Shown piece after piece: positions 1 through 45,708 of a stretch of DNA of 45,708 nucleotides. The stretch spans positions 1 to 45,708 of the forward strand of contig NZ_MPIN01000032.1 in NCBI RefSeq assembly GCF_001887355.1, given 5' to 3'. The notes beneath the pieces are model-generated. The model was not told the DNA's origin. It worked only from the letters and a program-made list of their open reading frames with translations, and did no database searches. A program made the translations under genes and the position numbers. This DNA comes from Cystobacter ferrugineus. Its GTDB lineage: Bacteria > Myxococcota > Myxococcia > Myxococcales > Myxococcaceae. Positions within the stretch are counted from its first letter, which is position 1; every line of letters begins with the position of its first letter.

Positions 1-1
1 C

Positions 2-163
2 GGAGTAACCTGGGACACCGTGCGGTACTGGATAAAGAAGGGCATCCTCACGCCCGAGCGCGCTCTACCGAAGGGCAGTTTCTGCTTCCGGCTGACCCAC
101 GAGGTGGAGCGGCTCATCCAGGCCGCCCTTGCTCGAAAACGGACGTCACGCCGTCCCACGTAG
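2..163 (+). CDS. Helix-turn-helix protein, C-terminal fragment (5' end outside window)
   Basis: Reading from base 2 there is an open frame of 53 codons ending in TAG at 161-163; its start lies before the window. The peptide contains TWDTVRYWIKKGILTPER, a recognition-helix pattern of MerR-like or excisionase-like helix-turn-helix domains, followed by RLTHEVERLIQAAL and a very basic tail (RKRTSRRPT). Similar C-terminal HTH segments occur in myxobacterial recombinase-type proteins, so a mobile-element origin is possible but unproven. The neighbour on the other strand is a shortened SitA-like gene, so the edge may lie at a rearrangement. DNA binding is inferred; the exact family is not. Confidence 0.5.
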   Translation, partial: GVTWDTVRYWIKKGILTPERALPKGSFCFRLTHEVERLIQAALARKRTSRRPT

Positions 164-189
164 CACCACCATCATCACCTCCATTCCCG

Positions 190-840
190 CTAACACAGGT
201 GTCCTGATGCAGGCTCCGGTGCCGCAACCAAAGCCATGTATCCAATAAGGGTGAGGCTCAGCGTCGTCCAGAGCTGCGTCGTGGAGAACATGCCGCGCAG
301 TTCCGTGTCCCGGGCCTCCAGCGCCGCATCCAAGGAAAGCGCCAGGGCGAGGTCGCGCTTGTCCTCGCCATCCAGGCCCGGCCCGTCCTTGAACAACTCC
401 AGGCAGTCGCCCGACGTGCCTCGCCGCTCGCAGAACCCCCCGTAGGACCGCGCCAATGGGGTGCGCCACTCCTCGCCTGTGAGCGGGAGGGAGGCCAGCG
501 CCAACTTCCGGTGGAGGTAGAGCGGGAAGTGGGAGCCGGCCACCCGCAGCGGCATGTTCAGCACCAGGGTGGTGAGGGCTTCGTTGAGTTCGAAGTCGCT
601 CACCCGCACGGCCCCGTATCGGGTGGACAGGGAGAGGCGAACCCGCTCGTCCGCGGCCTCGCCCTCCTCCACCTCCTCGGCCTCCGATTCGGCCATGGGA
701 GACTGGGCAGCCTCATGGGAATGGGGTGTCGGTGGCCTGTACAGGTCGCCCCGACCAACGCCCGTGGCGCATGCGGCCTGAAGGAAAAGGACGATGAGAA
801 ACCAGCCGCGCAGCACGAGGCGCAGCCGAGCGCCAAGCAT
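190..840 (-). CDS. SitA-like lipoprotein lacking a C-terminal toxin domain
   Basis: The start at 840 gives a clean lipoprotein signal: basic N-terminus, a hydrophobic stretch and a lipobox ending QAAC (Cys24). An acidic stretch follows (about residues 50-65), then a segment at about 130-175 with FCERRGTSGDCLEL and DLALALSLDAALE. This resembles the conserved stem of myxobacterial SitA toxins, the outer-membrane-exchange lipoproteins that deliver polymorphic toxins to kin. A hydrophobic region ending in PEP (208-210) also matches that stem. In SitA proteins a variable toxin part follows; here the frame stops six residues later. It may be a truncated remnant or a toxin-less form. No immunity gene is visible. 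An in-frame ATG at 930 would bury the signal peptide, so 840 is preferred, although no good ribosome site is seen. Confidence 0.6.
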   Translation of the reverse strand: MLGARLRLVLRGWFLIVLFLQAACATGVGRGDLYRPPTPHSHEAAQSPMAESEAEEVEEGEAADERVRLSLSTRYGAVRVSDFELNEALTTLVLNMPLRVAGSHFPLYLHRKLALASLPLTGEEWRTPLARSYGGFCERRGTSGDCLELFKDGPGLDGEDKRDLALALSLDAALEARDTELRGMFSTTQLWTTLSLTLIGYMALVAAPEPASGHLC

Positions 841-940
841 GCGCGGGCCAGCAAGACGGGTGGACACAGGTTCGGACAGTGTACTGGGGACGATTCTGAA
901 TCGGTTCCAGAATGTCCCCAGCGGAATCACATGAGCACGA

Positions 941-2659
941 CTAGCGGCCCACCACGGGGGCGTTGCCGAACTCGGCGGTGAGCTTGTCCGCGGTGACGTA
1001 GCGCGGCTCGATGTCCACCGGGACGTTCTCCAGCTTGTCCAGCACGCGCTTCACCTCGGGACGCACCACGCCCATCTTCGCCAGCAGCGCCTCGGCGCCA
1101 GCACGGTCCCCACGGGCCTGCAACTCCATGAGCTGCTTGGTCAGCGCGGTGACGGACTCGCGCACCTTGCCCGGCACCACGGAGAAGGTGCCGTCCTTGG
1201 CCACCACCACCGCCCCCGTGTCGAGGAAGTGGTTGAGTTGCAACGCAATGCCCTTGCCGTGCGCCTCGTTGATGCCGAAGCGGATGGAGCGGAACGCGGA
1301 CGCCAGGAACGTCGTGTACATGGTGCGCTCGAGTTCCTTGCCGATGACGCCCTTGTCCACGAGCGACTGCAAGGCCCACAGGCCGGAGATGTCGGCCTTG
1401 GCCTCCTCGAGCGCGCTGGAAGAGGCCTGGAGCGCCTGACGCACCGTGGTCTGCTTGCCCTCCACGGTGATGTTGTGGGGACCCAGGCCGTGCATCAGCT
1501 CGTGCATGAGGATGTGGGTGAAGAAGGCGTCGAAGGAGACGTCCTTGCGGTCCTTCGGCGCGAGCGCCACCTGCGCGATGGGCAGCAGCACGCGCTGGAA
1601 CTTCGCCTCCTGGATGTTCTTGAGCATCACGCGCTTGGTGCCCTTCTCCGCCGCCACGCGCTCGTCATTGGGCAGGTTGTACGCCGCCGTCTGCACGCCC
1701 CGGTTGCCATCCCCCGAGGAGAACAGGCTGTTGACGACCCGGATGGGCGCGAGCGCGCCGAGCCGCGGATTGCGCATCTTCGGATCGATGGGGAGCGCGT
1801 TCTCCAGCCCCTGCAACTCGCCACTGAACTTCGCGAGCTTCTGCGTCTCGGCGTCATCGCGCACGGCGATGAAGGCCTCGAAGGCGGCCTTGTAGTTGAA
1901 CCACTCGTCCTCGTAGACCTCGTAGGGCCCGATGGTCGGCTCGATGCTCGCGTCCAACTCCATCCACGCCACTTCGCTCGGGTAGTAGTCGTTGCTCAGG
2001 AAGCTGGCGGCGCGCTGGGTGAGGAACGCGCGGAGCGTGGGCTGGGTGGTGAGCTCGGCGGCCTCGAGCAGCAGGTGCGCGGCCTGGGAGAGTTCCCCCT
2101 GGTACTCGACGCTGTAGGGCACGGAGATGAAGTTGCCATCCGGGCCCCGGCGCAGGGTGGTGAAGAAGCCCGTGGCCTGCCGCTGCTGGGCCTCGGGCAG
2201 GGACTTCACCCACGTCTCGACCTCCGCCTGGGTGGCGCCGGCCGGGTAGAAGTTGCCCTCGAGCGGCTTGGCGGGCACCCCGGGCACGAAGGGTGCGTGG
2301 TGGTCGAGCCGCGACCAGGGTCCCTTGTTGAGCAGGAAGGCGTGCAGCCGCTCCTTGCCCAGGGGCGAGGTGTCCTGGAGCAGGGAGAGCAAGAGCGTCG
2401 CGTTGCCCGCCCAGGCCTGGCGCATGAAGAGCGGATCCATGATGCGGGCGGCCTGGAGGATCTTCGCGAGGGCGCGCCGCTCACTCTCCGGGAGCTTGGA
2501 GACATCCACCTGGATGTCGACGGGAGCGAAGCGCGCCGTCATGCGCTTGAGCTCGGCGGCCGTGGGCAGGCGGGCAGGAGCCGAGGCGGGCTCGGCGGCA
2601 CCGGCGACGCCCGACAAGAGCAGCGCCGTGGTGGCGAGGGTGCGGAGGGTACGTTTCAT
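941..2659 (-). CDS. Peptidase family M49 (dipeptidyl-peptidase III/NUDT3-like) metallopeptidase, exported
   Basis: The product has 572 residues. The ATG at 2659 gives a typical Sec signal (MKRTLRTLATTALLLSGVAGA). The zinc site is HELMH at 386-390 followed by GLGPH, with the glutamate motif EEAKAD at 418-423. GPYEVYEDE at about 245-252 is another mark of the M49 family. Classical DPP III has HExxGH; the one-residue-shorter HExxH-GxGPH form is that of the subfamily found fused to Nudix domains in plants (NUDT3-like). Here the peptidase stands alone. It probably acts outside the cytoplasm on short peptides; the substrate is unknown. The SitA-like gene lies 100 bp downstream on the same strand. 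Family is confident, substrate is not. Confidence 0.85.
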   Translation of the reverse strand: MKRTLRTLATTALLLSGVAGAAEPASAPARLPTAAELKRMTARFAPVDIQVDVSKLPESERRALAKILQAARIMDPLFMRQAWAGNATLLLSLLQDTSPLGKERLHAFLLNKGPWSRLDHHAPFVPGVPAKPLEGNFYPAGATQAEVETWVKSLPEAQQRQATGFFTTLRRGPDGNFISVPYSVEYQGELSQAAHLLLEAAELTTQPTLRAFLTQRAASFLSNDYYPSEVAWMELDASIEPTIGPYEVYEDEWFNYKAAFEAFIAVRDDAETQKLAKFSGELQGLENALPIDPKMRNPRLGALAPIRVVNSLFSSGDGNRGVQTAAYNLPNDERVAAEKGTKRVMLKNIQEAKFQRVLLPIAQVALAPKDRKDVSFDAFFTHILMHELMHGLGPHNITVEGKQTTVRQALQASSSALEEAKADISGLWALQSLVDKGVIGKELERTMYTTFLASAFRSIRFGINEAHGKGIALQLNHFLDTGAVVVAKDGTFSVVPGKVRESVTALTKQLMELQARGDRAGAEALLAKMGVVRPEVKRVLDKLENVPVDIEPRYVTADKLTAEFGNAPVVGR

Positions 2660-2723
2660 GGGCGCCCTTTTACCCTCCGCGCGCCGGGGTGGACAGCGAA
2701 GCTCCCGCCGCCGCGCGGCGACT

Positions 2724-3119
2724 TCACGGTGCAGGACGGTAGGTGCCGAAGCTCCAGACATGGCCCTCGCAGTCACGCGCCGCGTAATCCCGCGAGCCAT
2801 GGTCGGTGTCGTAGGGTTCCCTCACGATGACGGCCCCCGCCGCCCGGGCCCGGGCGCAATGGGCGTCGATGTCGGCCACGTAGACGTACGGGGCCATGCC
2901 GGCGTTGCCGTAGATGTCGTCCTTCTGACTGCCCAGCATGAAGATGCCCGTGCCGAAGCGCAGCTCGGCGTGGGCCACGGTGTCGTTGGGTCCCGGAACC
3001 ACCACGTGCTCCTCGAAGCCGAAGGCGGCGGCCAGCCACTTGATGGCCGCGGGCGCGTCCTTGTAGCGCAGCATCGGGTAGAAGGTCGGGGCGGCGGCGC
3101 TGGGGGTGGGCTGGCTCAT
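2724..3119 (-). CDS. VOC (glyoxalase/bleomycin-resistance fold) family protein
   Basis: The product has 131 residues and begins MSQPTPS; the start is chosen because GAGAGG lies about 8 nt before this ATG. The sequence reads like a single VOC domain of the PhnB/YdcJ-like type: YPMLRYKDAPAAIKWLAAAFGFEE at the N-terminus, HAELRFGTGIFMLG in the middle, then YVYVADIDAHCARARAAGA and a C-terminal DCEGHVWSFGTY segment. Such proteins form dimers that bind a metal or small molecule; some are dioxygenases or resistance proteins, others are of unknown role. The function is left open. The gene lies between the M49 peptidase and the CPBP protease on the same strand, 31 bp from the latter. Confidence 0.85.
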   Translation of the reverse strand: MSQPTPSAAAPTFYPMLRYKDAPAAIKWLAAAFGFEEHVVVPGPNDTVAHAELRFGTGIFMLGSQKDDIYGNAGMAPYVYVADIDAHCARARAAGAVIVREPYDTDHGSRDYAARDCEGHVWSFGTYRPAP

Positions 3120-3150
3120 GGCGATTTCCTCTCGAGAACGCGGGCTTGCG

Positions 3151-3789
3151 TCAGATGACCGGCAACAGGACGATGATGAGCACATCCCAGAGCGCGTGGC
3201 TCACCCACGGGGCCAGGAGGCCACGGCGCCACTCGGCGAGCAGGCCCCAGGCGAGCGACGTGGGAAACGCCGCGAGCGCCAGCAGGGGCTCCTCGAAGAA
3301 GAGCAGCAGGAGACTCGACAGGGCGGCGGCCACCACCACGCAGCCCCGGCTGCCCACCCTCGGCCGCAGGGCCCCCTGCACCACCCCGCGCCAGAACACC
3401 TCCTCGGCGGGGGCGATGAGCAGCACCAGCACCACCGCGGAGAGCCACCCGCCCCGGCCAAAGCCCGTGTAGACCTCCAGCAGGGGCTCGCAGAGCACCC
3501 GCGAGAAGCCTCCGCACAGCGCCCACAACACGCCACGCGAGCCCACGTACAGCACGCCCGCGAACGTCACGCCCCACAGCACGTCCTCGCCCCGGGGCAC
3601 CAGCCGCGCCCGCCCCTCCCGGCCGAGCGCCAGCACCGAGACGGCCATCCAGAGCGCGCAGTAGAGCGCGGCCCACGCGAAGAAGTGGGGCGGGTTCCAG
3701 CGCACCAGGGCGGTCCACCCCACCACGCCCACGGACGCGGCCACGAGCCAGGCCGGATGCGCGCCCCGCGTCGGTTCATTCATCGTCAT
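3151..3789 (-). CDS. CPBP-type (CAAX protease/Abi) intramembrane metalloprotease
   Basis: The product is 212 residues and mostly hydrophobic, with about six membrane segments. Motif 1 is EEVFWRG (E129, E130, R134) and motif 3 is SHALWD (H198), as in the CPBP/Rce1-like family. The usual second motif (FxxxH) is changed: the matching helix reads ALSSLLLLFFEE with no histidine. Activity may therefore be altered, or the protein may be a non-proteolytic member. The start at 3789 overlaps the stop of the upstream FAD enzyme (ATGA), which indicates translational coupling; a second ATG lies two codons downstream. Whether it serves protein maturation or bacteriocin self-immunity cannot be told from sequence. 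Confidence 0.75.
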   Translation of the reverse strand: MTMNEPTRGAHPAWLVAASVGVVGWTALVRWNPPHFFAWAALYCALWMAVSVLALGREGRARLVPRGEDVLWGVTFAGVLYVGSRGVLWALCGGFSRVLCEPLLEVYTGFGRGGWLSAVVLVLLIAPAEEVFWRGVVQGALRPRVGSRGCVVVAAALSSLLLLFFEEPLLALAAFPTSLAWGLLAEWRRGLLAPWVSHALWDVLIIVLLPVI

Positions 3790-5042
3790 GGCAGCGGCAA
3801 CTCCCAGTCCCGCAGCAGGGCCTCGGCCGCGCGCCGCCCCGACGTCATCGCCCCATCGATGGAGCCATTCTCCCGGTAGTCCCCACAGGCATACAGCCCG
3901 GGCGACAGCCGCACCCGCCGAGGGGACGACTCCCACGACTCGGGCGACTGCTCCGGCAGGGCCCGGGGAATCTCGTACGTGCGCAGGTGCCGCCACCCCT
4001 TCACGCCTCCGCCAAACCACTCCGTGAGCTGCTCGCGCACGCGCGCCTCCAGCGACTCCGCGTCCTCCACCGGCTCCAGCACCGACACCGAGACGAGGGC
4101 CTGACCGGCGGGGGCGTACTCGGGCGCGACCTCGCTCATCACCGCGAGGTTGTTCACCGGCCCCCGCCCCTCCCCATTGAGCACCAGGTAGGGTCCGCGC
4201 ACGGGCGGCTCCGGGGCGGCGAAGTACAGGCACGTCACAGTGTTCATCCTCCGCGAGGGCATGCCGGGCAGCAGTTCCACCGCCGCGGGCGCGTCCGTGG
4301 CCACCACCACCGCGTCACACTCCTCGCGGGCCCCCGACTCCAGCCGCACCCGGTGCCCGAAGACCTCCTCCACCGGCGTGTTCAGCTTCAGCGCTCCCTC
4401 GGGCAGCTTCGCGGCGAGCTGCGCGGAGAGCGCCCCCATGCCCCTCGCGGGAACCACCGTGGCCCCGGTGGCGAACATCCGGAAGACGAACTCCAGCATC
4501 CGACTGGAGGTGCTCAGCGCCTTCTCCAGGAAGATGCCGCCGAAGAAGGGCTGGAGAAAACCCTCCAGCATCGCGTCGGAGAAGCCCACGTCGCGCAGGT
4601 ACTCCCGCGACGTCTTCTGCGGGCGGAGGAACACGTCCTCCACCGAGCCGGCCTGCGCCTGCTTCCACAAGTCGAGAACGTGCAACTTGTCGGTGAACGA
4701 GCCCACGGGGTTGAAGGCATGCAGCGCGGCGTGCAGCGGCCGGCGGAAGGGATCCGCCACCAGGTGCATCCTTCCCTCGCGCCAGACCCGCGCCCCGGGA
4801 AAGAAGCGCCGCAGGTCGAGCGCCCGGTAGTCCAACCACCGAGGGGGCTCCGGGTAGGCGGTGAGGAACACCTGGAAGCCTCGATCCAGCAGGAAGCCGT
4901 CCACCGTGTCCGTGCGCACCCTTCCCCCCACCCCATCGCTCGCCTCCAGCACGCGCACCTTCACGCGTGCCTGGTGAAGAAGCCTCGCGCACGTCAAGCC
5001 CGCCAGCCCCGCCCCCACCACGATGACGTCCGGCTTGCCCAC
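3786..5042 (-). CDS. FAD-dependent amine oxidase-type oxidoreductase (phytoene desaturase/protoporphyrinogen oxidase-like)
   Basis: The product has 418 residues from a GTG at 5042, chosen because AGGGAGGG sits 8 nt upstream and the dinucleotide-binding motif then starts at the N-terminus (DVIVVGAGLAGLTCARLLHQ). The motif is followed by VRVLEASDGVGGRVRTD, the second FAD contact of this superfamily, and the C-terminus has ACGDYRENGSIDGAMTSGRRAAE, the closing flavin-binding motif. The family includes phytoene desaturases, protoporphyrinogen oxidases and many uncharacterised enzymes; the substrate cannot be assigned. It is translationally coupled to the CPBP protease gene downstream, and it diverges from the trp operon. 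Confidence 0.85.
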   Translation of the reverse strand: MGKPDVIVVGAGLAGLTCARLLHQARVKVRVLEASDGVGGRVRTDTVDGFLLDRGFQVFLTAYPEPPRWLDYRALDLRRFFPGARVWREGRMHLVADPFRRPLHAALHAFNPVGSFTDKLHVLDLWKQAQAGSVEDVFLRPQKTSREYLRDVGFSDAMLEGFLQPFFGGIFLEKALSTSSRMLEFVFRMFATGATVVPARGMGALSAQLAAKLPEGALKLNTPVEEVFGHRVRLESGAREECDAVVVATDAPAAVELLPGMPSRRMNTVTCLYFAAPEPPVRGPYLVLNGEGRGPVNNLAVMSEVAPEYAPAGQALVSVSVLEPVEDAESLEARVREQLTEWFGGGVKGWRHLRTYEIPRALPEQSPESWESSPRRVRLSPGLYACGDYRENGSIDGAMTSGRRAAEALLRDWELPLP

Positions 5043-5083
5043 GGCTCGACCCTCCCTGAAGTCCCAATTTCCCGTCCTACATT

Positions 5084-5119
5084 GATTCCCTGATTCGTCC
5101 CAGTCAGACTCCGGGAATC
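5084..5119. promoter_or_regulatory. Inverted repeat in the trp upstream region
   Basis: The 172-bp gap between the divergent FAD enzyme (starts 5042) and the trp operon (first start 5215) holds a perfect 7-bp inverted repeat: GATTCCC at 5084-5090 and GGGAATC at 5113-5119, with a 22-nt spacer. The right arm overlaps a second imperfect palindrome (ACTCC and GGAGT around 5108-5128). It could be an operator for either gene. No T-run follows and no Trp-rich leader peptide is seen, so attenuation of the classical type is not supported. Confidence 0.25.
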
Positions 5120-5214
5120 CGGGGGAGTGGGACACGTTTCTCACATTCCAGGCAGCCCGACTCCCTTCGGTTTAGAGCAGCACCCCCAACAACCTATTCG
5201 GAGAACCATCAGCC

Positions 5215-5355
5215 ATGTTGATCGTGATGCGACCAGACGCGACGGCCCAGGACATCGAGCGTGTGAACGACGAGATCCGCCGTCATGGCTGGCAACCGCA
5301 CGCGATCCCCGGCAACCCGGGCGAGGTGATGGCTGACGTGGCGCGATCGGAGTAG
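5215..5355 (+). CDS. 46-codon mini-gene: N-terminal piece of DAHP synthase (probable internal-deletion remnant)
   Basis: The ATG at 5215 is preceded by GGAG about 10 nt upstream, and the stop (5353-5355) lies 2 nt before trpD. The first 33 residues (MLIVMRPDATAQDIERVNDE and on to HAIPG) match the start of the small ferredoxin-like regulatory domain of AroF/Thermotoga-type DAHP synthases (pattern MIVVLKPGSTEEDI). The rest of the domain and the whole catalytic barrel are missing. The last residues, GEVMADVARSE, look like the end of a DAHP synthase (pattern xxLMxEVRxIAxxxG). That suggests an in-frame internal deletion, but this second match is short and only inferred. It may persist as a leader cistron that loads ribosomes for trpD. 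Confidence 0.55.
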   Translation: MLIVMRPDATAQDIERVNDEIRRHGWQPHAIPGNPGEVMADVARSE

Positions 5356-5357
5356 CC

Positions 5358-6374
5358 ATGACGCTCAAGGAAGCGCTGAGCCGAGTGGTGAGCCGGCGCG
5401 ACCTGACCCGCGAGGAGATGGCCTCGGTGATGGGCCAGATGCTCGCGGGCGAGGCGACGCCCGCCCAGGTGGGCGGCCTCGCGGTCGCGTTGCGCATGAA
5501 GGGTGAGACGGAAGACGAGCTGCTCGGAGCGGCCGAGGCCATGCGCGCGTGCGCCACGCGCATCCATCCGCGCTCCGAGGTGGTGCTCGACACCTGCGGC
5601 ACGGGTGGCGATGGGGCGAACACCTTCAACATCTCCACCGCCGTGGCCCTCGTGGCCGCGGGGGCGGGGGTGACGGTGGCCAAGCACGGCAACCGGGCGG
5701 TGTCCTCGCGCTGTGGCAGCTCGGACGTGCTCGCGGCCATGGGCGTCCCCATGGACCGCTCGCACGAGCAGGTGACGCATGACATCGACGCGCACGGGGT
5801 GGGCTTTCTCTTCGCGCCCTCGCACCACAGCGCCCTGCGCCACGTGGCACCGAGCCGGCGTGAGCTCGGCCTGCACACCATCTTCAACCTGCTGGGCCCG
5901 CTGACCAACCCCGCGGGCGCGCGCTACCAACTCCTCGGCACCTTCGCCGGGGAGCGGTTGGAGCAGACGGCGCGCGTGCTCGCGCGGCTGGGTAGCAAAC
6001 GCGCCTGGGTGGTGCACGGACGCGATGGGCTGGACGAGCTGTCGCCGTGCACGGCCTCGGACGTGGCGGAGCTGCGCGAGGACGGCTCGGTGCGCCTGTT
6101 CACCCTCCACCCCGAGGACGCGGGGCTCGAGCGCGTGCCGCCCGAGTCCATCGTCGGCGGGGACGTGGAGGACAACGCCCGGCGCTTCCGGGCACTGCTC
6201 GAGGGCGAGCGCTCCGGGGTGCGCACCGCCGTGGTGCTCAACACCGCGGCGGCACTCGTGGTGGTGGGCAAGGCGGCCAACCTGAAGGAAGGCGCCATGC
6301 GGGCGGTGGAGTCGATCGACTCCGGCGCCGCGGCCTCCAAGCTGACGGCGCTCGTCAAGGGAGGTGCGGCATGA
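5358..6374 (+). CDS. trpD: Anthranilate phosphoribosyltransferase
   Basis: The product (338 residues) transfers phosphoribose from PRPP to anthranilate, the second committed step of tryptophan synthesis. The PRPP-binding glycine loop reads LDTCGTGGDGANTFNIST (about residues 77-94), followed by VAKHGNRAVSSRCGSSDVL, the anthranilate/PRPP site. Length is typical, and there is no fused TrpG domain. The ATG lies 2 nt after the stop of the DAHP synthase remnant. The 3' end overlaps trpC by ATGA, so the two genes are translationally coupled. It is the first complete gene of trpDCFBA. Confidence 0.97.
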   Translation: MTLKEALSRVVSRRDLTREEMASVMGQMLAGEATPAQVGGLAVALRMKGETEDELLGAAEAMRACATRIHPRSEVVLDTCGTGGDGANTFNISTAVALVAAGAGVTVAKHGNRAVSSRCGSSDVLAAMGVPMDRSHEQVTHDIDAHGVGFLFAPSHHSALRHVAPSRRELGLHTIFNLLGPLTNPAGARYQLLGTFAGERLEQTARVLARLGSKRAWVVHGRDGLDELSPCTASDVAELREDGSVRLFTLHPEDAGLERVPPESIVGGDVEDNARRFRALLEGERSGVRTAVVLNTAAALVVVGKAANLKEGAMRAVESIDSGAAASKLTALVKGGAA

Positions 6375-7165
6375 ACGCGCCCGCCACCGACAAGCTCGCG
6401 GCCATCTTCGCGCGCAAGCGCCGGGAGCTCGCCGCGCGCGGGCCCCGCGTGGCCGAACATCCCCGTCCCCCCGGGCGGGACTTCGCCGCCGCCCTCACCC
6501 GGCACCGTCCGGGCCTGCCCATCAACGTCATCGCCGAGGTCAAGCGCCGCAGCCCCTCGGGCGGTGACTTCCCGCACTCGGACCTGGTCGCCGTGGCGCG
6601 GGGCTACGAGGCCGCCGGGGCCTGCGCCATCAGTGTGCTCACCGATGACGTGGACTTCGGCGGAAGCCTCGAGGATCTGCTCCAGGTGCGCGCGGCCGTG
6701 TCCGTGCCCGTGCTGCGCAAGGACTTCCTCGTGGCGCCTCAAGAGATCGAGGAGAGCGCGGCCCTTGGCGCGGACGCGGTGCTGCTCATCGCGGACGCGC
6801 TGGAGGATGGCCAGCTCGCGGAGATGGTGGCCACGGCCAAGGCCTGCCGGGTGGCGGCGCTCGTCGAGGCCCACACCCAGGAGCACGCCGAGCGGGCGCT
6901 CCAGGCGGGCGCGGAGCTGGTGGGCATCAACAACCGCGACCTCGCCACGCTGCGCACGGACATCGCCACCGCCCTGCGGGTCATCCCGCTCTTGCGCGGC
7001 CGGGCCCAGACGTTCGTGGCCGAGAGTGGCCTCAAGACGCACGAGGACTTCGTGGCGGCCCGGTCGGCGGGCGCGGACGCGGTCCTCGTGGGCGAGTCCC
7101 TCCTGCGCGCCCCCCATCCGGGCCAGGCACTGGCGCGGCTGCTCGCGCCTGGGAACGCGTCATGA
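6371..7165 (+). CDS. trpC: Indole-3-glycerol phosphate synthase
   Basis: The product has 264 residues. It closes the indole ring of CdRP to give indole-3-glycerol phosphate. Visible motifs of the beta/alpha barrel are VIAEVKRRSPSGG (substrate and catalytic Glu/Lys), VLRKDFLV with the catalytic lysine, GADAVLLIADAL, LVEAHT, VGINNRDL, and the phosphate-binding ESGL and GADAVLVGESLL. It is a single-domain enzyme, not fused to TrpF as in enterobacteria. The start at 6371 overlaps the trpD stop (ATGA), and the end overlaps trpF in the same way. Confidence 0.97.
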   Translation: MNAPATDKLAAIFARKRRELAARGPRVAEHPRPPGRDFAAALTRHRPGLPINVIAEVKRRSPSGGDFPHSDLVAVARGYEAAGACAISVLTDDVDFGGSLEDLLQVRAAVSVPVLRKDFLVAPQEIEESAALGADAVLLIADALEDGQLAEMVATAKACRVAALVEAHTQEHAERALQAGAELVGINNRDLATLRTDIATALRVIPLLRGRAQTFVAESGLKTHEDFVAARSAGADAVLVGESLLRAPHPGQALARLLAPGNAS

Positions 7166-7797
7166 GCACGCGGGTGAAGATCTGCGGGCTCACCCGCGTG
7201 GAGGACGCGCGCATGGCGTGGGCCGCGGGCGCGGACGCGCTGGGGCTCAACTTCTACGCGCGCTCGCCCCGGTACGTGACGCCCGAGGTGGCGGCGGTGT
7301 TGGCGCGCACCCGGCCCGCGTTGGGCGCGGTGGTGGGCGTCTTCGTCAACGAGTCCCCCGACGTCATCCGCGCCCGGGTGCGCGACTGCGGACTCACCTC
7401 CGTGCAGTTACACGGAGACGAGCCGCCCGAGGCCTGCTCGGGCTACGGCGTGCCCGTCATCAAGGCCCTGCGCATCCGGGGCCCCGAGGACGTGGAGCGG
7501 GCGCGCGCCTACGTGGGCGTGGGCGACGTGGCCACGCTGCTGCTGGACGGAGCGGCGCCGGGCTACGGCGGAGGCGGCGTGGGCTTCGACTGGTCGCTGG
7601 TGGCGCGGCTGACGGACGCGGGCGTGCCGGTGCTGGTGGCCGGCGGGCTGAATCCGGGCAACGTACGTGACGCCGTGCGCGCCACGCGGGCCTACGGAGT
7701 GGATGTGGCGAGCGGAGTGGAGACGAGCCCCGGTATCAAGGACGCGGACGCGGTGCGCGCCTTCGTGCGCGCCGTGAAGAGCACCTTTTCGGAGTGA
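7162..7797 (+). CDS. trpF: Phosphoribosylanthranilate isomerase
   Basis: The product (211 residues) performs the Amadori rearrangement of phosphoribosylanthranilate to CdRP. It opens with [12 protein letters not shown], where the cysteine is the expected catalytic base, and continues with [30 protein letters not shown] and [19 protein letters not shown], where the aspartate is the expected acid. It ends with [11 protein letters not shown] and [16 protein letters not shown] for phosphate binding. It is coupled to trpC by an ATGA overlap and reaches the start region of trpB. Confidence 0.97.
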
Positions 7798-7808
7798 GGA
7801 AGACGACC

Positions 7809-9017
7809 ATGGACACGAAAACCGCCCCGGGCCGCTTTGGCCGTTACGGCGGCCGTTACGTGCCGGAGACGTTGGTGCCGGCGCATCAGGAGTTGGAGCT
7901 CGCCTACGCCGAGGCCCAGAAGGATCCGTCCTTCGGCGAGCAGGTGGCTCAGGTGCTGCGCGAGTTCGTCGGGCGCGAGACGCCGCTGACGCCCGCGCGC
8001 CGGCTCACCGCGCTGTGGGGCGGCGCCGAGGTGTGGCTCAAGCGCGAGGACCTGGCGCACACGGGCGCGCATAAAATCAACAACACCATCGGCCAGGTGC
8101 TGCTGGCCAAGCGCATGGGCAAGAAGCGCATCATCGCGGAGACGGGCGCGGGCCAGCACGGCGTGGCCACCGCCACCGCGTGCGCGCTGTTCGGCCTGCC
8201 CTGCGAGGTGTACATGGGCGCGCTGGACGTGGAGCGCCAGTCGCTCAACGTCTTCCGCATGAAGGCCCTGGGCGCCACGGTGCACGCGGTGGAATCGGGC
8301 TCGCGCACCCTCAAGGACGCGATGAACGAGGCCATGCGCGTGTGGGTGGCGCAGATCGAGGACACCCACTACGTCATCGGCAGCGCGGCCGGGCCCCACC
8401 CCTACCCCACCATCGTCCGCGACTTCCAATCCGTCATCGGCAAGGAAGTGCGCACCCAGTCGCTCGTGGCCTTCGGCCAGCTTCCCGACGCCATCATCGC
8501 GTGCATCGGCGGCGGCTCGAACGCCATCGGCATCCTCCACCCCTTCATCGGTGACAAGAACGTGCGGCTGGTGGGCGTGGAGGCCGGTGGCCACGGGCTC
8601 GACTCGGGCCAGCATGGCGCGTCCCTGACGCTGGGCACCGAGGGCGTGCTGCATGGCTCGCGCTCGCTGGTGCTCCAGGACGAGCACGGGCAGATCATGG
8701 AGGCGCACTCCATCTCCGCGGGCCTGGACTACCCGGGCGTGGGGCCGGAGCTGGCGCACCTGGCGAAGACGGGGCGGGTGGAGGTGCGCACCGCCACGGA
8801 CGACGAGGCGCTCAAGGCCTTCTACGAGGTGTGCCGCACCGAGGGCATCCTCCCCGCGCTCGAGTCCTCGCACGCCTTCGCGCGCGCGGGGGAGCTCGCG
8901 CGTGAGCTGGGCAAGGGCAAGTACCTGGTCATCAACTGTTCGGGCCGCGGAGACAAGGACGTGGCCACCATCGCGGCGCGGGGCGTGCCTCCCGCCATCC
9001 GTCTGGAGGGAGCATGA
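7809..9017 (+). CDS. trpB: Tryptophan synthase beta chain
   Basis: The product (402 residues) joins indole and serine to make tryptophan using PLP. The PLP lysine is in HTGAHKINN (Lys89 from the ATG at 7809), with [10 protein letters not shown] and the phosphate loop GGGSNAIG further on. Length is usual for the TrpB1 type that pairs with TrpA. An in-frame GTG at 7794 overlaps the trpF stop and would add five residues. The ATG at 7809 is preferred because GAGGAAG precedes it by about 7 nt and the protein then starts near the conserved [13 protein letters not shown]. The 3' end overlaps trpA by ATGA. Confidence 0.97.
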
Positions 9018-9805
9018 GCGGGGCAATCGCGGACGCATTCGCCCGGGCCAAGGCCCGTGGAGAGGGCGCGCTGGTGGCGTACGCCATGGCGGGAGACCCG
9101 GATCTCCCCCGCTCGGTGGACGTGTTCGCCGCGTGCGTGGAGGGAGGCGCGGACATCCTGGAGATCGGCGTGGCGTTCAGCGATCCCATCGCCGACGGCC
9201 CCGTCATCCAGGGCGCGTCCGAGCGGGCGCTCAAGGCCGGCTCCACGCTGCGGCGCGTGCTGGACGAAGTGGTGCCCGCCGTGCGCGAGCGCTGCCCCCA
9301 GACGCCGCTCGTGGTGATGACCTACGTCAACGTCATCATGGCCCTGGGCGAGGAGCGCTACGCGAAGCTCGCCCGGGAGCGCGGCGTGACGGGCACCATC
9401 CTGCCGGACCTGCCTCCCGAGGAGAGCCTCAGCATCCGCGAGGCGTTCGACCGGGAGGGGGTGGATCTCATCCCCCTGTGCGCACCCACCACGTCGCCCA
9501 AGCGCGCGGAGAGCATCGCCAAGGACGCGCGGGGCTTCGTCTACTGCGTGTCGGTGGCGGGAGTGACGGGCATGCGCTCGCAGCTCCCGGCGGACCTGTC
9601 CGGGCGGCTGGAGCTGGTGCGCCGCGTCTCCCCGGTGCCGGTGGTGGCGGGCTTCGGCATCTCCTCGGCCGAGCACGCCCGGGTGGTGGGCGCCCACGCG
9701 GATGGCGTCGTGGTGGGCAGCGCCATCGTGCGCGCCGCCCAGGCGGATGGGCCCTCCGCGGCCCGTCAGGTGTGCGCCGACATCAAGCGCGGCCTCAAGC
9801 GCTGA
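9014..9805 (+). CDS. trpA: Tryptophan synthase alpha chain
   Basis: The product (263 residues) cleaves indole-3-glycerol phosphate to indole, which is channelled to TrpB. The catalytic glutamate is in [20 protein letters not shown] and the aspartate in the same stretch. LPDLPPEES, the mobile loop and the phosphate-binding GFGIS and GVVVGSAIV follow. It is the last gene of the trpDCFBA run. The convergent RND gene ends only 6 bp away, and no hairpin terminator is seen between them. Confidence 0.97.
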
Positions 9806-9811
9806 CCGCGC

Positions 9812-12295
9812 TCAGGTGGTGGACCGGACGTCTTCCTCCGACTCCACCACCTCGGGCAGTGGAAGGGCGGACAACACGCTCTCGCCGTCCGCCATGTCCG
9901 GCTTGCGGCGCTCCAGCAGCGCGAGCAGCGCGGGGAAGAGCACCGTCGTCCCCAGGAACGAGCAGCCCACGCCCAGCAGAGCCAGCTCTCCGATGGAGTG
10001 CAGCCCCGGGTGGCGCGCCGTGAGCAGCGCGCCGTAGCCCGCCGCGTTGGAGAGCGTGGCCACCACCGCCGCCACGCCCGTGGTGCGCACCACGTGGGAC
10101 AGCGAGCCCGGCCCCTCCTCGCGGTAGCGGTGGTAGAGGTGCACCGCGTTGTCCACGGCGATGGCCAGCAGGTTGGGCAGCACCACGGCGTTGATGAAGT
10201 TGAGCTTGAGCCCGTACAGGTGCATCGCCGCCGGCAGGCACGCGAGCCCCAGGTACAGCGGCCCCGCCACCAGCCCCGCCCGGCGCAGGCTGCGCAGGCT
10301 CAGGGTGATCATCGCGAACACCGCCAGGCCCGCCGCGAGCAGCAGCCAGGGGCCGTCCTTCTCCACCAGATCGAAGATGCGGTAGGCGATGAGGTTCGAG
10401 TCGAGCACCCGCACCTCCAGGCCCCGCTCCCGAGCCACCTCGCGCAGCTCGTCCATCTGCGCGCCGAAGCGGTGCAGCGCGTCCGTGTCGGAGAGGGACT
10501 CGTTCTTGAAGGCCATCACGAAGCTGCCCTCGCCATCCAGCGCGGTGAAGCGGCGGCGCACCTCCGCGGGCAACGCCTCCACCCCATAGGGCCTGGCCGC
10601 GAGCAGCGCCTCCAACCGCTCGAGCGCGGGGCGCACCTTCTCCGACTCCCGGGCGATCTCGGGCAGTCCCTCCACGAAGGTGCGCAGGGCGGCGCGCTCG
10701 GCCTCCACGTCCGCGCCCGTGCGCGGCAGGAAGTCACCGAGCGAGGCCACCTCCGAGAAGATGCGGTCCTCGCCATGACGGGCCTCCAGCTCGCGCAGCG
10801 CGCTCGCGAGCCGCTCCGCCTGGGCCACGTCCGGCGTGAGGAACACCGTGGGCGCGTGGCGCCGTCCGAGCTGGGAGATGATGTGGTCGTCCAGCCGGGT
10901 GGCGGCGAACTCCCCGCGCAGCTTGCGCATGTCGGGCTCGAAGCCGATGGACCCCGCCACCGACGCCGAGTACGCGACGAGCGCGCACACACCGACCACC
11001 AAGGCCACCAGCAAGGACCGGGGCACGGGCCCCCGCGGCGGACGCGGAGGCCGGGCCGGCAGGGGCTGCGCGGCGCGCAGGGGCCGCAGCCGCTCGGCCA
11101 GGGCGATGAGCGAGGGGCCCACCAGGTACGTGGCCAGCACCGTGGACAACACGCCCGCGGCGGCGATCCACCCGAACTGGGCGAAGGCCTGGAACTCGGC
11201 GAGCGTGAGCGCGGCGAAGGCGGCGGCGTTGGTGCTGGCCGACGTCAGCGCGCCCGCCCACGTGCCCAGCACCGCCTCGCGCAGGGCCGCCTCGGCGGGC
11301 AGCCCCCGGCGCTCCTCGGCGTAGCGCATCGCCAGGTGCAGGCCGTACTCGATGCCCAGGCCAATGAGGATGGCCACGAGGAAGCCGGTGATGATGTTGA
11401 GATAGCCGATGGTCACCTGCACCATCGCGAACGTGACGAGCAGGCCCACGCCCACGGGCGCCCCCACCACCAGCAGCGCCGTGAGGCGCCGGCACGACAC
11501 GGCCACGATGAGCGCCGCGATGATGCCCGACAGCAGCGAGGCGCGCGTGAGGTCCTCGCGCATCCGCCGGTCCTCCTCCAGCCGCAGCACGTGGGCGCCC
11601 GTCGCGTCCGTCTTCACGCCGGGGAAGCCCCGCGCCACCTCGGCGCTCGTCTCCCGCACGCGCGTCACCAGCCGCTGGGCGAACACCAGGTCTCCCGCCA
11701 GCCCCGACGGCTTCACGAAGAGGTACAGCTCCCGCCCATCCGGAGAACTCAGGTACTCGCTCACCCCCAGCGTCGGCGAGTGCCGGCGGGCGATCTCCTC
11801 GAACGACGGGGGCGGCTTGCTCTGCGCTCCCAGGTCCACGTAGAGGGGGTTGGCGGCGCGCTTGTGCTGCCGCACCGCCTCCTGGAGGTCCTCGCGCAGC
11901 GCCTTGAGCCTGGGCGCGGAGAGCAACAAGAGGGCCCGGTCCGTGAAGAAGCGCGTGTCGTAGCGGTACTCGACGTAGCGCACCTCCTCCAGCGCCTCGA
12001 GCCGGGGCGCCAGCACCTGGGCGAAGCGGCGCAGCTCCTCGGGGGCGGCCCCCATGGCGCGCAGGACGAGGTACCCGTCGCCCCCGGCCTTCCGGGACAC
12101 GGCCTCCAGGTCGCGCACCTCCACGGTATTCGCCGGGAGCAGTTCCACGAACGAGCCATGGAAGCCCAGGCGCGAGGCCAGCAGCCCCGCCAGCAGCGCC
12201 ACGACCAGGACTCCCGCGAGCACCCGCCCGGGGTGCCGGTAGGACAACCGGGTGAAGTGCTCCATCCCCTCGCGGACATCCACTCGAAAGCGCAC
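9812..12295 (-). CDS. RND/MMPL superfamily transporter, inner membrane
   Basis: The product is about 827 residues with the duplicated RND plan: an N-terminal helix, a periplasmic domain (about residues 45-255), a five-helix block, a second helix and periplasmic domain, and a second helix block. Family marks are GLGIEYGLHLAMRY (about 311-324) and AIAVDNAVHLYHRY (about 711-724), the places where the proton-relay acidic residues lie. It most resembles the MMPL/HpnN-type lipid exporters rather than drug-efflux pumps; hopanoid or other lipid transport is only a suggestion, as no such synthesis genes are nearby. The start is uncertain: a GTG at 12295 with GAGGAG only 2 nt away, or an ATG ten codons later. 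It converges on trpA. Confidence 0.85.
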   Translation of the reverse strand: MRFRVDVREGMEHFTRLSYRHPGRVLAGVLVVALLAGLLASRLGFHGSFVELLPANTVEVRDLEAVSRKAGGDGYLVLRAMGAAPEELRRFAQVLAPRLEALEEVRYVEYRYDTRFFTDRALLLLSAPRLKALREDLQEAVRQHKRAANPLYVDLGAQSKPPPSFEEIARRHSPTLGVSEYLSSPDGRELYLFVKPSGLAGDLVFAQRLVTRVRETSAEVARGFPGVKTDATGAHVLRLEEDRRMREDLTRASLLSGIIAALIVAVSCRRLTALLVVGAPVGVGLLVTFAMVQVTIGYLNIITGFLVAILIGLGIEYGLHLAMRYAEERRGLPAEAALREAVLGTWAGALTSASTNAAAFAALTLAEFQAFAQFGWIAAAGVLSTVLATYLVGPSLIALAERLRPLRAAQPLPARPPRPPRGPVPRSLLVALVVGVCALVAYSASVAGSIGFEPDMRKLRGEFAATRLDDHIISQLGRRHAPTVFLTPDVAQAERLASALRELEARHGEDRIFSEVASLGDFLPRTGADVEAERAALRTFVEGLPEIARESEKVRPALERLEALLAARPYGVEALPAEVRRRFTALDGEGSFVMAFKNESLSDTDALHRFGAQMDELREVARERGLEVRVLDSNLIAYRIFDLVEKDGPWLLLAAGLAVFAMITLSLRSLRRAGLVAGPLYLGLACLPAAMHLYGLKLNFINAVVLPNLLAIAVDNAVHLYHRYREEGPGSLSHVVRTTGVAAVVATLSNAAGYGALLTARHPGLHSIGELALLGVGCSFLGTTVLFPALLALLERRKPDMADGESVLSALPLPEVVESEEDVRSTT

Positions 12296-12464
12296 GACTC
12301 CTCACAGATGATGGGTGGGCCCCGGCTCTGGCACACGGCTGCTACCGCGTTGTGTCATGAATGACTCCGGGCCCCAAGAGCCCAGGTCTTCCGTTAATAC
12401 TTCTTAAAACCCAAGCTCGCCTGCCTGCTCCTCCCCCCCGGAGCCACCCCCCTCGAGGTCCACG

Positions 12465-13064
12465 ATGAATCAGTCCCCGCCGCTGGTCGTAATCGTCCGC
12501 CATGGAGAAACCGCCTGGAGCCGCACCGGCCACCACACGGGCCGCACGGACCTGCCCCTGCTGGAGGAAGGGCGGCAGATGGCGCTCAAGCTGCGCGAGC
12601 CCCTGCGCCAGTGGGACTTCGCCACCATATGGACCAGCCCCCTGCGCCGGGCGATCGACACGTGCGAGCTGGCCAACCAGGGCCACGGCGCCGAGCAGCG
12701 CGCGGACCTGACGGAGTGGGACTACGGCACCTTCGAGGGCAAGACCAAGGCGGAGATCCGCGCCCTGGATCCGGACTGGAGCATCTGGAAGAAGGGCGTG
12801 CCGGGCGGAGAGAAGCTCAAGGACGTGGGCCTGCGCGCCGACCGCATCATCGCCGGCATCCACAAGGCCAAGGGCCCGGTGCTCCTCTTCTCCCACGGCC
12901 ACCTGCTGCGCGTGCTCACCGCGCGCTGGCTGGGCCTGGCACCCGCCGACGGACGCCTCTTCGTGCTGGGCACCGGCTCCATCAGCGTGCTCTCCGTCCA
13001 CGCGGATGACGCCAGCCAGCCCGTCATCCAGCGCTGGAACGACACGCACCACCTGAACAAGTGA
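12465..13064 (+). CDS. Histidine phosphatase family (phosphoglycerate mutase-like) protein
   Basis: The product has 199 residues with the phosphohistidine motif VIVRHGETAWSRTGHHTGRTD near the N-terminus, SPLRRAIDTCELA in the middle, EWDYGTFEGKTKAEI, and the second catalytic histidine in LLFSHGHLLRVLTARWLGL. This is the pattern of small cytosolic acid phosphatases (PhoE/GpmB/CobC-like), which remove phosphate from sugars, nucleotides or cofactors; the substrate is not evident. GAGG lies about 8 nt before the ATG. The gene is divergent from the RND gene, with a 169-bp gap that includes a small palindrome GTCATGAATGAC at 12354-12365. Confidence 0.9.
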   Translation: MNQSPPLVVIVRHGETAWSRTGHHTGRTDLPLLEEGRQMALKLREPLRQWDFATIWTSPLRRAIDTCELANQGHGAEQRADLTEWDYGTFEGKTKAEIRALDPDWSIWKKGVPGGEKLKDVGLRADRIIAGIHKAKGPVLLFSHGHLLRVLTARWLGLAPADGRLFVLGTGSISVLSVHADDASQPVIQRWNDTHHLNK

Positions 13065-13129
13065 GCTTCCGGGGCGGCCCCGCCGTCCCCTTGCGCCTCG
13101 AAGACGCGCCCTGTTACAAGCGCGCCTTC

Positions 13130-14605
13130 ATGTCGATATTGCGAGTCAATTTCAACTCCGGCTCCATTCCCCTCCTACTGCTGGCGCTGCTGGGGGCGTG
13201 TGGAGAGAGGGAGGTGGACACCGAGGCGCCTCGCATCACGCTCACCACACCGCGGGACGCGTCACGCGTGGCGCTCGCGCGCTTCCAGGTGGCGGGCACG
13301 GTGGAGGATGACTCGGGGCTCGCGGAGCTGAGCTGGCGGCTCAACGAGGACGAGCCGGTGGCGCTCGGCGCGGAGGGAGGGGAGCGCCAGGGGCTGGACT
13401 TCGAGCTCCAGCCGCGTCCGGGCCGCAACCTCCTGGTGGTGCACGCACGCGACACGCGGGGCAACGAGGCGGAGACCTCGGTGAGCTTCACCTTCGGCAA
13501 CCAGACGGGCGCGGGAGCGCTGCACGGCGGCGCGGTGCGCGACGGCATCCTCTATACCTGGGGACGCAACAACCGGGGGCAGCTCGGGCTCGGGAGCACC
13601 GCGGGCAGCAAGTCCCCGGTGAAGGTGGAGGGACTCGCGGACGTGGCCGCCATCGCCTTCGCCCAGAACAACTCCCTGGCGATTCAACGGGACGGCTCGG
13701 TGTGGACGTGGGGAGACAACGCGAGCGGCCAGCTCGGCCAGGCGGCCCCCGGCGCCTCCGACACGACGATGCGACGGGTGCCCACGCGCGTGCCCGGCAT
13801 CTCCGACGCGGTGGCCGCCGCGGTGGGCTACAGGCACATGCTGGTGCTGCACCGGGACGGGCACGTGTCCGCCTTCGGCGAGAACAACAACGGCCAGCTC
13901 GGCGACGGCACCACCACGGATCGGCACTTCCCCGTGCCCGTCCCCGGGCTCACCGACGTCGTCCGGGTCATCGGCGGCTCGCAGCACTCGGCCGCGGTGC
14001 GCCGCGACGGCACCGTCTGGGTGTGGGGCAACAATACCTACGGCAACCTCGGACTCGGCACCCAGGACGGCGAGTCCCACCCCACGCCCACGCGCGTGCC
14101 CGGCCTCACCGGCGTGGTGGACCTCGCCAACGGGCGCGACCACCTGCTCGCTCTGCACGAGGACGGCACGGTGTCCGCCTGGGGCCTCAACGCCAGCGGC
14201 CAGCTCGGCGATGGACAGGTGGGCGCGGAGGACCAGCGCAATAGCCCCGTCCGGGTCCAGGGCCTCACGGACGCCACGGACGTCTTCGCCCAGGGCACCA
14301 TGAGCTTCGCCCTCCGGCGCGATGGCACGCTGTGGGGCTGGGGCGAGAACGTCAATGGACAGCTCGGCTCGGGAGACACCACCCGGGCCTCCGTGCCCAC
14401 CACCCCCGTGCTGCTGCGCGTGGTGCCCCAGGAACCCCTCACCGGCCTGGACGACGTGAGCCCCGGCGCCACCCATGTCATCGCCCACCACCGGGACGGG
14501 CCGCTGTTCGCCTGGGGCTGGAGCCTGGAGGGCTCGCTGGGCGGTGGCCCGGACCTGTTGGAGCAATGGTCCTATCCCCTGCCCCATCAGGTGGTGTTGC
14601 CATGA
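13130..14605 (+). CDS. RCC1-repeat (seven-bladed propeller) lipoprotein with Ig-like N-terminal domain
   Basis: The product has 491 residues from the ATG at 13130, which places a signal peptide with lipobox LLGAC (Cys24) at the start; an upstream in-frame start at 13061 would bury it. Residues 30-125 form a bacterial Ig-like fold (DTEAPRITLTTPRDAS to DTRGNEAETSVSFTFG). After it come seven RCC1 repeats with the mark WGxNxxGQLG: YTWGRNNRGQLGLG, WTWGDNASGQLG, SAFGENNNGQLGDG, WVWGNNTYGNLGLG, SAWGLNASGQLGDG, WGWGENVNGQLGSG and FAWGWSLEGSLGGG. This gives a beta-propeller held on a membrane, probably the outer one (Gly at +2), as a binding or scaffold surface. It is coupled by ATGA to a paralogue and then to a di-heme enzyme. 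A weak promoter candidate (TTGCGC at 13091) precedes it. Confidence 0.85.
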   Translation: MSILRVNFNSGSIPLLLLALLGACGEREVDTEAPRITLTTPRDASRVALARFQVAGTVEDDSGLAELSWRLNEDEPVALGAEGGERQGLDFELQPRPGRNLLVVHARDTRGNEAETSVSFTFGNQTGAGALHGGAVRDGILYTWGRNNRGQLGLGSTAGSKSPVKVEGLADVAAIAFAQNNSLAIQRDGSVWTWGDNASGQLGQAAPGASDTTMRRVPTRVPGISDAVAAAVGYRHMLVLHRDGHVSAFGENNNGQLGDGTTTDRHFPVPVPGLTDVVRVIGGSQHSAAVRRDGTVWVWGNNTYGNLGLGTQDGESHPTPTRVPGLTGVVDLANGRDHLLALHEDGTVSAWGLNASGQLGDGQVGAEDQRNSPVRVQGLTDATDVFAQGTMSFALRRDGTLWGWGENVNGQLGSGDTTRASVPTTPVLLRVVPQEPLTGLDDVSPGATHVIAHHRDGPLFAWGWSLEGSLGGGPDLLEQWSYPLPHQVVLP

Positions 14606-16032
14606 GCCCACGAGCCGCCCGCCGCGCCGGAAGCCTGCTGCTCGCGCTGAGCGCCATCGCCTGTGGCCAGGAGCCCACGCCCCCGGCTCCGCCCGCGCCC
14701 GACACCCAGGCACCCCACGTGCGCATCCTCTCCCCCGCCGAGGGGCAGGACGTCGCCGCCTTCCAGGTACATGTCCGGGGAGCGCTCGAGGATGACCAGG
14801 GCGTGGTGCGCTCCTCCTGGTCCCTCAATGGCGCGCCTCCCGTGGACTTCACGCCCTCGGCGGTCTTCACCCTCGGAGGCCGCCCGCTGCCGGGCACCAA
14901 CCACCTGCGCGTGGAGGCCGTGGACGCGGCGGGCAACACGGGGGTGGCCGAGGTGCGCTTCTCGTGGGGCACCTCGCTCGCCGCGGGACTGTCGCACTCG
15001 GCGGCCCTGCGCGATGGCCAGCTCTTCACCTGGGGCGGCAATGACGCGGGGCAACTGGGACGCCCGGACGCCGGGAACGCGCCCCACCCCCTTCCCGTCC
15101 CGGGGCTCGCTCCGGTGCGCGCGGTGGTGGCCGGTCCCTCCTCGACCCTCGTCCTCGGGGAGGACGGCGGCGCATGGGCCTGGGGCACGCTGCCCTCGGG
15201 ACTCGTCCCGGCACGGCAGGCGCCCTCCACGCCCACCCGCGTGGAGAGTCCCGGCCCCGTGGTGGACGCGGCGCTCGGCACGAGCCATGCCCTGCTGCTG
15301 CTCGCCGACGGCACGGTGCTCGCGGTGGGGAGCAACACGGCGGGACAACTGGGGCTCGGCTCGACCGCGCCCGTGAAGGCCCCCACGCCCGTGCCCGGCC
15401 TGTCGGACATCGTCCGCGTGGCCGTGGGCACCGCGCACTCCGTGGCGCTGCGCCGCGATGGCACCGTCTTCACGTGGGGCGACAATGGCGATGGGCAGCT
15501 CGGCAACGGAGAGCTGGATGACGCGCCCCACCCCGAGCCCCTGGAGGTGGCGCACCTGGGCCACGTGGTGGACATCGCGTCGGGGAGGGATCACGTGCTG
15601 GCGCTCGGCGCGGATGGCCGCGTGCGGGCGTGGGGCCTGGGCATGTCGGGACAGCTCGGCCATGGCAGGAGCGGGATGCTCGGCAGCCGGGCCCAACCCG
15701 TGGAGGTGCTGGAGGTGACGGACGCGGTGGCCGTGTCCGCCCAGGCCAACGTCGGCTTCGCGCTCTCGGCCTCGGGGACGCTCTGGGCGTGGGGGCAGAA
15801 CTCCAACGCGCAGCTCGGGGACGGCACCCTCGCGGAGCGGCCGAGGCCCGTCCGGGTCCAGGGGCTCGGGCCCGCGCGCGCCATGACGGCGGCTCCCCTG
15901 CACACGCTCGCCTGGACCCGGGAAGGCCACTGCCTCGCCTGGGGCGCCAACCACGACGGACAGCTCGGCGCGAGCCTGCCCTCCGAAGGTTCTCCCCGCT
16001 CTCCCACTCCCCTCCCGGTGGTCTTCCCATGA
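14602..16032 (+). CDS. Second RCC1-repeat lipoprotein with Ig-like N-terminal domain
   Basis: The product has 476 residues and is a tandem paralogue of the gene before it. The signal peptide ends in a lipobox SAIAC (Cys21), followed by a short proline-rich linker. An Ig-like domain runs from DTQAPHVRILSPAEG to AAGNTGVAEVRFSWG. Repeats with WGxNxxGQLG follow: FTWGGNDAGQLG, WAWGTLPSGLVP (degenerate), LAVGSNTAGQLGLG, FTWGDNGDGQLGNG, RAWGLGMSGQLGHG, WAWGQNSNAQLGDG and LAWGANHDGQLGA. Blade two has lost the consensus, unlike in the first copy. The start overlaps the previous stop (ATGA), and the end overlaps the di-heme gene in the same way, so all three are translated together. The ligand is unknown. 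Confidence 0.85.
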   Translation: MSPRAARRAGSLLLALSAIACGQEPTPPAPPAPDTQAPHVRILSPAEGQDVAAFQVHVRGALEDDQGVVRSSWSLNGAPPVDFTPSAVFTLGGRPLPGTNHLRVEAVDAAGNTGVAEVRFSWGTSLAAGLSHSAALRDGQLFTWGGNDAGQLGRPDAGNAPHPLPVPGLAPVRAVVAGPSSTLVLGEDGGAWAWGTLPSGLVPARQAPSTPTRVESPGPVVDAALGTSHALLLLADGTVLAVGSNTAGQLGLGSTAPVKAPTPVPGLSDIVRVAVGTAHSVALRRDGTVFTWGDNGDGQLGNGELDDAPHPEPLEVAHLGHVVDIASGRDHVLALGADGRVRAWGLGMSGQLGHGRSGMLGSRAQPVEVLEVTDAVAVSAQANVGFALSASGTLWAWGQNSNAQLGDGTLAERPRPVRVQGLGPARAMTAAPLHTLAWTREGHCLAWGANHDGQLGASLPSEGSPRSPTPLPVVFP

Positions 16033-17447
16033 AACCCACGCACGCACTCGTCACCGCCGGCTGGGGTCTGCTCGCCGCGTGTGGCCCGACCTCGCGGGCA
16101 CCGGACGAGGACCCCAACCCGAGCCATGCGGTGGTGGAAGCCGGCGAGGAGCGGCCCGGAGGCGGAGCCACGGTCCAGGACACGAGCGCACAGGCCTTCT
16201 CGCGCCCCGCGCCCTCACTCCCCCTCGCACGGCTGTCCGCGTTCGGCGCGGGGGAAGCCCTGTTCGAGGCGGACTGGTTCGCGGCGCCCAACTCGAGGGA
16301 GGACCGCGATGGCCTCGGGCCGCTCTTCAACTCCGTGTCCTGCGAGGCGTGCCACTTCCAGAACGGACGCGGTGCCCCACCCCAGGGCGCCGAGCAGCCC
16401 ACGGTCTCGCTGCTCTTGCGCCTGAGCGTGCCCGGCGGGGGCGAGCATGGGGGGCCCCGGCCCGAGCCCACCTATGGGGATCAGCTCCAGACGCGGGCGA
16501 TCTCCGGAGTGCCCGCCGAGGGACGCGCCACGCTCACCTGGGAGGAGCGCTCGGGCACCTTCGCGGATGGAGAGCCCTGGACGTTGCGCGCGCCCATCTA
16601 TGTCCTCTCGCGGCTCGCCCACGGGCCGCTGGCCACGGACACGCGCCTCTCCCCGCGGGTGGCACAGCCGCTGGTGGGGCCGGGGTTGCTCGCGGCCGTG
16701 CCCGAGGAGCGCCTCCTCGAATGGGCGGATCCCGAGGACGCGGATGGAGACGGCATCTCCGGGCGGCCCAACCGGGTGTGGAGCGTGCGCCGGGGTCGGT
16801 GGGAGCCAGGCCGCTTCGGCTGGAAGGCCAACCAGCCCGACCTGGAGCAGCAGAACGCCGCGGCCATGAAGGGAGACCTCGGCATCACCTCGCCGCTCTT
16901 CCCCACCGAGTCCTGTACCGCCGCGCAGGCCACCTGCCTCTCGGCCGCCTCCGGCGGAGCCCCCGAGCTGGACGAGGGCAAGCTGGCCGCCCTCACCGCC
17001 TATACGGCCGCGCTCGCCGTCCCCGCCCGCCGCGGGCATGACCAGCCCCACGTACTCCAGGGCAAGGACGTCTTCCACCGCGTGGGCTGCGCCCGCTGCC
17101 ACCGGCCCTCGCTCGAGACGGGAGAGGTGGAAGGCCGCCCGGAGCTCTCCCACCAGCGGTTGTGGCCCTACTCGGACCTGCTCCTGCACGACCTGGGAGA
17201 TGCGCTCGCCGACGGCTACGACGACTTCCTCGCCACTGGCAACGAATGGCGCACGCCCCCGCTGTGGGGCCTCGGCCTGACGCGCACCGTCAGCGGCCAC
17301 ACGCGCCTGCTCCATGATGGCCGGGCCCGCACGGTGCTCGAGGCCATCCTCTGGCACGGCGGCGAGGCCCAGGCCGCCCGCGACGCGGTGCTCCGCCTGT
17401 CCCGCGCCGAGCGCGACGCCCTCCTCGCCTTCCTCGACTCGCTCTGA
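16029..17447 (+). CDS. Di-heme oxidoreductase (DHOR family), lipoprotein, copy A
   Basis: The product has 472 residues. The signal peptide has a lipobox LLAAC (Cys18). There are two c-type heme sites: CEACH at 105-109 and CARCH at 354-358. DADGDGISG (about 237-245) looks like a calcium-binding loop. GRFGWKANQP, GDLGITSPLFP and TPPLWGLGL are hallmarks of the DHOR family (often annotated as thiol oxidoreductase), which is distantly related to MauG and di-heme peroxidases and commonly found beside imelysins. It presumably does redox chemistry in the periplasm or at the cell surface; the substrate is unknown. It is coupled to the RCC1 lipoprotein upstream (ATGA) and ends 99 bp before the imelysin gene, with a promoter in the gap. 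Confidence 0.88.
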   Translation: MKPTHALVTAGWGLLAACGPTSRAPDEDPNPSHAVVEAGEERPGGGATVQDTSAQAFSRPAPSLPLARLSAFGAGEALFEADWFAAPNSREDRDGLGPLFNSVSCEACHFQNGRGAPPQGAEQPTVSLLLRLSVPGGGEHGGPRPEPTYGDQLQTRAISGVPAEGRATLTWEERSGTFADGEPWTLRAPIYVLSRLAHGPLATDTRLSPRVAQPLVGPGLLAAVPEERLLEWADPEDADGDGISGRPNRVWSVRRGRWEPGRFGWKANQPDLEQQNAAAMKGDLGITSPLFPTESCTAAQATCLSAASGGAPELDEGKLAALTAYTAALAVPARRGHDQPHVLQGKDVFHRVGCARCHRPSLETGEVEGRPELSHQRLWPYSDLLLHDLGDALADGYDDFLATGNEWRTPPLWGLGLTRTVSGHTRLLHDGRARTVLEAILWHGGEAQAARDAVLRLSRAERDALLAFLDSL

Positions 17448-17492
17448 GCGGCGCCGGCACCGCGTGCCCCGGAATGCTTGGGGACCCACGTT

Positions 17493-17521
17493 TTGACAAT
17501 GATTAGCAAATTCATTACGAA
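17493..17521 (+). promoter_or_regulatory. Promoter overlapped by a Fur-box-like sequence
   Basis: In the gap before the imelysin gene there is a TTGACA at 17493-17498 and, after exactly 17 nt, TACGAA at 17516-17521, a good sigma-70-type promoter. Lying across it is GACAATGATTAGCAAATTC (17495-17513), which agrees with the 19-bp Fur consensus GATAATGATAATCATTATC at 13 positions, including the full GA-AATGAT core. The segment is strikingly AT-rich for this genome. Binding of Fur here would block the polymerase, so the genes downstream (imelysin, DHOR B, imelysin B, HTTM) are predicted to be switched on when iron is scarce. Confidence 0.65.
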
Positions 17522-17546
17522 AGCCCGTTCGACGAGGGGGTTGGCC

Positions 17547-18671
17547 ATGACGAAGCAGGGTTGGTTGGCATTGATGGCGACGGGCACGCTGCTCACCGCG
17601 GGCTGTGGCGCGGATGGGCCGCTGGAGGAGTCGCGCGCGCGGCCAGTGGTGGAGCGCTACGCGGCGCTGACGTACGAGAACTACACGGATGTGGTGACAC
17701 AGGCCCTGAGACTGCGCGAGGCGGTGGAGAGATTCCTGGAGCAGCCGAGCGAGGAGCGGCTGTCCACGGCCCGCTCGGCGTGGATCAACGCGCGCAGGGC
17801 CTATGGCCAGAGCGAGGCCTTCCGCTTCTACGGCGGCCCCATCGACGACGAGGACACCGGCCCCGAGGGGCAGATCAACGCCTGGCCGCTGGACGAGGCG
17901 TACATCGACGGCATCATCGACGGCCAGGAGCCGCTGAGCCAGGAGCTGATCACCTCGATGAACGAGCGCAATGGAGAGACGAACATCTCCTCGGGCTACC
18001 ACGCCATCGAGTTCCTGCTGTGGGGCAAGGACGAGAACGACACGGGCCCGGGCAACCGGCCCTACACGGACTTCGTCGACGGGATCACACCGTCCAACGC
18101 CGAGCGGCGCCGGCAGTACCTGAGCCTCGTGACGAAGCAGTTGATGGAGGACCTGGAGTCGGTGCGGGCGGCGTGGGCGCCCGGCCAGGACAACTACCGC
18201 AAGGCGTTCGTGGCCGAGGCTCCCAAGGAGGCCGTGCTGAAGATGCTCACCGGCCTGGGCAGCCTGAGCGGCGCGGAGCTGGCGGGCGAGCGCATGACGG
18301 TGGCCTACGACAACAAGGACCAGGAGAACGAGCACTCCTGCTTCAGCGACAATACGCACGCGGACCTGTACAACAACGCGCTGGGCATCCAGAACGTGTA
18401 CCTCGGGCGCTACGGCACCGCGGACGGCGTGGGACTCGACGAGCTGGTGGCCGCGGTGGATCCGAAACTGAACGAAGAGATGAAGCAGCGGCTGCAAGCC
18501 AGCCTCGACGCCATCCAGGCGATCCCCGCTCCGTTCGATCAGGCTATCCTCGGCAATGACAGCAGCCCGGGGCGGCAGAAGGTGAAGGCCGCCATCGACG
18601 CGCTGCGGGCGCAGACGGAGACGCTCGTCGACGTGGCCACCGCGCTCGGCATTCAACTCAACCTGGAGTGA
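17547..18671 (+). CDS. Imelysin family (M75/IrpA-like) lipoprotein
   Basis: The product has 374 residues from the ATG at 17547, which has GAGGGGG 7 nt upstream. A lipoprotein signal ends in LLTAGC (Cys20). The family signature is GYHAIEFLLWG at 150-160 (GxHxxE), and AWINARRAYGQSEAFRFYGGPID with NAWPLDEAYID at about 111-121 are also typical of the IrpA-type group. Imelysins are iron-regulated periplasmic or surface proteins thought to work in iron uptake; despite the M75 name, peptidase activity is doubtful. It is the first gene behind a Fur-box-like promoter and lies 6 bp before a second di-heme oxidoreductase. Confidence 0.92.
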   Translation: MTKQGWLALMATGTLLTAGCGADGPLEESRARPVVERYAALTYENYTDVVTQALRLREAVERFLEQPSEERLSTARSAWINARRAYGQSEAFRFYGGPIDDEDTGPEGQINAWPLDEAYIDGIIDGQEPLSQELITSMNERNGETNISSGYHAIEFLLWGKDENDTGPGNRPYTDFVDGITPSNAERRRQYLSLVTKQLMEDLESVRAAWAPGQDNYRKAFVAEAPKEAVLKMLTGLGSLSGAELAGERMTVAYDNKDQENEHSCFSDNTHADLYNNALGIQNVYLGRYGTADGVGLDELVAAVDPKLNEEMKQRLQASLDAIQAIPAPFDQAILGNDSSPGRQKVKAAIDALRAQTETLVDVATALGIQLNLE

Positions 18672-18677
18672 TCCGAC

Positions 18678-20050
<1,373 letters not shown>

Positions 20051-20054
<4 letters not shown>

Positions 20055-21151
20055 ACCGACTCTCGCGCCGTCTCTTGTCCGTCCCGCTCCTGCTGTCGCT
20101 GGCCCTCGCGGGCTGTGGGGACTCGCAGGGCACCACCCTGCGCTCGGCCTTCCTCGGGGAGCTGGCCGAGAAGACCATCCTGCCCACGTACCGGGACTTC
20201 GACACGCGCACGGGCACGCTCGCCACCGCGCTCACGGAACTGGAGCGCACGCCCACCGAGGCCACGCTCGCCACGGCCCAGGCCGCGTGGCGCTCCGTGC
20301 GCGAGCCCTGGGGCATCCAGGAGGCGCTCCACATCGGCCCCTCGGAGGAGCTGCACACGGGCGCCGCGGTGGATCAGGTCCCGTCGACGAGCGGCATCGA
20401 CAGCCTGCTCGCGGGCACGACGCCGCTGACCGAGCAGAGCGTCGGGGAGCTGGGCGCCAACCGCAAGGGCATGATGGCCATGGAGTACGTGCTCTTCGAC
20501 TCGCAGGCGGGCAACGCGGCGGTGCTCACGCGGCTCACCGAGGGTGACGCCGGAGCGCGCCGCCGGGCCTACCTGCGGGCGCTCGGGGCCGTGCTGCACA
20601 CCGACGCGGTGGAGGTCCACGGCGAGTGGGAGCCGGACCAGGGCAACTACGTCGCGCAGCTCGCGAGCGCGGGCACCAGCGGCAGCAGGTACGCCACCCA
20701 GAAGGAGGCGGTGGACGAGATCGTCAATCGCCTCATCGGCTCGGTGGAGGTGGCGGAGCTCAAGCTGTCCAAGCCGCTCGGGTTCGAGACCGGGGGCACC
20801 GTGCGGCCCGAGGAGGAGGAGGCACGGCGCAGCGACAACTCGCTCGCGGACCTGACGCACGCGCTCGTGGGCATGGAGCGGCTGTGGCTCGGGCCGGAGG
20901 GCAACGGAGGGCTGTCGCGCGTGGTGGCCGCCACCAACAAGACCCTGGACACGACGGTGCGGGGGGAGCTCGCGGCGGTGCGCACGGCGCTCGAGTCCAT
21001 TCCGCCCCCGCTGCGCACGGCCCTGCTTCAGAACCGCGAGTCGGTGGAGGCCGCCCGCGCCGCGCTCTCCAACCTGCGCGCCACGCTCGCCTCGGAGGTG
21101 GTGGCCAACCTGGGCGTGACGCTCAAGTTCAACGACAACGATGGGGATTGA
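20051..21151 (+). CDS. Second imelysin family lipoprotein (non-histidine signature)
   Basis: The product has 366 residues from a GTG overlapping the previous stop (GTGA). The signal peptide ends in a lipobox LALAGC (Cys22). The fold follows the imelysin plan: a helical repeat with AWRSVREPWGIQEALHIGP, then GMMAMEYVLFD at 140-150 in the place of the GxHxxEFLLWG signature. The histidine is replaced by methionine, which puts it in the other imelysin subgroup (pattern GxPALEYLLF) that usually accompanies an IrpA-type protein. Together the two may form two parts of one iron-linked system. The 3' end overlaps the HTTM gene by 11 bp. Confidence 0.85.
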
Positions 21152-22475
21152 GGCCGCGCCTGGCGTGCGCGAGCGGCTCGGCGCGGCGCTCTTCGCGCCC
21201 GTGGATCGCGCCTCGCTCGTGGCGTGGCGAGTCCTCTTCGGGCTGCTGATGACCATCGCCGTCGCGCGCTTCTTCGCGTACGGGTGGATTGAGGAGCACT
21301 ACCTCGCGCCCCGGGTGCTCTTCCCCTTCGCGGGGCTGGAGTGGATCCGCCCCTGGCCGGGCGTGGGCATGTACGTCCACTTCGTGCTGATGGGCCTGGG
21401 GGCGCTGGGGATTGCCTTCGGCGTCGCGTACCGGCTGAGCGCGCTCACGTTCGTGCTCACCTTCACGTACGCGCACCTCATCGACCGGACGTACTACCTC
21501 AACCACTACTACTTCATCTCGCTGGTGGGGCTGGTGATGGTGGTGCTGCCCCTGGACCGGAAGGGCCCCGTGCCCGCGTGGTGGCTGTGGCTGCTTCGGG
21601 CGCAGGTGGGCCTCGTGTATGTCTTTGGCGGGGTGGCCAAGCTCAAGCGGGACTGGCTCGTGCATGCCCAGCCATTGAAGATCTGGCTCTCGGCGAGTAC
21701 GGACCTGCCGGTGCTCGGGCGGTTCTTCGAGCTGCCCTGGGCCCCGCATGCCTTCAGCATCGCCGGCGCGGTGTTCGACCTGGGCGTGGTGCCCGCGCTG
21801 CTGTGGCGGCGCACGCGCGGACCGGCCTTCGTGGCGGTGGTCACCTTCCATGTCATCACCCGGCTGCTCTTCCCCATCGGCATGTTCCCGTGGGTGATGA
21901 TCTCCGGCGCGCTGCTCTTCTTCCCTCCGGACTGGCCGCGGCGGCTCGGGGCCTGGCTGCGGCGGCTCCCCGCGTCGCTCACGCCCCCGACGGCGCTCCC
22001 CGCCTTCCGCGCATCGTGGACGGGCCCCGTGCTGGCCGCGGTGTTTCTCGGCGTGCAGGTGCTGCTGCCCCTGCGCCACCTGCTCTACCCGGGCGACGTG
22101 ATGTGGACGGAGGAGGGCTTCCGCTTCTCGTGGAACGTGATGCTGATGGAGAAGGACGGCATGGCGGAGTTCCGCGTCAGCGAGCCCGCCACGGGCCAGT
22201 GGTGGGTGGTGTCCCCGGGCAGGTACCTCGCGCCCTACCAGGTGAAGATGATGGCCACGCAGCCAGACATGCTGCTGACGTTCGCGCACTACCTGGCGCG
22301 CGACTTCGCCGAGCGGGGCCACCCGGGCGTGGAGGTGCGCGTCAACGCCTTCGCGAGCCTCAACGGCAGGCCCCGGCAACGGCTCGTGGACCCCACGGTG
22401 GACCTGGCCCGGGTGAGCCCCTGGGACAGCGTGAGCGCGTGGGTGTTGCCCTTCCAGGACGTGGAGCCGCCCTGA
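21141..22475 (+). CDS. HTTM domain (vitamin K-dependent gamma-carboxylase-like) membrane protein
   Basis: The product has 444 residues. The N-terminal two thirds are hydrophobic, with several membrane helices (first at about residues 28-46), including DRTYYLNHYYFISLVGLVMVVLPLDR, VGLVYVFGGVAKLKRDWLVHAQPL and FHVITRLLFPIGMFPWVMISGALLFFP. This is the HTTM pattern shared with vitamin K-dependent gamma-carboxylases. The last 140 residues form a soluble part (MWTEEGFRFSWNVMLMEKDGMAEFRV and on). Bacterial members have no settled function. Here the gene overlaps the imelysin gene by 11 bp, which ties it to the iron-responsive operon, where it may modify or help handle the lipoproteins. Confidence 0.85.
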   Translation: MGIEAAPGVRERLGAALFAPVDRASLVAWRVLFGLLMTIAVARFFAYGWIEEHYLAPRVLFPFAGLEWIRPWPGVGMYVHFVLMGLGALGIAFGVAYRLSALTFVLTFTYAHLIDRTYYLNHYYFISLVGLVMVVLPLDRKGPVPAWWLWLLRAQVGLVYVFGGVAKLKRDWLVHAQPLKIWLSASTDLPVLGRFFELPWAPHAFSIAGAVFDLGVVPALLWRRTRGPAFVAVVTFHVITRLLFPIGMFPWVMISGALLFFPPDWPRRLGAWLRRLPASLTPPTALPAFRASWTGPVLAAVFLGVQVLLPLRHLLYPGDVMWTEEGFRFSWNVMLMEKDGMAEFRVSEPATGQWWVVSPGRYLAPYQVKMMATQPDMLLTFAHYLARDFAERGHPGVEVRVNAFASLNGRPRQRLVDPTVDLARVSPWDSVSAWVLPFQDVEPP

Positions 22476-22540
22476 GGGGATGACCCGCCGCGTCACCAAG
22501 GGTATTGCAGGCCGGAGGCGGTCATGCGAAGGGGCCGGGC

Positions 22541-23308
22541 ATGACTGCTACGCGTCGCGTCATCATTCCCCTGCCCGACCGAGACTTCGATGTGACCGAG
22601 GTGGCCGTACCCTGGCGCCTGCTGGTGGACGCGGGCCACGAGGTGGTGTTCGCCACCGAGCGGGGAGCCACGCCCGCCGCGGATCCGCTGCTGCTCACGG
22701 GAGTGCTCTTCGGGAAGCTCGGCGCGGAGCCCGAACCCAAGCGCTTCTACGAGCAGATGATCCAGAGCCCCGCCTTCCAGAAGCCCATCACCTGGGAGGC
22801 GATCGACCCCGAGGCGTATGACGGAATGGTACTGCCCGGGGGACACGCGCCCGGCATGCGGCAGTACCTGGGCAGCGAGGCGCTCCAGGCGAAGGTGGCG
22901 GCGTTCTGGAAGCTCGGGCGGCCGGTGGGGGCCATCTGCCATGGGGTGCTGGTGCTCGCGCGGGCGAAGGACCCGTCCACCGGCAAGAGCCTGCTGTGGG
23001 GTCGGCGCACCACGTGCCTGCCCAAGTACATGGAGCGCGCGGCGTACTTCCTCACCGCGTGGAAGCTGGGGCGCTATTACCGCACGTATCCCGCCTACGT
23101 GGAGGAGGAGGTCCGCGAGGCCCTGGCGCCCTCGGGGCAGTTCGAGCGCGGGCCGCGCGAGTACTCCCGGCGAGGCACGGCCACGGACCATGGGCCGGCC
23201 TTCGTGGTGGAGGATGGTGACTACGTCTCCGCGCGCTGGCCCGGGGATGCCTACCTCTTCACCGAGCGCTTCCTGGCGAAGCTCGAGGCCCGTGCGGCCC
23301 GGGGTTGA
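22541..23308 (+). CDS. DJ-1/PfpI superfamily (type 1 glutamine amidotransferase-like) protein
   Basis: The product has 255 residues from the ATG at 22541 (AAGGGG 8 nt upstream). The nucleophile elbow is GAICHGVLVLA (Cys133, His134), and YDGMVLPGGHAPGMRQYL precedes it, as in the PfpI/Hsp31 type. The opening VIIPLPDRDFDVTEVAVPW is typical of a longer subgroup in which residues 150-210 carry an extra helical insert. Members act as glyoxalases, deglycases or chaperones; the exact activity is unknown. It follows the HTTM gene by 65 bp and may have its own promoter. Confidence 0.88.
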   Translation: MTATRRVIIPLPDRDFDVTEVAVPWRLLVDAGHEVVFATERGATPAADPLLLTGVLFGKLGAEPEPKRFYEQMIQSPAFQKPITWEAIDPEAYDGMVLPGGHAPGMRQYLGSEALQAKVAAFWKLGRPVGAICHGVLVLARAKDPSTGKSLLWGRRTTCLPKYMERAAYFLTAWKLGRYYRTYPAYVEEEVREALAPSGQFERGPREYSRRGTATDHGPAFVVEDGDYVSARWPGDAYLFTERFLAKLEARAARG

Positions 23309-23405
23309 AGTCCGCGGGCGCTGGTAGCAGCCTGACGGGTGGGGAGTTCCACGAGGGAACCCTCCGGGCAGGCACGGCGTGTCGCGAGCACGAGGAGGGC
23401 AACGG

Positions 23406-23579
23406 ATGAGGATGAAGAACAAATACGGTTCGGGTTCCCTGGCCGGTTGGCAACCCGCCAAGCCCAAGAAGCAGGGCAATCCCGTCTCGAAGATGACGCT
23501 GGTGGCGGGACGCCGCATCGGCGGGGCGCTGCGGGCGGAGCAGGCCCGTCAGCAGAAGCGGCGCGACACGAAGCGCTGA
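23406..23579 (+). CDS. Small basic protein, 57 residues, unknown function
   Basis: The ATG at 23406 is preceded by GAGGG about 8 nt upstream. A longer in-frame start at 23379 has no such site. The peptide is strongly basic: it opens MRMKNKYGSGSLAGWQPAKP, continues with KKQGNPVSKMTLVAGRRIGG and ends in a lysine/arginine-rich tail (QQKRRDTKR). Glycine and proline at the N-terminal half and a predicted helix at the end suggest a nucleic-acid- or ribosome-associated protein, but no known domain is recognised. Third codon positions are mostly G or C, supporting coding. It stands alone between the PfpI gene and the membrane fusion gene. Confidence 0.5.
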   Translation: MRMKNKYGSGSLAGWQPAKPKKQGNPVSKMTLVAGRRIGGALRAEQARQQKRRDTKR

Positions 23580-23628
23580 GCGGGCGGACGAGCGGGCCCC
23601 GGATTCGTTGGTTTGCTCGTACCAGGGG

Positions 23629-23634
23629 TATGAT
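23629..23634 (+). promoter_or_regulatory. Candidate -10 element before the membrane/spermidine-synthase fusion gene
   Basis: TATGAT at 23629-23634 is a near-consensus -10 hexamer in an otherwise GC-rich gap. A possible -35, TTGGTT at 23608-23613, is 15 nt away, shorter than ideal. The transcript would begin about 20 nt before the ATG at 23662. The GGAGAGGGG/CCCCCCTCC stretch at about 23636-23656 could fold next to the start codon. Confidence 0.3.
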
Positions 23635-23661
23635 CCGGAGAGGGGCTCCCCCCTCCCGCCT

Positions 23662-25845
23662 ATGCTCCGCTACGCCGCGACCCTCTTCCTCAGCTCGTTC
23701 CTGCTGTTTGGCGTGCAACCGCTGGCGGGCAAGTATTCCCTGCCCTGGTTCGGTGGCACTCCGGCGGCGTGGACGACCTGCATGCTGTTCTTCCAGGTCA
23801 TGCTGCTCGGCGGCTACGCCTATTCCCACGCGAGCGCGCGCTGGCTCTCGACGCGGCGGCAGGCGCAGGTGCACCTGGCGCTGCTGGGCGTGACGGTGGC
23901 GGTGCTGGGCATACGGGCGGTGGTGTGGGGCTCGCCGGTGGCCCCCGGGCCCGAGTGGCGCCCCACGGCGGAGGGCATCTCCAGCGCGCGGCTGCTGGCC
24001 ATGCTCGCCTCCACACTGGGGCTGCCCTTCTTCACCCTGTCCACGTCCGCGCCTCTCTTGCAGAGCTGGTTCAGCCGCGTGCGTCCGGGGGCCTCCCCCT
24101 ACCGGCTCTACGCCCTGTCCAACACCGGCTCGCTGCTGGCCCTGCTCACCTATCCCGTGCTCGTCGAGCCCTGGCTGGGCCGGGGTGTCCAGGCCTGGGT
24201 CTGGGCCGGAGGCTTCCTGGTGTTCTGCGTGGGCGGCGCGGCGTGTGCCTGGAGTCTGCTGCGCCTCGAGGACGTCCCCGCCCAGCCGCGTGAGGAGAGC
24301 GCCCCCGAGGCCGCTCCGGGCGTGGCGCGCACCCTGGCGTGGCTGGGGTTGAGCGCGTGCGCCTCGGTGTTGTTGCTGGCCACCACGAACCAGTTGTCGC
24401 ACGACGTGTCGGCCGGCCCCTTCGTCTGGGTGCTGCCGCTGGCGCTCTACCTGCTGACCTTCATCATCGCCTTCGAGCGCGAGGCGCTCTACTCACGCCC
24501 CCTCACCGCGACTGCGCTCCTGGTCGCCGCGGCGGGGGTGAGCTACGTCACCTATCAAGGCTCGCTCGCCTCCCTGTCCTCGCTGTTGTTCTTCCGCGGT
24601 CTGGCGCTGCTGGCCGGTGCCCTGCTGTGCCACGGCGAGCTCTACCGGCTGCGGCCGGGTCCGCGCCACCTGGGCGCCTTCTATCTCTGGGTCTCCGCGG
24701 GCGGAGTGGTCGGCGCGGTCTTCGTCCACCTGGTGGCGCCCCGCCTCTTCCACTTCTATCTGGAGTACCCGCTCACCCTGAGCGTGTGCTGCCTGCTCGC
24801 GGCGATGCTGCTGCTGCGCCGCGCTCCCGAGGAGACGGTCGCGCGGGCCGCCCCCCGCTACGTCCCGGCCCTGCTCCTGCTGCTCATGTCGTTCGTCGTC
24901 ATCCAGTCGTTCCTCGACGAGCGTCAGGCGCTCCAGTACTGGCGGGGCTTCTTCGGGGTGGTGCAGGTGTCGGAGGCGAGGAGCCGCGACGACGTGGACC
25001 ATGCCTTCATGCTGCACCATGGCGGCATCCTCCATGGCTTCCAGTACACCCGGCCCGAGCGACGCGGGAGCCCCACGGCGTATTACACCGCCGACAGCGG
25101 GCTGGGACTGGCGCTCGCCGAGCAGCGGCGGTTGCGGGAGGCCGCGGGCAAGCCCACCTCGCTGCGGGTGGGCGTGCTGGGCTTGGGCGTGGGAACGACG
25201 GCGGCATTGGGACGGACCGGGGACACGCTGCGCTTCTACGAAATCGATCCCCAGGTCATCGCCCTCGCGCGGGGCCTGGGCGGCTACTTCTCGTACCTGG
25301 GCGACTCACCGGCCCGAGTGGAAGTGGTGGAGGGGGACGCGCGCATCATGTTGGAGCAGGAGCTGGCGCGGGGAGAGGCGCAGGGCTTCGACGTGCTCGC
25401 GCTGGACGTGTTCAGCTCGGACTCCATCCCGGTCCACCTGCTCACCGAGGAGGCGGTGGCCGTCTACCAGCGGCACCTGGCGCCGGGAGGCGTGCTGGCG
25501 ATGCACATCAGCAACCTGCACCTGAACCTGTTGCCCATCGCCGTGGCGCACGCCTGGGTCACCGGCCTGCACGCCACCCTGGTGAGCACCGAGACGAAGG
25601 GGGAGGCGCGCAACAGCAGTTGGATGCTCTTGAGCGCGGACGCCCACTTCTCCCGGGGGGGCACCTTCCTGCGCGAGGGCGAGCGGGTGGAGCGGCTCGC
25701 CTATGACGGACCGCCGCCCACGCGGTGGACGGACGAGCGGAGCAGTGTGCTGCCCGTGCTCCGGGTGCTTGGCGGGAGCGAGGAAGGCATCTTCGAGGTG
25801 CCCGCGGGGCCACCCGCTCCGGTGGCGGCCCCCGCGAGCCCCTGA
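23662..25845 (+). CDS. Fused membrane/spermidine synthase-like protein
   Basis: The product has 727 residues. Residues 1 to about 430 are a polytopic membrane part (FLLFGVQPLAGKYSLPWFGGTPAAW is the usual start of this family). The C-terminal 240 residues are a spermine/spermidine synthase-like methyltransferase fold: GVLGLGVGTTAALGRTGDTLRFYEIDP at about 499-527 for nucleotide binding, then VVEGDARIML and DVLALDVFSSDSIPVHLL. Proteins of this kind are often annotated as fused MFS/spermidine synthase; their reaction is unproven. The start at 23662 is preferred because it begins the first membrane helix; an earlier TTG at 23608 would add a hydrophilic lead. Confidence 0.88.
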   Translation: MLRYAATLFLSSFLLFGVQPLAGKYSLPWFGGTPAAWTTCMLFFQVMLLGGYAYSHASARWLSTRRQAQVHLALLGVTVAVLGIRAVVWGSPVAPGPEWRPTAEGISSARLLAMLASTLGLPFFTLSTSAPLLQSWFSRVRPGASPYRLYALSNTGSLLALLTYPVLVEPWLGRGVQAWVWAGGFLVFCVGGAACAWSLLRLEDVPAQPREESAPEAAPGVARTLAWLGLSACASVLLLATTNQLSHDVSAGPFVWVLPLALYLLTFIIAFEREALYSRPLTATALLVAAAGVSYVTYQGSLASLSSLLFFRGLALLAGALLCHGELYRLRPGPRHLGAFYLWVSAGGVVGAVFVHLVAPRLFHFYLEYPLTLSVCCLLAAMLLLRRAPEETVARAAPRYVPALLLLLMSFVVIQSFLDERQALQYWRGFFGVVQVSEARSRDDVDHAFMLHHGGILHGFQYTRPERRGSPTAYYTADSGLGLALAEQRRLREAAGKPTSLRVGVLGLGVGTTAALGRTGDTLRFYEIDPQVIALARGLGGYFSYLGDSPARVEVVEGDARIMLEQELARGEAQGFDVLALDVFSSDSIPVHLLTEEAVAVYQRHLAPGGVLAMHISNLHLNLLPIAVAHAWVTGLHATLVSTETKGEARNSSWMLLSADAHFSRGGTFLREGERVERLAYDGPPPTRWTDERSSVLPVLRVLGGSEEGIFEVPAGPPAPVAAPASP

Positions 25846-25852
25846 GTCCGCT

Positions 25853-26416
25853 TCAGAAGCGGCCGTCGAGGAAGTTGCGCACGAGCCTGGGCCCCTCGGG
25901 AGTGAGCACGCTCTCGGGGTGGAACTGCACGCCCACCACGGGCCGCTCGCGGTGGCGCAGGCCCATGATGAGGCCCTCGGGAGACCAGGCCGTGGCCTCC
26001 AGCTCCGCGGGCAGGCTCGGCGCATCCACCACCAGCGAGTGGTAGCGAGCCGCCTGGAAGCCCATGGGCATGCCCGTGAAGATGCTCTGGCCCGAGTGGC
26101 GCACGGACACCGTCTTGCCGTGCACGGGCTCGGGGGCGCGCACCACCTGGCCGCCGAACACGGCGCCGATGGACTGGTGCCCCAGACAGACGCCGAGCAC
26201 GGGCACCTTGGCGCCGCGGATGGCCGCCATGCTCACCCCGGCCTCGTTGGGCGTGCACGGCCCGGGCGACACCACCAGGTGCGACGCGCCCGAGGCCGCC
26301 ACACCCTCGGCGTCGATCTCGTCGTTGCGAGCCACCTGCACCTCGGCACCCAGCGTGTAGAGAAGCTGCACGAGGTTGAAGGTGAACGAGTCGTAGTTGT
26401 CGATGACGAGGATCAC
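25853..26416 (-). CDS. trpG: Anthranilate synthase component II (glutamine amidotransferase)
   Basis: The product (187 residues) supplies ammonia from glutamine to TrpE. The triad is visible: Cys77 in VLGVCLGHQ, and His166 and Glu168 in QFHPES. The opening ILVIDNYDSFTFNLVQ and the oxyanion loop VVSPGPCTPNEAG are typical. Proteins of this type often also serve para-aminobenzoate synthase, and no pabA/pabB pair is seen in the window. Its start overlaps the trpE stop (ATGA), so the two subunits are made together. It converges on the membrane fusion gene, 7 bp away. Confidence 0.96.
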   Translation of the reverse strand: MILVIDNYDSFTFNLVQLLYTLGAEVQVARNDEIDAEGVAASGASHLVVSPGPCTPNEAGVSMAAIRGAKVPVLGVCLGHQSIGAVFGGQVVRAPEPVHGKTVSVRHSGQSIFTGMPMGFQAARYHSLVVDAPSLPAELEATAWSPEGLIMGLRHRERPVVGVQFHPESVLTPEGPRLVRNFLDGRF

Positions 26417-27903
26417 CGCACACCTCCCTCACGGGCCTGCTTCAGGGCCGTGGCGAGCACGCGCGCCTTGGCCTCGGTTTCATCCGCTTCCTTCGAGGGC
26501 ACCGAGTCGGCCACGAGCCCCGCGCCGGCCTGCCACATGGTGCGATCGCCATCGATGTAGAAGGTGCGCAGGGCGATGGCCAGGTCCAGCGCGCCGCAGA
26601 AGGACAGGTAGCCCACGGCGCCGGCGTAGGGGCCGCGGCGCATGGGCTCCAGCTCGTCGATGATCTGCATGGCGCGGATCTTCGGCGCTCCGGACACGGT
26701 GCCCGCGGGGAACGTCCACGCGAGCGCGTCGAGCGCGTCGTACTTCGCATCGAGCCGGCCGCGCACCTGCGAGACGATGTGCATCACGTGGCTGTAGCGC
26801 TCGATGATCATGAGGTCCTCGACGCGCACCGAGCCCGGAGCGGCCACGCGGCCCACGTCGTTGCGGCCCAGGTCCACGAGCATCATGTGCTCGGCGCGCT
26901 CCTTCTCGTCGGCGAGCAGTTCCTTCTCGAGCGCCAGGTCCTCGGCCTCGGTGGCGCCGCGGCGGCGGGTGCCGGCGATGGGGCGCACCACGACGTCCCC
27001 GTCGCGCACCTGCACGAGCAGCTCCGGCGAGGCGCCCACGAGGGCCCGCGCCTCACCCATCTCGATGTGGAAGAGATAGGGCGAGGGGTTGATGCGGCGC
27101 AGGGCGCGGTAGAGGGAGAGGGGCGGCGGGGCACCGCGCGCCTCGAAGCGGCGGGCGAGCACCACCTGCATGCAGTCACCCGCGCGGATGTATTCCTTCA
27201 CGCGCTCCACGGCGGCCTCGTAGCCGGCGCGATCCCAGCCGACCTTCACGTCGAGTTCGCCGCGCATGGGCGGAGAGGGGGTGTAGGCGTCCGCGGAGAT
27301 GGGCCGCAGCAGACGCTGGGCGAGCGACTCGGCGCGGTCCTCGGCGTCCTGGAGGGCCTGGGAGACGCTGCCATGGCGCGAGGGCCGGGCGATGGCGGTG
27401 GCCTGGAGCGTCTGGGAGCGCGAGTCGAGGGTGACGAAGTCATCGCACACGAGCCACTCGGAGTCGGGGAAGGAGACGTCCGAGGGGTGGCGGTCGGGCA
27501 CATGGCGCTCGAACCAGGACATGCAGTTGTAGCCGAGGTAGCCCACCAGGCCGCCGACGAAGGGGGGCTCCCCGGGGAGCGTGGCCACGGCGTGCTCGCG
27601 CCACACGGAGCGCAGGACGTCGAGCGGCTTGCCCTCGAGGCGCTGCGACTGCTCGCCGCGCCAGAGGGTGCCGCCGCGGGAGTCGAGCCTCAACCGGCCG
27701 CTGGGCGCGGTGGCGACGTGGCTGTAGCGGCCGAAGCGCTCGCCACCATGGCAGGACTCGAGGATGAAGCCGCGTGCGCCACCGAGCTTGAGGTAGGCGG
27801 AGAGCGGCGTGTCGAGGTCGGCGGGAAGCACGACGGAGACGGGGACCGCTTCGCCCTTCTCCGCGCGCTGGCGGTAGGCCGCCTTGCGCTCCTGAGCGTT
27901 CAT
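26413..27903 (-). CDS. trpE: Anthranilate synthase component I
   Basis: The product (496 residues) makes anthranilate from chorismate and ammonia. The start is the ATG at 27903, with AGAGG 6 nt upstream; an adjacent GTG at 27906 is less well placed. Tryptophan feedback looks intact: ILES at 47-50 and NPSPY at 272-276 match the inhibitor-binding motifs. Catalytic-domain motifs are PIAGTRRRG (308-316), EHMMLVDLGRND (338-349) and FPAGTVSGAPK (398-408). It is coupled to trpG. The rest of the pathway is at 5.4-9.8 kb on the other strand, so the trp genes form two units. Confidence 0.97.
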   Translation of the reverse strand: MNAQERKAAYRQRAEKGEAVPVSVVLPADLDTPLSAYLKLGGARGFILESCHGGERFGRYSHVATAPSGRLRLDSRGGTLWRGEQSQRLEGKPLDVLRSVWREHAVATLPGEPPFVGGLVGYLGYNCMSWFERHVPDRHPSDVSFPDSEWLVCDDFVTLDSRSQTLQATAIARPSRHGSVSQALQDAEDRAESLAQRLLRPISADAYTPSPPMRGELDVKVGWDRAGYEAAVERVKEYIRAGDCMQVVLARRFEARGAPPPLSLYRALRRINPSPYLFHIEMGEARALVGASPELLVQVRDGDVVVRPIAGTRRRGATEAEDLALEKELLADEKERAEHMMLVDLGRNDVGRVAAPGSVRVEDLMIIERYSHVMHIVSQVRGRLDAKYDALDALAWTFPAGTVSGAPKIRAMQIIDELEPMRRGPYAGAVGYLSFCGALDLAIALRTFYIDGDRTMWQAGAGLVADSVPSKEADETEAKARVLATALKQAREGGVR

Positions 27904-27924
27904 CACATGCCTCTGGGTTGGGAG

Positions 27925-27943
27925 CCTCCGCTCATGACGGAGG
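27925..27943 (-). promoter_or_regulatory. Palindrome in the trpE leader
   Basis: CCTCCG at 27925-27930 and CGGAGG at 27938-27943 form a perfect 6-bp inverted repeat with a 7-nt loop, about 20 nt upstream of the trpE start. One arm contains a GGAGG core, so the hairpin might act as an operator or structure the leader RNA. No Trp-rich leader peptide was found, so classical attenuation is not supported. Confidence 0.25.
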
Positions 27944-28035
27944 TCCGCCCGATTTATCCCCCGTCCTGGAAATCCGCGAAAGGGGGGCGAACAACCACTC
28001 CAGGCCGCGCCCTCCCCCCAGGAGGCAGCCCTCCC

Positions 28036-28689
28036 TCAGCGAGCGAGCGCCGCGCGCACGGGACGGAAGGCGATGAAACCCAACAAGGCGGCGATGGCCC
28101 AGCGGCCCCAGTGCGAGCGCTCCGGCGCCAGGTGGTTGCGGGGCGCGTACTCGGCGAAGAGCGACACCATGCCCTTGATGAAGTGGCGCATGTCCTGCGG
28201 TCCGCGGCTGGTGAACCAGCGCCCATCGAGGACACCGGACTCATCGCGCCACTCGGCGCCCGCGTTGCGGATGTCATCCTTGATGCCCGGCCAGGACGAC
28301 AGCCGACGCCCGCTGGCAAGGCCCGCCGACACGAGCACCCAGGGCCCATGACACAGCGTGGCGATGGGCCGGCCGAGCCGGTCGATTTCGCGGACGAAGT
28401 CGAGGGCCTCTTCGCTCTGCCGGAGCGCGTCGGGATTCTGGAAGCCTCCGGGGATGAGCAGGGCGTCGAAGTCCCTGGGCCGCACGTTGTCCACCGTCTC
28501 GTCCACGGCGACCTTCTTGCCCGGCCACATCAGGTTGATGCCGCGAATCTTCCCCTTGTGGAGGGAGATGATGTCCACCTGGGCACCGCGCTTGCGCAGG
28601 GCCTTCACGGGGAGCGTGAGCTCCACCTGCTCGAAGCCATCGGTTGCCAGCACCCCCACGCGGATGCCCTTCAGTACCTTTCTCGCCAT
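28036..28689 (-). CDS. PfpI/DJ-1 family protein with hydrophobic C-terminal tail
   Basis: The product has 217 residues from the ATG at 28689 (GGGAG 8 nt upstream). Residues 8-180 read like a PfpI/YhbO-type deglycase or protease-like domain: VGVLATDGFEQVELTLP, LLIPGGFQNPDALR, and the nucleophile in IATLCHGPWVLVSAGL (Cys113, His114). The last 25 residues contain WAIAALLGFIAFRPVRAAL, a possible single membrane-anchoring or amphipathic helix not usual in this family. The protein is likely a stress-related enzyme or chaperone. It diverges from the Gre-like gene; the gap between them holds two GC-rich hairpins. Confidence 0.85.
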   Translation of the reverse strand: MARKVLKGIRVGVLATDGFEQVELTLPVKALRKRGAQVDIISLHKGKIRGINLMWPGKKVAVDETVDNVRPRDFDALLIPGGFQNPDALRQSEEALDFVREIDRLGRPIATLCHGPWVLVSAGLASGRRLSSWPGIKDDIRNAGAEWRDESGVLDGRWFTSRGPQDMRHFIKGMVSLFAEYAPRNHLAPERSHWGRWAIAALLGFIAFRPVRAALAR

Positions 28690-28749
28690 GTCGTATCTCC
28701 CGGGTCTTTTTCCCTCCGGGGAAGATCGGCGCCCTTGCCCGCTCCGCCA

Positions 28750-28809
28750 CCCCACGCTTCCCCGAGCGTGGGGGAAGCAGAGGAGCACGCCCTCCCTTCG
28801 AAGGAAGGG
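28750..28809. repeat. Two GC-rich hairpins in a divergent intergenic region
   Basis: A perfect 9-bp stem (CCCCACGCT at 28750-28758, AGCGTGGGG at 28765-28773, 6-nt loop) is followed by a second hairpin (CCCTTC at 28794-28799, GAAGGG at 28804-28809). They lie between two genes that start in opposite directions, so they are not ordinary terminators. They could be a dispersed intergenic repeat or RNA leader structures. Nothing coding is seen in the gap. Confidence 0.4.
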
Positions 28810-28946
28810 CTTGCCCGATTGGCTGCTGCCTCGTGGGAACTCTGGTCCTCGAAGGGGAAGCGAGTCGTTATCGTAAGGAGGAGAACACCCGCGGCCTGGG
28901 AGCCGGAGCGGCGAGCCAGACGGGCGGCCAACCACGGAGGGAGCAC

Positions 28947-29459
28947 ATGTCGAAGGCTTTCACCAAGGAAGACGCGGGCGGAGAAGACGTCGTCCTACCG
29001 CCTCGCCCCCGCCTGGCATCGGGAGAGAAGCGCTACATCACCGCCGAGGGCTACCGGGCGATGCAGGAGGAGCTGGCGGCGCTCTCGGTTCCCCTTCCCC
29101 GGGAGGAGAAGGAAGCCCTGGCACTCGCGGGAGAAGGACAGGCGCGGGAGCGGGCGCGCCGGGCGCGGCAGCTCGCCGCCATTCTGGAAGAGGTGCAGAT
29201 GGTGACCGAGGTGCCCGACGAGACCCGGGTCTTCTTCGGAGCCTGGGTGACGCTCGAGGACGAGGAAGGCGAGGAGACGACGTATCGCATCGTGGGTCCC
29301 GACGAGGCGGACGTGAAGGCGGGGCGGCTCAGCGTCGAGTCGCCCCTGGCGCGGGCTCTGCTCGGCAAGGAGGAGGGGGAGTCCGTCCGGGTGGAGCGCC
29401 CCCGCGGCGCCATCGAGTACACCGTGACGCAGGTGTCCTACCGGCCTCCCACCTCCTGA
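28947..29459 (+). CDS. GreA/GreB-family transcription factor with shortened coiled coil
   Basis: The product has 170 residues. An extra N-terminal stretch of 30 residues leads into ITAEGYRAMQEELAAL (31-46), the usual start of the Gre coiled coil. The C-terminal FKBP-like domain (about 92-168) is canonical: FGAWVTLEDEEGEETTYRIVG, SVESPLARALLGKEEGESV and EYTVTQVSY. Between them the coiled coil is about 12-14 residues shorter than in GreA or GreB, and the tip motif with its conserved acidic residues (GDxSENA) is missing; only AGEGQARERA is present. It should still bind the secondary channel of RNA polymerase, but may not stimulate transcript cleavage. GGAGGGAG precedes the ATG. Confidence 0.8.
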   Translation: MSKAFTKEDAGGEDVVLPPRPRLASGEKRYITAEGYRAMQEELAALSVPLPREEKEALALAGEGQARERARRARQLAAILEEVQMVTEVPDETRVFFGAWVTLEDEEGEETTYRIVGPDEADVKAGRLSVESPLARALLGKEEGESVRVERPRGAIEYTVTQVSYRPPTS

Positions 29460-29502
29460 ACGCACCGGACGCCGTCAGGTGTTCTCGCCCGCGGCGTCCC
29501 TC

Positions 29503-29523
29503 TTGGTGTTCAATCAACACCAA
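29503..29523 (+). promoter_or_regulatory. 21-bp palindrome upstream of the NADAR gene
   Basis: TTGGTGTT at 29503-29510 and AACACCAA at 29516-29523 form a perfect 8-bp inverted repeat around a 5-nt spacer (CAATC). It ends 16 nt before the ATG at 29540. No T-run follows, so it is not an intrinsic terminator for the Gre gene. Its size and two-fold symmetry fit a dimeric repressor operator. Confidence 0.45.
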
Positions 29524-29539
29524 CTCGGGAGTGCGGCCA

Positions 29540-30031
29540 ATGGATACGGTGCGCGGCGGTTTCACGTTCTTCTGGCGGTCGGAGTCTCCGTTCTCGCAGT
29601 GGCATGCCTCGGAGTTCGTGGTGGACGGAGAGCGGTTCATCTGCGCCGAGCAGTACATGATGTACGGCAAGGCGCGGCTCTTCGGAGATGGGGAGACGGC
29701 CACGCGGATCCTCGCGGCGCGCACGCCCAAGGAGCACAAGGCGCTCGGACGTCAGGTGCGGGGCTTCGAGGGCGCGGTGTGGGAGCGGGAGCGCGAGCGC
29801 ATCGTGTATGAGGGCAACCACGCCAAGTTCACCCAGAACGCCGGGTTGCGCTCGGCGCTGCTGGCCACTCGGGGAACGGTGCTGGTGGAGGCCAGTCCGC
29901 TGGACCGCATCTGGGGCGTGGGGCTGTCGGCGGAGGATCCCCGCATCCAGGATCCGGCGAAGTGGCGGGGCCAGAACCTGCTGGGCAAGGTCCTCACGCG
30001 CCTCCGGGAGGATCTGCTCGCCGCGGCCTGA
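29540..30031 (+). CDS. NADAR family (YbiA/RibX-like) N-glycosidase
   Basis: The product has 163 residues from the ATG at 29540 (GGGAG 9 nt upstream). Family signatures are present: FFWRSESPFSQWHASEF, CAEQYMMYGKARLFGD at about 35-50, EASPLDRIWGVGLS at 117-130 and WRGQNLLGKVLTRLR at 142-156. NADAR proteins cleave N-glycosidic bonds in ADP-ribose-like or riboflavin-pathway intermediates; RibX-type enzymes remove damaged or toxic early riboflavin intermediates, and some members reverse ADP-ribosylation in phage defence. No rib gene or defence gene is adjacent, so the precise job is open. A 21-bp palindrome sits just upstream. Confidence 0.92.
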   Translation: MDTVRGGFTFFWRSESPFSQWHASEFVVDGERFICAEQYMMYGKARLFGDGETATRILAARTPKEHKALGRQVRGFEGAVWERERERIVYEGNHAKFTQNAGLRSALLATRGTVLVEASPLDRIWGVGLSAEDPRIQDPAKWRGQNLLGKVLTRLREDLLAAA

Positions 30032-30050
30032 TGGGGACCGCGGCCGGGGC

Positions 30051-30854
30051 TCAGGGCGGGGCGTTCTTGATCTTCCACGCGGCCAGCCGGTCGATCAGCC
30101 CCGGCGCGAGCGCCTTGAGGGCCAGCATCACCTTCGGGGCGGGCATCATCACCCACTCACGATCCCGGCGCTCCATGGCGCGTAGGATGAAACGCGCGCA
30201 CGTGCGGGCATCCATTATCCGCTGGCCCTTCTCCTCCGCGATGTCCGCGTGTCCCGTCTTGCCGTCCGGGCCGAGCGCCCGGGCGCGGATGGGGGTGGCG
30301 ACGAAGCCGGGCGAGGCGACGAGCACGTCCACGCCGGTGCCGAGCAACTCGATGCGCAGGGAGTCGAAGAATCCCTGCATGGCGTGCTTGCTCCCGGCAT
30401 AGCCGGTGCGGCCCGGTACGCCGCTCTTTCCCGTCAGGGAGGACACGGCGACGACGAGGCCCCGGCGCGCCTTGAGGGAGGCGAGCGCATGGTGGGTGCA
30501 GTAGACCGCGCCCAGGTAGTTCACCCGCAGGAGTCGCTCGAAGACGGACAGGTCCGTCACCTCCTCGAAGCGCCCGCGCATGGTGAGCCCGGCGTTGTTG
30601 ACCAGGACATCGATTCCGCCAAAGGCCTCCACGGCGCGCGCCATGAGGCGGCGGCAGGACTCGGGATCGCTCACGTCGGTGGGCACGACGAGCGCGTGGC
30701 CCCCGGCCTGCTCACACCGCTGTTTCACCCGGGCGAGCGCGACCTCGTCCCGCGCCGCGAGCACCACCCGTGCTCCTTTTTCCGCCAGGAGTACTGCCAA
30801 TTCCTCGCCGATGCCCGAGGAGGCCCCCGTGACAACCACCGTTTTGTCCTTCAT
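30051..30854 (-). CDS. Short-chain dehydrogenase/reductase
   Basis: The product has 267 residues, a classical SDR of the cP2 type. The coenzyme loop is VVVTGASSGIGEELA (TGxxxGIG, 9-16), NNAG is at about 86-89, and the catalytic residues are Ser139, Tyr152 and Lys156 (YAGSK). AARDEVALARV after the second strand (arginine after the Ala pair) suggests NADP(H). The C-terminal hydrophobic stretch (VMLALKALAPGLIDRLAAWKIK) resembles SDRs that act on lipids. The substrate is unknown. It converges on the NADAR gene, 19 bp away. Confidence 0.9.
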   Translation of the reverse strand: MKDKTVVVTGASSGIGEELAVLLAEKGARVVLAARDEVALARVKQRCEQAGGHALVVPTDVSDPESCRRLMARAVEAFGGIDVLVNNAGLTMRGRFEEVTDLSVFERLLRVNYLGAVYCTHHALASLKARRGLVVAVSSLTGKSGVPGRTGYAGSKHAMQGFFDSLRIELLGTGVDVLVASPGFVATPIRARALGPDGKTGHADIAEEKGQRIMDARTCARFILRAMERRDREWVMMPAPKVMLALKALAPGLIDRLAAWKIKNAPP

Positions 30855-31451
30855 GGGCCGCCATTCTAACTGGGTGCCCCGGGCCCGCTGGCACGTAGCG
30901 CTACATCTCTCTGGCCTGGCGTGTACGCGCTGCACTCAGGGAAAAGGCACCCGCCACGACCGTCACTTCCGCCGGGACGCCCGGGTGCGTGACATCGTGG
31001 ATCGGCTGTTGGCGCCCCACCGGGAACGTTGGCGCGACCCGGACGATGCCTGAACCTCGCACGGTTTCAACCCCCCTACCAACTTCCAGAAGAGATCATC
31101 ATCGCCCGCGCTTTCTGATCGCGCCACGGCGCCTGAGTCGTGCTATCCCGCGCGCCAGCCCTATTCCCGATACGGAACGAGAAAGGTTGACAGTCTGATA
31201 ATGATGCCCGATGGTCACGCGCCGCGTTGGACTGGGACGAGGAGGAGCGACCCTGTCCACGGCATCTCTTCATTCGGTCGGGGTCGGGTTTGTTCGCGAG
31301 TCTCCTGTCTGGGCAGGAGCCGCCGTAGCCATAGCAACGCCGTGAATGCGCTTCTTGTCCCAATCTCCCCATACCCGTCTCCGGTCCGGTCGCACTGTGC
31401 TCCCGGTTGCGACCTCCGGAGCCATCCACTGATCAGCCCCTCGGTCCTGGT
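30855..31451 (+). other. 597-bp intergenic region before the respiratory operon, with a possible small remnant and leader
   Basis: No convincing full gene lies here. A plus-strand frame from 30853 to 31053 (66 codons) ends in a stretch with strongly coding-like codon use (HDRHFRRDARVRDIVDRLLA), possibly the end of a decayed gene. Promoter candidates for actA are TTGACA at 31187-31192 and, overlapping in the same stretch, GATAAT at 31197-31202; these cannot both belong to one sigma-70 promoter because they are only 4 nt apart. GATAATGAT at 31197-31205 also equals one Fur half-site, but the second half is not there. A 6-bp hairpin (CTCCTG 31302-31307, CAGGAG 31314-31319) lies in the long leader. 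Confidence 0.4.
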
Positions 31452-32114
31452 ATGAGCGGTCCTCTCTTCCCACGTTGGACGAACACGGTGTCGCGCGCTT
31501 CGGTCGCGGCGCTCCTCGCATTCCCCGCGCTCGCGCTCGGTGGACTGATGGCGTACGTACGGTCTCCGTTCGTCACCAATCAGCACCGTCCGATCGAGCA
31601 GCCGATTGAGTTCGACCACCGGCACCACGCCGGTGACGAGCAGATCGACTGCCGCTACTGCCACTTCTCCGTGGAGAAGTCGCCGTCGGCCGGTATCCCC
31701 TCCACCACGGTCTGCATGTCCTGCCACGCGCAGGTGTGGAACCAGAGTCCGTACCTGGCACTCGTGCGGCAGGCGTACTTCACGGACCAGCCGATCCCCT
31801 GGATCCGCGTCCACAACCTGCCGGACTTCGTCTACTTCAACCACTCCATCCACGTCGCCAAGGGCGTGGGCTGCGTGACCTGCCATGGTCGGGTGGATGA
31901 GATGGGCGCCATCGAGCAGGTGGCTCCGCTCACCATGGAGTGGTGCCTGGACTGCCACCGCGACCCCGGGCCCAACCTGCGCCCGCAGGAATTCATCACC
32001 AGCATGACCTGGAAGCCGCCCGAGGATCACGCCGAGGCGGCGAAGCTCGCGGAAACGCTGATGAAAGAGAACGACGTTCACGGTCGCACGAGCTGCTCGA
32101 CATGCCATCGCTGA
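31452..32114 (+). CDS. actA: Alternative complex III subunit ActA, pentaheme cytochrome c
   Basis: The product has 220 residues. One N-terminal membrane helix (about 14-36) anchors a periplasmic domain with five CxxCH heme sites: CRYCH (67-71), CMSCH (88-92), CVTCH (141-145), CLDCH (165-169) and CSTCH (215-219). Gene order and the five-heme pattern identify ActA of alternative complex III, the bc1-independent quinol:cytochrome c oxidoreductase. Extra histidines (HRHHAGDEQIDC, HNLPDFVYFNHSIH) are the expected distal ligands. It is the first gene of the act-cta operon and carries electrons from ActB to the outgoing cytochrome. Confidence 0.92.
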   Translation: MSGPLFPRWTNTVSRASVAALLAFPALALGGLMAYVRSPFVTNQHRPIEQPIEFDHRHHAGDEQIDCRYCHFSVEKSPSAGIPSTTVCMSCHAQVWNQSPYLALVRQAYFTDQPIPWIRVHNLPDFVYFNHSIHVAKGVGCVTCHGRVDEMGAIEQVAPLTMEWCLDCHRDPGPNLRPQEFITSMTWKPPEDHAEAAKLAETLMKENDVHGRTSCSTCHR

Positions 32115-32137
32115 AGCCCAAGCTCGACGGAGATTCT

Positions 32138-35308
<3,171 letters not shown>

Positions 35309-35311
35309 GTC

Positions 35312-36757
35312 ATGGCCGAGACCGCAATCCATCATCCTCCTGGCGTCGATCCGCTCGAGCCGCGGATGCTCGTCGCGCCGCACCACGACGACGCCTCGCT
35401 CAACGAGACCCTGCTCGACCACGTCTGGGCCAAGCCGGGCAAGGGCTGGTTCCTGCTGTTCGGAATCGCCCTGGTCGGACTGGGCATGTTCCTGGTCGCC
35501 GTGACGATGACGCTCGCGCGCGGCATCGGCGTGTGGGGTAACAACCAGCCCAACGGCTGGGCGTTCGACATCGTCAACTTCGTGTGGTGGGTGGGTATCG
35601 GCCACGCCGGTACCCTCATCTCCGCCATCCTCCTGCTCTTCCAGCAGAAGTGGCGCACGAGCATCAACCGCTTCGCCGAGGCGATGACCATCTTCGCGGT
35701 CATCTGCGCGGGCATGTTCCCGATCCTGCACACGGGCCGTCCCTGGTTCGCCTTCTGGCTCCTGCCCTACCCCAGCACGCTGGGCGCCTGGCCCCAGTTC
35801 CGCTCCCCGCTGGACTGGGACGTGTTCGCCATCTCCACGTACTTCACCGTGTCGCTGCTGTTCTGGTACATCGGCCTGATTCCGGACCTGGCGGCGCTGC
35901 GCGACTCGTCCAAGGGCAAGATGCAGCGCATCATCTACGGCCTGTTCTCCCTCGGCTGGCGCGGCTCCGGTCGTCACTGGCACAACTACAAGATCGGCTA
36001 CCTGCTGCTGGCGGGTCTCTCCACCCCGCTCGTGCTCAGCGTGCACACGATCGTGTCCTTCGACTTCGCCACGGGCCTCATCCCTGGCTGGCACGCCACC
36101 ATCTTCCCGCCCTACTTCGTCGCCGGCGCCGTGTTCAGCGGCTTCGCGATGGTGATCACGCTCATCGTTCCGGCGCGCAAGTACCTCAAGCTCCGGGACG
36201 TCATCACGGATCGCCACCTGGAGAACATGAACAAGGTCATCCTCGCGACGGGCCTCATCGTGTCCTACGGGTACATGATGGAGCACTTCATCGCCTGGTA
36301 CTCCGGCAACGAGTACGAGATCTGGACCTTCTACGTGAACCGCGCGCGGGGTCCCTACGCGGGCGTGTACTGGCTGATGATCGCCTGCAACGTCATCACG
36401 CCGAACATCTTCTGGTTCAAGAAGTGCCGCACGAGCATCCCCATCATGTGGGTGGCCTCCATCGTCGTGAACATCGGCATGTGGTGCGAGCGCTTCATCA
36501 TCATCGTGACGTCGCTGACGCAGGACTTCCTGCCCTCGTCGTGGGACCTGTACAGCCCGACGTGGGTGGACTGGTGCCTCTACATCGGCACGCTGGGCCT
36601 GTTCGGCACGCTCTTCCTGCTGTTCCTCAAGTTCGTCCCCGCGGTGGCCATCAGCGAGGTGAAGGAGCTCCAGCTCGAGCTCAAGCACGCCGCCCACCAC
36701 GCCGCGCATGGCGCCGAGACGGGTGCCGCCGGGACCCTCACCCACGGAGCGCACTGA
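35312..36757 (+). CDS. actC: Alternative complex III subunit ActC, NrfD/PsrC-type quinol-binding membrane protein
   Basis: The product has 481 residues and about ten membrane helices. After a soluble N-terminus (about 60 residues) the first helix is [71 protein letters not shown] is the NrfD/PsrC segment, in which the histidine and acidic residues near the quinol site lie. The C-terminus is a hydrophilic tail rich in His and Ala. It couples quinol oxidation to the iron-sulfur subunit ActB, probably with proton movement. It lies 3 bp after actB and 3 bp before actD. Confidence 0.92.
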
Positions 36758-36760
36758 ACC

Positions 36761-37312
36761 ATGTCCGCCGAAACCAAGGTCCTGGAAACCCTGGTCCTCG
36801 CCGAGTTCGCCACTCCCGAGGCCCTGGTGGATGCCACCCGGCAGATGCGGGAGAAGGGCTATGAGGGGATGGATACCTATTCGCCCTACCCGCTGCATGG
36901 CGGCTCCGAGGCGCTGGGTCTGCCCCCCTCGCGCGTGCCCTTCATCGCCCTGTGCGCGGGCCTCACCGGCACCGCCACCGCCATCTCATTCATGGCGTAC
37001 ATGAACGGCTTCGACTACCCGCTCAACGTGGGTGGTCGTCCCATCTTCAGCCTGCCCGCCTACGTGCCCATCACCTTCGAGTTGACGGTGCTCCTGGCGG
37101 CCTTCGGCATCTTCTTCGGAGTCCTGGGGCTCGCCCGGCTGCCGCAGCCGTACCACCCGGCTTACGAGCACGAGGCGTTCCGCAGCGCCACCACGCACGG
37201 CTACTGGCTGAGCGTGCCGCAGTTCGCGACGCTCCAGGCGGATGCGATCATGGATCAGCTCAAGGCCCTGGGTGCCACCCAGGTGACCGTGGTGACGGGA
37301 GAGAAGGAATGA
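36761..37312 (+). CDS. actD: Alternative complex III subunit ActD (DUF3341)
   Basis: The product has 183 residues. The N-terminus (LAEFATPEALVDATRQMREKGYEGMDTYSPYPLHG) is a typical DUF3341 opening. Two membrane helices follow (about 65-85 and 105-130, FELTVLLAAFGIFFGVLGLARL), and a soluble C-terminal domain ends in LKALGATQVTVVTGEKE. ActD is a structural part of alternative complex III on the cytoplasmic side of the membrane. The 3' end overlaps actE by ATGA. Confidence 0.92.
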   Translation: MSAETKVLETLVLAEFATPEALVDATRQMREKGYEGMDTYSPYPLHGGSEALGLPPSRVPFIALCAGLTGTATAISFMAYMNGFDYPLNVGGRPIFSLPAYVPITFELTVLLAAFGIFFGVLGLARLPQPYHPAYEHEAFRSATTHGYWLSVPQFATLQADAIMDQLKALGATQVTVVTGEKE

Positions 37313-37872
37313 GGCGGCTCATCCCCTTGGCCGGGCTCGCCCTGGCCGGCTGCAACGTGCCCTCCGAGTTCCTCCAGCGCATGGAGGCACAGGCCAAGTA
37401 CGAGTATTACGAGACGAACGAGTTCTGGGCGGATGGCAAGGCCATGCGCACGCCCCCCGAGGGCACCATCCCGCGCGAGCGCCTGGTGGGAGAGCCCGGC
37501 CTGACGACGGGCCGGGTCAACGGTGAGTTCGTCACCATCAACCCGCTCAAGCTCGACCGGGCCGTGCTGGAAGAGGGCCACAAGAAGTACAACATCGTCT
37601 GCGCCCAGTGCCACGGCCGGCTCGGCGACGGCAACAGCGTGGTCGCCGAGAACATGGCGATGCGCCTGCCCCCGTCCCTTCAGGAGATCGCCAACAAGCC
37701 GGATGGCCATTTCTACGCCGCCATCACCGAGGGCTACGGCGTGATGCCGTCCTTCTCGGGCGAACTCAACATCCAGGAGCGTTGGGCCGTGGTGGCCTAC
37801 GTTCGCGCGCTGCAGACGGCCCGCGCCCCCAAGGCTGGCGGCCAGCAGCCCCTTCCGCAGGAGAACCGATGA
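37309..37872 (+). CDS. actE: Alternative complex III subunit ActE, monoheme cytochrome c lipoprotein
   Basis: The product has 187 residues. The signal peptide is short and ends in a lipobox LALAGC (Cys15). One heme motif, CAQCH at about 100-104, follows NPLKLDRAVLEEGHKKYNIV, and GVMPSFSGELNIQERWAVVAYVRAL supplies the methionine ligand region, all typical of a small cytochrome c domain. In alternative complex III, ActE sits on the periplasmic face and hands electrons on. The start overlaps the actD stop, and the end overlaps the actF start (both ATGA). Confidence 0.92.
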   Translation: MRRLIPLAGLALAGCNVPSEFLQRMEAQAKYEYYETNEFWADGKAMRTPPEGTIPRERLVGEPGLTTGRVNGEFVTINPLKLDRAVLEEGHKKYNIVCAQCHGRLGDGNSVVAENMAMRLPPSLQEIANKPDGHFYAAITEGYGVMPSFSGELNIQERWAVVAYVRALQTARAPKAGGQQPLPQENR

Positions 37873-39080
37873 TTGCCGTGGATCGTTTCACGGGCGGCTC
37901 GAAGGTGATGGCGGCGGCCGGAGCGCTGGGCGTGCTCGGCCTCGTGCTGACCATCGTCGGCTTCGTGCTCGACCCCCAGAAGGCGATGTTCAGCTACCTG
38001 TTCGGCTTCAGCTACTGGCTGGGCATCGCGGTGGCGTCCATCATCATGGTGGCCATCTTCCACACCGCCAAGGTCAAGTGGATCACCGTGCTGCGCCGCA
38101 CCATGGAGACCATGGGCTCGAGCGTGATCTTCTTCGCCGTGCTCGTGCTGCCCATCCTCGCCGGGGCCAAGTACCTCTTCCCCTGGGTGGACGCGGAGAA
38201 CTGGGTGTTCCCCGGCACTGACGGGGTGAAGTTCACCGCGGTGGAGCTGCACCACCTGCACCACAAGCACCCCTACCTCAATCTCACCTTCTTCTACATC
38301 CGCCAGGCCATCTACTTCTTCACCTGGATCTTCGTGTCCTCGCGGCTGCGCGGCTGGAGCGTGCAGCAGGACACGTCGGGTGAGCTCGAGTTGACGGCCA
38401 AGCAGCGCCGGTTCGCGCCGGGCTCGCTCCCCTTCCTTGCGCTGACGATTACCTTCGCTGCTTTCGACTGGCTGATGACGCTCACGCCGCTCTGGCAGTC
38501 CACCATCTTCGGCGTCTATTACTTCTGCGGCAGCTTCCTGAGCGCGTTCTGCGTGGTGACGATCGCCACGGTGAACTCGCAGGGCAAGGACGGATACGGG
38601 TCGCTGGTGACGACGGCGCACTACCACAACCTGGGCAAGCTCATGTTCGCCTTCACGGCGTTCTGGGCCTACATCGCCTTCTCCCAGTTCTTCCTCATCT
38701 GGGCCGCCAACCTGCCGGAAGAGGCGGGCTGGTACCGGCTGCGCATCGTGGGGCCGTGGCTGCCCGTGTCGCTCGCGCTGCTCATCGGCCAGTTCCTGCT
38801 GCCCTTCTTCACGCTGCTATCGCGCAAGCTGAAGCTCCAGCCCCGCCGCCTGGCCGTCATCGCCGTCTACATCCTGGTCATGCACGCCGTGGACATGTAC
38901 TGGCTCATCTGGCCGGCCGTTTCGCCCCAGGGCCCCTCGTTCCACTGGACGCTGCTCACCGCCTTCGTCGGCGTGGGTGGAATCGCGGTGGCGGGAGCCC
39001 TGTGGCAGACCCGCGGTCGGTATACGGTGCCGGTGAAGGACCCCTACATCTCCGAGTCGCTGAGGTACGTGCAGCCATGA
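37869..39080 (+). CDS. actF: Alternative complex III subunit ActF, second NrfD-like membrane subunit
   Basis: The product has 403 residues and about ten membrane helices. Recognisable parts are GALGVLGLVLTIVGFVLDPQ, FSYWLGIAVASIIMVAIFHTAKVKWITVLRR, LTFFYIRQAIYFFTWIFVS, and AFDWLMTLTPLWQSTIFGVYYFCGSFLSAFC, the usual ActF pattern. It resembles a shortened ActC and in known complexes forms the second membrane bundle; a quinol site here is not certain. It is translationally coupled with actE upstream and with the small membrane protein downstream. Confidence 0.92.
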   Translation: MIAVDRFTGGSKVMAAAGALGVLGLVLTIVGFVLDPQKAMFSYLFGFSYWLGIAVASIIMVAIFHTAKVKWITVLRRTMETMGSSVIFFAVLVLPILAGAKYLFPWVDAENWVFPGTDGVKFTAVELHHLHHKHPYLNLTFFYIRQAIYFFTWIFVSSRLRGWSVQQDTSGELELTAKQRRFAPGSLPFLALTITFAAFDWLMTLTPLWQSTIFGVYYFCGSFLSAFCVVTIATVNSQGKDGYGSLVTTAHYHNLGKLMFAFTAFWAYIAFSQFFLIWAANLPEEAGWYRLRIVGPWLPVSLALLIGQFLLPFFTLLSRKLKLQPRRLAVIAVYILVMHAVDMYWLIWPAVSPQGPSFHWTLLTAFVGVGGIAVAGALWQTRGRYTVPVKDPYISESLRYVQP

Positions 39081-39562
39081 GCAACAAGAGCCAGGTGGAG
39101 GTCGAGTCCCGCGTCATCCACGGTGCGCATGGCGTGTCGGCCGAGGAGGACCACATCCTCACCGGCAAGATAATGCAGGTGGGTATCGGCTCCATCATCA
39201 TCTTCATCGTGGGCGGAATCTGGGCCTGGCGCCTGCAGGTGGCGACCACGAACGAGTTCGCCCCCGAGGGTGCCGCGCCCATCCCGGCGCTGATCACCCC
39301 GGACAAGGAGCACCGCACGGCGTACGAGATCGGCATCGTCAACCAGCGCCTGTTCCAGCAGGACACGCACGCCGAGGAGAAGATCCGCGCCCAGCAGGAG
39401 GCTCTGGACAAGGGCTACGCGGAAGATCGTAACGTGGTGTCGCGTACCCCGTTGAATCAGGCGATGGACCAGGTCATCGCCCAGCAGGCGGCCGCGCGCC
39501 AGCAGCGTGCGGCGCCCGCGCCCACCCCCGAGCCGCAACCCACGCCGGCTCCCCAGCCGTAG
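39077..39562 (+). CDS. Small single-helix membrane protein of the act-cta operon
   Basis: The product has 161 residues. There is one membrane helix (about 35-51, VGIGSIIIFIVGGIWAW), preceded by a short cytoplasmic segment with HGAHGVSAEEDH. The outer part includes TAYEIGIVNQRLFQQDTHAEEKIRAQQEALDKGY, probably helical, and ends in a low-complexity Ala/Gln/Pro tail (APAPTPEPQPTPAPQP). There is no CxxCH, so no heme. Its start overlaps the actF stop (ATGA), so it is made in step with the complex. It may be the accessory subunit called ActG/ActH in other bacteria or an assembly factor that bridges to the oxidase; sequence alone cannot decide. Confidence 0.75.
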   Translation: MSNKSQVEVESRVIHGAHGVSAEEDHILTGKIMQVGIGSIIIFIVGGIWAWRLQVATTNEFAPEGAAPIPALITPDKEHRTAYEIGIVNQRLFQQDTHAEEKIRAQQEALDKGYAEDRNVVSRTPLNQAMDQVIAQQAAARQQRAAPAPTPEPQPTPAPQP

Positions 39563-39589
39563 TGTCACGGCAGTAGAGGAAGAAGCACG

Positions 39590-40459
39590 ATGTACACCCC
39601 CTCCTCGTCCAAGCCCATGCGCGCCGCCACGGCGGCGCTCGTCCTGGCGCTCGGCATCGCGACCCCTGCGTTCGCGCTGCCGGGCGGCGGTCGCACGCCT
39701 CAGAGCATCATAGATGCGCAGTCCGACGCCCCTCCGCAACTCAAAGGCGTGGACGTGCAGGAGCATCTGGGCGAGCTGGCGCCGCTGGAGACAGCGTTCA
39801 CCGACTCGTCGGGCAAGCCGGTGCACCTGCGCGACGTGTTGCCGCGCACGCGCCCGGTGCTGCTCACGCTCGTGTATTACAACTGCCCCCTGCTCTGTAA
39901 CCTCGTCATCAACGAGCAGATCCGCACCATGCGCGAGCTGGGCCTGGTGCTGGGCAAGGACTACGAGGCGGTGACGGTGAGCATCGATCCGCAGGACACG
40001 CCCGCGCAGAGCCTCGAGCGGCGCCGGCGCCACCTGCAGTCCATGGGCCTGCCGGAGACGGCTCCGTGGCACTTCCTCACGGGTACCCAGGAGAACATCC
40101 AGCAGCTCGCGGACGCGGTGGGATTCCAGTACACCTACGACGCGTCGACGCGGCAGTATGTGCACCCGGCCGTGGTGATGGTGCTCACCCCCGAGGGAGC
40201 CATCTCGCGCTACCTCTACGGCACGTCCTTCCAGGCCAAGGACATGAAGCTCGCCCTCCTCGAGGCCGCGGGAGGCCGGGTGGGCACCAGTTTTGATCGC
40301 ATCGTCCTGACCTGCTTCAAGTATGACACCGCCACCCGGCGGTACGGCTTCTACATCTTTGGATTCCTCCGGATAGGCGCGCTCATGGTGTTCGGCGCGC
40401 TCGCGAGCATGCTCGCCTACTACTGGAGGCGTGAGCTGAAGAAAGGCACAGCAGCATGA
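39590..40459 (+). CDS. SCO1/SenC/PrrC-type copper chaperone
   Basis: The product has 289 residues with a signal peptide (MRAATAALVLALGIATPAFA) and a thioredoxin-like domain carrying CPLLC (Cys99, Cys103) and His191 (QYVHPAVVMVL), the three copper ligands of the Sco family. A C-terminal helix (about 255-280, FLRIGALMVFGALASMLAYYW) anchors it, unlike most Sco proteins, which are held at the N-terminus. It most likely delivers copper to the CuA site of the oxidase subunit II encoded next. GAGGAAG precedes the ATG. The 3' end overlaps ctaC (ATGA). Confidence 0.93.
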   Translation: MYTPSSSKPMRAATAALVLALGIATPAFALPGGGRTPQSIIDAQSDAPPQLKGVDVQEHLGELAPLETAFTDSSGKPVHLRDVLPRTRPVLLTLVYYNCPLLCNLVINEQIRTMRELGLVLGKDYEAVTVSIDPQDTPAQSLERRRRHLQSMGLPETAPWHFLTGTQENIQQLADAVGFQYTYDASTRQYVHPAVVMVLTPEGAISRYLYGTSFQAKDMKLALLEAAGGRVGTSFDRIVLTCFKYDTATRRYGFYIFGFLRIGALMVFGALASMLAYYWRRELKKGTAA

Positions 40460-41488
40460 ACGAGTTGCTGAACAACATCCTGTTCCTGCCGGAGCAGGCC
40501 TCGACCTTCGCGGAGCGTGTGGACAGTCTCCACATCTTCGTCGTCACCGTGACGATGCTCAGTTCGTTCGCGGTGGGCACGGCGGCGCTCTACTTCTTCT
40601 TCCGCTACCGGCGCCGCACGGCGGAGCAGATGACGGAGTACGTGGTGCCGTCGGTGAAGACGGAGTTCCTCTTCGTCTCGCTGCCGCTCATCTTCTTCCT
40701 CACCTGGTTCGTCATCGGCTTCCGGGACTTCGTCTTCGTCACCACGCCGCCCAAGGACGCGATGGACGTCTACGTCATGGGCAAGCAGTGGATGTGGAAG
40801 TTCTCCTACCCGGAGGGCCCCAACGGGGTGAACGTGCTGCACGTGCCGGCCAACCGTCCGGTGCGTCTGCTCATCACCTCGCGTGACGTCATCCACTCCT
40901 TCTTCGTGCCGGCCTTCCGCATCAAGATGGACGCGGTGCCGGGGCGCTACACGCAGACCTGGTTCGAGGCCACCAAGCCCGGCACGTACCAGATCCTCTG
41001 CACCGAGTACTGCGGCCTGTCGCACTCGAAGATGCTCGGCGAGGTCGTGGTTCTCTCGCCCGAGGAGTGGGACGCGTGGCTCAAGGAGCAGCGCCGGGGA
41101 GACCTGGCCAACCGCCAGGACGCGCTGGCGGACCTGAGCCTGGCGCCGCCGCCGGCGCGCATGGCCGAGCAGGGCCAGAAGGTGGCCGCCGAGGTGGGCT
41201 GCTTCAAGTGCCACACCGTCAATGGTGAGCCGCACATCGGGCCGACGTTCCTGGGCATGTACGGCCGTCAGGAGACGCTGCAGGACGGCAACGACATCAT
41301 CGCGGACGAGGCGTACATCACCCAGTCCATGATGGACCCGGGAGCCCACCTGGTGTCGGGCTATCCCAACGCCATGCCCACCTTCCAGGGCAAGCTGACG
41401 GGGCCGCAGACCGCGGCGATCGTCGAATACATCAAGACTCTGCGCACTCCGGACATCCGCACCACCGGCGCTTCTCAAGGACCTGTCT

Positions 41489-41508
<20 letters not shown>
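40456..41508 (+). CDS. ctaC: Cytochrome c oxidase subunit II, caa3 type
   Basis: The product has 350 residues. Two membrane helices (about 26-48 and 70-90) precede the copper domain, with CuA ligands His147, Cys182, Cys186, His190 and Met193 in [14 protein letters not shown]-terminal cytochrome c domain follows with CFKCH at 249-253 and a methionine region ([13 protein letters not shown]), which makes this a caa3-type subunit that can accept electrons directly from alternative complex III. The 3' end overlaps ctaD by 20 bp. Confidence 0.96.
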
Positions 41509-43154
<1,646 letters not shown>

Positions 43155-43165
<11 letters not shown>

Positions 43166-43835
43166 TTCCGCCGCCCCGGCGCACCACGCGCCCGGGGTGC
43201 CCCCCGTGCCGACCGTCGCCGCCCACTTCGCCTCGCTCGACGTGCAGCAACACGCGGCGCGGCTGGGCATGTGGCTGTTCCTCGCCACGGAAATCCTGCT
43301 CTTCGCTGGTCTGTTCGTGTGCTACGCGAACTACCGCTTCATGTTCCCCGACGGGTTCGCGGCCGCCAGCCGTCACCTGGACCTGACGCTGGGCACCATC
43401 AACACGCTGGTGCTCATCACCTCGTCGTTCACCGCCGCCATGGCGGTGCACTACGCCAAGGAGGCGAAGAACCGGCAGGTGGTGGTGATGTTCATCCTCA
43501 CCATCCTCATGGCGCTCGGCTTCCTCGTCATCAAGTACTTCGAGTACTCGCACAAGATCCACGTGGGGCAGCTGCCCGGGCCGTACTTCACGGATCCGGA
43601 GCCGTCGCTGCAGGTGGCCGGCGTGCCGATGTACTTCACCATCTACTTCCTCTCGACGGGCCTGCATGGCTTCCACGTCATCATCGGCATGATCGTGCTG
43701 GCGTGGGTGGGGTTCAAGGCGAACCGCAACGAGTTCAGCGCCCGGAACTACACCGCCGTCGAGCTGGGCAGCATGTACTGGCACCTCGTCGACCTGGTGT
43801 GGATCTTCCTCTTCCCCATGCTGTACCTCATCTAA
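43155..43835 (+). CDS. ctaE: Cytochrome c oxidase subunit III
   Basis: The product has 226 residues with five or so membrane helices. The opening [28 protein letters not shown] and the end [19 protein letters not shown] and [25 protein letters not shown] are classic subunit III signatures. It stabilises subunit I and shapes proton uptake. The start overlaps the ctaD stop by 11 bp, and the next gene begins 15 bp downstream after a ribosome site (GAGAGG). Confidence 0.96.
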
Positions 43836-43850
43836 GAGAGGCCTCCGCTC

Positions 43851-44288
43851 ATGTCCGCGATAGCCAATGAATCATTCAAGGAAGCGCAGAACATGCAGGA
43901 GGAGCACCATGGTGGCGCGGCGAAGTACGCCATCATCTGGGCGGCGCTGATGGTGCTCACCGTCGTCACCGTCGTCACCGGCCGCATGCACCTGCCCAAC
44001 TGGGGCCTGGCGCTCGCGCTCGTCATCGCCTCGGTGAAGGGTGCGCTCGTGGCGCTCTACTTCATGCACCTGGCGGATCACCGCGGCGCCAACCGGATCG
44101 TGTTCATCACGTCCATGGTGTTCGTGGTGCTGATGCTGCTCTTCACCCTCTTCGACATCGGCACGCGCTTCCGGCCTGCGCTCGCCGCCAGCGGCACGCC
44201 GATCGCCTGGCCGGTGCAGACGGGTCAGTCCATGCCCTACTCCACCACGGGCACGAACGAGGCTCCCGAGCGGCGCTCGCACGAGTAG
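43851..44288 (+). CDS. ctaF: Cytochrome c oxidase subunit IV (caa3 type)
   Basis: The product has 145 residues with three membrane helices: YAIIWAALMVLTVVTVVTG, GLALALVIASVKGALVALYFMHL and VFITSMVFVVLMLLFTLFDI. The stretch VIASVKGALVALYFMHL is typical of the small fourth subunit of bacterial heme-copper oxidases. The hydrophilic tail (TGQSMPYSTTGTNEAPERR) is longer than usual. It is the last gene of the act-cta operon, and a strong intrinsic terminator follows 26 bp later. Confidence 0.93.
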   Translation: MSAIANESFKEAQNMQEEHHGGAAKYAIIWAALMVLTVVTVVTGRMHLPNWGLALALVIASVKGALVALYFMHLADHRGANRIVFITSMVFVVLMLLFTLFDIGTRFRPALAASGTPIAWPVQTGQSMPYSTTGTNEAPERRSHE

Positions 44289-44314
44289 TCGCCCAGCCAT
44301 CGTCTTCACTCTCG

Positions 44315-44357
44315 CGCGGCGCCGTGGACCCCGTCCCCGGCGCCGCGTTTTTCTTTT
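44315..44357 (+). terminator. Rho-independent terminator of the act-cta operon
   Basis: A perfect 10-bp GC stem (CGCGGCGCCG at 44315-44324, CGGCGCCGCG at 44338-44347, 13-nt loop) is followed at once by TTTTTCTTTT (44348-44357). It lies 26 bp after the ctaF stop and is the clearest intrinsic terminator in the window. Confidence 0.9.
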
Positions 44358-44379
44358 CCGGGCTATCCTCCCCACCGTC

Positions 44380-44670
44380 ATGGACTGCACCCGCTGTGGC
44401 GCCTGCTGCGTGGCGCCCGACATCGCCGCGCTCGACAAGCCCCTGGGCCTGCGCTGTCCGCACCTCGGCCCCGACAACCTGTGCACCGTCTATGAGCGGC
44501 GCCCCCAGGTGTGCCGCGACTACCAGCCCGACGCGGTGTGCCGCCTCATCGAGGCCCCCACTCTCGAGGAGCGCGTGCACAAGTACCTCGCCCTCTTCGA
44601 GCTGACGGCCGAGGCCGACGACGTGCGCCAGCGCGGTTGTTACTCGATGCGTCAAGCCCGCAGCGGGTGA
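44380..44670 (+). CDS. YkgJ-family cysteine-cluster protein
   Basis: The product has 96 residues. It opens with MDCTRCGACCVAPDIAALDK and goes on with LRCPHLGPDNLCTVYERRPQVCRDYQPDAVC, the CxxCGxCC ... C ... YxxRPxxCRxY pattern of the YkgJ/Fe-S-oxidoreductase-like group, which is thought to bind zinc or an iron-sulfur cluster. The function is not established. It has no clear ribosome site and lies 22 bp after the terminator, so it probably starts its own transcript. The YheT-like gene follows 13 bp later. Confidence 0.85.
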   Translation: MDCTRCGACCVAPDIAALDKPLGLRCPHLGPDNLCTVYERRPQVCRDYQPDAVCRLIEAPTLEERVHKYLALFELTAEADDVRQRGCYSMRQARSG

Positions 44671-44683
44671 TATCTGCCCGTCC

Positions 44684-45652
44684 GTGTCCTTCCAACCCAC
44701 CGAGCCCTTCGCTCCCGCACGCTTCCTCGCCTCGCCCAACGCGCAGACCATCTACGCCTCGCTCGTGCGCCCCACGCACGCCCCTCCCCTCAAGCGCGAG
44801 CGCTGGGAGCTGCCCGACGGGGACTTCGTCAACCTCGACTCCTTCGACGGGCCCCCGGGCGCCCCCCACCTCGTGGCCCTGCACGGCCTCGAGGGCTCCT
44901 CGCGCTCGGGCTACATGAACGTCACCCTCACCGGCGCCCAGGCGCTCGGCTGGGGCGCCACCGCCATCAACTTCCGCTCCTGCGGCGGGGAGACCAACCG
45001 GCTCGCGCGCTCCTACCACTCGGGTGACATCGAGGACGCGCTGTCGGTGATGCGCCACCTGCGCCAGCGTGTCACCGGCCCGCTCTACGCGGTGGGATTC
45101 TCGCTCGGTGCCAACGTGCTCCTGCGGCTGCTCGAGGACACGGGCGACAACTCGCCCGTGGATGCCGCCGCCGCCGTGAGCGCGCCCTACGACTTGAGCA
45201 TCTGCTCGAAGGCGATCGACGGGCCCGGCCCCTTCCAGAAGCTCTACCGCGACCGCTTCCTGCGCACCCTCAAGCAGAAGGCCCGCGAGAAGCTGCGCCT
45301 GTTCCCCGGCGCCTTCGACGGCGAGGCCCTGGAGCGCGCCCGCACCCTGCGCGCCTTCGACGATGCCGTCACCGCGCCGCTCCATGGCTTCCGCGACGCG
45401 GCCCACTACTACGAGGCGTCCTCCTCCGGCCCCCAGCTCCACGCCATCCGCCGCCCCACCCTGCTGCTGAGCGCCGAGGACGATCCCATCATCCCCGCCT
45501 CGACGATTCCCAAGGACGTGTCCGGCAACCCCCACCTGCACCGCGTGGTGACCGCCCAGGGCGGCCACGTCGGCTTCGTCGCCGGGGGTGTCCTCACCCC
45601 CCGCTTCTGGGGTGAAGCCCAGGTGCTGGCCTTCCTGTCCGCACAAAAATAA
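44684..45652 (+). CDS. Alpha/beta hydrolase, YheT family
   Basis: The product has 322 residues from a GTG at 44684. Marks of the YheT group are RFLASPNAQTIYASLVRP at the start, LVALHGLEGSSRSGYMN (oxyanion loop), NFRSCGGETNRLARSYHSGDIED and the nucleophile elbow YAVGFSLGANVLL (Ser140). The acid and histidine are likely in LLSAEDDPIIP and QGGHVGFV. These enzymes are esterase-like, and the natural substrate is unknown. The strong match to the family at the N-terminus supports the GTG, although no good ribosome site is seen. Confidence 0.92.
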   Translation: MSFQPTEPFAPARFLASPNAQTIYASLVRPTHAPPLKRERWELPDGDFVNLDSFDGPPGAPHLVALHGLEGSSRSGYMNVTLTGAQALGWGATAINFRSCGGETNRLARSYHSGDIEDALSVMRHLRQRVTGPLYAVGFSLGANVLLRLLEDTGDNSPVDAAAAVSAPYDLSICSKAIDGPGPFQKLYRDRFLRTLKQKAREKLRLFPGAFDGEALERARTLRAFDDAVTAPLHGFRDAAHYYEASSSGPQLHAIRRPTLLLSAEDDPIIPASTIPKDVSGNPHLHRVVTAQGGHVGFVAGGVLTPRFWGEAQVLAFLSAQK

Positions 45653-45658
45653 GAAGCC

Positions 45659-45678
45659 CGACCGGCCCCCACCGGTCG
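45659..45678 (+). terminator. Possible terminator after the YheT-family gene
   Basis: CGACCGG at 45659-45665 and CCGGTCG at 45672-45678 form a perfect 7-bp stem with a 6-nt loop, 6 nt after the stop codon. No T-run follows on the plus strand, so termination may be weak. On the minus strand the A-run ACAAAAATAA at about 45642-45651 would read as U-rich RNA, so it could serve a convergent gene beyond the window. Confidence 0.4.
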
Positions 45679-45708
45679 AGCTCCTCCTCGGGCCCCCCTC
45701 CTGTCCCG

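Follow-up and report, generated by a model that had tools for sequence, protein, structure and literature searches.

Two genes for RCC1-repeat proteins precede a gene for a di-heme oxidoreductase (DHOR) in Cystobacter ferrugineus (contig NZ_MPIN01000032.1, of which positions 1 to 45,708 were analysed; this whole stretch of 45,708 nucleotides is called the window). The arrangement raises the question of whether the propeller proteins and the enzyme work together and how they came to lie beside a second DHOR gene. The features concerned are:

13130-14605, forward strand: RCC1a, predicted lipoprotein with an N-terminal beta domain, a seven-bladed RCC1 propeller and a terminal WGW...WSY signature; probably pairs with DHOR A
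13135-13153, forward strand: Fur-box-like sequence on the first codons of RCC1a, matching a Fur-box consensus at 13 of 19 positions
14602-14605, forward strand: ATGA start/stop overlap of RCC1a and RCC1b, read in the sequence
14602-16032, forward strand: RCC1b, predicted lipoprotein, a paralogue with a degenerate blade two and without the WGW/WSY signature
16029-16032, forward strand: ATGA start/stop overlap of RCC1b and DHOR A, read in the sequence
16029-17447, forward strand: DHOR A, predicted lipoprotein di-heme oxidoreductase (PF06537) with a MauG/bCcP-like predicted fold
17495-17513, forward strand: Fur-box-like sequence ahead of the adjacent imelysin operon, which forms a unit of its own
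17547-22475, forward strand: neighbouring operon, outside the RCC1-DHOR pair
17547-18671, forward strand: imelysin of the neighbouring operon
18678-20054, forward strand: DHOR B of the neighbouring operon
20051-21151, forward strand: second imelysin of the neighbouring operon
21141-22475, forward strand: HTTM/VKGC-like gene of the neighbouring operon

The two ATGA overlaps joining the three genes, pointed out in an earlier note on this DNA, were verified in coordinates and frames; the gene directly coupled to DHOR A in the window is RCC1b, not RCC1a. The note read the overlaps as a sign of a fixed protein ratio, but overlaps by themselves do not yield a 1:1 ratio. Conservation of the arrangement was surveyed in 195 Myxococcota genomes, the window's locus counted in, by scoring the best 8 candidates per genome, so that weaker matches may be missing. 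On this basis there are 38 A-clade DHORs including the window's, and an RCC1 gene lies directly upstream in 35 of the 37 loci that could be assessed, again with the window included. The neighbourhood of the unit differs between genera while the pair stays together, and because the order recurs in so many loci and in such differing surroundings, it is beyond chance. At 33 of the 35 junctions the RCC1 stop overlaps by four bases with a start (ATG, GTG or TTG) in the DHOR frame, and at 25 none of four SD-like 4-mers precedes the DHOR start, a pattern that supports the proposed coupling by overlap; gene starts in the fetched regions come from an in-house script and are therefore approximate.

The tie between the two gene families is old. 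In G161, a genome from another family, RCC1 and DHOR are fused in a single open reading frame with one lipobox, both parts scoring above their Pfam cut-offs and the joint falling where the signal peptide of the DHOR itself would sit. The DHOR of this fusion is sister to the 38 A-clade DHORs (support 100/97), and a more distant RCC1-DHOR pair was found in G117. Trees of RCC1a and DHOR A give the same genus groups and disagree on the branching point of genera g26 and g8. Among 42 RCC1 matches at E<=1e-90, drawn from the best 8 candidates per genome, 35 lie beside A-clade DHORs, one is the fusion and one the G117 pair; the others are four unlinked genes (in G138 and G151, and second copies in G133 and G030) and one at a contig end (G123). 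A scatter of RCC1 genes with no tie to DHOR was accordingly rejected, with these exceptions. Both gene kinds are retained in G138 and G151, where the orphan RCC1a genes keep the terminal signature, and in G057 an RCC1a split over two frames adjoins an intact DHOR.

Both upstream genes encode RCC1 propellers, with Pfam scores of 230.7 (RCC1a) and 200.9 bits (RCC1b) against a cut-off of 21.7 and about seven blades. RCC1a has 491 residues, a lipobox-like LLGAC, seven strict repeat motifs and six Pfam RCC1 stretches; RCC1b has 476 residues, a lipobox-like SAIAC, four strict motifs and five such stretches; the two share 40% identity. The propeller half has the fold of UVR8 and BLIP-II, neither of which is known as a partner of a heme enzyme. 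The Ig-like domain that the earlier note assigned to both proteins fared less evenly: in RCC1b Big_7 scores 22.1 bits, below the Pfam cut-off of 24.1, and in RCC1a no Pfam match to such a domain is listed at E 0.001, but the domain is plausible, short of proven, because six strands, mostly of high confidence, lie ahead of the propeller in a model of the fused G161 protein. The degenerate blade two of RCC1b recurs in all seven aligned RCC1b sequences, which come from two genera: the position of N197 in RCC1a holds L in 7/7 of them, and Q201 is replaced in 6/7. A terminal aromatic signature, WGW...W(S/A/T)(Y/F), is present in 35/35 RCC1a sequences (34 plus the fusion) and 0/7 RCC1b sequences, as are both W464 and W480. 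This difference and the separate clades that the paralogues form support the suggestion that their roles have split. RCC1b occurs in the sample only in genera g1 and g26. Since the signature is kept in RCC1a and missing from RCC1b, the likely partner of DHOR A is RCC1a, with RCC1b an old offshoot. The window's genome holds 55 RCC1 matches, that is, many relatives of these lipoproteins.

DHOR A scores 314.3 bits against PF06537 (cut-off 22) and carries CxxCH at residues 105-109 and 354-358; C105/C108/H109 and C354/C357/H358 are invariant in 37 aligned DHOR rows, and DHOR B likewise has two CxxCH motifs. Comparison with solved structures by sequence gave just cytochrome pieces and weak matches, and NCBIfam placed none of the RCC1 and DHOR proteins in a family above its cut-off. 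With the DHOR A model (pLDDT 87), Foldseek returned a single match at E<=0.001 plus a further believable one, and VIA-align gave a clearer picture: the model aligns with MauG (3svw_B; Z 14.6, 249 residues, rmsd 3.7), the hydrazine synthase gamma subunit (5c2v_C; Z 14.6) is among the top fold matches, and the MauG-like copper-homeostasis protein 6e1c is also matched. As modelled, DHOR A would belong to the MauG/cytochrome c peroxidase fold superfamily. The model of the G161 fusion (pTM 0.55, low confidence across much of the DHOR half) gave no usable interface.

The same enzyme family, also known as DUF1111, is found in the imelysin-DHOR iron operons of the IrpA/ICMP/LruB kind, where the gene of an exported partner likewise lies upstream. 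DUF1111 genes occur within imelysin gene contexts according to one study (PMC3143127), and an imelysin lies near the DHOR in 77 of 80 loci among the matches listed, a set that does not represent DHORs evenly. The neighbouring DHOR B operon is of this usual kind; in the A unit, and across the A clade, an RCC1 propeller stands where the imelysin would be. In the regions read around A units of other genera, imelysin was not matched. The A clade offers a direct route to what DHORs act on, through the replacement of imelysin by RCC1, the natural fusion and the sharp partner signature.

A Fur-type operator would be expected of an imelysin-DHOR iron operon, and Fur-box-like sequences are enriched before RCC1a units. 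With a general 19-position consensus and a threshold (score >=12) chosen after the scores had been seen, boxes occur in 29/34 RCC1a units and 17/522 control genes; when gene starts are taken automatically, as for the controls, 25/32 RCC1-labelled genes have one. The counts come from related genomes, so that a p-value for the enrichment overstates it. All five units below threshold belong to genus g8, and no box was found in the five g8 genomes and G014. In G138 and G151, a box stands on each lone DHOR and on each orphan RCC1a gene. The window's box overlaps the opening codons of RCC1a, an unusual position for an operator. Taken at face value, the boxes would place the RCC1-DHOR unit under a putative Fur-family regulator, and iron or oxidative stress probably turns the unit on.

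These observations suggest a dedicated two-part redox complex. The account we consider probable, with real room for doubt, is a co-translated lipoprotein complex of RCC1a and DHOR A under Fur-family control, with RCC1b employed elsewhere. When iron is limiting or oxidative stress sets in, a repressor of the Fur family would leave the box at the RCC1a start, and a single message would then be read. DHOR A would be translated mainly by ribosomes ending the RCC1 gene just upstream. RCC1a and DHOR A would both be exported as lipoproteins, and the seven-bladed propeller of RCC1a would dock on the di-heme enzyme, probably through its last blade and the C-terminal tail with the aromatic signature. 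There RCC1a may be a scaffold, the substrate or a platform for a redox partner, taking the position that imelysin has in ordinary DHOR operons. RCC1b, presumably an old duplicate that two genera have kept and that has lost both the signature and a blade motif, would have a different role. Bacterial RCC1 lipoproteins would thereby gain a concrete redox partner, together with a likely regulator.

What RCC1a does for the enzyme admits several answers. A less likely version, still worth serious weight, makes DHOR A a peroxidase and RCC1a a structural helper without chemistry of its own, whose task is to bring the enzyme to an electron donor or hold it at the membrane. Hydrazine synthase offers a parallel, pairing a cofactor-less seven-bladed beta propeller with a MauG-like di-heme gamma subunit according to two reports (PMC12758564, PMC12607021); its biology is different, and no sign of an alpha-type subunit was seen on reading the genes called beside the unit. 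In Leptospira interrogans, LIMLP_07150, an RCC1-repeat protein, lies directly upstream of LIMLP_07145, a 'thiol oxidoreductase' with two cytochrome c domains; the pair is predicted to be bicistronic, and both genes rise at 1 mM H2O2 (log2FC about 5 and 2.2), in a genome that also has the imelysin set LIMLP_14170-14180 (PMC7567364). Five RCC1 domains are reported there, kinship with the A clade is putative, and the pair is mentioned in passing, with no conclusion drawn on it in the portion of text seen (PMC7567364). The A clade supplies a context for this peroxide-induced pair, the only RCC1-DHOR pair reported in the accessible parts of a largely open-access literature. Against a purely structural role, DHOR A needs no anchor because it has a lipobox of its own, and the strictly kept aromatic signature is left unexplained unless it is a docking site.

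It is rather improbable that RCC1a is instead the protein substrate of DHOR A, with aromatic residues in the Trp464 and Trp480 region oxidised to a metal-binding or redox site. MauG oxidises aromatic residues of methylamine dehydrogenase, and CorB is proposed to act likewise on CorA. Such chemistry would fit the model's MauG-like fold, whose matches include MauG and 6e1c, and also the two tryptophans kept throughout RCC1a and absent from RCC1b. A precedent exists in the CorA-CorB and MopE-SACCP systems of methanotrophs, where a metal-repressed surface protein shares a transcript with a di-heme peroxidase related to bCcP and MauG and, in CorA, tryptophan is converted to kynurenine (PMC3912023). 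These systems differ from the A unit in that the partner is not RCC1, the metal is copper rather than iron, and Trp oxidation has been seen in theirs. The conserved tryptophans may equally be structural or serve docking, and the fused form would have to modify itself. A slightly bolder conjecture, on which we would place little weight, has DHORs directed at partners, with one co-encoded exported client per clade (imelysin, RCC1a and a third family of roughly 270 residues, which lies upstream of the DHOR in 14 of 15 clade-C cases examined), the A-clade enzyme generating a cofactor by aromatic oxidation in the last RCC1 blade; a new kind of propeller protein, active with metals or in redox reactions, would then result.

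That the order is merely inherited and the proteins work apart is quite unlikely: linkage is broken in G138 and G151 and neither gene kind was lost, but the pair persists while its neighbourhood changes among genera, a fusion exists, and boxes stand on both genes after unlinking.

The earlier note rightly saw that DHOR A resembles DHOR B (55% identity), and both observations it had set against its own account, unrelated DHORs and RCC1 genes scattered with no tie to DHOR, were looked for and not made. Its proposal of a local duplication of DHOR B that then gained the RCC1 pair draws on this identity and on adjacency, but it is rejected on present sampling and keeps practically no credit, since an AU test rejects the window-genus A and B as one clade (p 9e-10) and A-clade DHORs with RCC1 upstream occur at other loci in six further genera. 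G161, moreover, has both a B-like DHOR and the fused A-type DHOR. In genus g8 a phosphoglycerate-mutase gene adjoins the imelysin-DHOR B operon in G007 and G028 and is separated from it by one or two genes in G057 and G051, the spacing in G044 being unclear, and the A unit is absent from the DHOR B site in 5/5 of these genomes. The simplest account has the A unit moving next to DHOR B in the window's genus.

Three genes at the centre of this analysis lie in one direction on the window, which is contig C32 of a genome of 12.05 Mb: two RCC1-repeat genes (RCC1a and RCC1b) and a di-heme oxidoreductase gene (DHOR A). They are followed by a separate operon, with Pfam assignments as listed.

13130-14605, + strand: RCC1a, RCC1 propeller
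14602-16032, + strand: RCC1b, RCC1 propeller
16029-17447, + strand: DHOR A, DHOR, di-heme oxidoreductase
17495-17513: Fur-box-like sequence of the imelysin operon
After DHOR A: neighbouring separate operon of imelysin, DHOR B, imelysin and an HTTM/VKGC-like gene

The ATGA overlaps that the earlier note had described at the RCC1a/RCC1b and RCC1b/DHOR A joints are present in the sequence, and the N-termini of all three translations carry lipoprotein-like signals. The first imelysin of the neighbouring operon resembles Leptospira LruB, far under the model cut-off (NCBIfam, 149.8 of 850 bits). An HTTM/vitamin-K-dependent gamma-carboxylase-like gene (window 21141-22475) comes after imelysin-DHOR-imelysin, and such a match is also found in at least nine among 80 DHOR loci listed from an 84,980-species collection. 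In one genome of the window's genus (G011), a tannase/feruloyl-esterase-like gene (L040:14692-16209) separates the phosphoglycerate mutase gene from RCC1a; this insertion is absent in the three other genomes of the genus read.

DHOR A was used as a query against 195 Myxococcota genomes (G numbers; their genera are g numbers, the regions read L numbers), and a step in identity was observed, with 38 sequences at 60% or more and none of the rest above 58%. These 38 sequences, taken as the A clade (≥60% identity), come one from each of 38 genomes, which span seven genera in a single family and include that of the window. For each of the 38 the region or the flanks were read; 37 loci were assessable, the gene of G122 lying at a contig end. 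The link between RCC1 genes and DHOR A proposed earlier extends well beyond the window: an RCC1 gene lies immediately upstream, on the same strand, at 35 of the 37 loci. In 33 of these 35 a DHOR-frame start codon forms a four-base overlap with the RCC1 stop (10 ATGA, 23 GTGA or TTGA), the overlap being more conserved than the identity of the start codon, and in G126 and G129 the first DHOR start lies 8 bases behind the stop. An SD-like 4-mer (any of four) precedes the DHOR start in only 10 of 35 loci, which fits coupling of DHOR translation to the upstream RCC1 gene. The pair itself is found in varied surroundings. In the window's genus it adjoins the imelysin operon, and in g8 and g26 it occupies yet further, different neighbourhoods. 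Judged by reading the neighbours and not by family search, the pair has chemotaxis-type genes beside it in g14, in g15 and in many genomes of g23, and in g17 an efflux-type gene close by. In G057, RCC1a runs over two reading frames (L052:7111-8645) next to an intact DHOR A, either a pseudogene or a sequencing error.

The DHORs of G138 and G151 are sisters in the tree; in both genomes DHOR A is on its own and an RCC1a gene is found at another place. Given that these orphans lie near other g23 copies in the RCC1a tree, not matching the position of their DHORs, the two genomes probably lost the linked copy and retained another.

A gene fusion is found in G161, from another family, where a single open frame unites a lipobox, an (EP)n linker and an N-terminal beta domain with the RCC1 repeats and DHOR. 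The propeller end leads directly into the beginning of mature DHOR, whose own signal peptide is gone, and this DHOR is sister to the 38 A-clade DHORs (support 100/97). When two genes are naturally fused, this is a classical hint that their products act as one body; this fusion was seen in one genome only. G117 has an unfused, more distant RCC1-DHOR pair overlapping by 4 bases. The fusion model confirms the propeller, with UVR8 as the nearest structure, and is uninformative on the RCC1-DHOR interface. Among the structures matched by the predicted DHOR A model (pLDDT 87, pTM 0.87) are hydrazine synthase gamma and MauG at Z 14.6, cytochrome c peroxidases at Z values up to 14.5, and the MauG-like copper-homeostasis protein MbnH (6e1c) at Z 13.4.

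Two published cases provide a frame for the RCC1a-DHOR A pair. In hydrazine synthase a seven-bladed propeller is joined to a MauG-like subunit (PMC12758564, PMC12607021). The gene for CorA is co-transcribed with that of a di-heme peroxidase, and this enzyme has been proposed to convert Trp of CorA to kynurenine (PMC3912023). A comparable pair has been reported already: a paper on Leptospira interrogans describes an RCC1-repeat gene immediately 5' of a two-cytochrome-domain "thiol oxidoreductase" gene, probably bicistronic, both up under lethal H2O2, and a second "thiol oxidoreductase" gene flanked by two imelysins (PMC7567364). Expression of the imelysin-flanked set is raised when perRA and perRB are both mutated (PMC8638851). 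As described, the pair and the imelysin set look like the window's two units in a distant phylum.

Split roles had been suggested for the two RCC1 paralogues, and the comparison bears this out. RCC1a and RCC1b form two clades whose split is older than that of g1 (the window's genus) and g26 in midpoint-rooted trees, and RCC1b was seen only in these genera (G000, G029, G045, G011; G119, G126, G129, and G123, near a contig end). All 35 RCC1a sequences (34 linked genes and the G161 fusion, the split G057 gene excluded) have the last-blade pattern WGW..G(S/T)(L/V)G together with W(S/A/T)(Y/F) close to the C-terminus, and both orphan RCC1a keep this signature. In RCC1b the WGW..G(S/T)(L/V)G pattern, W464 and W480 are missing in 7/7, and the motif Asn of blade two is lost in 7/7. 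Among 12 other RCC1 frames, scored for WGW alone, it occurs in three, always inside an ordinary WGWG repeat motif. Since the signature is kept in RCC1a and lost in RCC1b, RCC1a is the better candidate partner of DHOR, although the gene directly coupled to DHOR A in the window is RCC1b. The same genus groups come out of the trees of RCC1a and DHOR A, though with g26 and g8 branching off at different points.

The proposal that DHOR A arose as a copy of DHOR B fails, since the two fall in separate clades. Forcing A and B of the window's genus into one clade lowers the log-likelihood by 186.6 units and was rejected (AU p 9e-10). DHOR B genes cluster with imelysin-linked DHORs from other families (14 rows, 94/96). 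An A-type and a B-like DHOR occur together in G161. In g8, the phosphoglycerate-mutase gene lies directly beside the imelysin-DHOR B operon in G007 and G028 and one or two genes away in G057 and G051, and the A unit is not at this site in any of the four. Most simply, the A unit would have moved in between the mutase gene and the B operon in the window's genus. Among the 80 loci listed from the 84,980-species collection, imelysin is near DHOR in 77 and RCC1 in two (Hyalangium versicolor, Archangium lansinium); we infer that the A clade likely exchanged imelysin for an RCC1 propeller. The window's genome also encodes three long DHORs, called at 686-735 residues, on other contigs, at C22:43071, C6:67094 and C17:33822 (L075-L077). 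They form a separate deep clade with one DHOR of G057, and the regions read around this clade gave no RCC1 or imelysin match.

Fur-box-like sequences were scored as matches out of 19 to a Fur consensus. Near the start, 29 of 34 RCC1a units (the fusion plus 33 loci of the A clade) reach 12 or more, a threshold chosen after the scores were seen, as do 17 of 522 control genes. The five below it are the five g8 genomes. G014 and G145, left out because the script detected no lipobox, score 10 and 14 in a looser scan. With automatic gene starts as for the controls, 25 of 32 RCC1-labelled and 11 of 13 imelysin-labelled genes reach 12. Box-like sequences scoring 12-13 are found on both lone DHORs and both orphan RCC1a of G138 and G151, and both loci tested for Fur-family genes (L043, L046) have them close to the unit. 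Because the threshold was post hoc and the genomes are related, the enrichment is strong but not independent evidence suggesting putative Fur-family control. A regulator of another Fur-family type, such as PerR, could give similar boxes, and in view of the Leptospira data peroxide and iron are equally likely signals. Operator-like sequence and coding start overlap (window 13130-13160; L051, L054): the RCC1a signal peptide of the window's genus opens with residues encoded by the box (ILRVNF), and in g17 a similar reading lies ahead of a second Met. G030 has two further adjoining, convergent RCC1 genes (L156:5927-9528), one a diverged RCC1a relative without box or full signature, in a region with no DHOR match.

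A third DHOR partner type is suggested by clade-C DHORs. Of the 15 read, 14 are preceded, at a distance of 70-256 bases, by the gene for a conserved exported-looking protein, the members being related to each other and 245-294 residues long (L061-L069, L071, L151, L152). The two of these proteins scanned matched no Pfam family at E 0.01. The recurrence of this candidate partner of ~270 residues raises the possibility that DHOR clades may generally each come with their own exported client.
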